A stretch of DNA of 41,813 nt from an uncultured bacterium (lineage in GTDB: Bacteria > Bacillota_I > Bacilli_A > RFN20 > CAG-826): NCBI GenBank assembly GCA_949283025.1, contig CASDRB010000015.1, forward strand, positions 1-41,813. The letters run 5' to 3'. The notes under the pieces were generated by a model. That model ran no database searches and was not told where the DNA came from. It worked only from the letters and a program-made list of their open reading frames with translations. This document shows positions 1 to 41,813 of the stretch, in pieces. How positions within the stretch are numbered: the stretch's first letter is position 1; every line of letters begins with the position of its first letter. Position numbers and translations under genes: made by a program.

Positions 1-41
1 AACCGAACACATCGATTTTGACTTATCTATTGTTAAGTAGT

Positions 42-87
42 TCCTAAATATTTTTAGGATTTAAGAGAAAGTTCCACAGAGAGAACT
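42..87. terminator. two small hairpins near the left edge
   Basis: Two inverted repeats follow each other. Bases 42-48 pair with 53-59 (7 bp, 4-base loop). AGTTC at 70-74 pairs with GAACT at 83-87 and is followed on the plus strand by GTTTTT. They lie just past the 3' end of the minus-strand lipoprotein gene and could end that transcript, or one arriving from the left. The stems are short and the minus-strand T tract is poor, so this is a weak call. Confidence 0.35.
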
Positions 88-150
88 GTTTTTGTCATAC
101 AAATCAATTTTTACTTGATTTATTAATAGTTAAATCTCCTAAATTAATTC

Positions 151-984
151 TTATTGATAAAGAAAAGTATAGATACAAATAGAATCATTCATATACGCAA
201 ATTGAATGACGTGTGTTTGATCTTGGCTTAAGCAAACATATCCATACCCATCATAATATCCACTATCATCAATTAAATAATTATTATCCAACAATAAGTT
301 ATAGTATTCGATTTCATCACTTTCAATGGCGTTTTCTAACTCAATATAAACCATTAATGTTTCAGATTGAATAATTACCTCTCCATAATATGTAAAATAA
401 TCTTTATTCAATTCTGGGATTGTATATCCTAAATAATAATCAATTAAAACATTAGGGAATGATAGTTCGTCTATCAAAACATATATAGAAGCATTGACAC
501 CAACACCATATTCTCCTGTTTCAGTTTCGCCATCAACAATTTGCAATTGAATTCCAAATTTATCATCTTTAGCTATGGTTGCATAATAAACATCATAATA
601 AACACCATCATAATAATTAGTTGTAAATTCTACATCATACCCACTATGTTTACATACATTAGCGTATGCCTCAGCCTTTACAATTGATTCTTCTTGACTA
701 AATCCCAAAAAGAATAAATCTAAAATCGGATCTCCAAAAGCATCAACTCCAGGATTAGCAATATATTTAGGGGCGTAAAAATAAGGAATATCAAATTGAA
801 TAGAATTTTCGATAGCTTCTTCTACTATTTCGTTGCCCCACGTTGAAACAAAGCCAGCGTCTTCGCTGCTTGTTGATGAAGATTGGTAAGAAGTAGACGA
901 ATCAACATTGGAAGATATATTCGTTGGTGAACAGCCTATCATTAAAGGTAAAAACAAAAATAACCACAAATTATTCTTTTTCAT
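151..984 (-). CDS. surface lipoprotein of unknown function
   Basis: A 277-residue protein with a type II signal peptide: a lysine-containing start, a hydrophobic stretch, then the lipobox LMIGC with the lipidated Cys at residue 18. A Ser/Thr-rich linker to about residue 42 follows. The rest is acidic and Tyr/Asp-rich with no motif I recognise; it should lie on the outer face of the membrane. Its start is one base after the stop of the upstream Ig-like protein gene, so the two are almost certainly co-transcribed and translationally coupled. No enzyme function can be assigned. The gene call is secure. Confidence 0.85.
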   Translation of the reverse strand: MKKNNLWLFLFLPLMIGCSPTNISSNVDSSTSYQSSSTSSEDAGFVSTWGNEIVEEAIENSIQFDIPYFYAPKYIANPGVDAFGDPILDLFFLGFSQEESIVKAEAYANVCKHSGYDVEFTTNYYDGVYYDVYYATIAKDDKFGIQLQIVDGETETGEYGVGVNASIYVLIDELSFPNVLIDYYLGYTIPELNKDYFTYYGEVIIQSETLMVYIELENAIESDEIEYYNLLLDNNYLIDDSGYYDGYGYVCLSQDQTHVIQFAYMNDSICIYTFLYQ

Positions 985-985
985 A

Positions 986-2461
986 TTAAATTTTTACACC
1001 TACACAATCAAAATACATCCCTTGCACTTCCTCAACCAATGTTAGTGCAGTGCCATCATAAGTGAATTTAAAATCATAATCTCCATAAGTGATGGTCAAT
1101 AAACCTAAGCCATCGTCTTCTATGGTTGATAATTGGTACGTTTCTCCATAGTAAAAAATATCATCAGAAACATTGATTTCTTCTTTACCAAATGTGACAT
1201 ATAAAATGTATCCGCCTCCATTAAATTCCCAATTGCCAATTAGTTCGCTTGGAAATTGTGGTAAGTCAGAAGCATCTTTAGTAGATATAGTAACTTCTTT
1301 AGTCAAACCATCGATTGATGCTGTAACTGTTGTAGACGCTCCGCTAACTGCAGATTTAACCACCATTTTTTCGCCATTATATGTCGAAGTTATTGAAACT
1401 TGAGTAAAATTATCATTGCTTAATGTCCATTCAATTTTAGAAGTAAAGTCGCTTGGATTTACTTTAGCAGTAATAGTAATTGTATCTCCAACATTATTAA
1501 CTTCTAATTTATCAGCACTTAAATCTAAAGAAGTCGCTTTTACAACTAATTTCCCAGAAAAAGAATGAACTAATTCATCTAATGATTCAATGGTAAAATT
1601 TGAACTTTCAAAATCGTTTGTAATAAATATCTCTTCTTCAATCGGCATACAATTATTTAAATTTTCTATCAAATAATAACCAGGGTTTGCGAATTTAAAT
1701 AAATACAATTTAGTCCATTCAAATTTTGAGGTTTCCATATTATATTTTGGAAAATTGATATAATTATATGTTCCATCATTATCTAAAGTAATAGTTGCCG
1801 ACTCTAATGAATAAGTTTCATAATTTTCAACATCTAAATATTCATATGTTCCTGTCCACGTTTTTTTGCTCAACAAGGAAATTGGGGTTCTTTCTTCAGC
1901 ACTACAAGAAATAGAAAAACCTTGAATTGTTACTTTTCCTCCAATCGCTTGTAGGCAAAAATATCTTGGCAATAAATAATCTAAAACGTCATTTATTCCA
2001 TAAAGCGATTGTCTAGTGCCACTAGTAAGATTAAATGTTGAGGCGTCACTAAAATCAACACTACTAGTATAAGCTGTTTTTAAAATCAATGATGCACCTG
2101 GTTCAGCTGTAAAATAAGCAGTGATGGCATTCAAACCATTAACAACACTACCAAAGCCACTTTCAACACTAAATGGCGTTCCATCAGTTTTAATAGTGCC
2201 TCCATCCAATAGAACTACATGATCATCAGAACCGCCATCTTCAGCATCCGTGTAAGATAATTGTAAGGTTCTAACTCGAGCTTGTCCGCTATTATCATCA
2301 ACTAATGTGGGCTTGCTATCGCTGTCAAATACAAAAGAACAATCTTGTCCAACAGTTAACCTTAGTTGGTGTGAATCATCAACTAATTTAGATAAAGCCA
2401 CCAACGAGCCTACTATCAAAGAAGATAATATAAAAATACTACCAAACCTATATTTATTCAT
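986..2461 (-). CDS. membrane-anchored or secreted protein with Ig-like (Big_2) domain
   Basis: A 491-residue protein with an N-terminal hydrophobic segment (about residues 7-24) that serves as signal peptide or anchor; there is no lipobox. Residues about 40-190 form a Ser/Thr/Asp-rich beta region. Residues about 309-395 look like a bacterial Ig-like group 2 domain: a V-x-A-x-S-L-x-L start, an I-T-A-x-V-x-P centre, and a V-T-A-x-I-x-G...V-T-I end. A small beta domain at about 405-490 resembles lipocalin-like or META-like modules. The start is supported by an AGGGGGG ribosome binding site 7-8 bases upstream. It heads a two-gene unit with the lipoprotein that begins one base after its stop. Role: probably surface display or adhesion; function unknown. 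Confidence 0.8.
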   Translation of the reverse strand: MNKYRFGSIFILSSLIVGSLVALSKLVDDSHQLRLTVGQDCSFVFDSDSKPTLVDDNSGQARVRTLQLSYTDAEDGGSDDHVVLLDGGTIKTDGTPFSVESGFGSVVNGLNAITAYFTAEPGASLILKTAYTSSVDFSDASTFNLTSGTRQSLYGINDVLDYLLPRYFCLQAIGGKVTIQGFSISCSAEERTPISLLSKKTWTGTYEYLDVENYETYSLESATITLDNDGTYNYINFPKYNMETSKFEWTKLYLFKFANPGYYLIENLNNCMPIEEEIFITNDFESSNFTIESLDELVHSFSGKLVVKATSLDLSADKLEVNNVGDTITITAKVNPSDFTSKIEWTLSNDNFTQVSITSTYNGEKMVVKSAVSGASTTVTASIDGLTKEVTISTKDASDLPQFPSELIGNWEFNGGGYILYVTFGKEEINVSDDIFYYGETYQLSTIEDDGLGLLTITYGDYDFKFTYDGTALTLVEEVQGMYFDCVGVKI

Positions 2462-2569
2462 AACATTTCCCCCCTATTATTGCGAAATGTAAATATTAAC
2501 AATAAATATACTACTGGCCTAGTTTTTTGCAAAGCATTATCAGGAAATGTCAAAACAAATTATACAGTT

Positions 2570-3091
2570 TTATTCTTTTATATTATATATAAGACAACTC
2601 TGATGAGTGCACGATAAATTTGAACATGTTAGCAATTTGGTTTTGATTTTAACATCATAAGCATCGTTAACAAATCCAGTAGCGTTGCTTAAAGAAACAT
2701 ACATATCAAAAACATTGCATTTATTTTTATGATTATATTTAGATATTTTTAACAGTGTATTTGCAGCATATGATTGAATATCAATATCTTTTTTTAATTT
2801 AGAGTCAATGACTGATAAGACCATGCATATTACTAGTGTATATTTATTAATACCTAATTTTTCGTTTAATATGCATTTATAACGTTTTTGAAATTCCAAC
2901 AAACATTTTTCTAAATCAATTTGTCCACCACAATTTTTAAATGTGGTTAAAAATGATGCGCCACTAATAAAAAAAGAATCTACATCGCTTTGTTTTAAAA
3001 TATTTTCACAAAGTAGAATTGGATCTTGATAATCATTATGCAAGCAATAATTCATAATCGCATTATAATCGTTTAATATGTTTTCCTTCAT
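2570..3091 (-). CDS. hypothetical cytosolic protein
   Basis: A 173-residue soluble protein without signal peptide or membrane segment. It is predicted mostly helical and is cysteine-rich towards the end, with four Cys and a His in the last 20 residues; that could be a metal site, but no known zinc motif is clear. The start is supported by a GAGGT ribosome binding site 8 bases before ATG. It is divergent from the methyltransferase gene, with about 110 bases between the two proposed starts. I do not recognise the family. Confidence 0.7.
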   Translation of the reverse strand: MKENILNDYNAIMNYCLHNDYQDPILLCENILKQSDVDSFFISGASFLTTFKNCGGQIDLEKCLLEFQKRYKCILNEKLGINKYTLVICMVLSVIDSKLKKDIDIQSYAANTLLKISKYNHKNKCNVFDMYVSLSNATGFVNDAYDVKIKTKLLTCSNLSCTHQSCLIYNIKE

Positions 3092-3167
3092 GATATTTAC
3101 CTCACAATATATTTATTATTTTACACTTCTTGCAAGAATTAATAACTATGTACTTATTTTTAATTTG

Positions 3168-3201
3168 TTCACAACTTAAATTAAACAATTATAATATAAG
3201 T
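3168..3201 (+). promoter_or_regulatory. promoter placing transcription start at the methyltransferase ATG
   Basis: A -35 box TTCACA (3168-3173), a 16-base spacer and a perfect -10 box TATAAT (3190-3195), followed by six bases and then ATG at 3202. With the usual 6-7 base distance from -10 to start point, the mRNA begins at or next to the A of ATG. There is no ribosome binding site, so the mRNA is probably leaderless. Confidence 0.65.
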
Positions 3202-3753
3202 ATGGAAAACTTCTTTCAATTAAATCCTCAAGAATATATTGAGGCGACGCAAAAAGCGGACATGAGCGCTGAATACGCTTTTTTCTTAAAACACATCACT
3301 CCACCTGCATCTATTGTTGATGTTGGATTTGGTTCATCAAGAGATATGCTTTATTTCAAAAAGAAAGGATTTGATGTATTTGGCATTGACATTGAGCAAG
3401 AATTTGTCAATCATGCACTCGATCTTGGATTAAATGCACAAAAAGTAGATGTAATGGACTATTGTCCAAACGAGTTATTTGATGCTGTTTGGGCTTGTTC
3501 TTCATTGATTCATTGCCCTAGTGAAGACTTGCAAAAAGTATTTGACAAGATACTTAGTTTTTTAAAACCTAATGGCATTGCATATTGTTCATTTAAATAT
3601 GGAGAATACGAAGGATACATTGCAGAAAAATACTATACTTACTTGAATGAAGAAAAAATTAAGAAATTAAATTTAAACATCATTGATATTCATATTAATA
3701 AAGATGCATTAAATCGAGGAAACAATTGGATTAGTTTTATCTTAAAAAAATAA
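3202..3753 (+). CDS. class I SAM-dependent methyltransferase
   Basis: A 183-residue protein if started at the ATG at 3202. The reading frame is open back to 3130, but those 24 codons overlap the -35 and -10 boxes, so the inner start is preferred. Around residue 40 it has the SAM-binding motif I as IVDVGFGSSRD, then the acidic end of strand 2 (FGIDIE), and a motif IV-like FDAVWACSSLIH. This is the layout of small methyltransferases of the UbiE/Tam type. Substrate unknown. It is a single gene that converges on the membrane protein gene downstream and shares a bidirectional terminator with it. Confidence 0.8.
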   Translation: MENFFQLNPQEYIEATQKADMSAEYAFFLKHITPPASIVDVGFGSSRDMLYFKKKGFDVFGIDIEQEFVNHALDLGLNAQKVDVMDYCPNELFDAVWACSSLIHCPSEDLQKVFDKILSFLKPNGIAYCSFKYGEYEGYIAEKYYTYLNEEKIKKLNLNIIDIHINKDALNRGNNWISFILKK

Positions 3754-3782
3754 AATAGCCGACAAAAAGGCTATTTTTTTAT
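3752..3782. terminator. bidirectional terminator between convergent genes
   Basis: The stem AAAATAGCC (3752-3760) pairs perfectly with GGCTATTTT (3769-3777) around an 8-base loop. T-rich DNA follows it on the plus strand and an A-rich tract (Ts on the minus strand) precedes it. It overlaps both gene ends (stops at 3753 and 3779) and can serve both. Confidence 0.8.
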
Positions 3783-4810
3783 ATCATCATCGTTAGAGTG
3801 GATGTTGTATTAGGATTGCTAAATCCAGTCATTGATAAAACTAAAACAATAAAAAGACAAACAATTCCAATAACGATACAATGCACTACTTTGTAGCGGC
3901 GATCATGTAATTTTTTAATCATGCCAAATAGCAAACACGCCAATGGCAATAAAGCATAAATAAATCCCACCCACGATCCTTGCAAAGGATAATCGTTTTG
4001 GTTGAAGTAATATATCACAAACATAGTAATCAATGTTAAAAAAATTGAAGCAATAGATAAAACATCAAATAAGATGGAAATGCCAATATATTTTTTTAAA
4101 ACTGGTTTTTCGTTATCTTGATTTAGTTTAACTTCAATGCAACCTATTCCATCATATTGTTTTTGATATAAACGATACAATGTAGGAATATGGATATAAT
4201 CAACTAGCTGTTTTAAATCTTTATTATCTTTATTAAACTCAATTTTTAAAAACAATAAACGCAATGACTCTAATATAATATTTACATTGTAATTTTTATA
4301 TTTTTGAAATTTTTTTGAAAAAATCAAATATTCTTTTTTGGCGTCTTCATAAGCTTCTTGCTCTAATAAATACAATATATGTTCAAATGCTAAGGAACTC
4401 TGTGATTTGCAATTTAAAGTTAAATATATTGTTTTAAAACTTTCCAAATCATCAAGCAAAAAATAATAATGAGCTTTAAAAGTCAAAAAATAATTATGAA
4501 AAATAAGCAAGGGGACTTTAACAAATTTATCACACAATTTAATTAAAAGATTATAATCATTATTTAATTCGTTTTTATATAGAAAATGATAAAAAATAAA
4601 CATTGCAATCAAATTATAAAACAAATACAAATAAACTATACAAAGGCATACGCTGATGACGATGCTAAAAATTAAATTGGTATTTGTCAGCCATATTAAA
4701 CACATTAGCCCCACAAGTAAAACAATTAATATAATTGTGGATAAAATAAATGTAATATAGCTTTTTTTACGCTGCTGGACTAATAATTGTTTTTCTGATA
4801 ATAGTTCCAT
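3779..4810 (-). CDS. integral membrane protein, unknown
   Basis: A 343-residue protein with two adjacent transmembrane segments near the N-terminus (about residues 18-42 and 47-75). A hydrophilic, probably cytosolic middle of about 160 residues, rich in Leu/Tyr/Lys, follows, then three transmembrane segments in the last 110 residues. No catalytic motif is visible. A TATAAT box lies about 15 bases before the ATG and the only SD-like sequence is a weak GAG, so the leader is very short. Function unknown; the membrane topology is well supported. Confidence 0.75.
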   Translation of the reverse strand: MELLSEKQLLVQQRKKSYITFILSTIILIVLLVGLMCLIWLTNTNLIFSIVISVCLCIVYLYLFYNLIAMFIFYHFLYKNELNNDYNLLIKLCDKFVKVPLLIFHNYFLTFKAHYYFLLDDLESFKTIYLTLNCKSQSSLAFEHILYLLEQEAYEDAKKEYLIFSKKFQKYKNYNVNIILESLRLLFLKIEFNKDNKDLKQLVDYIHIPTLYRLYQKQYDGIGCIEVKLNQDNEKPVLKKYIGISILFDVLSIASIFLTLITMFVIYYFNQNDYPLQGSWVGFIYALLPLACLLFGMIKKLHDRRYKVVHCIVIGIVCLFIVLVLSMTGFSNPNTTSTLTMMI

Positions 4811-4847
4811 AAATTAACTCTAATATTATAAAAATTACCAAGTTAAA

Positions 4848-7112
4848 TTACAATGATTGAGTAATCTTGATAGTCGCAGATAATTCGTTTAACGATATGA
4901 TTTCAAAACTAAATCCTAAATCTAATCCACTATTTAATTTTCCAATATTGGGGAACGATGAAGAATATTCACTCATCGAAAATGTATCGCCTTGTTTGAA
5001 TAAACAATCATTAGATAAAATTTTCTCCATCTTTATATCGTTTGCTTTGTTATTTCTAATCAATGCCAACAAATCATAATTATAATCGCTAGTAAAAATG
5101 GCAACATACCCTTCATCAGCACTACTTCCATAAGTGGTATTAGACATCGATAAAGCAAAGCCATAAGGCGAACTATTTAAATCAAATTCGTTGTAATATT
5201 TGCTACCATCAAAATACAATTGATTACCGCTGACATACGTTCCTCTCATTCTAGCATCAACATGCCATAAGCGAATACCGACATCACTTGGGCCTTGTGG
5301 ATATGCATTTTGATATTTATATAGTGAATCAAATTCATTTAATCCCGTTGGCGAATACAATTCTAAAATTAGATATTCATCAAAAGGTGAGCCGATAAAA
5401 TCAGGCGACAAAACAATTAAATCACCTGTTTCTTGGAATCGGTTGATAGTTATAATGCTATTTGAAGTGGGAGCATATGGTTCAACCCAACCTAAAGCCA
5501 TCTTAGAAAACGGATCATGCCCACCAACATTGTAATCTTGCATTGAAAATCCACCGGCCGGTTGATTGCCATAATAACTATAATCATAATAGTCATCAAG
5601 ACCTAAAACATGGCCCATCTCATGAATGTATGTATGAGTATCTATAGTGCAATGCGATGTGTCTTCATACATAAAATCATACGATGCCCAAAAGAAAGTA
5701 TTTGGGCCTGGGTTATCAATATCTTTTAATTCCTTGTTTTGAACCCAAAAACAATATGCCCATAAATTATCATTTCCATTGCCGCCGCCATTAGAATAAT
5801 TGCTCGCCGCATAAATCAAAATCAATGCATCCAAATATCCATCTGAATTGGTATCAAATGATTTGTAAACATCTAGACTGACTTGATTTTTATACCAATT
5901 AGCCACTTCTTTAACAAGTTCGACTGTTTGGTCGCCATTTATGCTTGATGAATATGTTGATGTATACCAATCAGTGACGACACCTTCAAGATTTAATTTG
6001 CCGTATGAATCTTCTTGATAATATGTTTTTACAGAATGCCAACCGGTTTCTTCTTTGCTTCCTAAATAAGCAGTTTCAATATCTTGTCTAACTTGTTGTT
6101 TTTTAGAAGTGCTCAAGTATTCACTAGAATCGGTTAACCAAATTGGCACGATTAAAGCTTTTGGTGAACCAACGGATGGCATGGCTGGTGTATTATAAAC
6201 ACAATTTTGACTATAATCTTGATATGTATATAAAGGCGATTGCTTTTCTATTGTTTCATCATAAACATTTAATTCACCATCTGAATATTTGATGACATTT
6301 CCATCTTTTTGATATGAAATTTCAAACAAATATAATCCTGATAAACTAAATGGATTATTAAAATCATATTCGTCAGCATTGGAATCTAAAAAATATGAAA
6401 AATACCAGCCATTTGCACCTGTTTGATCATAATTTAGCTTTGTTTGAACAATATTATTAGATTTAAGAAAAACTTCAAAATCGCTTGTTGGATTAATAAT
6501 TTCACCTACTTTATACTCTGATTTAATTGAATTAACCTCTAAAGAATAATTAGGATTTTCAATGGCACTATCATAGCAAGAATAATTTAAAACTATTTCA
6601 TTGATTGCGGCATAATTGCTACCTGTTTTTATCGCGACATATTTATATTGTGCGTATGAAGAAATATCTAATAATACATCGTTGGCGATGACTAGTTCGT
6701 TTGTAGTTGGGTTTTCGTTTTCACCAAAATACATCATCAATGAAGTAGAAGACGAATATTTAATACGAATTGATTGCAATCCAGTGATAGCAAAATTATT
6801 TACGCCATCGGCTTGAGTATTATAAATCAATCCTTGTGATTCTTTTAATTGCAAGTTATTTTTGTTTTCTAGTGCGTTTTGAAATTCAAATTCAGTATAA
6901 CGAAATGTGTGTCTTGTTGATTTAATATATCCGTCATTAACATTATTTAAAAATGACCAATTATTAGTAGTTTCAGCATTCATTACAATACTATAATTAA
7001 TGTCAGCGTTTTCTTTTTTATAAGTGTTTTGTTGATAAATAATGGATGCAAAGCCAATTACCAAGCTAGCCAACAAAAAACAAGACAAGGCTAATAACTT
7101 TTTATTTTTCAT
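4848..7112 (-). CDS. M6-like zinc metalloprotease, membrane-anchored or secreted
   Basis: A 754-residue secreted protease. Residues about 5-27 form a signal sequence or anchor without a clear lipobox. A beta-rich binding domain lies at about 60-175 and an Ig-like domain of about 95 residues at about 180-285. The catalytic domain holds the zinc motif HEMGHVLGLDD near residue 495, which is HExxHxxGxxD, followed by a Met-containing turn (GGFSMQDYN) as in the M6/immune-inhibitor-A-like group. An Asp/Asn-rich stretch (about 420, DTNSDGYLD) looks like a calcium loop. A GAGGA ribosome binding site precedes the ATG. Its paralogue lies directly upstream, separated by a terminator, so each has its own transcript. 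It probably breaks down proteins outside the cell; the substrate is not known. Confidence 0.85.
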   Translation of the reverse strand: MKNKKLLALSCFLLASLVIGFASIIYQQNTYKKENADINYSIVMNAETTNNWSFLNNVNDGYIKSTRHTFRYTEFEFQNALENKNNLQLKESQGLIYNTQADGVNNFAITGLQSIRIKYSSSTSLMMYFGENENPTTNELVIANDVLLDISSYAQYKYVAIKTGSNYAAINEIVLNYSCYDSAIENPNYSLEVNSIKSEYKVGEIINPTSDFEVFLKSNNIVQTKLNYDQTGANGWYFSYFLDSNADEYDFNNPFSLSGLYLFEISYQKDGNVIKYSDGELNVYDETIEKQSPLYTYQDYSQNCVYNTPAMPSVGSPKALIVPIWLTDSSEYLSTSKKQQVRQDIETAYLGSKEETGWHSVKTYYQEDSYGKLNLEGVVTDWYTSTYSSSINGDQTVELVKEVANWYKNQVSLDVYKSFDTNSDGYLDALILIYAASNYSNGGGNGNDNLWAYCFWVQNKELKDIDNPGPNTFFWASYDFMYEDTSHCTIDTHTYIHEMGHVLGLDDYYDYSYYGNQPAGGFSMQDYNVGGHDPFSKMALGWVEPYAPTSNSIITINRFQETGDLIVLSPDFIGSPFDEYLILELYSPTGLNEFDSLYKYQNAYPQGPSDVGIRLWHVDARMRGTYVSGNQLYFDGSKYYNEFDLNSSPYGFALSMSNTTYGSSADEGYVAIFTSDYNYDLLALIRNNKANDIKMEKILSNDCLFKQGDTFSMSEYSSSFPNIGKLNSGLDLGFSFEIISLNELSATIKITQSL

Positions 7113-7150
7113 AATATTTTCCTCATATTTATTATATATTTTTTAAAGAT

Positions 7151-7181
7151 AAAAAAATAGCGAATGTTAGACACTCGCTAT
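7151..7181 (-). terminator. terminator between the two protease genes
   Basis: The stem at 7157-7166 pairs with 7172-7181 (10 bp with one G-U on the minus strand, 5-base loop). It is followed on the minus strand by seven Ts. It lies just after the stop of the upstream protease gene. A TATAAT box for the downstream protease gene lies within the next 40 bases. Confidence 0.8.
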
Positions 7182-7205
7182 ATAAATTTTATAGATTTAC
7201 AACTA

Positions 7206-9299
7206 TTATATTTTAGTAATATTCAATGTAGCTGATGTGGCATTTAACGATGTAATTTCAAAACTAAATCCTAAATCTAGTCCACTATTGAGTTTTCCTT
7301 TATTTGCAAAACAAGAAGAGAACTCACTCATTGAAAAGGTGTCCCCCTCTTTCCAAAGAGAATTAGCATCAAAACTATTTTTATGCAAAGTTGTCTTTTC
7401 ATTATGACGAAGCAATGTCAACAAATTATAATTTCTAAAAGCAGAAATAGGCGTAGCATAATCATTTGCGCTTCCACCAGCTTTATATTGAGTGTTGGAC
7501 ATAGCCAATTGTACTCCCAAATAATTTGATGGCAAATCGTTAGGATTAGTTCTTAAATCATCAGCAGCATAACCGCGAATTGTTGTCGGTAACAATCTTG
7601 CGTCGACATGCCAAATGCGAATTCCACTGGTGCTAGGACCTTGTGGATATCCATTGCTATATTGATATTTAGAATCAAATTCATTTAATCCAGTTGGGGT
7701 GTATAAATCAATAACTAAATACTCATCAAAAGGGGAGTTATGGAATTCTGGTGTTAAAACAATGACATCACCGGTTTCGGCAAAACTATTAATTGTTAAA
7801 ACGCAACTTTCACTAACTACATATGGTTCGACCCAACCAAATGCCATCTTAGAAAATGGATCATGATCTCCAACATTGTAATCTTGCATAATAAAGCCAC
7901 CAGATGGGATGTCAACATTATTGTAATCATAATAATCTTCAAGACCTAAAACGTGCCCCATTTCATGAATATATGTATGAGCATCTATATTGCAATGCGA
8001 TGTGTCTTCATACATAAAATCATACGATGCCCAAAAGAAAGTATTTGGCCCAGGATTAGCAACGCTTTTTAAATTATAATCTTGAACCCAGTAACAATAA
8101 GCCCATAAATTATCATTTCCATTTCCACCACCATTAGAGTAATTATTAGCAGCATATATTAAAATTAAGGCGTCTAAATAACCATCCTCATCAGTATCAA
8201 AAGATTTATAAGTTGTGCTGCTAACTTGGCGTTTATACCAATTAGCCACTTCTTTAACAAGTTCGACTGTTTGGTCGCCATTTATGCTTGATGAATATGT
8301 TGATGTATACCAATCAGTGACGACACCATCTAAATTTAATTTTTCGTATGAGGCTTCTTGGAAATAGGTTTTCACACTCCTCCATCCAGTATCTTGATTG
8401 CTACCTAAGTAGGCTGTTTCAATATCTTGTTTTATTTGATTTTTTTGTGTAGAAGAAACATATTTATTTGAATCAGTGAGCCAAACTGGCACAATCAATG
8501 CTTTTGGTGAACCAACGGATGGCATCGAATCGATTTCGTAAACCGAATGATTTGTATAATCAACATAATTAGCAATTAGACTGGTCTTTTCTAATTCTTT
8601 TTCTCCAACATAAAAACTGACGCTTTTGACTACTTTACGATAAGAAACATCGAAAGTGTAAAGGCCTTCATCTAAAGGTTTATCAAACGACCAGCCAGAC
8701 ATAGTAATGGCATATCCATTGACGCCGTCTTGATTATAATCAATTGTTTCTGTGCCGCCATAATTGTTCCAAGTTGCTTTAACAGTTATTAAATCTTTTG
8801 TAAAACTATCTCCAACATTAAAATTGCTTCTTTTTAAAGTGACGCTAATAGAATCAGGAGCTAAATCAGTGCCGCTTCCCTTTAATAATTTAAATTGACC
8901 TTCGTAGAATAAATCATTATATTTAGAGCATTTGATGATAAATTGATAATTGCCAGCTACAGTTAATGGCGATGTTAAATTATCAACACTATTATTGTTT
9001 GAATCGACTAATTTAGAAAAATACCAGCCATCTTTCATGTTTTGATCATAAGATAAGCTATACGGTTGTTCGTTTCCAATTATGATGCTCACATCAAAAT
9101 CTTTACCGGTATTTATTTTTTCACCATACAAATAAGATGTTTTGTTTTGAACAACTTTCATGCTCACATCATTATTGCTGCTCGTTATAGTTCCTGTATT
9201 TTTATTAGTTGAACTAGACGACAGATAAGACAAACTACACGCCGCCAACATTGGAATAAACAATAATATTAATAACTTTTTGCTGATCATAAAAACCAT
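7206..9299 (-). CDS. M6-like zinc metalloprotease lipoprotein (paralogue)
   Basis: A 697-residue lipoprotein: lipobox MLAAC with the Cys at residue 21, then a Ser-rich linker. Two copies of the Ig-like domain seen in its neighbour (about 48-140 and 148-235) precede the catalytic domain, whose zinc motif HEMGHVLGLED lies near residue 446. It lacks the extra N-terminal beta domain of its paralogue but has two Ig-like copies against one. The start is uncertain: AGGAGG sits only 2 bases before the ATG at 9299 and 11 bases before a second in-frame ATG at 9290; both keep the signal peptide. Several stretches are identical at the DNA level to the neighbour, pointing to recent exchange. Confidence 0.87.
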   Translation of the reverse strand: MVFMISKKLLILLFIPMLAACSLSYLSSSSTNKNTGTITSSNNDVSMKVVQNKTSYLYGEKINTGKDFDVSIIIGNEQPYSLSYDQNMKDGWYFSKLVDSNNNSVDNLTSPLTVAGNYQFIIKCSKYNDLFYEGQFKLLKGSGTDLAPDSISVTLKRSNFNVGDSFTKDLITVKATWNNYGGTETIDYNQDGVNGYAITMSGWSFDKPLDEGLYTFDVSYRKVVKSVSFYVGEKELEKTSLIANYVDYTNHSVYEIDSMPSVGSPKALIVPVWLTDSNKYVSSTQKNQIKQDIETAYLGSNQDTGWRSVKTYFQEASYEKLNLDGVVTDWYTSTYSSSINGDQTVELVKEVANWYKRQVSSTTYKSFDTDEDGYLDALILIYAANNYSNGGGNGNDNLWAYCYWVQDYNLKSVANPGPNTFFWASYDFMYEDTSHCNIDAHTYIHEMGHVLGLEDYYDYNNVDIPSGGFIMQDYNVGDHDPFSKMAFGWVEPYVVSESCVLTINSFAETGDVIVLTPEFHNSPFDEYLVIDLYTPTGLNEFDSKYQYSNGYPQGPSTSGIRIWHVDARLLPTTIRGYAADDLRTNPNDLPSNYLGVQLAMSNTQYKAGGSANDYATPISAFRNYNLLTLLRHNEKTTLHKNSFDANSLWKEGDTFSMSEFSSCFANKGKLNSGLDLGFSFEITSLNATSATLNITKI

Positions 9300-9444
9300 A
9301 ACCTCCTAGGAAATTATAAAATACACGATTTTCAAATAATTTGCATTAAGAATAATAAATTGTCAAAGCAACATTAACTATTTTAAAAAAATATTTTTTA
9401 ATATGATTAATTGCGATAAAATAATTTCGAAAGAAGGTATATAT

Positions 9445-10032
9445 ATGGCTAGTTCAGAAAGAAAAATAGGTTTGGCCCATATTTTGTTTTATGTGGCTGG
9501 ATTATTATTGGTCATCAAATTTATCATGCAAGATGTTGTATTAGGTGGAGATAATCTTGCATTGTTAATTGCTAACATTTTCATTTTAGTGTTAGTAATC
9601 GGTTTTTATTGTTTCTTTTTATTTGGCATGCCAGGTGGAAGAGGAACGATTGTCGCTCTTGCTCCATCTGTGCTTTTAGTGGCACTATATGGCTCTGTTA
9701 GACTATCTTTGCCTTATAATGAAGTTAAAGAAGCCGTAAATTATGTTAACAACATCGCTAATATGATTTGGATGTTTATCGTCATTGTCGGTTTTGTCTT
9801 ATTATTTTTCCGTCATAAATTATTAGGATACATTTTAGCAGGCGCTTCTATTTCTTATGCAGCTTTTGTTTTGATTTCTTATATAGTTTTATTAATTATT
9901 TCTAGTGTCGAATCAAGCAGTTTTGCATTTGACGCTAAAGAATTTGTTGCCACATTATGTCTTGCCGGCGCCTTAACGTGCATCGCAGTTGGATCATATC
10001 GAATTTCGAAACGACAAAGTTGGACATTATAA
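9445..10032 (+). CDS. integral membrane protein, unknown
   Basis: A 195-residue protein started at the ATG at 9445, chosen because AAGAAGG lies seven bases upstream; the frame is open back to 9403 but that start lacks a ribosome binding site. Hydrophobicity shows six likely transmembrane segments with short loops, a Lys/Arg-rich N-terminus and a basic C-terminal tail (RISKRQ). No transport or enzyme motif is seen. It converges on the GrpB-family gene and they share a terminator. Function unknown. Confidence 0.75.
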   Translation: MASSERKIGLAHILFYVAGLLLVIKFIMQDVVLGGDNLALLIANIFILVLVIGFYCFFLFGMPGGRGTIVALAPSVLLVALYGSVRLSLPYNEVKEAVNYVNNIANMIWMFIVIVGFVLLFFRHKLLGYILAGASISYAAFVLISYIVLLIISSVESSSFAFDAKEFVATLCLAGALTCIAVGSYRISKRQSWTL

Positions 10033-10035
10033 AAT

Positions 10036-10060
10036 AAAAGCGAGTTGAACTCGCTTTTTT
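10036..10060. terminator. bidirectional terminator
   Basis: A stem of AAAGCGAG type (10037-10044) pairs with CTCGCTTT (10050-10057), with a T run to 10061 on the plus strand and an A-rich run on the other side. It sits between the plus-strand membrane gene (stop 10032) and the corrected end of the GrpB-family gene (stop at 10060-10062), so it probably serves both. Confidence 0.8.
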
Positions 10061-10601
10061 TATCTTTGGAATTTGTTTTTATAAATTGCCTTACCCCAAT
10101 CGGTATACTTTTTAACAAACTCTGTTTTAGCATTTGTATAACCATCTCTATCATATTTATAAAATTTAGAATAGATAATTTTAATGTTTCGTAGCATTTT
10201 GCAACATCGGGATTATCAATTAAATATTGTTTAAAATACAACTCATCATTATCGTTATAAAAACGAAGATGCAAATGGTATACATTTTTTTCAAAACCAT
10301 TTATTCCATATCTTTTATTAAAACTAATTCTATCTTTTATTTTAGACATGCATCGATAACCACAACTAATTATCTTTTCATAAATAATATCGATACTTTC
10401 ATCATAAGGAATCTCAACTAAAATATCGATTATTGGTTTTGCGTATATTCCATTAATTGATGTGCTACCAATATGATTGATAATAATTTTTTCATTATTT
10501 AATTTATTAGATAATCGCTTCGCTTCATTTTGATAAACACTTTTGTATTTGTCATTAAAAGGAACCAATATAATTGGAAACAATTGCCATAGTTCTTGCA
10601 T
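10060..10601 (-). pseudogene. GrpB/UPF0157-family nucleotidyltransferase-like gene, frameshifted
   Basis: The N-terminal 147 residues match the GrpB (UPF0157) family, a nucleotidyltransferase-fold group: HIGSTSINGI followed by KPIIDILVE, then YHLHLRF. As written the frame runs into an unrelated tail, over the terminator and the opposite gene. In the neighbouring frame the sequence continues perfectly with the family's C-terminal block (YDRDGYTNAK, then TEFVKKYTDW) and ends at the TAA at 10060-10062, right beside the terminator. The shift maps to the A-run opposite 10179-10182, which has four bases where five would restore a 180-residue protein. It is either a sequencing or assembly error or a fresh mutation. 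Biochemical role of the family is unclear. Confidence 0.85.
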
Positions 10602-10954
10602 TGTTAAACAACTTAATTTATCATCCGTATTTTCATTATATTATTAACGTAAATTCATCGCATAAATAAATTATTTTTTTAATGATGAATAGGTCATTAT
10701 CAAAAATAATAAATACCACCTATGCATCATAAAACAAAAACTAATTAATATCATGTTTTCAATAACTTGCAAAGCAGTTTAAATTTTAAGCAATTAATTC
10801 TTATTATATCACGCTATTTAATGTGCTTTTATAGGTCATCCAACCAAAACAATAAACCAACCCTATTTGTCATATTTATCAATCTTAAAAAGATTATATT
10901 CTAATTTAAAAATTTATAAATTTATTAATTATCTTATTTATTAAAGAAATGATT
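10602..10954. other. AT-rich intergenic region
   Basis: About 350 bases between the GrpB-family gene and the purine operon leader. A TATAAT box about 40 bases upstream of the GrpB start (minus strand) is the only clear element. I see no gene, RNA or repeat in the remainder. Confidence 0.5.
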
Positions 10955-10958
10955 TTGT

Positions 10959-11044
10959 TAAAATATTTAATGGTAAACCCGGAAAAAGGAGAATGCTTTT
11001 CAATCTGATGTAGACCGGCCGGGTGGATTGATAAGTTAAATAAT
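10959..11044 (+). promoter_or_regulatory. structured 5' leader of the guanine deaminase operon, candidate riboswitch
   Basis: A -10 box TAAAAT (10959-10964) starts a leader of about 75 bases. In it ACCCGG (10977-10982) can pair with CCGGGT (11019-11024), and TCAATC (11000-11005) with GATTGA (11026-11031). The order of the arms (a, b, a', b') is that of an H-type pseudoknot, or of two alternative helices. The second arms cover the only SD-like bases (GGGTGG) before the ATG at 11045, so folding would block translation. The GC-rich core stands out from its AT-rich surroundings. The purine genes downstream suggest a nucleobase ligand such as xanthine or guanine; the class is not established. Confidence 0.55.
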
Positions 11045-11500
11045 ATGAATCAATTTATGAAAGCCGCTATCCGCGAAGCAAGAAAAGGAATAAAAAACGG
11101 GCATGGCGGTCCATTTGGAGCAGTCATAGTTAAAGATGGCGTCATTATTGGCAAGGGCCATAATCAAGTCATTAAAAAACAAGATCCAACATGCCATGGA
11201 GAGATGATGGCTATCCATGACGCTTGCAAAAAATTAAAAACATTTGATTTGAAAGGTTGTGAAATTTACACGACTGGAGAACCTTGTCCGATGTGCTTAT
11301 GTGCAATAATGTGGGCAAACATTGATAAGGTTTATTATGGCTGCAATATTTCAGATACTGAGCAAATCGGTTTTAGAGATGCTAAGTTTTACGAGATGTC
11401 TAAACCAGAAAATCGTAGTCAAATGGTTAAAGAATTAGACCGGAAAGCTTGTTTAAAACTTTATAATGAATATTTAAATCTTAATCACGAAGAGTATTAA
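11045..11500 (+). CDS. guaD: guanine deaminase, cytidine-deaminase fold
   Basis: A 151-residue zinc deaminase. The metal site is visible as H51-G-E53 (HGEMMAI) and P80-C81-P-M-C84; E53 would be the proton shuttle. The start HGGPFGAVIVKDG and the C-terminal Glu-Glu-Tyr end resemble the short CDA-fold guanine deaminases such as Bacillus GuaD, which convert guanine to xanthine and ammonia. Length agrees with that family (about 155). It lies four bases before an NCS2 permease gene and behind a structured leader, which supports purine salvage or degradation. A related nucleoside deaminase role cannot be excluded. Confidence 0.82.
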   Translation: MNQFMKAAIREARKGIKNGHGGPFGAVIVKDGVIIGKGHNQVIKKQDPTCHGEMMAIHDACKKLKTFDLKGCEIYTTGEPCPMCLCAIMWANIDKVYYGCNISDTEQIGFRDAKFYEMSKPENRSQMVKELDRKACLKLYNEYLNLNHEEY

Positions 11501-11503
11501 TTT

Positions 11504-12997
11504 ATGAATGCAAATATAAAAAGTGTTTTAAACGATTTAAAAGATGGCGTTTGTTCCATTTTTAAAGGAAAACCAGATCCTCAAAACATTTATTCAATGA
11601 ATGGCCGAGTTCCTTTTGGACAAGGTTTGGCTTTTGGAATACAACATATTTTTGCGATGTTTATCGCCAACATTGCACCAATACTAATCGTCTTTGGTTA
11701 TATTGGTTTATTAGGAGCAACTGGAGAATATGCTTCATATGCTAGCAATGCAATAAGAGGCGCAATTTTCATCGCTGGTATTGGCACAATAATACAGTTA
11801 TTTTTTGGAGCAAGACTGCCAATTGTCATAGGAACTTCATTTACTTTTGTTGGCCTTTTTATGTCTTTTTATGAAGGCACTCCTAATGTGTTTGACCCGG
11901 TGGCATCAGTCGATGCGTATTACACGATTATGGCTAGCATTATCATCGGTGGTTTATTTATTGCGGTCTTAGGTCCGTTTGTTAAATGGTGGGGGAAAAT
12001 AATTAAGCCTATCGTCCCTGCAATTGTGGTCTTAGGGATTGGCTTATCATTATTAAGTGTTGGAGCTGAATATTTTTTAGGTGGTTCAAGCGTAATTGCT
12101 GACTTATCTATTTCAAATGCTCAATTTGCTTGTTATGTAATTGTTGGATTATTCACATTATTAGTTGGAATTTTATGGTCTTTATTTATTAAAGGGATAT
12201 GGAAAAATTTAAATATTATCATAGCCATGATCGCGGGTTATTTATTGGCTTTAATATTTAATTATACAGTTGCACCTGGGATTATTGATTTTTCAACATT
12301 GCAAGTTAATTCTATTGCAGATGTCATCAATGTCCCAATGCCATTAGATTTTACTAAATTAATTTTTAAACCAATTCCGATCGTATTGACTTGCTTGATA
12401 TTTTTGGTTGCTACTGTTGAAGGCATTGGAGATAGCTCTGCCGTTTGTAGTGGCGGCTTAAATCGTCAAATCACTTATCGAGAACTTGGCGGTGTTTTAA
12501 CAGTTGATGGCTTTTCTAGTATGTTAGCTGGAATGTTTGGTTCTTTGCCATTGACCACTTTTTCTCAAAACGTTGGTATTGTTTCTCAAACCAAAATGGT
12601 AAATCGCTTTACTATATTTATCGGAGCGTGCTTTTTGGTTTTGTGTGGATTTTTCCCACCGCTAGCTAACTTCTTGTTAACTATTCCTTATTGCGTTTTA
12701 GGTGGAGCTATATTAATCGTATTTGGAAGCATAGCGGTCACTGGCATCAAAATGATTGTTGAGTTAGGATTTAATGAAAAAAATTCAATGATAACAGCAT
12801 TATCAATTTGTTTAGGCTATGGAATAACATTAGTATCCGCATTTGCTGATCGTTTAAATGCGGGCGGAGAAGTTTTACAAAACTTATATATCATTATTTC
12901 AAATCCAGTTTTAAATATGTTTGTTATCGCTTTGTTATTTGCATGGATACTGCCAGAGGACATGCATTTCAGTTTTAAAAAAGATAAACAAAAATAA
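11504..12997 (+). CDS. NCS2-family nucleobase (xanthine/uracil-type) permease
   Basis: A 497-residue membrane protein with about 12-14 transmembrane segments, the size of the nucleobase:cation symporter-2 family. The family motif is visible as SQNVGIVSQTK in the second half, with a conserved acidic position in a preceding helix (ATVEGIGDSSA). It starts four bases after the deaminase stop, with GAAGAG as ribosome binding site, so the two form an operon. Together they would take up a purine base and deaminate it; the exact base (guanine, xanthine, hypoxanthine or uracil) cannot be told from sequence alone. Confidence 0.87.
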   Translation: MNANIKSVLNDLKDGVCSIFKGKPDPQNIYSMNGRVPFGQGLAFGIQHIFAMFIANIAPILIVFGYIGLLGATGEYASYASNAIRGAIFIAGIGTIIQLFFGARLPIVIGTSFTFVGLFMSFYEGTPNVFDPVASVDAYYTIMASIIIGGLFIAVLGPFVKWWGKIIKPIVPAIVVLGIGLSLLSVGAEYFLGGSSVIADLSISNAQFACYVIVGLFTLLVGILWSLFIKGIWKNLNIIIAMIAGYLLALIFNYTVAPGIIDFSTLQVNSIADVINVPMPLDFTKLIFKPIPIVLTCLIFLVATVEGIGDSSAVCSGGLNRQITYRELGGVLTVDGFSSMLAGMFGSLPLTTFSQNVGIVSQTKMVNRFTIFIGACFLVLCGFFPPLANFLLTIPYCVLGGAILIVFGSIAVTGIKMIVELGFNEKNSMITALSICLGYGITLVSAFADRLNAGGEVLQNLYIIISNPVLNMFVIALLFAWILPEDMHFSFKKDKQK

Positions 12998-13016
12998 AAA
13001 ATGGGATGAATCCCAT
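12995..13016 (-). terminator. terminator of the small minus-strand gene
   Basis: ATGGGA (13001-13006) pairs with TCCCAT (13011-13016) around a 4-base loop. On the minus strand a T-rich run follows, so it ends the 73-residue gene (stop at 13032). On the plus strand no T run follows, so it is a poor terminator for the permease. Confidence 0.65.
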
Positions 13017-13031
13017 ATCCAATTATACTTA

Positions 13032-13253
13032 TTAATAATCGTTTTCGTCTATGCCAATAAACGAATACGATGACAAATTCGCGTTTGCTAATGCTTGCTC
13101 CAAATCAGATTCTCTCAATGGATGATTTGTATCAATCGCTTTTTTGACTAGATTCAAATACAGACGATTGGATCGATCCAACGGGAAGATGATCGGAGGA
13201 ACATCTCCAAACTTTAAACTATATAATTGGATTAAGCTATCATAATCGCTCAT
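13032..13253 (-). CDS. small hypothetical protein
   Basis: A 73-residue soluble acidic protein without membrane segments. It has a probable helix-turn pattern but no recognised motif. An AAGGAAGG sequence lies 12 bases before the ATG, rather far but the only candidate. It has its own terminator downstream, which favours a real gene. It is convergent with the permease and divergent from the ABC-F gene. Confidence 0.6.
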   Translation of the reverse strand: MSDYDSLIQLYSLKFGDVPPIIFPLDRSNRLYLNLVKKAIDTNHPLRESDLEQALANANLSSYSFIGIDENDY

Positions 13254-13383
13254 ATAGTTATCAGGCCTTCCTTTCTTTGGCCACTTATAAGATATAACGC
13301 TTATTTTTCATTGTCAATATTAATAAAAATAAAATTTTTATTACAAAATAACAATTAAAAAATGTAAAAAGTTTTTTGATTAT

Positions 13384-13427
13384 AAGCGTCGTTGACGCTT
13401 TAAACTAATTATTAATAAAATATTGCT
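13384..13427 (+). promoter_or_regulatory. ABC-F promoter with palindrome over the -35 box
   Basis: TTGACG (13392-13397), an 18-base spacer, TAAAAT (13416-13421), six bases, then ATG at 13428: transcription should begin at the start codon. A perfect 7-bp inverted repeat, AAGCGTC (13384-13390) and GACGCTT (13394-13400), covers the -35 box and looks like a repressor operator. There is no ribosome binding site. Confidence 0.6.
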
Positions 13428-14899
13428 ATGTCATTAATTAAAATTAACAATTTAACTTTTTCTTATCAAAACAATTACGACTATATTTTTAAAGATGTCT
13501 CATTCCAAATTGATACCGACTGGAAATTGGGTTTTATTGGAAGAAATGGAAAAGGGAAAACGACGTTTTTAAATTTATTGCTAGGCAAATTTGAATATCG
13601 TGGTCAAATTATTAGTTCAGTTAAATTTGACTATTTTCCTTGTGATATTAAAGATAAAAACGAAAATGTCACACAAATTTTATTAAGAATTTGCCCAAAT
13701 GCAAAGGTTTGGGAACTTGAAAAAGAACTATTTATGTTAGATGTTAAAAAAGATATTTTGAAACGACAATTTAACACCTTATCCAACGGCGAACAAACTA
13801 AAGTTTTGCTAGCGGCATTGTTTTTAAACAACAATCACTTCTTATTAATTGATGAGCCTACTAATCATTTGGATAGTCAAGCGCGAAAAATTGTTTCTTC
13901 TTATTTAAATAAGAAAAAAGGATTTATTTTAGTATCCCACGATCGTTTATTTTTAGATGGATGCGTCGACCATATTTTATCTTTTAATCGTTCAACAATC
14001 GAAGTTCAAGCAGGCAATTGTTCGTCTTATTTACAAAATTTTAAAAATCAACAAGATTTACAATTGCAGCAAAATGAAAAATTAAAAAAAGATATCTATC
14101 GTTTAAAAAAATCATCTCTTCAATCTAAAACATGGTCTGATAAAGTTGAAGCTACTAAAACAGGACAAGGCCCTTGCGACCGAGGATATATATCGCATAA
14201 ATCTGCTAAGATGATGCAAAGATCTAAAAATATACAAATTAGACAAGAAAAAGCAATGGAAGAAAAAGCAAAACTATTAAAAGATATCGAATTAGATGAA
14301 GAATTAAAAATTTCTTCTTTAAAATATCATAATCAAAAATATATGTCTTTAGAAAATGTGGTGCCTTATTATAATCAAATTCAAGTTTGCCAGCCCGTAT
14401 CTTTTACAATTAATGAACACGATATCGTGATATTAACTGGTAAAAATGGCTCTGGCAAAACTACTTTATTAAAACTTATTAATGACGAGCCAATTCAATA
14501 CACTGGACAATTCAATAAAGGACAAGGAATAATCATTTCTTATATATGTCAAGACACTTCTCATCTCAACGGAAGCATTGATGAATTTATAAAAATTAAC
14601 AATATTGATACAACATTATTTAAAACAATATTAAGAAAATTGGGTTTTGAAAGAATCCAATTTGAAAAAAACCTTGAAAATTATTCCGCTGGACAAAAAA
14701 GAAAGTCCTAATCGCTAAAAGTCTATGTGAAAAAGCACATATATATGTGTGGGACGAACCATTGAATTACATTGATCTATATTCTCGTTTGCAAATTGAA
14801 AAGCTCATCAAACAATATAATCCAACCATGATACTAGTAGAGCATGACCAAGCATTTGCAAATGCCGTTGCAACAAAATTCGTAAAAATAGATAATTAA
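13428..14899 (+). pseudogene. ABC-F ribosome-protection ATPase (Lsa/Vga-like), one-base frameshift
   Basis: Two ABC ATPase domains without membrane parts. The first has Walker A GRNGKGKTT, signature LSNGEQTK and Walker B LLIDEPTNHLD; the second has Walker A GKNGSGKTT and signature YSAGQKK. The frame stops at 14711 just after the second signature. In the next frame the protein continues with VLIAKSL, Walker B YVWDEPLNYID and H-loop VEHDQAF, to a TAA at 14897-14899. The break lies in the A-run 14695-14700, which has six bases where seven would give an intact protein of 490 residues, the size of Lsa/Vga-type proteins. That group protects ribosomes from lincosamides, streptogramin A and pleuromutilins; drug specificity here is inference. 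It could be a sequencing error, a real loss, or a slippage switch. Confidence 0.88.
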
Positions 14900-14905
14900 T
14901 AGTAT

Positions 14906-15364
14906 ATGATTAAAGTTTTATTTGTATGCCACGGAAACATTTGCCGCAGTGTTGCAGCAGAATATATGTTTAAAGACATGATCCAAATAAATCATCTACA
15001 AGACAAATTTTATTGTGAATCCAAAGCCACTAGCAATGAAGAAATAGGAAATGATATTTATGGTCCGATGAAACCATATTTGCAAAAAAGAAATATACCT
15101 TATACAAGGCATTATGCTCGACAAATAAACAAAAATGATTATCAAAATTTTGACCTTATTTTAGCTATGGATTATGCAAACAAACGATACCTTAAACAAT
15201 TGTTTTATTTAGATACTTTAAAAAAAGTATGGTTGTTAAACGATTATGTCGGCTTGCAAGGCGAAATAGCTGACCCCTGGTGGAATCATGACTTTGATCG
15301 TGCTTTAGACGAAATAAAAAAAGCCTTAGATCTATTGTTAAACAAATTAATAAACAATAAATAA
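14906..15364 (+). CDS. low-molecular-weight protein-tyrosine phosphatase
   Basis: A 152-residue protein with the P-loop C8-HGNIC-R14-S (CX5R), whose Cys is the nucleophile, and a general-acid Asp in ADPWW near residue 117. Length and order match the LMW-PTP family, cytosolic enzymes that remove phosphate from tyrosine. It starts six bases after the restored ABC-F stop and has no clear ribosome binding site of its own, so it is probably read by coupling from the ABC-F message. If the upstream frameshift is real, that coupling would be lost or reduced. Confidence 0.9.
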   Translation: MIKVLFVCHGNICRSVAAEYMFKDMIQINHLQDKFYCESKATSNEEIGNDIYGPMKPYLQKRNIPYTRHYARQINKNDYQNFDLILAMDYANKRYLKQLFYLDTLKKVWLLNDYVGLQGEIADPWWNHDFDRALDEIKKALDLLLNKLINNK

Positions 15365-15393
15365 TTGGCTTTTTGCAATAAATTTATTAATAA

Positions 15394-17127
15394 TTATTTG
15401 ATTTTATATACGATAAATGACCAAGGTTTTAAAATATTATTTTCATATTTATTAGATAATACAATCTTGCCGTTGCATAAATATGCGGTCTCTTTATCAG
15501 CATTGTTTAATACCACTTCATAAGCTTCATCTTGTAAATAACGTTTAATAATAATCAAGTTATTTTCGTTTAAACTAATATCGATTTCGCCACTTTTAAA
15601 AGGTTGTAATTTTCTTAATCTGACAATATCTTTAAATAATTTATGGTATGGTGATTTAAACTCCACGCTATCCCATTCCATGCCTTTACGATTAGCAGGG
15701 TCTCCACCGCCTTTCATAAATATTTCATTACCATAATAAATCATAGGATAACCTAAAAATGAGATTAATGTTAATATAGCGTTTAAATATAAATCTTTGT
15801 TGTCATTAACGTATGTATAAAATCTAGGTGTATCATGGCTATCTAATAAATTGAGCATCATTTTATTGTTCCCATCTTTATATCTAGTCAATAACCAATT
15901 CAGTCGGTCTACAAATTGTTGATTGTTAACAATTTTATGAATGTAGTGATCCCAACATATAGTATAAAATCCATAATTCATGACGCTTTCAAACTCGTCA
16001 TTTTTTAAAAACTCATATGCATTATCCCAATTTTCACCAATTAAAATGACATTAGGATCGACCTTTTTAATTTCGCGTTTAAAATGAGTCCAAAAATCAT
16101 GGCTTACTTCGTTAGCGACGTCTAATCTATATCCATCTACACTATATTTTTCTAAATAATATTTCCCTACTTCGGTAAAATATTTTTGTACTTCAGGATT
16201 AGAGGAATTTAATTTAGGCATTCCTGGAACGGACGCAAAAGAATAATAGTTTAAACCATCTACCGAAAGTGGTTTATCTAAAAAAGAATAAAAATTATAA
16301 TATTTGGAGTTTTTGCCATTTTTTAATACATCTTGAAAAAATGGGTGATTTTTAGATGTGTGATTAAAAACTAAATCTAAGACGATTTTTAATCCCTTAT
16401 CATGAGCTAAGTCAACTAAAGTTTTTAATGTTTTTTCATTGCCAAACATTTTATCGACGCCAAAATAATCTTTTACATCGTATTTATGATTGGATTCGCT
16501 TGGATAAATTGGTGTCATATAAATAACGTCAATGCCCAAATCTTTAATATAATCTAATTTATCGATGATTCCTTGCAAATCACCGCCGATAAAAACATCT
16601 TGATGTTTGCTTGGATCTTCGCTTTTTAATTTAATGGTGTCCCAAGGCCTATTAATGTAACTTTTATCTTTTTGTTTGTCTCCTAGGTTAAAACGTTCAG
16701 GAAAAATTTGATAAAAAACATTACCTTGAAATTTCTTGTTTTCATAAACAATATCGGCCTCGTTGATAAACGGGACTCTAAAACAAGTTAAATGAGCATA
16801 ATTAAAGTCATATGTTTCACTGATATCCATCTCATAATAAAAATAAGACTTGCCGCTTTTGCATGTAATTTTAAAAACATAGGAAAGCGATGGTAATTCA
16901 GTTTCAAGAATCGTCTCATAATAATCAAAATTAGCGTCGCTGCGACGCAAATTCATCTTTTGATAAATGCGGTCCTTATAATAAAAATGTGTAATGTTCC
17001 AAACACACTCAATTTTCTCGATATCTGGATCAGCTTTTTGAGTTCTAAAAATAATTTTTACAGCATTTTTAGAAATAGGAAAGCAATATTGTGAATCAGA
17101 TGTGTGATATAAAGCATATTTATTCAT
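15394..17127 (-). CDS. cytosolic GH13 neopullulanase/cyclomaltodextrinase-type enzyme
   Basis: A 577-residue glycoside hydrolase without signal peptide. Residues about 1-125 look like the CBM34-type N-terminal domain of this subgroup. The catalytic barrel shows FYQIFPERF, LDLVFNHTS (region I), GYRLDVANE with the nucleophile Asp near 334, LIGENW with the acid/base Glu near 364, and LLDSHDTPR with the third acid near 430. This matches GH13 subfamily 20: cyclomaltodextrinase, neopullulanase or maltogenic amylase. It would cleave imported maltodextrins to maltose and glucose. A GGGGGA ribosome binding site precedes the ATG. It is outside the main starch operon, separated by a plus-strand gene, but serves the same pathway. 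Confidence 0.88.
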   Translation of the reverse strand: MNKYALYHTSDSQYCFPISKNAVKIIFRTQKADPDIEKIECVWNITHFYYKDRIYQKMNLRRSDANFDYYETILETELPSLSYVFKITCKSGKSYFYYEMDISETYDFNYAHLTCFRVPFINEADIVYENKKFQGNVFYQIFPERFNLGDKQKDKSYINRPWDTIKLKSEDPSKHQDVFIGGDLQGIIDKLDYIKDLGIDVIYMTPIYPSESNHKYDVKDYFGVDKMFGNEKTLKTLVDLAHDKGLKIVLDLVFNHTSKNHPFFQDVLKNGKNSKYYNFYSFLDKPLSVDGLNYYSFASVPGMPKLNSSNPEVQKYFTEVGKYYLEKYSVDGYRLDVANEVSHDFWTHFKREIKKVDPNVILIGENWDNAYEFLKNDEFESVMNYGFYTICWDHYIHKIVNNQQFVDRLNWLLTRYKDGNNKMMLNLLDSHDTPRFYTYVNDNKDLYLNAILTLISFLGYPMIYYGNEIFMKGGGDPANRKGMEWDSVEFKSPYHKLFKDIVRLRKLQPFKSGEIDISLNENNLIIIKRYLQDEAYEVVLNNADKETAYLCNGKIVLSNKYENNILKPWSFIVYKIK

Positions 17128-17236
17128 ATGATAAATCCCCCGTCTTTTATATTACATAAAAAAAATTTTTATGCAATAACGTCAATCAAAATATTTTTGC
17201 TTTTAAATTATTGGTGTTGATATTAAAATATATTTC

Positions 17237-17731
17237 ATGAAATTAATAACTTATAGAATCACGTTTTTATTAAGCCAAATAGTATTATTTGCCTATGGTG
17301 TTTACGCTGGAATAATGGTTTTAATTGGAATGGCTAATCGCGGTGAGAATGTCGCAAATGATGTTTACGTTGTCTCGTTTTTAGGTCTATGCGTCGGTTT
17401 GGTGTTTGTGGGGTGCGAAATTGGTTTTATTGTTCGCTCTTTTAAAAAAGGTACACTGTTAATTGATCAAGTATGTTTCCATCATGATGATAAAAAAATT
17501 AATAAAATCACATTGACAATCGCTACGATTTTACTAACGATTGGATTATTTTTAATTATCTATTTTGCTTTATGTGCGGTTGGAGTTAATCCGTTTTATC
17601 CCAAAGAACTAATTTTTGAAGATTTTTTATTTAACATTTTTTTGGGTTTAATGATTGGCATCGACACATTTTATATTTTGTTATATATGTATTTATTCTA
17701 CGATCAATCTTTATTTATAAAGATAAATTAA
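17237..17731 (+). CDS. small membrane protein, unknown
   Basis: A 164-residue protein with four transmembrane segments (about 5-30, 45-68, 90-113 and 128-158). There is no recognised motif. A TAAAAT box lies seven bases before ATG and there is no ribosome binding site, so the mRNA is probably leaderless. Its last codons overlap the last codons of the convergent lipoprotein gene by 17 bases. Function unknown. Confidence 0.65.
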   Translation: MKLITYRITFLLSQIVLFAYGVYAGIMVLIGMANRGENVANDVYVVSFLGLCVGLVFVGCEIGFIVRSFKKGTLLIDQVCFHHDDKKINKITLTIATILLTIGLFLIIYFALCAVGVNPFYPKELIFEDFLFNIFLGLMIGIDTFYILLYMYLFYDQSLFIKIN

Positions 17732-18437
17732 ATTCATTATATTTAACATCCATAAATTGTTCAGCGTATGTTTTAGTGGAGATTATTTCCATATAATCAC
17801 TGCGATTTATTAAAAGCCCTAATTCATTGATGGTAATATATTGAATGTATTGAACACCTTCATATTTTGCTTGACCATATAAAGTCAAACTATTATCTTC
17901 GTTAAATTTGAAATAACCTTCGAATTGACGGACTCTTGCCATCGCTTCATCGCCATAATATAGCCCGCCTGAATAATAAGCTTCAAAGCTAGTATAAAAA
18001 ATATCTCGATAAGCAATAAACCCGTCCTCATCGCTGATTTGAGTTTCTTTAATTAATTCATCGTTTTCATAAATTAATGTTTCATAAGACTCTTTTTGGG
18101 CGTTGTATGAAGTAATGATGTCATAACTTAATCTATCTTCATTAACTCTATTCCCATAAAAATTATTTTCTGATTTGACATAATAATATTCGACATCGTT
18201 TTTTGTGTATCGACAAAAAGAAACAATTTGAGTTGTTTTACCAAGTTCATTTCTATCTTGCTGATTGTCAAATTCAATGAAACTATTTTCCATTACGCCT
18301 GATGTAACCGAATCATAAGCAGTTTGATAGCGCATAGAAGAAAGGTAGCGTTCTAATTCATCATTAACATTTTGCTCACAACTACTCATTGCAAACAATC
18401 CAGTTAATAAAAATATAAACGCTACCTTAAATTTCAT
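17715..18437 (-). CDS. lipoprotein of unknown function, last gene of the starch operon
   Basis: A 240-residue protein with signal peptide and lipobox AMSSC (Cys at 20). The remainder is hydrophilic and predicted beta-rich, with many Tyr and Asp/Glu residues and no catalytic motif. It follows the pullulanase gene by 23 bases on the same strand. The gap has no ribosome binding site but has a TAAAAT sequence nine bases before the ATG, so it may be read from a start-codon promoter, from the operon, or from both. Its position suggests a surface role alongside the starch enzymes; this is inference only. Confidence 0.75.
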   Translation of the reverse strand: MKFKVAFIFLLTGLFAMSSCEQNVNDELERYLSSMRYQTAYDSVTSGVMENSFIEFDNQQDRNELGKTTQIVSFCRYTKNDVEYYYVKSENNFYGNRVNEDRLSYDIITSYNAQKESYETLIYENDELIKETQISDEDGFIAYRDIFYTSFEAYYSGGLYYGDEAMARVRQFEGYFKFNEDNSLTLYGQAKYEGVQYIQYITINELGLLINRSDYMEIISTKTYAEQFMDVKYNEFNLSL

Positions 18438-18460
18438 AATAAAACTATTTTAATATAAAA

Positions 18461-21085
18461 CTATAAAGATTTGTAGGCAATAATTGTTTCAAATGGTTTT
18501 ATAACTGTTTGATTAGATAAAACTAAATCAGTGCGATTTAAAGTATCTAAGTACAATGTATATCCCTCAAAATCAATTGTCTCTAAAGCATTTGGATTAT
18601 ATCCATTTGCATGAACGATGAGATAATCACGATTGTTAGCGGTATCAGTTACATTATAGATAATCTGATTTTGGTTTTCGCTCGTGTGGTAATTTAAAAT
18701 TGATGTTCCCTTATCGGAATGCAAACCATCTAAATTTTGTTTTAAAGCGATTAGTTTTTGATAATTGTGGAACATATCAATATTGTCAACTTTTAATTCG
18801 TAATCCAATTCATTGACAGAATAAGGTGCGTCATATGAATTGCTGTTGCCACCTTTTGTTCTTAAAAACTCTTCACCAGCTAACATAAAGGTTGTACCTT
18901 CGGTAGTAAAGACGACCGAATTAGCTAGCATCGCCATTTGTTTGATAGTATTTGCATCGCTTATGCCAGCCGCTTTAATGCGATCATATAAAGTATAATT
19001 ATCATGGCAAGTAACATAATTTACAGTCTTATTTGGATCAGCGATGTTGTTGCCACTTACGAATGTTGTCCCGCGTACACCATGTTGAATTTTGGTTAAA
19101 TCGTCGCTAGAAACACTGGTTGTGTTTGTGACCCATCCTTTTGCGCTAGCAGCATTCATACCACCCTTAATCAACGCATCTCTTGTTTGATCGTTAAATT
19201 GACCATAACCAACGAAACGATTGCCATTAGCTTGGCTAGCCATTTGATCAGCAGCTAGTGTTGTCGTGCCGCCTGTCCATGGTTCACCATAAATAGTGAA
19301 GGCAGGATTAATTTTTTGACATTCTTCAGTTAATTTAGCCATTGTATCCAAATCATGAAGCGCCATTAAATCAAAACGGAAGCCACCTAATTTATATTCT
19401 TTTGCCCAAAATGTAGTTGAATCAATCATAAAGCGTTGCATCATATACATATCTGATGCTGTTTCATTGCCACATCCTGATCCGTTGGACAAAGTTCCAT
19501 CGCCATTATATCGATAATAATATCCAGGCATAATAACATCAAAATTAGAACCGATTGCGCCTGAAGTATGATTATAAACCACATCCATAATTATATTGAT
19601 GCCAGCTTCATTATAGGCTTTAACTAGTTCTTTAAATTCTTTGATTCTTGTATATCCATTATATGGATCGCTAGAATATGATCCTTCTAAAACATTATAA
19701 TTTAAAGGATTGTATCCCCAGTTAAAAGATGTATTTACTTCATCGTTGCTTTGATCAAAAATCGGAATAAATTGGACAGCATTAACTCCTAATTCTTTAA
19801 TGTGATCAAAGCCAGTTTTAACTGTGACGCCATCTTTTGTATAAGTAGTACCTGTTTCATAAGCACCTTTAAATGTTTTTTCGTTTCCACGAGTCCCACC
19901 CCAAGTTTGAGATGATGTAATGTCGACAAGATGGGTTTCATAGACTGTCAATTCTTTGCGATCATATTGATGAGCGCTAATTTCATCCCAACCATCTGGA
20001 TTGGTTAAATCAAAATCAACAATCATTCCTCTTAGTCCGTTAACACCTGCACTTCTTGCGTATGGGTCAACGACTTCTTTTGCGGTATATGTAGCATTGG
20101 TAACGACATATGTATAATATTTTCCTTGCAAATCGCCACTAACTTTAGTGGAAAATACACCTTTATCACCTTTAACAAGATTATATTCGACATATTTGTC
20201 GCTGCCTAAAGTCTTATTAACTGATGTAGGTGTGCCGTTATCATAAATGCGAACTTTTATTTCTTTACTGACTGGTGACCAAACTTTAAATTCAGTGGAT
20301 TGTTTTGTATAAATCGCGCCTAATTCACCATCGTAATTATATTCGTTTTCAAAATCTCTTGATTTATATAAAGTTGAAACTGAAACAATGGATTCTAGTT
20401 TTGTTTCATCTTCAAAGATTAATTCCACTTTATAAGAATTATCAAATGATGCTTCTTTTCCATCTGGCAAATTCAAGCGGAGATCTTTTTTTAAGTCAGT
20501 GTATGTTTCATGTACAATTTCAACATTATTTTCAAATAATTTAGCATCAGTTACATTGACATTTGTTACCACTCTAACTGATGTATAACTAGCAAAGGAC
20601 GCCATCGAGATTTCAGGCACAACCTTTAAATCAGGGCTAGAATAAATGCCTTTATCTCCCGATTGTAAATAGACATGATAAATATCGTTTTCATCTTTTT
20701 CAAATTTTTTAAAATCGATAAAGCGATCGCCGTCAGGATCTTTTGAAGTCCAAGAACCTTTGCTTTTGACAATAAATCCTAAAGGTGTATCTAAATCAGC
20801 GCCTAATTCACTTAACGGATATGCGGCTACTGCACCATAAGAATCACTGCCGTTAAAAGAATATTCTTTTCCTTCATTTGTTCCTGCCCAAAACCATAAT
20901 GCCCAGTTGTCGTATTTGCCATCTTTACGATAATAATGGACAGCGACAGAATCTTCATCATATGATGGATAATTGCCTCCACCTCCACCATTAGAAGATT
21001 GATTAGCGGCAGGATTACAAGCGGTTGAGCCAATTGTTAAAAGCCCAATCATCATTAAAAAGAAAGTTTTTAATTTATTTTTCAT
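18461..21085 (-). CDS. pulA: type I pullulanase lipoprotein (CBM41-CBM48-GH13)
   Basis: An 874-residue surface enzyme that cuts alpha-1,6 branches in pullulan and starch. Lipobox GSTAC has the Cys at 23, followed by an Asn/Gly-rich linker. Residues about 45-150 are a CBM41 starch-binding module (VHYYRKDG, then WALWFWA). A CBM48-like domain lies at about 250-350 (FKVWSP). The GH13 barrel holds the type I pullulanase signature FNWGYNPLNY, DVVYNHT, the nucleophile in GGFRFDLM near residue 570, Glu in YGEPWTG near 599, and TCHDNYT near 694. AGGAGG sits four bases before the ATG. A stem-loop separates it from the upstream lipoprotein gene. It works with the amylase lipoprotein and the MalEFG importer. 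Confidence 0.92.
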   Translation of the reverse strand: MKNKLKTFFLMMIGLLTIGSTACNPAANQSSNGGGGGNYPSYDEDSVAVHYYRKDGKYDNWALWFWAGTNEGKEYSFNGSDSYGAVAAYPLSELGADLDTPLGFIVKSKGSWTSKDPDGDRFIDFKKFEKDENDIYHVYLQSGDKGIYSSPDLKVVPEISMASFASYTSVRVVTNVNVTDAKLFENNVEIVHETYTDLKKDLRLNLPDGKEASFDNSYKVELIFEDETKLESIVSVSTLYKSRDFENEYNYDGELGAIYTKQSTEFKVWSPVSKEIKVRIYDNGTPTSVNKTLGSDKYVEYNLVKGDKGVFSTKVSGDLQGKYYTYVVTNATYTAKEVVDPYARSAGVNGLRGMIVDFDLTNPDGWDEISAHQYDRKELTVYETHLVDITSSQTWGGTRGNEKTFKGAYETGTTYTKDGVTVKTGFDHIKELGVNAVQFIPIFDQSNDEVNTSFNWGYNPLNYNVLEGSYSSDPYNGYTRIKEFKELVKAYNEAGINIIMDVVYNHTSGAIGSNFDVIMPGYYYRYNGDGTLSNGSGCGNETASDMYMMQRFMIDSTTFWAKEYKLGGFRFDLMALHDLDTMAKLTEECQKINPAFTIYGEPWTGGTTTLAADQMASQANGNRFVGYGQFNDQTRDALIKGGMNAASAKGWVTNTTSVSSDDLTKIQHGVRGTTFVSGNNIADPNKTVNYVTCHDNYTLYDRIKAAGISDANTIKQMAMLANSVVFTTEGTTFMLAGEEFLRTKGGNSNSYDAPYSVNELDYELKVDNIDMFHNYQKLIALKQNLDGLHSDKGTSILNYHTSENQNQIIYNVTDTANNRDYLIVHANGYNPNALETIDFEGYTLYLDTLNRTDLVLSNQTVIKPFETIIAYKSL

Positions 21086-21100
21086 ATAACCTCCTTTATC

Positions 21101-21134
21101 AAAAAAGAATCTGGGGAGAAAATCCCCCCAGATT
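21101..21134 (-). terminator. intergenic stem-loop/terminator before the pullulanase gene
   Basis: AATCTGGGG (21108-21116) pairs with CCCCAGATT (21126-21134), followed by six Ts on the minus strand. It lies between the carbohydrate-binding lipoprotein gene and the pullulanase gene. It should end most transcripts and protect the upstream mRNA, giving a high lipoprotein-to-enzyme ratio, or it separates two transcripts. Confidence 0.8.
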
Positions 21135-21154
21135 TTTTAAAAAGTGTATTTTTA

Positions 21155-22483
21155 TTAGGCAACTGTTAAAACGCCAACGCCTTTAGCAATTGTACCAAAA
21201 TCACCAAAGTTGGCAGTGACAGTCACTGTTTTTGTATCGGCAGTGCAATCAAAAGAGAAGTTTGCTCCACCTTCACCAGCGATAGCAAATGTCCATGCAG
21301 AATCGCTAGTAACACCAAATTGAAGTCCTTCAGAAATCGGAACGGATAAGGTAACTTTCCAATCTTCTCCGTCTAAAGTCATTGCAGTATAAGACCAGCC
21401 AGTAAAGCTACCAGTGATACCTGGAACTAAACCTTCACCAATTTCTCCACCATCTTCAGTGTTGGTGAAAATGAAATCTACATTAACATTTTTGGATGGA
21501 TCTGGCCAAACGACGCTTGGATCTTTAGCGATGACAATAGGATCGGTTGTGTAATTATCACCATCAATTTCATAGAATGTGTAACTTTGGTTGCCATCAG
21601 TCATTGGATGTCCCCAATCCAATTCTCCAGTTTCAGTGATGCCAGCAGCACCTAAGATAACTTGATAATCCATAGATGAACCAGCAACGACGCTTTCGAT
21701 GGTGATGCGGTAGACGACGCCTTCTTTTTCATCTACAACTTTTGTCAATTTCTTTTCTGCTAAATCACCAGTATCAGCCCAACCATTTAAAGAGCCAACT
21801 AAATAAGCATCGGCCCAGGATGGGACTTCATATACTGTATCTTCCACTTTGAATTGGAATGTCATTGTGTAATTTTTCAAAAGAATTGGTTCTGGAGGTA
21901 AAGTTGCAAAATTATGAATTGCATCTGGGTTATCAGTGGTAGTTAACCATGCAATTTTGCCATCTAATGTCCACTCAGGATTAGCTGGATAAGCGTAAGA
22001 TAAACATTCATTGGATTTATATGCATCGTTCCACACCAAACCTTTGGAAGGGGCAGATGAGGTAGAAGCATAACCTAACAATAATGAATATTGGCCGGTT
22101 TGTGCACCTTCGTAATCAGCAAGATTGTCATCTACCATAGCATAATAGACATTTTCAGAGCCTTCTAATAATTTAAATTCTGGACAATCAAGGCCAGTTG
22201 CCCAAGTAGTGTTCCATGTGCCGGATTCATCGGCGTGTTCGGTCCAAAAGCCGCTAGCAAAAATTCCAACATATTCAGGAAGTTCAGCAGCTGTAGGAGC
22301 GCCTAAACGGAACGCTAATGTTATTTTCCCATCTTCTGTTGGGACATCAACAGGAGCTGCGGAAGTGGTATCGGTAGTATTTCCACCACCAGTGGTAGTC
22401 GTGGTAGTTGTAGTTGGTCCACAAGCCGCAAGACCTAAGACCATCAATGCCGAAACCGCTGTTAACAATAAACGATTTTTCAT
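21155..22483 (-). CDS. carbohydrate-binding lipoprotein, probably starch-binding
   Basis: A 442-residue lipoprotein: lipobox GLAAC (Cys at 21), then a Thr-rich linker with eight consecutive Thr. The rest falls into about four beta-sandwich units. Two begin like starch-binding modules of the CBM20/48/SusE type: AYLVGSLNGW near 228 and a G-SFTGW unit near 355. A catalytic domain is absent. It lies between the MalK-type gene and the pullulanase gene and is bounded by a strong stem-loop. The likely role is to hold starch or maltodextrin at the cell surface for the neighbouring hydrolases. The ribosome binding site AAGGAG is 13 bases from the ATG, which is unusually far. Confidence 0.75.
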   Translation of the reverse strand: MKNRLLLTAVSALMVLGLAACGPTTTTTTTTGGGNTTDTTSAAPVDVPTEDGKITLAFRLGAPTAAELPEYVGIFASGFWTEHADESGTWNTTWATGLDCPEFKLLEGSENVYYAMVDDNLADYEGAQTGQYSLLLGYASTSSAPSKGLVWNDAYKSNECLSYAYPANPEWTLDGKIAWLTTTDNPDAIHNFATLPPEPILLKNYTMTFQFKVEDTVYEVPSWADAYLVGSLNGWADTGDLAEKKLTKVVDEKEGVVYRITIESVVAGSSMDYQVILGAAGITETGELDWGHPMTDGNQSYTFYEIDGDNYTTDPIVIAKDPSVVWPDPSKNVNVDFIFTNTEDGGEIGEGLVPGITGSFTGWSYTAMTLDGEDWKVTLSVPISEGLQFGVTSDSAWTFAIAGEGGANFSFDCTADTKTVTVTANFGDFGTIAKGVGVLTVA

Positions 22484-22557
22484 TTGTGAAATAAATCTCC
22501 TTTCTCGTCAAATTGTTATTTATTTAAATGAGATTGCTCCCAAATAAATCAGATTGA

Positions 22558-25071
22558 TTAATACAATCTAATATCGAATTTATTTTCAAAAATTCGGATA
22601 TTTTTTAATGTAATTTCTAGATAAATTTTAGTACCTGGTTCATAATCTTTGCTTGTTTGGACATATATATCTTTGCCAAAAACTTCACATCTTAAGAATT
22701 TTTCTGAACCATAATCTAAAACTTCTTTGACAACACCCCAGAATGCACCAGGTGTTTCTTGTTCGTAAATGATATAAGAATCGTGTGGAACTTCATAACG
22801 ATAATTAGAAGAGAACACGCCGATTCCTAAAGCTTGAACAATCTTGGTGTTAATTTCTGGATTAGACAAGACATATGAACCATTGACGCTAATATAAAAT
22901 ACTTTTGATTTAATATAAGCGGCATCGATTTTTTTGTCGTATTCAAGTCTAATTTTATCCAAAGCTTCTTGACGTTGTTTTGGATCAGAAACAGTCTTTT
23001 CGACTTCTTCTAAGGCTTTTGTTCTTTCTTGTTTTAAAACTTCTAATTGTTTTTTCAATTCTTCTTTAGCTTCATCGACAAGTTTTTTGTTATTAACAAT
23101 ATTGTTGACTTGGCCTTTTAAAACTTGAGCTTCGTAATCCGACAACAATTTGTGGGCAAATTCAATTTTTTCTTGTGCCTTTTGTTGAGCCGCTTTAGCC
23201 TTGGCTTCATCACGTTTATCAACATTGCTTGAAGTTGAAATTGAATCCATTTTTGCTTTGAAGTCTTCAAATTCTTTTTTGATTAAAGCATCGTATTTAT
23301 CTTTAGTTTTGCGTTTTCCAATTTTTGTTAAATCGCCTGTTCCTAATTCATAAGCACGTGAATTTTTTAAATTCGCTAATGCTTTTTTATGGTTTTCAAT
23401 ATAGTCTTGACGCATAACTTCTGGATAACCGCATGCAGCTAATTCTAAATTGAGTTCTTTGTTGACTTTTACTTCATATTCTTTGACAGTTTGACGTGCC
23501 AATTTGATAGAAGCAAGAGCTGATTTTTTAGAGTTTTCTAAATTAGCAAATCCACCGATGAAATTGTCGTGTTCAGACAAAGCTGAAACGATTTCTTTAT
23601 TATCTTTTTTAATTGAAATTGATTTAAAATCGATAGTCGCTAAAACTTTGCTACCTGGTTCATAATCTTTTTTAACAATTGCAAAGAAAGTACGATCTTT
23701 TAATTTTAAATAAGCAAGTTTAACGCCTTTGATTTCTTCTACTTTCTCAACTTCAACTTCAACACCGCGTTTCGAATTTAAAACAACAGCATCGGTTGGA
23801 ACATAAAATTCAACGCCTTTAGTGTTAGGGCAATTGAAAGCAGGAGGTAATTTGACATCTACTCCTAAAAATGAGACGACATTATCTTTGACATCAGCGT
23901 CAAATACATTTTCAGTTGGAACGCGTGGCAAAATCGTTAATTCGCTATCTTTATCAAAGAAATGAGCTTTGCTCATATCATAGGCAGCTTCCACTACATC
24001 GCCTTGTTTTAAGTTTAAAGCGCCATGATAAGATTTAACAATAACACGAGTAGAAGATTCTAAGAATCCATCACCATGCATGTTCATATCACCATAAACT
24101 AAGGTTTCGTTTCCTAATTCCTCAAAGTGAGAAACTTTGATTTTGACTCTATTTTTAGATTTAGAAACTACTTCTGGGTCTAATGAAATATTTTCGCAAC
24201 GCAAACCAACAATAACATGTTTTTCACCATCTAAATATGATGGTTTAACTTTTAATAAATCTGCAAATGGAACGGTTAATTCATTATCGCAGTAATCAAA
24301 TTTTACATGAACTTTATCTTTGTTTCTTTTCAATGTAGCTTCAAAGAAGTTCATTTGTGGGGTGCCAATAAATCCGGCCACGAATTTATTTTCAGGATAT
24401 TCATATAAATTTTGTGGAGTATCAATTTGTTGGACCCAACCTAATTTCATAACGACGACTCTAGTACCCAAAGTCATAGCTTCGACTTGGTCGTGAGTAA
24501 CGTAAATAAATGTCGTTTTTAATTCGTTATGCAATTTAGCGATTTCCGCTCTCATTTCAGTACGTAATTTAGCATCTAAGTTAGATAGTGGTTCATCTAA
24601 TAAGAAGACTTTTGGATTACGTAAAATAGCACGTCCTAAAGCGACACGTTGTCTTTGACCACCAGACATCGCTCTTGGCTTGCGATCTAAATATTCAGTT
24701 AATTTTAATATATCGGCAGCCCATAACACTTTTTTATGAATTTCTGCTTGAGGAACATGACGTAATTTCAAACCAAAAGCCATATTATCATAAACGGTCA
24801 TATGTGGATATAATGCATAGTTTTGGAAAACCATGGCGATATCACGATCTTTTGGCTCGATGTCGTTCATTAGTTCATTGCCGATGTAAAATTCGCCAGC
24901 CGTAATTTCTTCTAAGCCAGCAATCATTCTTAAAGTTGTCGATTTACCACATCCAGAAGGTCCGACGAAAACAATGAATTCTTTATCGGCAATTTCCATA
25001 TTGAAATCATTGACAGCTTTAGCGCCGTTTGGATACACCTTATAGATGTGTCTTAAACTTAATTTTGCCAT
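22558..25071 (-). CDS. malK: MalK/MsmK-type sugar ABC transporter ATPase with large C-terminal extension
   Basis: Residues 1-235 are a canonical sugar-importer ATPase: Walker [10 protein letters not shown] (37-45), Q-loop [11 protein letters not shown], signature [14 protein letters not shown], Walker [15 protein letters not shown]-loop [10 protein letters not shown]. Residues about 240-375 are the usual MalK OB/TOBE regulatory domain. Known relatives end near 370 residues; this one has 837. The extra part contains a second beta region to about 500, a long Lys/Glu/Ala-rich helical, probably coiled-coil stretch (about 510-725), and a final beta domain. The ends of the two beta parts resemble each other ([10 protein letters not shown] and [10 protein letters not shown]), as if one beta domain were duplicated or split by the helical insert. 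It is encoded 13 bases after the amylase gene in the mal operon and should energise MalF/MalG. Confidence 0.9.
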
Positions 25072-25084
25072 TTTTTATTCTCCT

Positions 25085-26704
25085 TTACGCAATGATAGCA
25101 ATTCCCATTGGCGGGATGATGATTTCTTTGACATTTTTATCTTTTTGTTGAATGTAAGTTCCGCTTTGGCAAGCTAATTGGCCCACCACTTCGCTAAACT
25201 GCGTTTCTTCAAAATTATATGTCTTAGATTGTGATGAATGAGCATTGATAACCACTAATATCGATTGACCTTGATAAGATCTTATCGTGGCGGTAACCGC
25301 CATATCAACGCTTCGATATATTTGTTCGGCGCTACCATGAGTAATCTCAAGATGTTGATTTCTCACAGTATTAACCTTTTTAATAAAATTAATTATTGAA
25401 TTTGTATCTTTTAAATTATCTTTTACTGTTCCGTAAGGATATTTTTCATCATCGGAAGCATTAGTTGAACCAAGAATAGGCTTGCAAGTATATTCGTCGC
25501 CCCATGGCATCGGTTGTCTTTTGTCTTCGTCTTTAACCTTACCATCTGAACCGACAATAGCGGCCATCCCTACTTCATCACCATAATAATGATAAGTAGC
25601 TCCTGGAAGCATCTGTAATAACGCATAACCAAATTTCATTCTTTCTGGAGCGTCGCGACCTGATAAAAATCCTAACATACGGCCATTATCGTGATTGGCG
25701 ATAAATGGTGCTGGAATAGCATCCGTCCCCTCGCATAAACCCCACATTTTATTAATCGCATATGCATATGTGGAAGGTCTCATTGTATTGATAATAGAAG
25801 CGATTTCACCACCAGCTGTAGATGTTTCAAAATTGAAAAATCCATTTACGCCTGAGGTGTTATAGGTAGCGTTTTCATTAGAATATCCGCCCCAATTGCC
25901 TTCGCCGACAATATAGACATCTGGTTTAATTGATTCTGCTGTATCGTTAAGCCAAGTTAGAAATGCAGTATTATTTGCGACATTGCCAGTAAAATAAGAA
26001 GTGACTGCATCTAATCTAAACCCATCGACATCGCAATCTTCCAGCCAAAAGCGCATTATTTCTTTTAAATCAGAAGCTAATTGGCCATCAGGATGGTCTA
26101 AAACTTCTTGAAGATTTAAATCAGGCATTCCTGACCAAAAACGCGATTCATAAGATAAATTAGAAGCGATTTGAGTATACCCAGATGGGACTGATGTATC
26201 ATGATTCCAGACATAATATGAATAATATGGATCATCGTATTTTTCACGCGATGCAGCGGCCATTGATTTTTTAAACCATTGATGGTCGTCGCTGGTATGA
26301 TTAAACACCAAATCTAATATTATCGTCATATCTCTATCATGACATTCGTTTACTAACGTTTTATAATCATCGATAGTTCCAAATTTAGAATCAATGCTCA
26401 TATAATCATCGATATCATACTTGTGGTATGAGGATGATTGCTGAACAGGAGTTAACCACAAACCATTAAATCCCAAATCATGAATATAATCCAATTTATC
26501 AATAATTCCCTGCAAATCTCCTATGCCGTCTCCATCGCTATCGGCGAATGAATAAGGCATAATTTGATACATTGTTCGATAATCATCTTCGCAAGGAATA
26601 ACAGGGATATCCTTTTCTGGAATACTATTAGGATTGCAACTTGATAATGCGGTAGTTCCAATAAATAAAACACTGCTAAAAACAAGTAATGAAGATAATT
26701 TCAT
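25085..26704 (-). CDS. GH13 alpha-amylase-type lipoprotein
   Basis: A 539-residue surface enzyme: lipobox ALSSC (Cys at 23), then the GH13 barrel. Visible are the start YQIMPYSFAD with the calcium-type loop SDGDGIGDLQG, LDLVFNHTS (region I), GFRLDAVTS with the nucleophile near 228, VGEGNW with the Glu near 271, and IANHDNGRM with the third acid near 338. The loop type resembles GH13 alpha-amylase/oligo-1,6-glucosidase relatives of subfamily 36, so it probably hydrolyses alpha-1,4 bonds in starch or maltodextrins. The start lies two bases after the malG stop, with AAAGG inside the end of malG, so translation is coupled. It supplies substrate for the importer encoded around it. Confidence 0.9.
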   Translation of the reverse strand: MKLSSLLVFSSVLFIGTTALSSCNPNSIPEKDIPVIPCEDDYRTMYQIMPYSFADSDGDGIGDLQGIIDKLDYIHDLGFNGLWLTPVQQSSSYHKYDIDDYMSIDSKFGTIDDYKTLVNECHDRDMTIILDLVFNHTSDDHQWFKKSMAAASREKYDDPYYSYYVWNHDTSVPSGYTQIASNLSYESRFWSGMPDLNLQEVLDHPDGQLASDLKEIMRFWLEDCDVDGFRLDAVTSYFTGNVANNTAFLTWLNDTAESIKPDVYIVGEGNWGGYSNENATYNTSGVNGFFNFETSTAGGEIASIINTMRPSTYAYAINKMWGLCEGTDAIPAPFIANHDNGRMLGFLSGRDAPERMKFGYALLQMLPGATYHYYGDEVGMAAIVGSDGKVKDEDKRQPMPWGDEYTCKPILGSTNASDDEKYPYGTVKDNLKDTNSIINFIKKVNTVRNQHLEITHGSAEQIYRSVDMAVTATIRSYQGQSILVVINAHSSQSKTYNFEETQFSEVVGQLACQSGTYIQQKDKNVKEIIIPPMGIAIIA

Positions 26705-26706
26705 AA

Positions 26707-27627
26707 TTAACCTTTAACTGCTCCACCAGTTACTCCTTCAACATAATATTTTTGTAAGAAGAAGAACATGATAACAATTGGAATAGAAATAAGGACACCA
26801 GCCGCACAGAAATGGGTGAAATAATATGGAGAGTTGGCTTGGGAAACCCAACTTTGTAAACCAACTGCGACAGTCCAGCTCTTATCCGAGGCGCGACCAA
26901 CTAAATAAGATGCCATCATGAAGTCGCCCCATGGTCCAATAAATGATGTTAAAACAGTATTAATAACGATTGGTTTTGATAATGGAAGAATAATGCTCCA
27001 GAAAATTTTATTTTTAGAAGCACCATCAATCATAGCAGCTTCATCCAATGAATGAGGAATGGTGTCAAAAAATCCTTTCGACACATAATAGCCCATCATG
27101 GAACCAGAAACATAGACAAGCATCAAACCAAATACACTTGTCGATAAACCAATTGTTTGTAAGATACGATAAATGGCAATCATTCCTAAAAATCCAGGGA
27201 ACATACCGATGATGAGCATGAATTTCATCAACGCTTGTCTGCCTTTAAATCTTAATCTTGATAATGTATAAGAAGTCATTAAGATAACGATGGTTTGAAT
27301 GGCTGCTACAACCAAAGCAATCAACAATGTATTCAAATACCAATTTAAGAAATGGAATGTCTGTTTCCCTGCTTGCATTTGCACGCCATTAGGATTAAAT
27401 AAATCAATATAATTTTGGAAAGTAAATTGATTATCTTGTGGCCACAAATTTAAAGAAGGACCTGTGCCATCACCACGAAGTGATTGCATCACTAAATAAA
27501 TAAATGGGAATAACCATAAAATTGCTACGACTGTCAAAACAATATAAACAACTATGTTGACAGAGGCGCGTTTAGCACGAGCACGAGCATTAGCATAATT
27601 TGGTTTACCTAATTGATATGATTTCAT
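26707..27627 (-). CDS. malG: maltodextrin ABC transporter permease, MalG type
   Basis: A 306-residue permease with six transmembrane segments and the cytoplasmic EAA loop (EAAMIDGAS, about residue 196) that docks on the ATPase. Length and the 'FLQKYYVEGVTGGAVKG' type C-terminus are typical of MalG. Its ATG overlaps the malF stop by one base (TAATG), giving tight translational coupling and 1:1 synthesis with MalF. Substrate is inferred from the amylase and pullulanase in the same operon. Confidence 0.93.
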   Translation of the reverse strand: MKSYQLGKPNYANARARAKRASVNIVVYIVLTVVAILWLFPFIYLVMQSLRGDGTGPSLNLWPQDNQFTFQNYIDLFNPNGVQMQAGKQTFHFLNWYLNTLLIALVVAAIQTIVILMTSYTLSRLRFKGRQALMKFMLIIGMFPGFLGMIAIYRILQTIGLSTSVFGLMLVYVSGSMMGYYVSKGFFDTIPHSLDEAAMIDGASKNKIFWSIILPLSKPIVINTVLTSFIGPWGDFMMASYLVGRASDKSWTVAVGLQSWVSQANSPYYFTHFCAAGVLISIPIVIMFFFLQKYYVEGVTGGAVKG

Positions 27628-29138
27628 TATCTAAAGTCCTCCTCGTTTTTAACAGATCCAATGCGAGAGTACGCAATTAATGAGAACACGGCACAGACGA
27701 TAAATACCAAAATACCAATGACAGATGCAATATCATATTGTTGGTTATTGACAGTCATCTTATATAGCCATGTAATTAACAAGTCAGTCTGACCAGCAGT
27801 CGTCGCCATGCTTGTGTCTAAGTTTGGTCCGCCACCAGTCAAAAGATAGATAATATTGAAGTTATTGATGTTTCCTACAAAGGTAGAAATCAAAGATGGT
27901 CCCAAAACGAATGTCATGTATGGGAAAGTAATTTTTGCAAACATGGCGTATGGATTAGCACCATCAATTCGAGCGGCTTCGTATAAATCATCAGGAATAT
28001 TTAATAAGATACCGGTCGACGATAAAACCGTATAAGGAACACCAACCCAAAGATTAACTAAAACGACAGATACTTTAGCCATCCAAGGATCGCCGAGCCA
28101 ATAAACAGGTTCCAAACCTATTAATTGGAGAATGGAGTTATAAATACCACCGCCATCGATGCTGTTATACATCAACATTTGTGACATCAATAACAATGAA
28201 ACGAATTGTGGAACAGCAATTGTAACAACCAAAGCAGTTCTCCAGAATTTTTTTAATTTAATACCTTTTTTATTAATTAAAATTGCTAAAAACATTCCGA
28301 TGAAGAAATTAGAGAAAGTTGCTAAAACAGCCCAAATTAATGTCCACAACAAGACAACCCAGAATGTATAAGAGAACTTAACAGCATCGGTACCGATACC
28401 TTTACCAGCTAAAACCGCTGTAAAATTGTCAAATCCTACCCAAGTGAATAATTCTTTTGGTGGTAAGTGTTGATTGTTGTAGTTTGTAAAAGCAACAAAC
28501 ACCATGAAAATCAAAGGAATGACTGTAAAAATGGTCAACAAAATTGTTGGAACTGAAAGCAAGGTAGCATGATAATACTTGTTTCCTAAATTTTTAATAT
28601 CATCGCGTCCTTTTGCTAGTTTTGCATTAATTTGGACCATTTGTTGGGTCGTATATGCTTGTTTAATTGATTGGAACCAAACAAACAATGTGCATAAAAT
28701 AATCACAAATGTCGCACAAGAGAAAAGCAAAATATTAAATGAGTTGTCCCCGACTTTTGTAAATCCAGAAGGCAAAGTCTCTGTTTTTACACTTCCTATT
28801 GTGCCAAATTTAGAAATATATTCAGCGCCAAAAAACGCCATGTAAAGGATAAATGCTACTTCATAAACAAATAGTAGCAATCCTCTTAAAATTTGGCCAT
28901 TGGCAATATTGCCAAAACCAAAGAAAAGATAACTGAGTCTAGTTTTCCAATCACCATAGCGCATAGCATCAACTACTACGCCACACGATTCGCCGATTTT
29001 GTTAAATACTTTCTTAAAAAAGGCTGGAATTGATTTAAAAAAACGGCAAAATGATTTGGGAATATTTACAAAAAACTTATTAATGCGATAAAAGAATCTT
29101 TGAAAACGATTTAAACTCAAATACTCTAAATCTACCAT
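27627..29138 (-). CDS. malF: maltodextrin ABC transporter permease, MalF type
   Basis: A 503-residue permease with about eight transmembrane segments and the EAA loop EAARIDGANPY near residue 387. It carries an extra N-terminal basic, Phe-rich stretch of about 70 residues before the first membrane segment, longer than in many Gram-positive MalF proteins; this part may lie along the membrane. AGGAGG sits four bases before the ATG. It follows malE after a stem-loop and overlaps malG. It forms the channel with MalG. Confidence 0.93.
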   Translation of the reverse strand: MVDLEYLSLNRFQRFFYRINKFFVNIPKSFCRFFKSIPAFFKKVFNKIGESCGVVVDAMRYGDWKTRLSYLFFGFGNIANGQILRGLLLFVYEVAFILYMAFFGAEYISKFGTIGSVKTETLPSGFTKVGDNSFNILLFSCATFVIILCTLFVWFQSIKQAYTTQQMVQINAKLAKGRDDIKNLGNKYYHATLLSVPTILLTIFTVIPLIFMVFVAFTNYNNQHLPPKELFTWVGFDNFTAVLAGKGIGTDAVKFSYTFWVVLLWTLIWAVLATFSNFFIGMFLAILINKKGIKLKKFWRTALVVTIAVPQFVSLLLMSQMLMYNSIDGGGIYNSILQLIGLEPVYWLGDPWMAKVSVVLVNLWVGVPYTVLSSTGILLNIPDDLYEAARIDGANPYAMFAKITFPYMTFVLGPSLISTFVGNINNFNIIYLLTGGGPNLDTSMATTAGQTDLLITWLYKMTVNNQQYDIASVIGILVFIVCAVFSLIAYSRIGSVKNEEDFR

Positions 29139-29186
29139 AAAACCTCCTTACTGATGAATGGATTTGAACTTTATAAAAATTAAAAT

Positions 29187-29219
29187 AAAGGTACCCAAAG
29201 GGACGCTTTGAGTACCTTT
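29187..29219 (-). terminator. malE-malF intergenic stem-loop
   Basis: AAAGGTACccAAAG (29187-29200) pairs with CTTTgaGTACCTTT (29206-29219) around a 5-base loop, with two internal mismatches. It is followed on the minus strand by a broken T-rich run. Such partial terminators after malE commonly raise the binding protein level over the permeases. Confidence 0.7.
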
Positions 29220-29227
29220 TATTGCAA

Positions 29228-30637
29228 TTATTGAGCAGCTGCAACAACGTCAGCCTGCATTTGAGCTAAAGTTCGTTTTAAGTTAGATTCGGTATCGTAA
29301 GCACCAGTTGTTCCGTTTTTTAAGCAATCATATAAACCAGCACCAAAGTTTTGAATTGGAGTCCAGTAGTTTGCTGGAACAGATTCTTGAACACGAGCAC
29401 CTAAATCAAATTGTTCATTCAAAGCTAATAAAGCAAAGTCTTCTTTAACTTTTTCGTTTTCTTGAGCTTCTAAATTAGATGGACCAGCACCTGTGGACTC
29501 ATAACGTTGTAATGAGACTTCGGCATCGGTCAAATATTTTGCAAAATCGTGTAATCTGAGTAAATTTTCTTCGCTTTCACGAGCATAAGCACACATTGGG
29601 TTAACACCCATTAATTTAAAGCCTGAGAAAGTTTGGAATTGATATTTTTCGCCATCGCGACCAACGACCATTGGTAAGACGGTAGCGCGAGCGTCATCGC
29701 CCCATGCTTCTTTAATAGCAGTTGACACCCAAGTACCACAAATAGCAGCGGCTAATGGATTGGTTTCGTTAGTTAAATAGTTAGAAATATTAGTATTCAA
29801 TAAGTTTGTGTTTGCATCTGAATATAAGAAGTGTTTTGAAACTTCACCGTTTTGCCACACAGTATTTTTCATAGCTTCAGCAGCTTCAAGACCGACGGTG
29901 TAATCTTTTGTTCCGGATGCGTCTTCGGTATAAGCAAACCAGCATTCTGCAGATTCTTGTTTACCTTCATCATCATAGGTAACGCGGTAATCGCCACCAG
30001 TTGCAAAGAAGATACCAGAGATATACCATGAGTCTCCCATAGCCCAAGTAATGATACCATCATTCCATTTTTCGTCACGGCCGGAAACACCAGTTTGATC
30101 TAAAGCATTATACAAATCTAAGAAAGTATATCCTTCTTTAAGATTATCAGTTTCGCTATCCCAGACATCGGTTCCTCTAAATGCAGCAGCATTGTAATAC
30201 ATGAAGAATCCGTTATCAGCAGTGAGAGGATAGCCATAGTAATTGCTACCAATTTTACCAGCTTCAACAGCGGTATTGACATGATGTTCTTTGATGTAGG
30301 TCAAATTATCGCCAGAAACTGGAGACAAAGCACCAATACGGTTTAAATTGATGAGCATGTCGTTTGCATAAGTGTAAACGGCTGCACCTACTTGTGGGTC
30401 GATACTCATGTTGGAATATGCGCCTGAATCGCCGTTTCCAGCAAAAGCGAATGTGACGTCCCATTCGTTTTCTGCCGCATATTTTTGTGCTGCGGCCAAA
30501 TAAATGTCTTCGTGGTCACCAGAACCCCAAATAAGAATTTCTGGTTTGGATGGTCCACAAGAAGCTAATGTAGCTAATACACCAACGGACATCAATGCAG
30601 CGCCCACTAATGAAAAGCTAGCAAAATTCTTTTTCAT
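29228..30637 (-). CDS. malE: maltodextrin-binding lipoprotein of the ABC transporter
   Basis: A 469-residue extracellular solute-binding protein (family 1). Lipobox TLASC has the Cys at 27. The mature part begins with a typical strand (ILIWGSGDHEDIY) and continues through a long two-lobe sequence rich in aromatic residues, as in sugar-binding proteins. AAGGAGG precedes the ATG. It is the first gene of the operon and is followed by a stem-loop and malFG. It should capture maltodextrins released by the surface amylase and pullulanase. Exact ligand is inferred from context. Confidence 0.92.
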   Translation of the reverse strand: MKKNFASFSLVGAALMSVGVLATLASCGPSKPEILIWGSGDHEDIYLAAAQKYAAENEWDVTFAFAGNGDSGAYSNMSIDPQVGAAVYTYANDMLINLNRIGALSPVSGDNLTYIKEHHVNTAVEAGKIGSNYYGYPLTADNGFFMYYNAAAFRGTDVWDSETDNLKEGYTFLDLYNALDQTGVSGRDEKWNDGIITWAMGDSWYISGIFFATGGDYRVTYDDEGKQESAECWFAYTEDASGTKDYTVGLEAAEAMKNTVWQNGEVSKHFLYSDANTNLLNTNISNYLTNETNPLAAAICGTWVSTAIKEAWGDDARATVLPMVVGRDGEKYQFQTFSGFKLMGVNPMCAYARESEENLLRLHDFAKYLTDAEVSLQRYESTGAGPSNLEAQENEKVKEDFALLALNEQFDLGARVQESVPANYWTPIQNFGAGLYDCLKNGTTGAYDTESNLKRTLAQMQADVVAAAQ

Positions 30638-30739
30638 TATTTTTCCTCCTTGAATAAGAATTTATAATTATGTCATTATGACTATAATTATCGAAATAGA
30701 AGCTTCTTTTTAAAAAAGATTTTTATAAAGAAATAAGTG

Positions 30740-30753
30740 CGATTAAAAAATCG
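30740..30753. promoter_or_regulatory. palindrome in the malE 5' leader
   Basis: CGATT and AATCG arms around AAAA form a perfect inverted repeat about 13 bases downstream of the predicted malE start point. Another, AGAAGCTTCT (30698-30707), and GTCAT-T-ATGAC (30672-30682) follow in the same leader. Any could bind a regulator or fold in the RNA; none is assigned. Confidence 0.35.
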
Positions 30754-30772
30754 ACTATGATGTTTATAGATT

Positions 30773-30800
30773 ATTATACCATAAAATCAATATGGCACAA
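30773..30800 (-). promoter_or_regulatory. malE operon promoter
   Basis: On the minus strand TTGTGC (30795-30800), a 16-base spacer and a perfect TATAAT (30773-30778). The start point would be near 30766, giving a leader of about 130 bases before malE. A symmetrical cre/LacI-like sequence lies further upstream at 30828-30847. Confidence 0.65.
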
Positions 30801-30827
30801 TAAAGCCAATTTTAAATAAGAGTCGAT

Positions 30828-30847
30828 ACAAAAACGTTCGAATTTGT
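30828..30847. promoter_or_regulatory. LacI-family-like operator candidate upstream of malE
   Basis: A 20-base dyad of the form ACAAAnnCGnnCGnnTTTGT, 14 of 20 positions symmetrical, lying 28 bases upstream of the -35 box. Its ends and central CG pairs resemble operators of LacI-family sugar regulators. No regulator gene is in the window, so the assignment is tentative. The rest of 30640-31050 holds no gene. Confidence 0.3.
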
Positions 30848-31050
30848 AAATATAATTTGATAGTTGTCGAAAATTGTTTTTGTTTGTCATTTCAGTATTA
30901 AGGCAAAATAACCAACGATAATATTTTATGTAATTGCTTAACAAAAAACAATAGCGTTTTTAAAAAGATAGATTGATGGCAAAATGTTAAACAAAAAAAT
31001 TTTCTCATCGAATATGCAAAATGTTTATTATAAATATAATTAAAGATTTA

Positions 31051-31062
31051 TATAATATAAAC
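31051..31062 (+). promoter_or_regulatory. -10 box next to start codon (leaderless)
   Basis: A perfect TATAAT (31051-31056) is followed by six bases and then the ATG at 31063. No ribosome binding site exists. A convincing -35 box is not seen. This arrangement decides the start against the upstream in-frame ATG at 31021. Confidence 0.6.
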
Positions 31063-32118
31063 ATGAAATATAGTTTAAACAAAAACGATACATCTAAACT
31101 CCATAAATTATTTGATACTTACGATGAAAATATCGCTGTTGCGGATGCCATATTATATTTTTTAAATACAGAAGATAATCTTTTTGAAAATATTGATAAA
31201 GAAAACATCTATGACGAATTTATTTTCCGTTTAAATGCTGACGCTGAATATGACCAATTATTTAAATCATATTTCCCTAATGGGTTTGATATTTTAAATG
31301 TTGATAAATATAAAGCCAACCCCTACTTTAAAAAGATTAAATCACAAACGATTAAAAATAATCATTATGAACTATCATATGAAAAATATTTTCCAAAAGA
31401 GTTGTTTATTTATGATGATTTAAACATTAACTCAGATGAGTTTTATAAAGAGTATTCTAAAGTTGGTTATTTTTTAAAACCTTATCATTATTTGACTTTA
31501 AAACAACAAAACCAAATATGGATGAGCATCACCCCAAATGAAATAAACACAATGGAAGCAGATATTGAAAAAATGAACGGCAATATCATCGTTTTTGGAC
31601 TTGGTTTAGGATATTTTTCATATATGTGCAGTCTAAAAGAAAATGTCGTATCAATTACTATTATAGAAAAAGATAAAGCCATCATTGATATATTCAAAAA
31701 ATACTTGCTACCTCAATTTGAAGACGCCAATAAAATTCATATTATTCATGATGACGCATATAATTATTTAGACCAAATTAAAAATTACGACTGCGCCTAT
31801 GTCGATTTATGGCACAATCCAAACGATGGATTAGATTTTTATTTAAATTTTAAAGCAAATGAATTCAAACATCCAAACACTCCCATTTATTATTGGTTAG
31901 AAAAAGGGTTAATTGCATTGATAAGACGCTGCGCAATTTATGCTTTAATTATTGGATATACAAATGAAGAAGTCGAGTTAGACAAAAATAATGATGCTGA
32001 TAAATTGACTTATAAAATCGTGCAATCATTAAAAAATAAAGTGTTTTGTAATTATCAAGAAATACACAATTATTTAAGTGAAAATAATTTAAAAAACATA
32101 ATTAATAAATTGCAATAA
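31063..32118 (+). CDS. spermidine-synthase/methyltransferase-fold protein
   Basis: A 351-residue soluble protein. Residues about 1-165 are a helical, Lys/Asp/Tyr-rich region of unknown fold. Residues about 170-255 show a Rossmann nucleotide-binding core: IIVFGLGLGYFSYM (glycine loop), then ITIIEKD (acidic end of strand 2), IHDDAYNYL and YDCAYVDLW, an order also seen in spermidine synthases and related methyltransferases. The key aminopropyltransferase residues are not evident, so the reaction cannot be named. It is a monocistronic gene with a leaderless-type start. Confidence 0.7.
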   Translation: MKYSLNKNDTSKLHKLFDTYDENIAVADAILYFLNTEDNLFENIDKENIYDEFIFRLNADAEYDQLFKSYFPNGFDILNVDKYKANPYFKKIKSQTIKNNHYELSYEKYFPKELFIYDDLNINSDEFYKEYSKVGYFLKPYHYLTLKQQNQIWMSITPNEINTMEADIEKMNGNIIVFGLGLGYFSYMCSLKENVVSITIIEKDKAIIDIFKKYLLPQFEDANKIHIIHDDAYNYLDQIKNYDCAYVDLWHNPNDGLDFYLNFKANEFKHPNTPIYYWLEKGLIALIRRCAIYALIIGYTNEEVELDKNNDADKLTYKIVQSLKNKVFCNYQEIHNYLSENNLKNIINKLQ

Positions 32119-32141
32119 GGTATCATTTTATTTTTGCAATT

Positions 32142-32513
32142 TTACCAATTATATATCGGCCCATCCATCTTATCGTCATCATAGACATTTTGTTGATAAA
32201 TGTAAACATAGGCCTTAATTATTTTATCGCTTAAATAAACATCAACAACTTCACGATGATATAAATCAATATTAACACATTCAATTTTATCTACTTTTTT
32301 CCATGTGTCTTGATTTGTTATTTCGTATAGTTCTCCTAATACTTCCCCCGCTCCTTTTTTAATTCCTGGATATGAGTTCATTATTTTATACATGTCAAAA
32401 CCTTTGATTTTTCCATATCCAATAAACTTTTCATCTTCCAAAGCATTTGACCATGAGGCAGTTTGATCTTTTTTTAATGTTCCATAAACAAATAAATAGC
32501 TAAGTTTTTCCAT
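32142..32513 (-). CDS. gamma-glutamylcyclotransferase-like (GGCT/YtfP) protein
   Basis: A 123-residue protein starting with the family motif YLFVYGTLKK, followed by GYGKIKGFDMY, then YPGIKKGAG and VLGELYEI; this matches the small GGCT/YtfP fold. A Glu in the cleft (VLGELYEI region or the ECV after it) would be catalytic in active members; their reaction releases 5-oxoproline from gamma-glutamyl compounds, but many bacterial members have no known role. The -10 box TAAAAT lies six bases before the ATG with no ribosome binding site: a leaderless-type start. Confidence 0.82.
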   Translation of the reverse strand: MEKLSYLFVYGTLKKDQTASWSNALEDEKFIGYGKIKGFDMYKIMNSYPGIKKGAGEVLGELYEITNQDTWKKVDKIECVNIDLYHREVVDVYLSDKIIKAYVYIYQQNVYDDDKMDGPIYNW

Positions 32514-32525
32514 ATTTTAATTTTA
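32514..32525 (-). promoter_or_regulatory. -10 box next to start codon (leaderless)
   Basis: On the minus strand TAAAAT (32520-32525) is followed by six bases (another TAAAAT) and then the ATG at 32513. No ribosome binding site is present. Confidence 0.55.
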
Positions 32526-32597
32526 TAACATCTTTAAATAATTTATTAATAAAAACGGACAAAACTTGTCCTCACACTTAAGATATTATTTGATTAT

Positions 32598-32930
32598 TAT
32601 AATGATAGACATTGCAACCCGGTTTAGACATTGTTGCATGATGGCCGGGGCTTTGACCAAAAAAGAAGATAAAGTGGGATGCTGCTTTATTGACAAGACC
32701 TATTTGGTATCCGGTGTTGAATCACCGCTTTGGTTAAAGGCGCAATACGCTCTTCGATGTAAATAGTTGTCCGACCAGGCACGATAAGAGGCTCTGCAGC
32801 GATGCATCCCACGTGAAGTTAAGAAATTGAGAACTTCTTGACTCCGTTCTCACAAGAAGTGTTGGCTTTGATGGTGAGTAATCATCTATAACTGGTTTGA
32901 CAAGCACGAGTAGGAGAACAGCCTTTTTGA
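32598..32930 (+). ncRNA. candidate large structured RNA
   Basis: A stretch without a credible gene, visibly richer in G and C than its surroundings. A TATAAT box (32598-32603) could start it near 32610. Long complementary segments: TGCAAC 32613-32618 with GTTGCA 32633-32638, interlocked with CCGG 32619-32622 and CCGG 32645-32648 (pseudoknot order); CTTTGACCA 32651-32659 with TGGTTAAAG 32731-32739; GTGGGATGC 32674-32682 with GCATCCCAC 32804-32812; GGTG/CACC hairpin 32714-32727; GAAGTT with AACTTC 32815-32837; GTTCTC 32846-32851 with GAGAAC 32914-32919, then TTTTT. It lacks the hallmarks I know of RNase P RNA, tmRNA and SRP RNA. Large Firmicutes RNA classes such as raiA are candidates. Strand is inferred. 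Confidence 0.55.
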
Positions 32931-32935
32931 GCATA

Positions 32936-32951
32936 TCAATATATATATTGA
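32936..32951. repeat. 16-bp perfect AT palindrome between the two RNA candidates
   Basis: TCAATATA followed by its exact inverse complement. It lies directly after the T run ending the first candidate RNA and before the second. It could be a weak terminator or a protein site; low complexity makes chance possible. Confidence 0.4.
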
Positions 32952-32954
32952 CCT

Positions 32955-33075
32955 TAAAATGCTGACGCTCTTTGAAAGTTGAAGGATAATTAAGTTCCTT
33001 CCATGGTTCGGCTCAAACGCCCATTCTAGAAGCTATGAGGTCGCTACTCATAGTTCAGCCTAGCGTGCATGTGTA
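32955..33075 (+). ncRNA. second candidate structured RNA or 3' domain of the first
   Basis: ATGC-tg-ACGCT (32959-32969) pairs with AGCGT-GCAT (33062-33070), closing a domain of about 112 bases. Inside lie GAAGGA/TCCTTC (32981-32986 with 32996-33001), GGCT/AGCC (33010-33013 with 33057-33060) and, nested in the latter, CTATGAG/CTCATAG (33033-33039 with 33047-33053). The nesting is fully compatible, giving a branched fold. A -10-like TAAAAT (32955-32960) is at its left edge. The tail of the XRE regulator ORF runs antisense through its last 30 bases. The strand is uncertain, since most pairs also form on the minus strand. Confidence 0.45.
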
Positions 33076-33361
33076 TGAAAAACAAATTAGAGTAAGTATT
33101 GTATGGTGAAGGCCGGCAATGTCTTTTTTTTATTTTCAACAAAAAACATCCATTAAGGATGTCGATGGCCGCTACTTTAAAAATAGCGGCGAATGTATTG
33201 ACTACGTCAATATTAGATGTCCCGTTGTTTTCAATGCGTCGAATATGTCTGACACTATATCCAACAAGATCGGCTAAATCATCTTGGGTTAGATGGCACT
33301 TTAGCCGCAGATTTTTGATTGATTTGCCAATCATGTGCGAATCGATAAAATAATTACCCAT
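33044..33361 (-). CDS. XRE-family (Cro/CI-type) regulator with doubtful tail
   Basis: Residues about 11-70 form a Cro/CI helix-turn-helix: IGKSIKNLRLKCHLTQDDLADLVGYS, then VRHIRRIENN and the closing FKVAAIDIL (quoted in pieces). It is a DNA-binding repressor or activator, probably autoregulatory. GGAGG seven bases before ATG fixes the start. The domain ends exactly where an intrinsic-terminator-like hairpin begins (33141-33162, minus strand); the remaining 33 codons, Cys/His/Arg-rich and unlike the family, lie beyond it and overlap a candidate RNA. Either the message ends without a stop codon, or the ORF tail is an accident. Context: first gene of an accessory region. Confidence 0.75.
   Translation of the reverse strand: MGNYFIDSHMIGKSIKNLRLKCHLTQDDLADLVGYSVRHIRRIENNGTSNIDVVNTFAAIFKVAAIDILNGCFLLKIKKRHCRPSPYNTYSNLFFIHMHARLNYE
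33141..33162 (-). terminator. terminator-like hairpin inside the regulator ORF
   Basis: On the minus strand ACATCC and GGATGT (33157-33162 with 33146-33151) pair around a 5-base loop and are followed by six Ts. It overlaps codons just after the HTH domain. The stem is only 6 bp, so termination may be partial. Confidence 0.5.
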
Positions 33362-33362
33362 T

Positions 33363-33416
33363 TGCTTACCTCCAAACCATTTATATGTGGTTTTTGTTAA
33401 TTCGCTAAGGTAAGCA
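33363..33416 (-). promoter_or_regulatory. leader hairpin covering the regulator's ribosome binding site
   Basis: TGCTTACCT (33363-33371) and AGGTAAGCA (33408-33416) are a perfect 9-bp inverted repeat. Nested inside it AAACCA (33374-33379) and TGGTTT (33388-33393) pair as well. On the minus-strand mRNA the 3' arm contains part of the GGAGG ribosome binding site of the XRE gene, so this long hairpin should restrain its translation. It could also be the operator for the regulator as DNA. Confidence 0.6.
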
Positions 33417-33519
33417 CAATCATTATATCTTCATTAAAATGAAATATAAATATTAAATATTGCTAGTTAAATAAAAATTAATTTTTCATATTTTATTATA
33501 AGTTCATCAAATATTATTT

Positions 33520-34044
33520 TTATAAACATGTATTTTTAAATTTATTGAAAGCGTCATTATATATTTTTAACGCATCTAATTTTTCTGGATATATGCACAT
33601 ATAGACTTGCTTTAATGATTTTGGTTGATAACCACATATCACCTTAGCAGCAATTTCTGCAGCTTCGTTTAAAGGGTAAGCAAATACACCAGTTGAAATG
33701 GATGGAAACGCTGTCGTTTTTAGCCCTAATTCATCAGCAATTTTAAGACAATTTAAATAACAATTAGCGAGCGTTTTGGCTGGTGTTGGATCAGAATAAT
33801 ATCTAGGGCCTACAGTATGAATAATATATTTATTATCGAGTCGATACGCTTTTGTTAATTTAGCTTCGCCAGGTCGACAGCCATTTAATGTTTTACATTC
33901 TTTTAATAAATCTGGTCCTGCTGCTTTATGAATCGCCCCATCAACTCCCCCACCACCTAATAAAGATTCATTGGCGGCATTGACGATTGCGTCTGCCATC
34001 TTACCAATTTTTGTAATGTCCATTGTTATTGCTTTTACGTTCAT
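33520..34044 (-). CDS. macrodomain protein (ADP-ribose/O-acetyl-ADP-ribose hydrolase type)
   Basis: A 174-residue single macrodomain. Visible are DITKI, the adenine/ribose-binding IVNAANESLLGGGGVDGAIHKAAG region (residues 20-43, quoted by key parts), PGEAKLTKAY, IHTVGP and the phosphate loop SISTGVFAYP. This pattern fits MacroD/YmdB-type hydrolases that remove ADP-ribose from proteins or deacetylate O-acetyl-ADP-ribose. GAGGA lies before the ATG. It starts 27 bases after the stop of the Fic gene on the same strand, so the two are probably co-transcribed. Confidence 0.9.
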   Translation of the reverse strand: MNVKAITMDITKIGKMADAIVNAANESLLGGGGVDGAIHKAAGPDLLKECKTLNGCRPGEAKLTKAYRLDNKYIIHTVGPRYYSDPTPAKTLANCYLNCLKIADELGLKTTAFPSISTGVFAYPLNEAAEIAAKVICGYQPKSLKQVYMCIYPEKLDALKIYNDAFNKFKNTCL

Positions 34045-34071
34045 GGTCTTTTCCTCTATTTATCCTTTTTA

Positions 34072-35058
34072 TCAACATTTATAATATTTTTGATTTTTGC
34101 TACTGGGTTTATTTGGAATCGTCATTTTGACTAAACCATTTTTTAATGCTGGATTAAGATAACTAGCTCTCAAGGTTTCCTTTGATTTAATGCCAAGCCT
34201 TGTCATTATTTCATTAGCCGACAAGGGAATTTCAAATTCCATTATTTCTAATAATTTATTTACTTGCTCAGAAATGTTTTTTGATTCTTTTTTAACAATA
34301 ATTAGCATTTCATCCAATGTCTCATCAATCATTTTCAACATGAATTCAATAAAGCAATTTGAATTACCAATTTTGTTGGATTTTTCAATAGCAGAATAAT
34401 AATCTTTTTGATATTTATGGATTTGAGATTCAATTGGAACATATTCAAATAATGGATCCCATTTTGCCAACAATACATTTTGCCATAGTCTAGCTACTCT
34501 GCCGTTTCCATCATTAAATGGATGAATAAACACTAATTCATAATGAAAGATACACGATTTGATTAATAATGGTGTTTGTTTATCATTTTTGAGCCACTCG
34601 AATAAGTTGTTCATTAGCATAGGAACCATCTTTTCAGAAGGCGCGACATGAATGACGCGACCACTTTCATCCATCACGCCTTCGCCATGATTTCTATATG
34701 TTCCAGATTCATTATCTATTAGAAAAGTAATAATAGCGTGCGCTTTTAATAAATCTTTTTCTTTAAAACCATCAAATTCTTTAATCATCTCATATGCTTT
34801 ATATGCATTTTTTGTTTCTTGAATTTCTTTTTTTGGACCAATAACTATTTTTCCATCAATAACGTCTTTTATTTGATTAAGCGATAATGAATTAGCCTCA
34901 ATAGCTAAAGATGAGTAGATCGATTTAATTTTATTATTCCTTCTTAAAAATGGCATTCTTTTCAAAGAATGATATGAGGAAAATTGCTCTATTTTTTGAC
35001 TAATAGATATAGATCTAACAAGTATTTCATTTGTAATTGAAAAAGGTGGTTTATACAT
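34072..35058 (-). CDS. Fic-domain protein (AMP-transferase type)
   Basis: A 328-residue protein. An N-terminal inhibitory-helix-like motif SSLAIEAN (49-56, Glu at 54) precedes the Fic core HPFNDGNGR (179-187), with His179 as catalytic base and the loop for ATP. The C-terminal 70 residues look like a winged helix (EIMTRLGIKSKETLRASYL). Fic proteins usually transfer AMP from ATP to target Ser/Thr/Tyr; the inhibitory motif suggests it is kept off until needed. The stop is TGA, one of the few in the window and evidence for the standard code. A TATAAT box lies 17 bases upstream of the ATG, behind three copies of an 11-base repeat. Operon with the macrodomain gene. Confidence 0.9.
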   Translation of the reverse strand: MYKPPFSITNEILVRSISISQKIEQFSSYHSLKRMPFLRRNNKIKSIYSSLAIEANSLSLNQIKDVIDGKIVIGPKKEIQETKNAYKAYEMIKEFDGFKEKDLLKAHAIITFLIDNESGTYRNHGEGVMDESGRVIHVAPSEKMVPMLMNNLFEWLKNDKQTPLLIKSCIFHYELVFIHPFNDGNGRVARLWQNVLLAKWDPLFEYVPIESQIHKYQKDYYSAIEKSNKIGNSNCFIEFMLKMIDETLDEMLIIVKKESKNISEQVNKLLEIMEFEIPLSANEIMTRLGIKSKETLRASYLNPALKNGLVKMTIPNKPSSKNQKYYKC

Positions 35059-35108
35059 AATTTTTCTTCAATAATATTATATTAAATACGCTTAATTTTT
35101 GGAATATT

Positions 35109-35142
35109 ATCTTGCTTAAATCTTGCTTAATATCTTGCTTAA
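35109..35142 (-). repeat. three direct 11-base repeats upstream of the Fic gene
   Basis: TTAAGCAAGAT (minus strand) occurs exactly at 35109-35119, 35120-35130 and 35132-35142, i.e. every 11-12 bases, about one helical turn. A degenerate fourth copy lies at about 35087-35096, between the repeats and the TATAAT at 35076-35081. Position and phasing suggest cooperative binding of a regulator at the Fic promoter. Confidence 0.65.
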
Positions 35143-35174
35143 TTTTTTTAAATTTGCTCATTGGTTTAATCTTT

Positions 35175-35186
35175 TTGTCTAGACAA
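35175..35186. promoter_or_regulatory. 12-bp palindrome TTGTCTAGACAA
   Basis: A perfect dyad between the Fic gene's repeat block and the 3' end of the next gene. It could be an operator for the Fic operon or a gene-end hairpin. No partner copy was noticed. Confidence 0.4.
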
Positions 35187-35205
35187 TAATTATTTAATTA
35201 CGAAA

Positions 35206-35700
35206 TTAAACTATTTTTTTAACTTCGATTAAATCAAGAATATGGTTAAGAAGATTTTCAGGATATGTGATGACATTGTATTCTTTGCCATAAATAGTAA
35301 GCTTGTGTTCAATAAAAATTCCCGCTTCTTCACCTTTTTGGCTAATTTGTTTTTGCCCATTTACATATACAATATAGCCATTTTCTATCAGCCAATTCAT
35401 CACTCCGTTATTAGACATTTTTTTCATATGATCATCTGCATTAAATTCATTTATTCTATTTATAAAATTAGTCATATTCATCGGACTATTAACTACACCA
35501 ATTTTATTTTTTAAAACAAATGGTTTTCTTTTAATTTTTTTCTCATCAATATTTTCTGATATAAAATCTTTGATTGCATATAATTTTCTTACAAATTGAA
35601 CATCATTAAAAATTGAGTTATCTTCAATTTCCTCTCCACTCATAGGGTTAAAGCCTTTGGCTAAACAATCAAGAAAATAAATCGCTTCTTTCTTATTCAT
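35206..35700 (-). CDS. hypothetical cytosolic protein
   Basis: A 164-residue soluble protein, no signal or membrane segment. Its opening LDCLAKGFNPMSGEEIEDNS followed by VRKLYAI resembles a short N-terminal motif (GxNPxTGE, then acidic-S) found in many uncharacterised Firmicutes proteins. A helix-turn-helix-like stretch may lie at 95-125 (MKKMSNNGVMNWLIENGYI). GAGGA precedes the ATG and TATAAT lies 19 bases before that. It lies between the ATPase and Fic genes but about 150 bases from the latter with separate repeats, so it is probably its own unit. Function unknown. Confidence 0.65.
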   Translation of the reverse strand: MNKKEAIYFLDCLAKGFNPMSGEEIEDNSIFNDVQFVRKLYAIKDFISENIDEKKIKRKPFVLKNKIGVVNSPMNMTNFINRINEFNADDHMKKMSNNGVMNWLIENGYIVYVNGQKQISQKGEEAGIFIEHKLTIYGKEYNVITYPENLLNHILDLIEVKKIV

Positions 35701-35800
35701 ACTAATTATCCTCGTTTTAATTATATCATTTTTATGCTTGATATTTATTTAAAACAATTGCAGAGAATTTAAAAGCATCACAACTATTAAATAAAAAGAT

Positions 35801-37087
35801 TTAATCTTTTAAACATCCGATAGGGATAACGATGACACCACTATTGAGCGTTAACGCTACTTCTTGAGTTCCAGAAATAATAATCATTGCCTTAGGCAAA
35901 CGATATGGAACATCATGTGTTTCATTATAAGTTTTAATCAATTCTTTGAATTTTAATAAGTTAGATTCAGCTTCCTTGATTTTGCTCGTGCCAGTTTTAA
36001 TTTCAATTAAAGCATAATCGCCGTTTTCTAATTGATATACTGCATCAATTTCCAAACCGTAGTCATCGTGATAGTGCATAACTTGAGCATTGTGTTTGTA
36101 TGAAAAAGTTAACAAATCTCTAAAGACAACATTTTCAAAAATGTGCCCAAATAAATCAAAATCATTGTAGAAATATTCGGGTCCAACACCTAGTGCAGCG
36201 ACAGCAATAGAAGGATCAACAAAAATTCTTTTCTTTGATCCTCTTATTGCAGTTTTTGATCTGATTTGTGGACACCATGCATCGATATCTTTAATTACAT
36301 ACAATCTTTCAAGGGCATCAACATATTTGTAATATGTTTTTTCGGTAATGTCAAAATTTGACTTAACGTCATTATATAATTGTTTTGTCTTTACAGTAGT
36401 TGCTATATTTCTCGCATAAGACCAAAGTATAGTTCTCGTTAATTTTTCGCTCCGCTTAACACCATCAATAGAAGATATATCTTTTTTGCATATTTGATTG
36501 AAATAATCTTTTGGAATATCCAAACTTCTTTCCTTGTTTTCCAGCAATACTGCTCTAGGGAATCCTCCTCTGCAAGATGCAAATATTAAATCCTTTATTT
36601 TTAAATTAGATTTAATTCCAGCAAAATTTGTTTGCCCGTTTTCGATTAAATTTAGCAATGAAATCATTCCATTAGATTCTCCACTTTCGTACAATGACAT
36701 TGTATTCATTTCGATTGTAGAAATTCTGCCTGTTCCGGTATGTGGAGTATCGATTTTTTTTGAAGTTGATCCTGTAAGATAATATTCACCGACATTTTCC
36801 GTGTCATCGCATGCTTTTCTAATTACACCCCAAATTTTCGGTGCATCTTGCCATTCGTCAAACAGGATTGGTTTCTTATTTTCCAAAAGAAGAGATGGCG
36901 AGTTTTCTACCGTTAATAAATAACCATCTCTTTTTTCTTCGTCTTGAAACTCAATAATTGTAGAGCATCTTTCTGATGCTGTCCTAGTTTTACCACACCC
37001 TTTTGGTCCAACAATTAAGATAGCATCAAAAGAACGCGAACGTTTATCTAAAAGATCATCGATTATTCTTTTTTTGTATCGTTTCAT
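35801..37087 (-). CDS. AAA ATPase of the DUF4143 (AAA_14) family
   Basis: A 428-residue protein with Walker A GPKGCGKT (27-34), a Walker B-like ILFDEWQD, and a sensor region YYLTGSTS. The C-terminal domain contains LEIDAVYQLENG and ALIEIKTG, the D...E-x-K arrangement of a PD-(D/E)XK-like nuclease fold, typical of DUF4143 proteins. These occur widely in gut and archaeal genomes; their role is unsettled. AAGGAAA lies before the ATG and TATAAT is at 37105-37110. Direct repeats upstream may be its operator. No partner gene is obvious. Confidence 0.85.
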   Translation of the reverse strand: MKRYKKRIIDDLLDKRSRSFDAILIVGPKGCGKTRTASERCSTIIEFQDEEKRDGYLLTVENSPSLLLENKKPILFDEWQDAPKIWGVIRKACDDTENVGEYYLTGSTSKKIDTPHTGTGRISTIEMNTMSLYESGESNGMISLLNLIENGQTNFAGIKSNLKIKDLIFASCRGGFPRAVLLENKERSLDIPKDYFNQICKKDISSIDGVKRSEKLTRTILWSYARNIATTVKTKQLYNDVKSNFDITEKTYYKYVDALERLYVIKDIDAWCPQIRSKTAIRGSKKRIFVDPSIAVAALGVGPEYFYNDFDLFGHIFENVVFRDLLTFSYKHNAQVMHYHDDYGLEIDAVYQLENGDYALIEIKTGTSKIKEAESNLLKFKELIKTYNETHDVPYRLPKAMIIISGTQEVALTLNSGVIVIPIGCLKD

Positions 37088-37140
37088 AAAATTTCCTTGA
37101 TGCTATTATAAAAAATACAGATATAGATGTCAATTATTAT

Positions 37141-37197
37141 TTCACTATTTTCTGGCATTTTAATTCACTATTTTCTGGCATTTTAATTCACTATTTT
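37141..37197. repeat. 23-bp tandem repeat upstream of the DUF4143 ATPase gene
   Basis: Two exact 23-base copies (37141-37163 and 37164-37186) and the first 11 bases of a third (37187-37197). They begin about 31 bases upstream of the ATPase gene's -10 box, so they are well placed to bind a regulator, possibly the ATPase product itself. A 23-base spacing is about two helical turns. Confidence 0.7.
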
Positions 37198-37271
37198 GGT
37201 AAAGTATTTCAATATAATGCCAAACACATTATATCTACTATTTTTTAATTATTGTTTATGGATATATTGCA

Positions 37272-38657
37272 TTAATTTTCTTCAAGTATTTTTTTGATAA
37301 AATTCTTGTTAAACCAAAAACTTTGTTTTGTATATGAAACAATGCCTGTTTCTTTGTCGGGAATTGGTAGGCTGTAATGATCAGTCTCGCGCCTAGCGTG
37401 AGGTCTTACATGACATACTCCATTTGCGTTTCTATTTTCTTTAGGAAATTTATCTTTAACTTTGCCCTTTTTATCAAAGTAAAATGCTGTTCCGTTTCTA
37501 ACCATTTCGGCGCATTCTTCATGCATTTTTTTAATATCGCCATCCACTATTGAGTTTGGGGCGTTCCAAAAATGAATTCTATCAAATGAAATTACACCAT
37601 TGATTTCCTTAAAAACAAATATCATTAATTTCAAATCAACAAAATCGTCACGAATCACTGATTCATCCCAAGGTGTATTAATTAATTCTTCAAATTCAAA
37701 AGATTTAAATGGCATTGATTCAGTTGGCTTTCCATTTTTATCAATAGTTATTGTTCTAAAAATAATTCCCGCTACTTCCATTTCTGTTGTGGCTTTGTTG
37801 CGTCCTGATATTCCCAACATTTTTTGGCATAACATAAAATTAAGTTGTTTTGCTTTAGAACTAATGCCAAACCTTCTACATAATTGATTCTGTGTTAGCC
37901 CATGATAAACAGACATTTTTTCTTTATAGATTTCTTCAAGCGGATTTTTCATCCATTCTTCTTCACTAATTAAAGGTGAATATGGAGCAAGATTATGAAC
38001 TAAATTTCTATAAAGATAGGTCATAAATGACTGTTTAAAACTATACGCTCTTGGCTTAGCTTTAATTGAAGAATTATATTGTTCAGTCAATACTTTGCTA
38101 TCAGCACCTTTTGTACAAGCAGCCAAAAATTCAGTATCAGATTCTGATATCTCGTGTGCTTTACCGTTAACAACCTTGTTATGAATAATATTCCAGTCTC
38201 TTTCAATCACCTTGAATTGAAGCGACTTTTCAAACTCAAATAAATCGTAGTCAGTTATTTCGAAATTTGCTGGATGAACGCCTAATGAATATAGATAGAA
38301 CCAAATCAACAATCTTCTATTTTTCTTATAGAAAGAACTTGTTTTAAAAGTCGCTAATGCTTCTGCTTTATAGTTAATCATGTTAAGCACTAGCCTTTCT
38401 TTAGAGGATGTGGAACCATCTTGGTTCTTTTTTACAGGAGTTACTTTTAATTCAATACCTGCATCAATAAAATCAGGCTTGTCATCACTATTAGCTTTGT
38501 ATCCAAAAATATGCTCTTCAACAAAACCGCCTAATCCACCTTTATTTCTACCTGTGTAAGTCTCATCTAATCCAAAATCACCAAAGGTTTTGTGCATTGC
38601 TTTTTTGGTAATTTCTAATATTTCATTTTCACTAAGATGTCTATTTTTATCATCCAT
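37272..38657 (-). CDS. Sau3AI-family type II restriction endonuclease (predicted GATC)
   Basis: A 461-residue enzyme. The N-terminal half has the MutH/Sau3AI fold: GGLGGFVEEHIFG (acidic residue near 47-48), then D62-FIDAGI-E69-L-K71, which keeps the D-x6-E-x-K spacing of MutH, and KERLVLNMINY. The C-terminal half (about 240-461) would be the second, non-catalytic MutH-like domain of Sau3AI, whose total length (about 490) is similar. Members cut GATC. TATAAT lies 11 bases before the ATG, without a ribosome binding site. Divergent from the methyltransferase gene, 140 bases apart. Confidence 0.9.
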   Translation of the reverse strand: MDDKNRHLSENEILEITKKAMHKTFGDFGLDETYTGRNKGGLGGFVEEHIFGYKANSDDKPDFIDAGIELKVTPVKKNQDGSTSSKERLVLNMINYKAEALATFKTSSFYKKNRRLLIWFYLYSLGVHPANFEITDYDLFEFEKSLQFKVIERDWNIIHNKVVNGKAHEISESDTEFLAACTKGADSKVLTEQYNSSIKAKPRAYSFKQSFMTYLYRNLVHNLAPYSPLISEEEWMKNPLEEIYKEKMSVYHGLTQNQLCRRFGISSKAKQLNFMLCQKMLGISGRNKATTEMEVAGIIFRTITIDKNGKPTESMPFKSFEFEELINTPWDESVIRDDFVDLKLMIFVFKEINGVISFDRIHFWNAPNSIVDGDIKKMHEECAEMVRNGTAFYFDKKGKVKDKFPKENRNANGVCHVRPHARRETDHYSLPIPDKETGIVSYTKQSFWFNKNFIKKILEEN

Positions 38658-38702
38658 AATTAAATTTAATTATATCAAACAGCTATAAAAATTAATAGTG
38701 TG

Positions 38703-38712
38703 CGTTATAACG
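38703..38712. promoter_or_regulatory. palindrome in the divergent R-M control region
   Basis: CGTTATAACG, a perfect 10-bp dyad lying between the divergent nuclease and methyltransferase genes, 35-40 bases upstream of the nuclease -10 box and 33 bases upstream of the methyltransferase -35 box. It may be an operator coordinating the two genes; no controller gene is seen in the cassette. Confidence 0.4.
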
Positions 38713-38744
38713 TAATTAAAATAAATTATCTAAAGAATTTATTT

Positions 38745-38777
38745 GATCTTTACATTTTGTGCTTAATCGTATATTAT
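38745..38777 (+). promoter_or_regulatory. methyltransferase promoter with GATC abutting the -35 box
   Basis: TTTACA (38749-38754), a 17-base spacer, TATTAT (38772-38777). A GATC (38745-38748), the predicted target of the encoded enzymes, lies directly against the -35 box. The leader before ATG is only about 14 bases and lacks a ribosome binding site. Confidence 0.6.
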
Positions 38778-38797
38778 CTATATAGTAAACTAAATTT

Positions 38798-40051
38798 ATG
38801 AAAAAGACAGTAATTGAACTATTCGCAGGTGTCGGTGGATTCCGCGTCGGGCTAAATAATATCACTAAAATAGATAAAAATGGACACGCTATCGAAAAAG
38901 GTCCATTTACTTTTGTGTGGGCAAATCAATGGGAACCATCCACTAAAGCTCAACACGCCTTTGATTGTTACAATTTAAGATTCCCATCCGCTACTGAAAA
39001 TTCTAATGTTGACATTTCTAAAGTCGATAAATCAACAATCCCAGACCACACACTATTAACAGGCGGTTTTCCTTGTCAGGATTATTCAGTTGCTCATACT
39101 TTAAGCAAAGCCCATGGAATTGAAGGGAAAAAGGGTGTTCTTTGGTGGCAAATAAATGACATCTTAAAAGCGAAAAAGCCTCCGTTTGTCTTACTTGAAA
39201 ACGTTGATAGGCTTGTAAAATCTCCTGCAAAACAAAGAGGCAGAGATTTTGGTATAATGCTTCGTTGCTTATCTGACCAAGGTTATGCTATGGAGTGGAG
39301 AATCATTAACGCTGCTGAGTATGGTCATCCACAAAGAAGACGTAGAATCTTCATTTTTGCCTACCATAAATCAACAAAATACTACGAAATGATGAAGGAC
39401 TCATCACCTTTTGAAATCATTTCTTCAAAAGGCATTTTTGCAAAAGAATTTCCAATTGAAGAATTTGTATCTAAATCAATTAAAGAATACGACTTTAAAA
39501 AGGGCTACAAAGATTTAGTTGCTGTTTCAGATAAATTCCATGCAGCTTTTGAAAATGCTGGCTATATGATTGGTGATAAAGTCTTTACAGTTAAAACAAA
39601 ACCGATTCTTGCTAAACCAACAACATTGAAAAAGATTGTCGAAAAGGATGGTGTTGATGTTCACTATTTCCTAAGCGAATCACGTCGTAAAAAATATGAA
39701 TACCTCCGTGGTTCAAAAAAAATACCGAGAAAAGATAAAAACGGTCATGAATATATATACTCTGAAGGTCCAATGAGCCCGTATGATGAATTATCGCTCC
39801 CAGCTAGGACTATGCTAACTTCTGAAGGAACAACAAATAGAAGTACACATATTATCATGGATCCTAAAGAAAATAAACTTAGAATACTAACTCCGGTTGA
39901 ATGTGAAAGAATCAACCAATTTCCTGATAATTGGACTGATTCAGGTATGCCTGAAAAAAGACGTTATTTCATGATGGGCAATGCCTTAGTGTGTGGAATT
40001 ATTAAAAAACTCGGTGTGGAAATTGAAGCTATTATAAGCGAAGAGCCCTAG
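38798..40051 (+). CDS. DNA (cytosine-5)-methyltransferase, partner of the Sau3AI-type nuclease
   Basis: A 417-residue C5 methyltransferase: motif I IELFAGVGGF (6-15), catalytic loop GGFPCQDYS with Cys93, motif VI ENV (134-136), motif VIII QRRRR (179-183), and the terminal motifs NQFPDNW and MMGNALVCGII (motif X). The variable target region spans about 200-330. With the divergent Sau3AI-like nuclease it forms a type II restriction-modification system predicted to act on GATC, methylating its cytosine. Protection of the host should therefore be needed before the nuclease appears. Confidence 0.95.
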   Translation: MKKTVIELFAGVGGFRVGLNNITKIDKNGHAIEKGPFTFVWANQWEPSTKAQHAFDCYNLRFPSATENSNVDISKVDKSTIPDHTLLTGGFPCQDYSVAHTLSKAHGIEGKKGVLWWQINDILKAKKPPFVLLENVDRLVKSPAKQRGRDFGIMLRCLSDQGYAMEWRIINAAEYGHPQRRRRIFIFAYHKSTKYYEMMKDSSPFEIISSKGIFAKEFPIEEFVSKSIKEYDFKKGYKDLVAVSDKFHAAFENAGYMIGDKVFTVKTKPILAKPTTLKKIVEKDGVDVHYFLSESRRKKYEYLRGSKKIPRKDKNGHEYIYSEGPMSPYDELSLPARTMLTSEGTTNRSTHIIMDPKENKLRILTPVECERINQFPDNWTDSGMPEKRRYFMMGNALVCGIIKKLGVEIEAIISEEP

Positions 40052-40374
40052 CAAATAATTATTCTTTAACGTTCAACGAAGCAATTTTAGTTTTTTATAT
40101 AGTATCACTTTATTCATTCTAACAATTGGATATTACCATCAAACTTATATACATCTTATATTTTTATGACATACGCAGCTTTAATGTCAACACAATATTC
40201 ATCTTCTTCTAAATTAAAAATAATAGAATTTTGTGTCTTTTATACGAAATTTCATCTATACTGGTTTTAACCATATATAAGTCAAATTATAAACATTTTC
40301 CAACCTAACATAATCTAAAATAATCGTTAGAAATAATTTCAAAGTCATTGACATCTTTTTACTTTTTTATCATA
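40052..40374. other. AT-rich intergenic region without recognised features
   Basis: About 320 bases between the methyltransferase gene and the small minus-strand ORF. No ORF of note, terminator, repeat or RNA fold was seen. It may be a decayed remnant of a mobile or accessory gene. Confidence 0.5.
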
Positions 40375-40671
40375 TTATTTGATTATAAATTCATAATATT
40401 TAACAGGGTTATCATTTTTATAATTTAGTAAATAAAATAATCTTTCTGTTTCTTTTTTATCAATCATTTTTTCATATTCATCATAAGAATAGAACTTCCA
40501 ATATTGAAAAACATCAAGTCTAGAAAGACCTCCAAAATCCACAAATAATCCATCGTTTTCAAAATGCTCATTAGTTTGCATACTGCATTCATTTATAACG
40601 CCTTCGAGCATATTGATATTTTCTTTGTCAACATATGATGAATGTATATTCTTTTTTTCATATAATGACAA
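40375..40671 (-). CDS. hypothetical protein with TTG start, possibly truncated
   Basis: A 98-residue acidic, aromatic-rich soluble protein; the only start in frame near the front is a TTG, with an in-frame TAG a few codons upstream and no ribosome binding site. A TATAAT box lies 12 bases before the TTG, which could make it a leaderless TTG gene. The IS30 element begins about 75 bases further up, so the original 5' part may have been lost. No family recognised; gene status uncertain. Confidence 0.45.
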   Translation of the reverse strand: MSLYEKKNIHSSYVDKENINMLEGVINECSMQTNEHFENDGLFVDFGGLSRLDVFQYWKFYSYDEYEKMIDKKETERLFYLLNYKNDNPVKYYEFIIK

Positions 40672-40744
40672 CCGCTATTAACCATTATAATGAGGTTAAT
40701 AAATTAATAATTTCCAAACGAATAAATCTAAGTAAATTGTAATG

Positions 40745-41710
40745 TTAAGTGCAACACTCAGAGATAGCTTCAGACATCAATTTTGATGGAGATATCCAGT
40801 TGTTACATTTCCTAGGCCTATTGTTAATCAAATTCACTTTTTTATCAATATAAACCTGGGTATATTTGCTTAAATTATAACCTTTTGGAAAGAACTCTCT
40901 AAGAAGCCCATTAGAATTCTCGTTAGATCCTTTCTGCCAGGCACAGAATGTATCACAGAAATAGACTTCACAATTGAGTTCTTTTTCTATTGTTTGCCAA
41001 TCCGCAAACTCGGTTTCATTATCAGTTGTTATTGTTTTGACTAGTTCTGATGGGAAATGTTTCAGATAATCTATGATTAACCTCGCTACGACATCCGCGT
41101 GTCGATTAGGTGATTTGATAGCTTTATAGAATCTAGATTTTCTTTCTACAAGAGTTATAAAACACACCTTAGACTTTCCAAGACCAGATACAACTGTATC
41201 AAGTTCCCAATGACCATAATCCGCTCGTTTATAGATTTTCTTATCTCTTTTTCTAATGGATTTACCTTTATTAAACTTGCCTCTAGTTTCATACCATCCA
41301 CCCTTTCCTTTTCTACGAAGGAGTTTTTTGTTTCCATTAATGATCGTCCCTTCGTTTATCCATTTATAGATAGTTTTATAGCAAGGAAAACCTTGATTTT
41401 TATAAAAGGCAGCTATTTGTTCTGGAGACCAAGTTTCTTTGATTCTTTGTTCTATGATTTGAATAACTTCCAAAGGAAATTGAACGATGTTATGTGCTTT
41501 TGAAACACGTTTTTTATAAAACTTTTCAGCAGATTGTACTCTATATGTCTCACCATATTCGTTTGGCTCCCTAGAATTACGTTTTATCTCTCTAGATACA
41601 GAACTGGGTGATCTTCCCATTTCTTTTGCTATCTGACGAATTGAAATATCTTGAGCAAGTAGATGTTTAATACTAATTCTTTCTTCTATGGTAAAATGTG
41701 AATAGCTCAT
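40745..41710 (-). CDS. IS30-family transposase
   Basis: A 321-residue DDE transposase. An N-terminal helix-turn-helix (ISIRQIAKEMGRSPSSVSREI) binds the ends. The catalytic triad is seen as GHWELDTV (D), TTDNETEF (D) and GSNENSNGLLREFFP (E), the standard IS30 pattern. Length agrees with the family and no break is seen, so it may be active. GGAGG lies before the ATG and the promoter sits in the right 75 bases of the element. Its stop lies in the left inverted repeat. Confidence 0.93.
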   Translation of the reverse strand: MSYSHFTIEERISIKHLLAQDISIRQIAKEMGRSPSSVSREIKRNSREPNEYGETYRVQSAEKFYKKRVSKAHNIVQFPLEVIQIIEQRIKETWSPEQIAAFYKNQGFPCYKTIYKWINEGTIINGNKKLLRRKGKGGWYETRGKFNKGKSIRKRDKKIYKRADYGHWELDTVVSGLGKSKVCFITLVERKSRFYKAIKSPNRHADVVARLIIDYLKHFPSELVKTITTDNETEFADWQTIEKELNCEVYFCDTFCAWQKGSNENSNGLLREFFPKGYNLSKYTQVYIDKKVNLINNRPRKCNNWISPSKLMSEAISECCT

Positions 41711-41798
41711 AAAGAACCTCCTGTAGATAAGTGTCGCAACTATATCTTACACCAGGATTGATATGAGCCTTTATTTATGTCTAGAAGTGTTGCACTTG
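40746..41798 (-). mobile_element. IS30-family insertion sequence
   Basis: A complete element of about 1.05 kb. The terminal inverted repeats are visible as AAGTGCAACACT at 40747-40758 and AGTGTTGCACTT at 41786-41797. The left one overlaps the last codons of the transposase. Target duplication cannot be decided: only 15 bases lie beyond the right end. Size and single-ORF structure fit IS30. Confidence 0.85.
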
Positions 41799-41813
41799 AA
41801 CGGAAAATTCACC

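Follow-up and report, generated by a model that had tools for sequence, protein, structure and literature searches.

What lies at positions 32598–32930 of this contig, a stretch that had been marked from its sequence as a candidate large structured non-coding RNA, and what might control it? We analysed the entire 41 813 nt of the contig (the window) and compared it with related genomes, most of which are metagenome bins.

Identity, extent and fold of the RNA

When searched against all Rfam families with cmscan, the window contained a single family above cut-off, ROOL RNA (RF03087), which matched positions 32594–33134 of the plus strand with 204.3 bits (gathering threshold 99.1; E 7.8e-45) and over the whole model (positions 1–574 of 574). 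At a relaxed threshold the extra matches in the window were weak and far under their respective cut-offs, and GOLLD was matched at neither the normal nor the relaxed threshold. Judged by this match, the region 32598–32930 is part of a complete ROOL RNA, a known class of large bacterial RNA, of which the source genome (1.2 Mb, 97% complete) carries one copy. The original prediction had suggested a raiA-type RNA or an unnamed class; the former was ruled out by ROOL being the only family above threshold, and the latter by the match to ROOL itself. The predicted extent of 333 nt (32598–32930) proved to be only the 5′ 60% of a feature of about 540 nt; left out were the 3′ domain, the T8 tract and the 3′ half of P1, the closing helix. 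The transcript, likely spanning about 32608 to 33130 (approximately 520 nt), would start at a promoter belonging to ROOL, run rightward and stop at the RNA's own T tract. The features of the RNA are:

32594–33134, plus strand: ROOL RNA gene (RF03087), from the full-length cmscan match and covariation in nine relatives
32598–32603, plus strand: TATAAT, likely −10 box of the ROOL promoter, from the sequence and from −10-like hexamers equally placed in relatives
32608–32615, plus strand: 5′ half (GACATTGC) of P1, the closing helix, pairing with 33116–33123 in the Rfam alignment and the consensus fold
32828–32834, plus strand: UGAGAAC loop, complementary to GUUCUCA at 32846–32852 and assigned by position to the intermolecular bridge B4
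32916–32970, plus strand: variable A+U-rich segment, a probable disordered linker, differing in length and sequence among nine relatives
33116–33131, plus strand: 3′ strand of P1 (GCAATGTC, 33116–33123) followed by the T8 tract (TTTTTTTT), the likely ROOL terminator

The perfect TATAAT that had been noted is present. A good −35 box could not be recognised at this promoter. The G+C content was, as predicted, above that of the neighbouring DNA (0.44 in 32598–32930 and 0.41 over the ROOL span, compared with 0.25–0.29 in the 2-kb flanks and 0.32 in the window). The description of the stretch as free of genes held for its interior, which contains just short open reading frames (66 amino acids on each strand), but not for the 3′ end of the RNA, which is overlapped by a minus-strand regulator gene (33044–33361, see below).

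Covariation was assessed in an alignment of nine ROOLs, all from the Bacilli family to which the source genome belongs, the structure tested being that of Rfam plus two crossing pairs. Changes on both sides occurred in 66 of the 148 tested pairs, compared with 38.5 in shuffles, and 77.6% of the cells were paired as opposed to 67.7% in shuffles and 37–43% when slid. A de novo consensus fold contained 128 pairs, 65 of them with compensation, and the folding energy (−154.7 kcal/mol, z −2.8) was better than that of shuffles. Some long-range helices (helices 10 and 26) misfit the Rfam register; in their place the de novo fold has helices that are shifted to an adjacent register and show compensation. 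Two of the checks put forward with the original prediction, an Rfam search and a test for compensatory changes in relatives, returned ROOL above its curated cut-off and ROOL in nine relatives with strong covariation; together with the consensus fold they bear out a large structured non-coding RNA, and on each point that could have told against it (a protein match, conservation and covariation) the outcome favoured an RNA.

The individual helices that had been proposed fared differently. The 9-bp helix 32651–32659/32731–32739 contains the ROOL helix 32651–32656/32734–32739, in which 97% of the cells are paired in the nine sequences and two pairs are altered on both sides. The pairing around 32613–32648, described as pseudoknot-ordered, is real, but corresponds in the Rfam alignment to the first ROOL hairpin (32618–32622/32645–32649, enclosing 32629–32633/32639–32643). 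For the helix 32674–32682/32804–32812, the core of five pairs, in which GGGAU faces AUCCC or GUCCC, is found in 9/9 sequences, while the outer pairs are mostly variable; as the core hardly varies, covariation is neutral on this helix.

Published ROOLs form octamers (env-120, E. faecalis and Firmicutes CAG:227 by cryo-EM) or hexamers (Ligilactobacillus salivarius) via kissing loops, with a disordered linker inside the hollow cage, which has been conjectured to hold an inner loop or another molecule under stress. By family membership, the window ROOL should fold into the ROOL monomer, copies of which would self-assemble into such a cage. The UCGCU hairpin loop, assigned to L18 by position, is invariant, and the complementarity of UGAGAAC and GUUCUCA retains a four-pair core in 9/9 sequences, including one swap of A-U to G-C (L052), a level that is statistically weak alone given that it was reached by 40 of 500 shuffles. 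The segment 32916–32970 was likened to the cage linker because its length and sequence vary.

A palindrome and an XRE gene linked to the RNA

Two elements flank the RNA, and the second of them contains a third:

32557–32575, plus strand: conserved palindrome GGACAAAACTTGTCCTCAC, a putative operator, the sole exact copy in the genome, and present at corresponding positions before ROOL in relatives
33044–33361, minus strand: XRE/HTH_3 regulator gene, convergent to ROOL, with a PF01381 match and homologues adjoining ROOL in relatives
33145–33163, minus strand: intrinsic-terminator hairpin within the XRE frame (D-I-L-N-G codons), from a terminator scan and kept in nine loci

The XRE protein matches PF01381 (HTH_3) over residues 15–54 with 34.8 bits (gathering threshold 23.0) and shows a weak PADLOC match to control proteins. 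Its frame overlaps ROOL by 91 nt, the conserved domain ending near residue 74. The gene adjoins ROOL in 10/10 family loci with enough sequence, usually in convergent orientation, examples being the bins L017/L002 from horse gut and L018 from the rumen, and three further loci with both elements were reached via the promoter palindrome. Its position differs in two genomes: in G014 it is found 2.2 kb past ROOL, separated from it by a TIR gene and a second gene, and in G046 it precedes ROOL in the same orientation, although a similar palindrome remains at the ROOL promoter.

A profile built from six XREs and searched in 42 family genomes matched 11 of the 12 that contain ROOL and none of the 30 others (Fisher 3e-9), these 30 all being without the palindrome and only part of them having been searched for ROOL itself, and the ROOLs of G166, G058 and G046 having been located via their XRE. 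The one ROOL genome missed was G024, whose contig stops inside ROOL. Across 117 genomes of the order, the same profile gave five matches outside the family, each with a full ROOL adjoining (5/5). As an exception, one XRE in G079 had no ROOL in its retrieved locus; the second XRE of G177 sits at a contig end.

The palindrome, of the form GAGGACA-N5-TGTCCTCAC or a variant, is centred approximately 46 bp before the likely ROOL start. In the ROOL loci of relatives it usually ends about 18–22 bp before the −10-like hexamer, again with no good −35 box, being further away from the RNA in G019 and G024. The exact pattern GGACA-N6-GTCCTCAC occurred in 10 of 224 family genomes, and a reversed control pattern matched in no genome. 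In the 24 genomes that were searched for the palindrome as well as for ROOL, the two coincided (4/4 and 0/20), and the palindrome was present in all five of the other-family loci, once with a mismatch. Nine of the 11 exact sites lie directly before ROOL. Of the other two, the G024 site, 219 bp upstream of that of ROOL, precedes a candidate small RNA, and the one on contig 175 of G046 has no ROOL near it.

In G024 (L004, 1053–1200), a second palindrome copy is followed by the candidate small RNA, which has its own terminator and a sub-threshold match to DUF3800-XI (24.5 bits). Behind the ROOL-less palindrome of G046 (L050/L068, 104–122) come repeats rich in G+C and a PF06541 gene, a gene of this kind being present in the L004 locus as well.

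Based on these linkages, we consider it probable (approximately 0.65) that this is a chromosomal ROOL module with a palindromic operator and a dedicated XRE, which most likely binds the palindrome and thereby switches ROOL transcription. The module would consist of ROOL with its operator-bearing promoter plus XRE, to which one or two cargo genes are added in some loci. Activation of ROOL seems slightly likelier than repression, because of the distance at which the site is centred before the start and the lack of a good −35 box. The link between XRE, palindrome and ROOL could also reflect shared ancestry of the module instead of regulation.

Alternatively, the palindrome might be an RNA hairpin or terminator and not an operator, with XRE controlling something else. 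Similar palindromes followed by T's are plausible terminators elsewhere in these genomes, and a simple scan called the window palindrome a weak minus-strand terminator. However, it lies between divergent genes in the window, with no gene ending there, so that it is not needed as a terminator; it is followed by a conserved TCAC and not by T's; and its distance from the ROOL promoter is constant in most loci. We thus regard this explanation as unlikely.

The hairpin inside the XRE frame is followed by T's and falls at the last conserved codons (D-I-L-N-G). It was also seen in L060, L061, L062, L063, L064, L065, L081, L082 and L124. Across loci its 3′ arm shifts by at most 2 bases, and it stays in place while the protein end varies (CF, VSF or DVF); in 8/9 loci the frame reaches the T tract without a stop codon. 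The tail of the G166 sequence was left out of this evidence. If termination occurs at the T tract, the XRE message would be stop-less, and tmRNA would deal with its product. A bolder proposal is that throughout the order ROOL cages stand under a dedicated, co-inherited XRE acting at the palindromic operator, with the level of this regulator set by tmRNA rescue of its stop-less message, such that cages are switched by translation or phage stress; we put this forward as a speculation that is quite improbable as a whole.

Genomic setting of the module

In the literature, ROOL is found in phages, prophages and non-prophage regions and near tRNAs. The window contains no tRNA and no recognised phage gene. 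Upstream of ROOL are genes for a sugar ABC transporter and amylase-like proteins, together with one that resembles gamma-glutamylcyclotransferase genes and is divergent from ROOL. Beyond XRE (33520–40051) are macro-domain, Fic and AAA/DUF4143 genes and a type II restriction-modification pair (a MutH-like nuclease and a cytosine methyltransferase), and an IS30-like transposase gene lies at the contig end (40745–41710, minus strand). Elsewhere on the minus strand, two adjacent and closely similar genes for secreted metalloprotease-like proteins (4848–7112 and 7206–9299; HEMGHVLGL motif) are probably a tandem duplication. Cargo between ROOL and XRE was observed at L063 9871–11973, L060 10305–10580, L062 about 16600–16730 and L082 2033–2389, and comprises a TIR/ThsB-like gene (G014) and small proteins without known family, two of which look alike (L060, L082).

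Could ROOL and XRE be functionless today, left behind by decayed prophages in which XRE served as the phage repressor? A short XRE protein, as at this locus, is typical of a phage repressor. The frequent occurrence of ROOL in phages and prophages would fit such an origin, as would its patchy distribution (1/5 genus genomes and 4/24 family genomes). Yet no structural, packaging or lysis family was present among the 25 PHROG families listed for 88 neighbouring proteins from 12 loci, and the RNA and its regulator are intact and covarying in many genomes and differing neighbourhoods. Phage and plasmid records contained no close relative of the RNA by DNA similarity, motif scans of viral contigs gave no matches, and no relatives of the XRE were found in phage records, plasmids or viral contigs. 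A 15-base ROOL motif occurred in 23 stretches, none of which carried the 5′ ROOL signature by a simple check. A search for the empty insertion site in genus relatives matched the flanks just to unrelated pieces. A phage remnant therefore appears doubtful; judging by the gene content of these loci, we favour the view that ROOL, in this order of gut Bacilli, is part of a small chromosomal module in which neither phage genes nor tRNAs are recognisable.

The cage might instead act together with neighbouring TIR, Fic, HEPN, AbiE or restriction genes as an anti-phage or stress defence unit. The TIR gene between ROOL and XRE in G014, the TIR-NB-ARC, AbiE and Fic genes nearby in G166, HEPN in G152 and G058, and the type II restriction pair, Fic and macro-domain genes of the window are all in keeping with this idea, such genes being frequent neighbours of ROOL. 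Control stretches hold defence genes too, however, making the enrichment suggestive only, and the neighbours of several modules (G019, G177, G079) are ordinary; a defence role of this kind seems to us a distant prospect beside an operator-controlled chromosomal ROOL.

Comparison with known systems

Phage repressors and the controller proteins of restriction systems are examples of small XRE switches, in which a short XRE is combined with a palindrome near the −35 position. The window module is alike in both respects, but its target would be a structural RNA and the promoter of the XRE gene itself has no copy of the palindrome. GOLLD RNA, which is large, phage-associated and forms cages, is similar to the window ROOL in belonging to a large cage-type RNA class, whereas sequence and fold are unrelated.

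One earlier case of a regulator next to ROOL is published: in L. salivarius, the HTH gene LSL_1884 of pMP118 lies directly downstream of ROOL, and Cousin et al. (2017, PMC5643018) suggested that its product could influence how strongly the RNA is expressed or how stable it is. A systematic linkage of ROOL and XRE, or the palindrome, was not found in the literature searched, which was mostly outside subscription journals. The L. salivarius RNA is non-essential, very stable and equal in abundance to 16S rRNA; the mutants described in strain UCC118 lack either ROOL alone or ROOL plus LSL_1884. We confirmed the pMP118 locus (ROOL with 130 bits and a short HTH gene adjoining). LSL_1884 has a hairpin and T tract at its D-I-L codons, as in the window XRE; in contrast to the window, this ROOL is plasmid-borne and shares its strand with the HTH gene. 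The two proteins are not detectably of the same family, their similarity not being significant, and the GGACA-N-TGTCC palindrome was not seen just upstream of the L. salivarius ROOL. Upstream of this ROOL, TTTATGCAAATAAA and TTTATTTTGCATAAA form a long inverted repeat (about 4370–4430 of L124, pMP118) that may be bound by the HTH protein of this locus.

The window RNA resembles the ROOL family (RF03087) in its full-length match, the same covarying helices, the conserved loops and the variable linker. It differs in being chromosomal, with no recognised phage genes or tRNAs and with a linked XRE gene and palindrome. The module shows ROOL as a chromosomal unit without recognisable phage around it. 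In the one bacterium measured, ROOL is among the most abundant RNAs, and its cages are larger than the ribosome. With a regulator and a control site tied to ROOL in several families, the timing of cage production would become directly testable, and what the regulator responds to would reveal when cages are needed.
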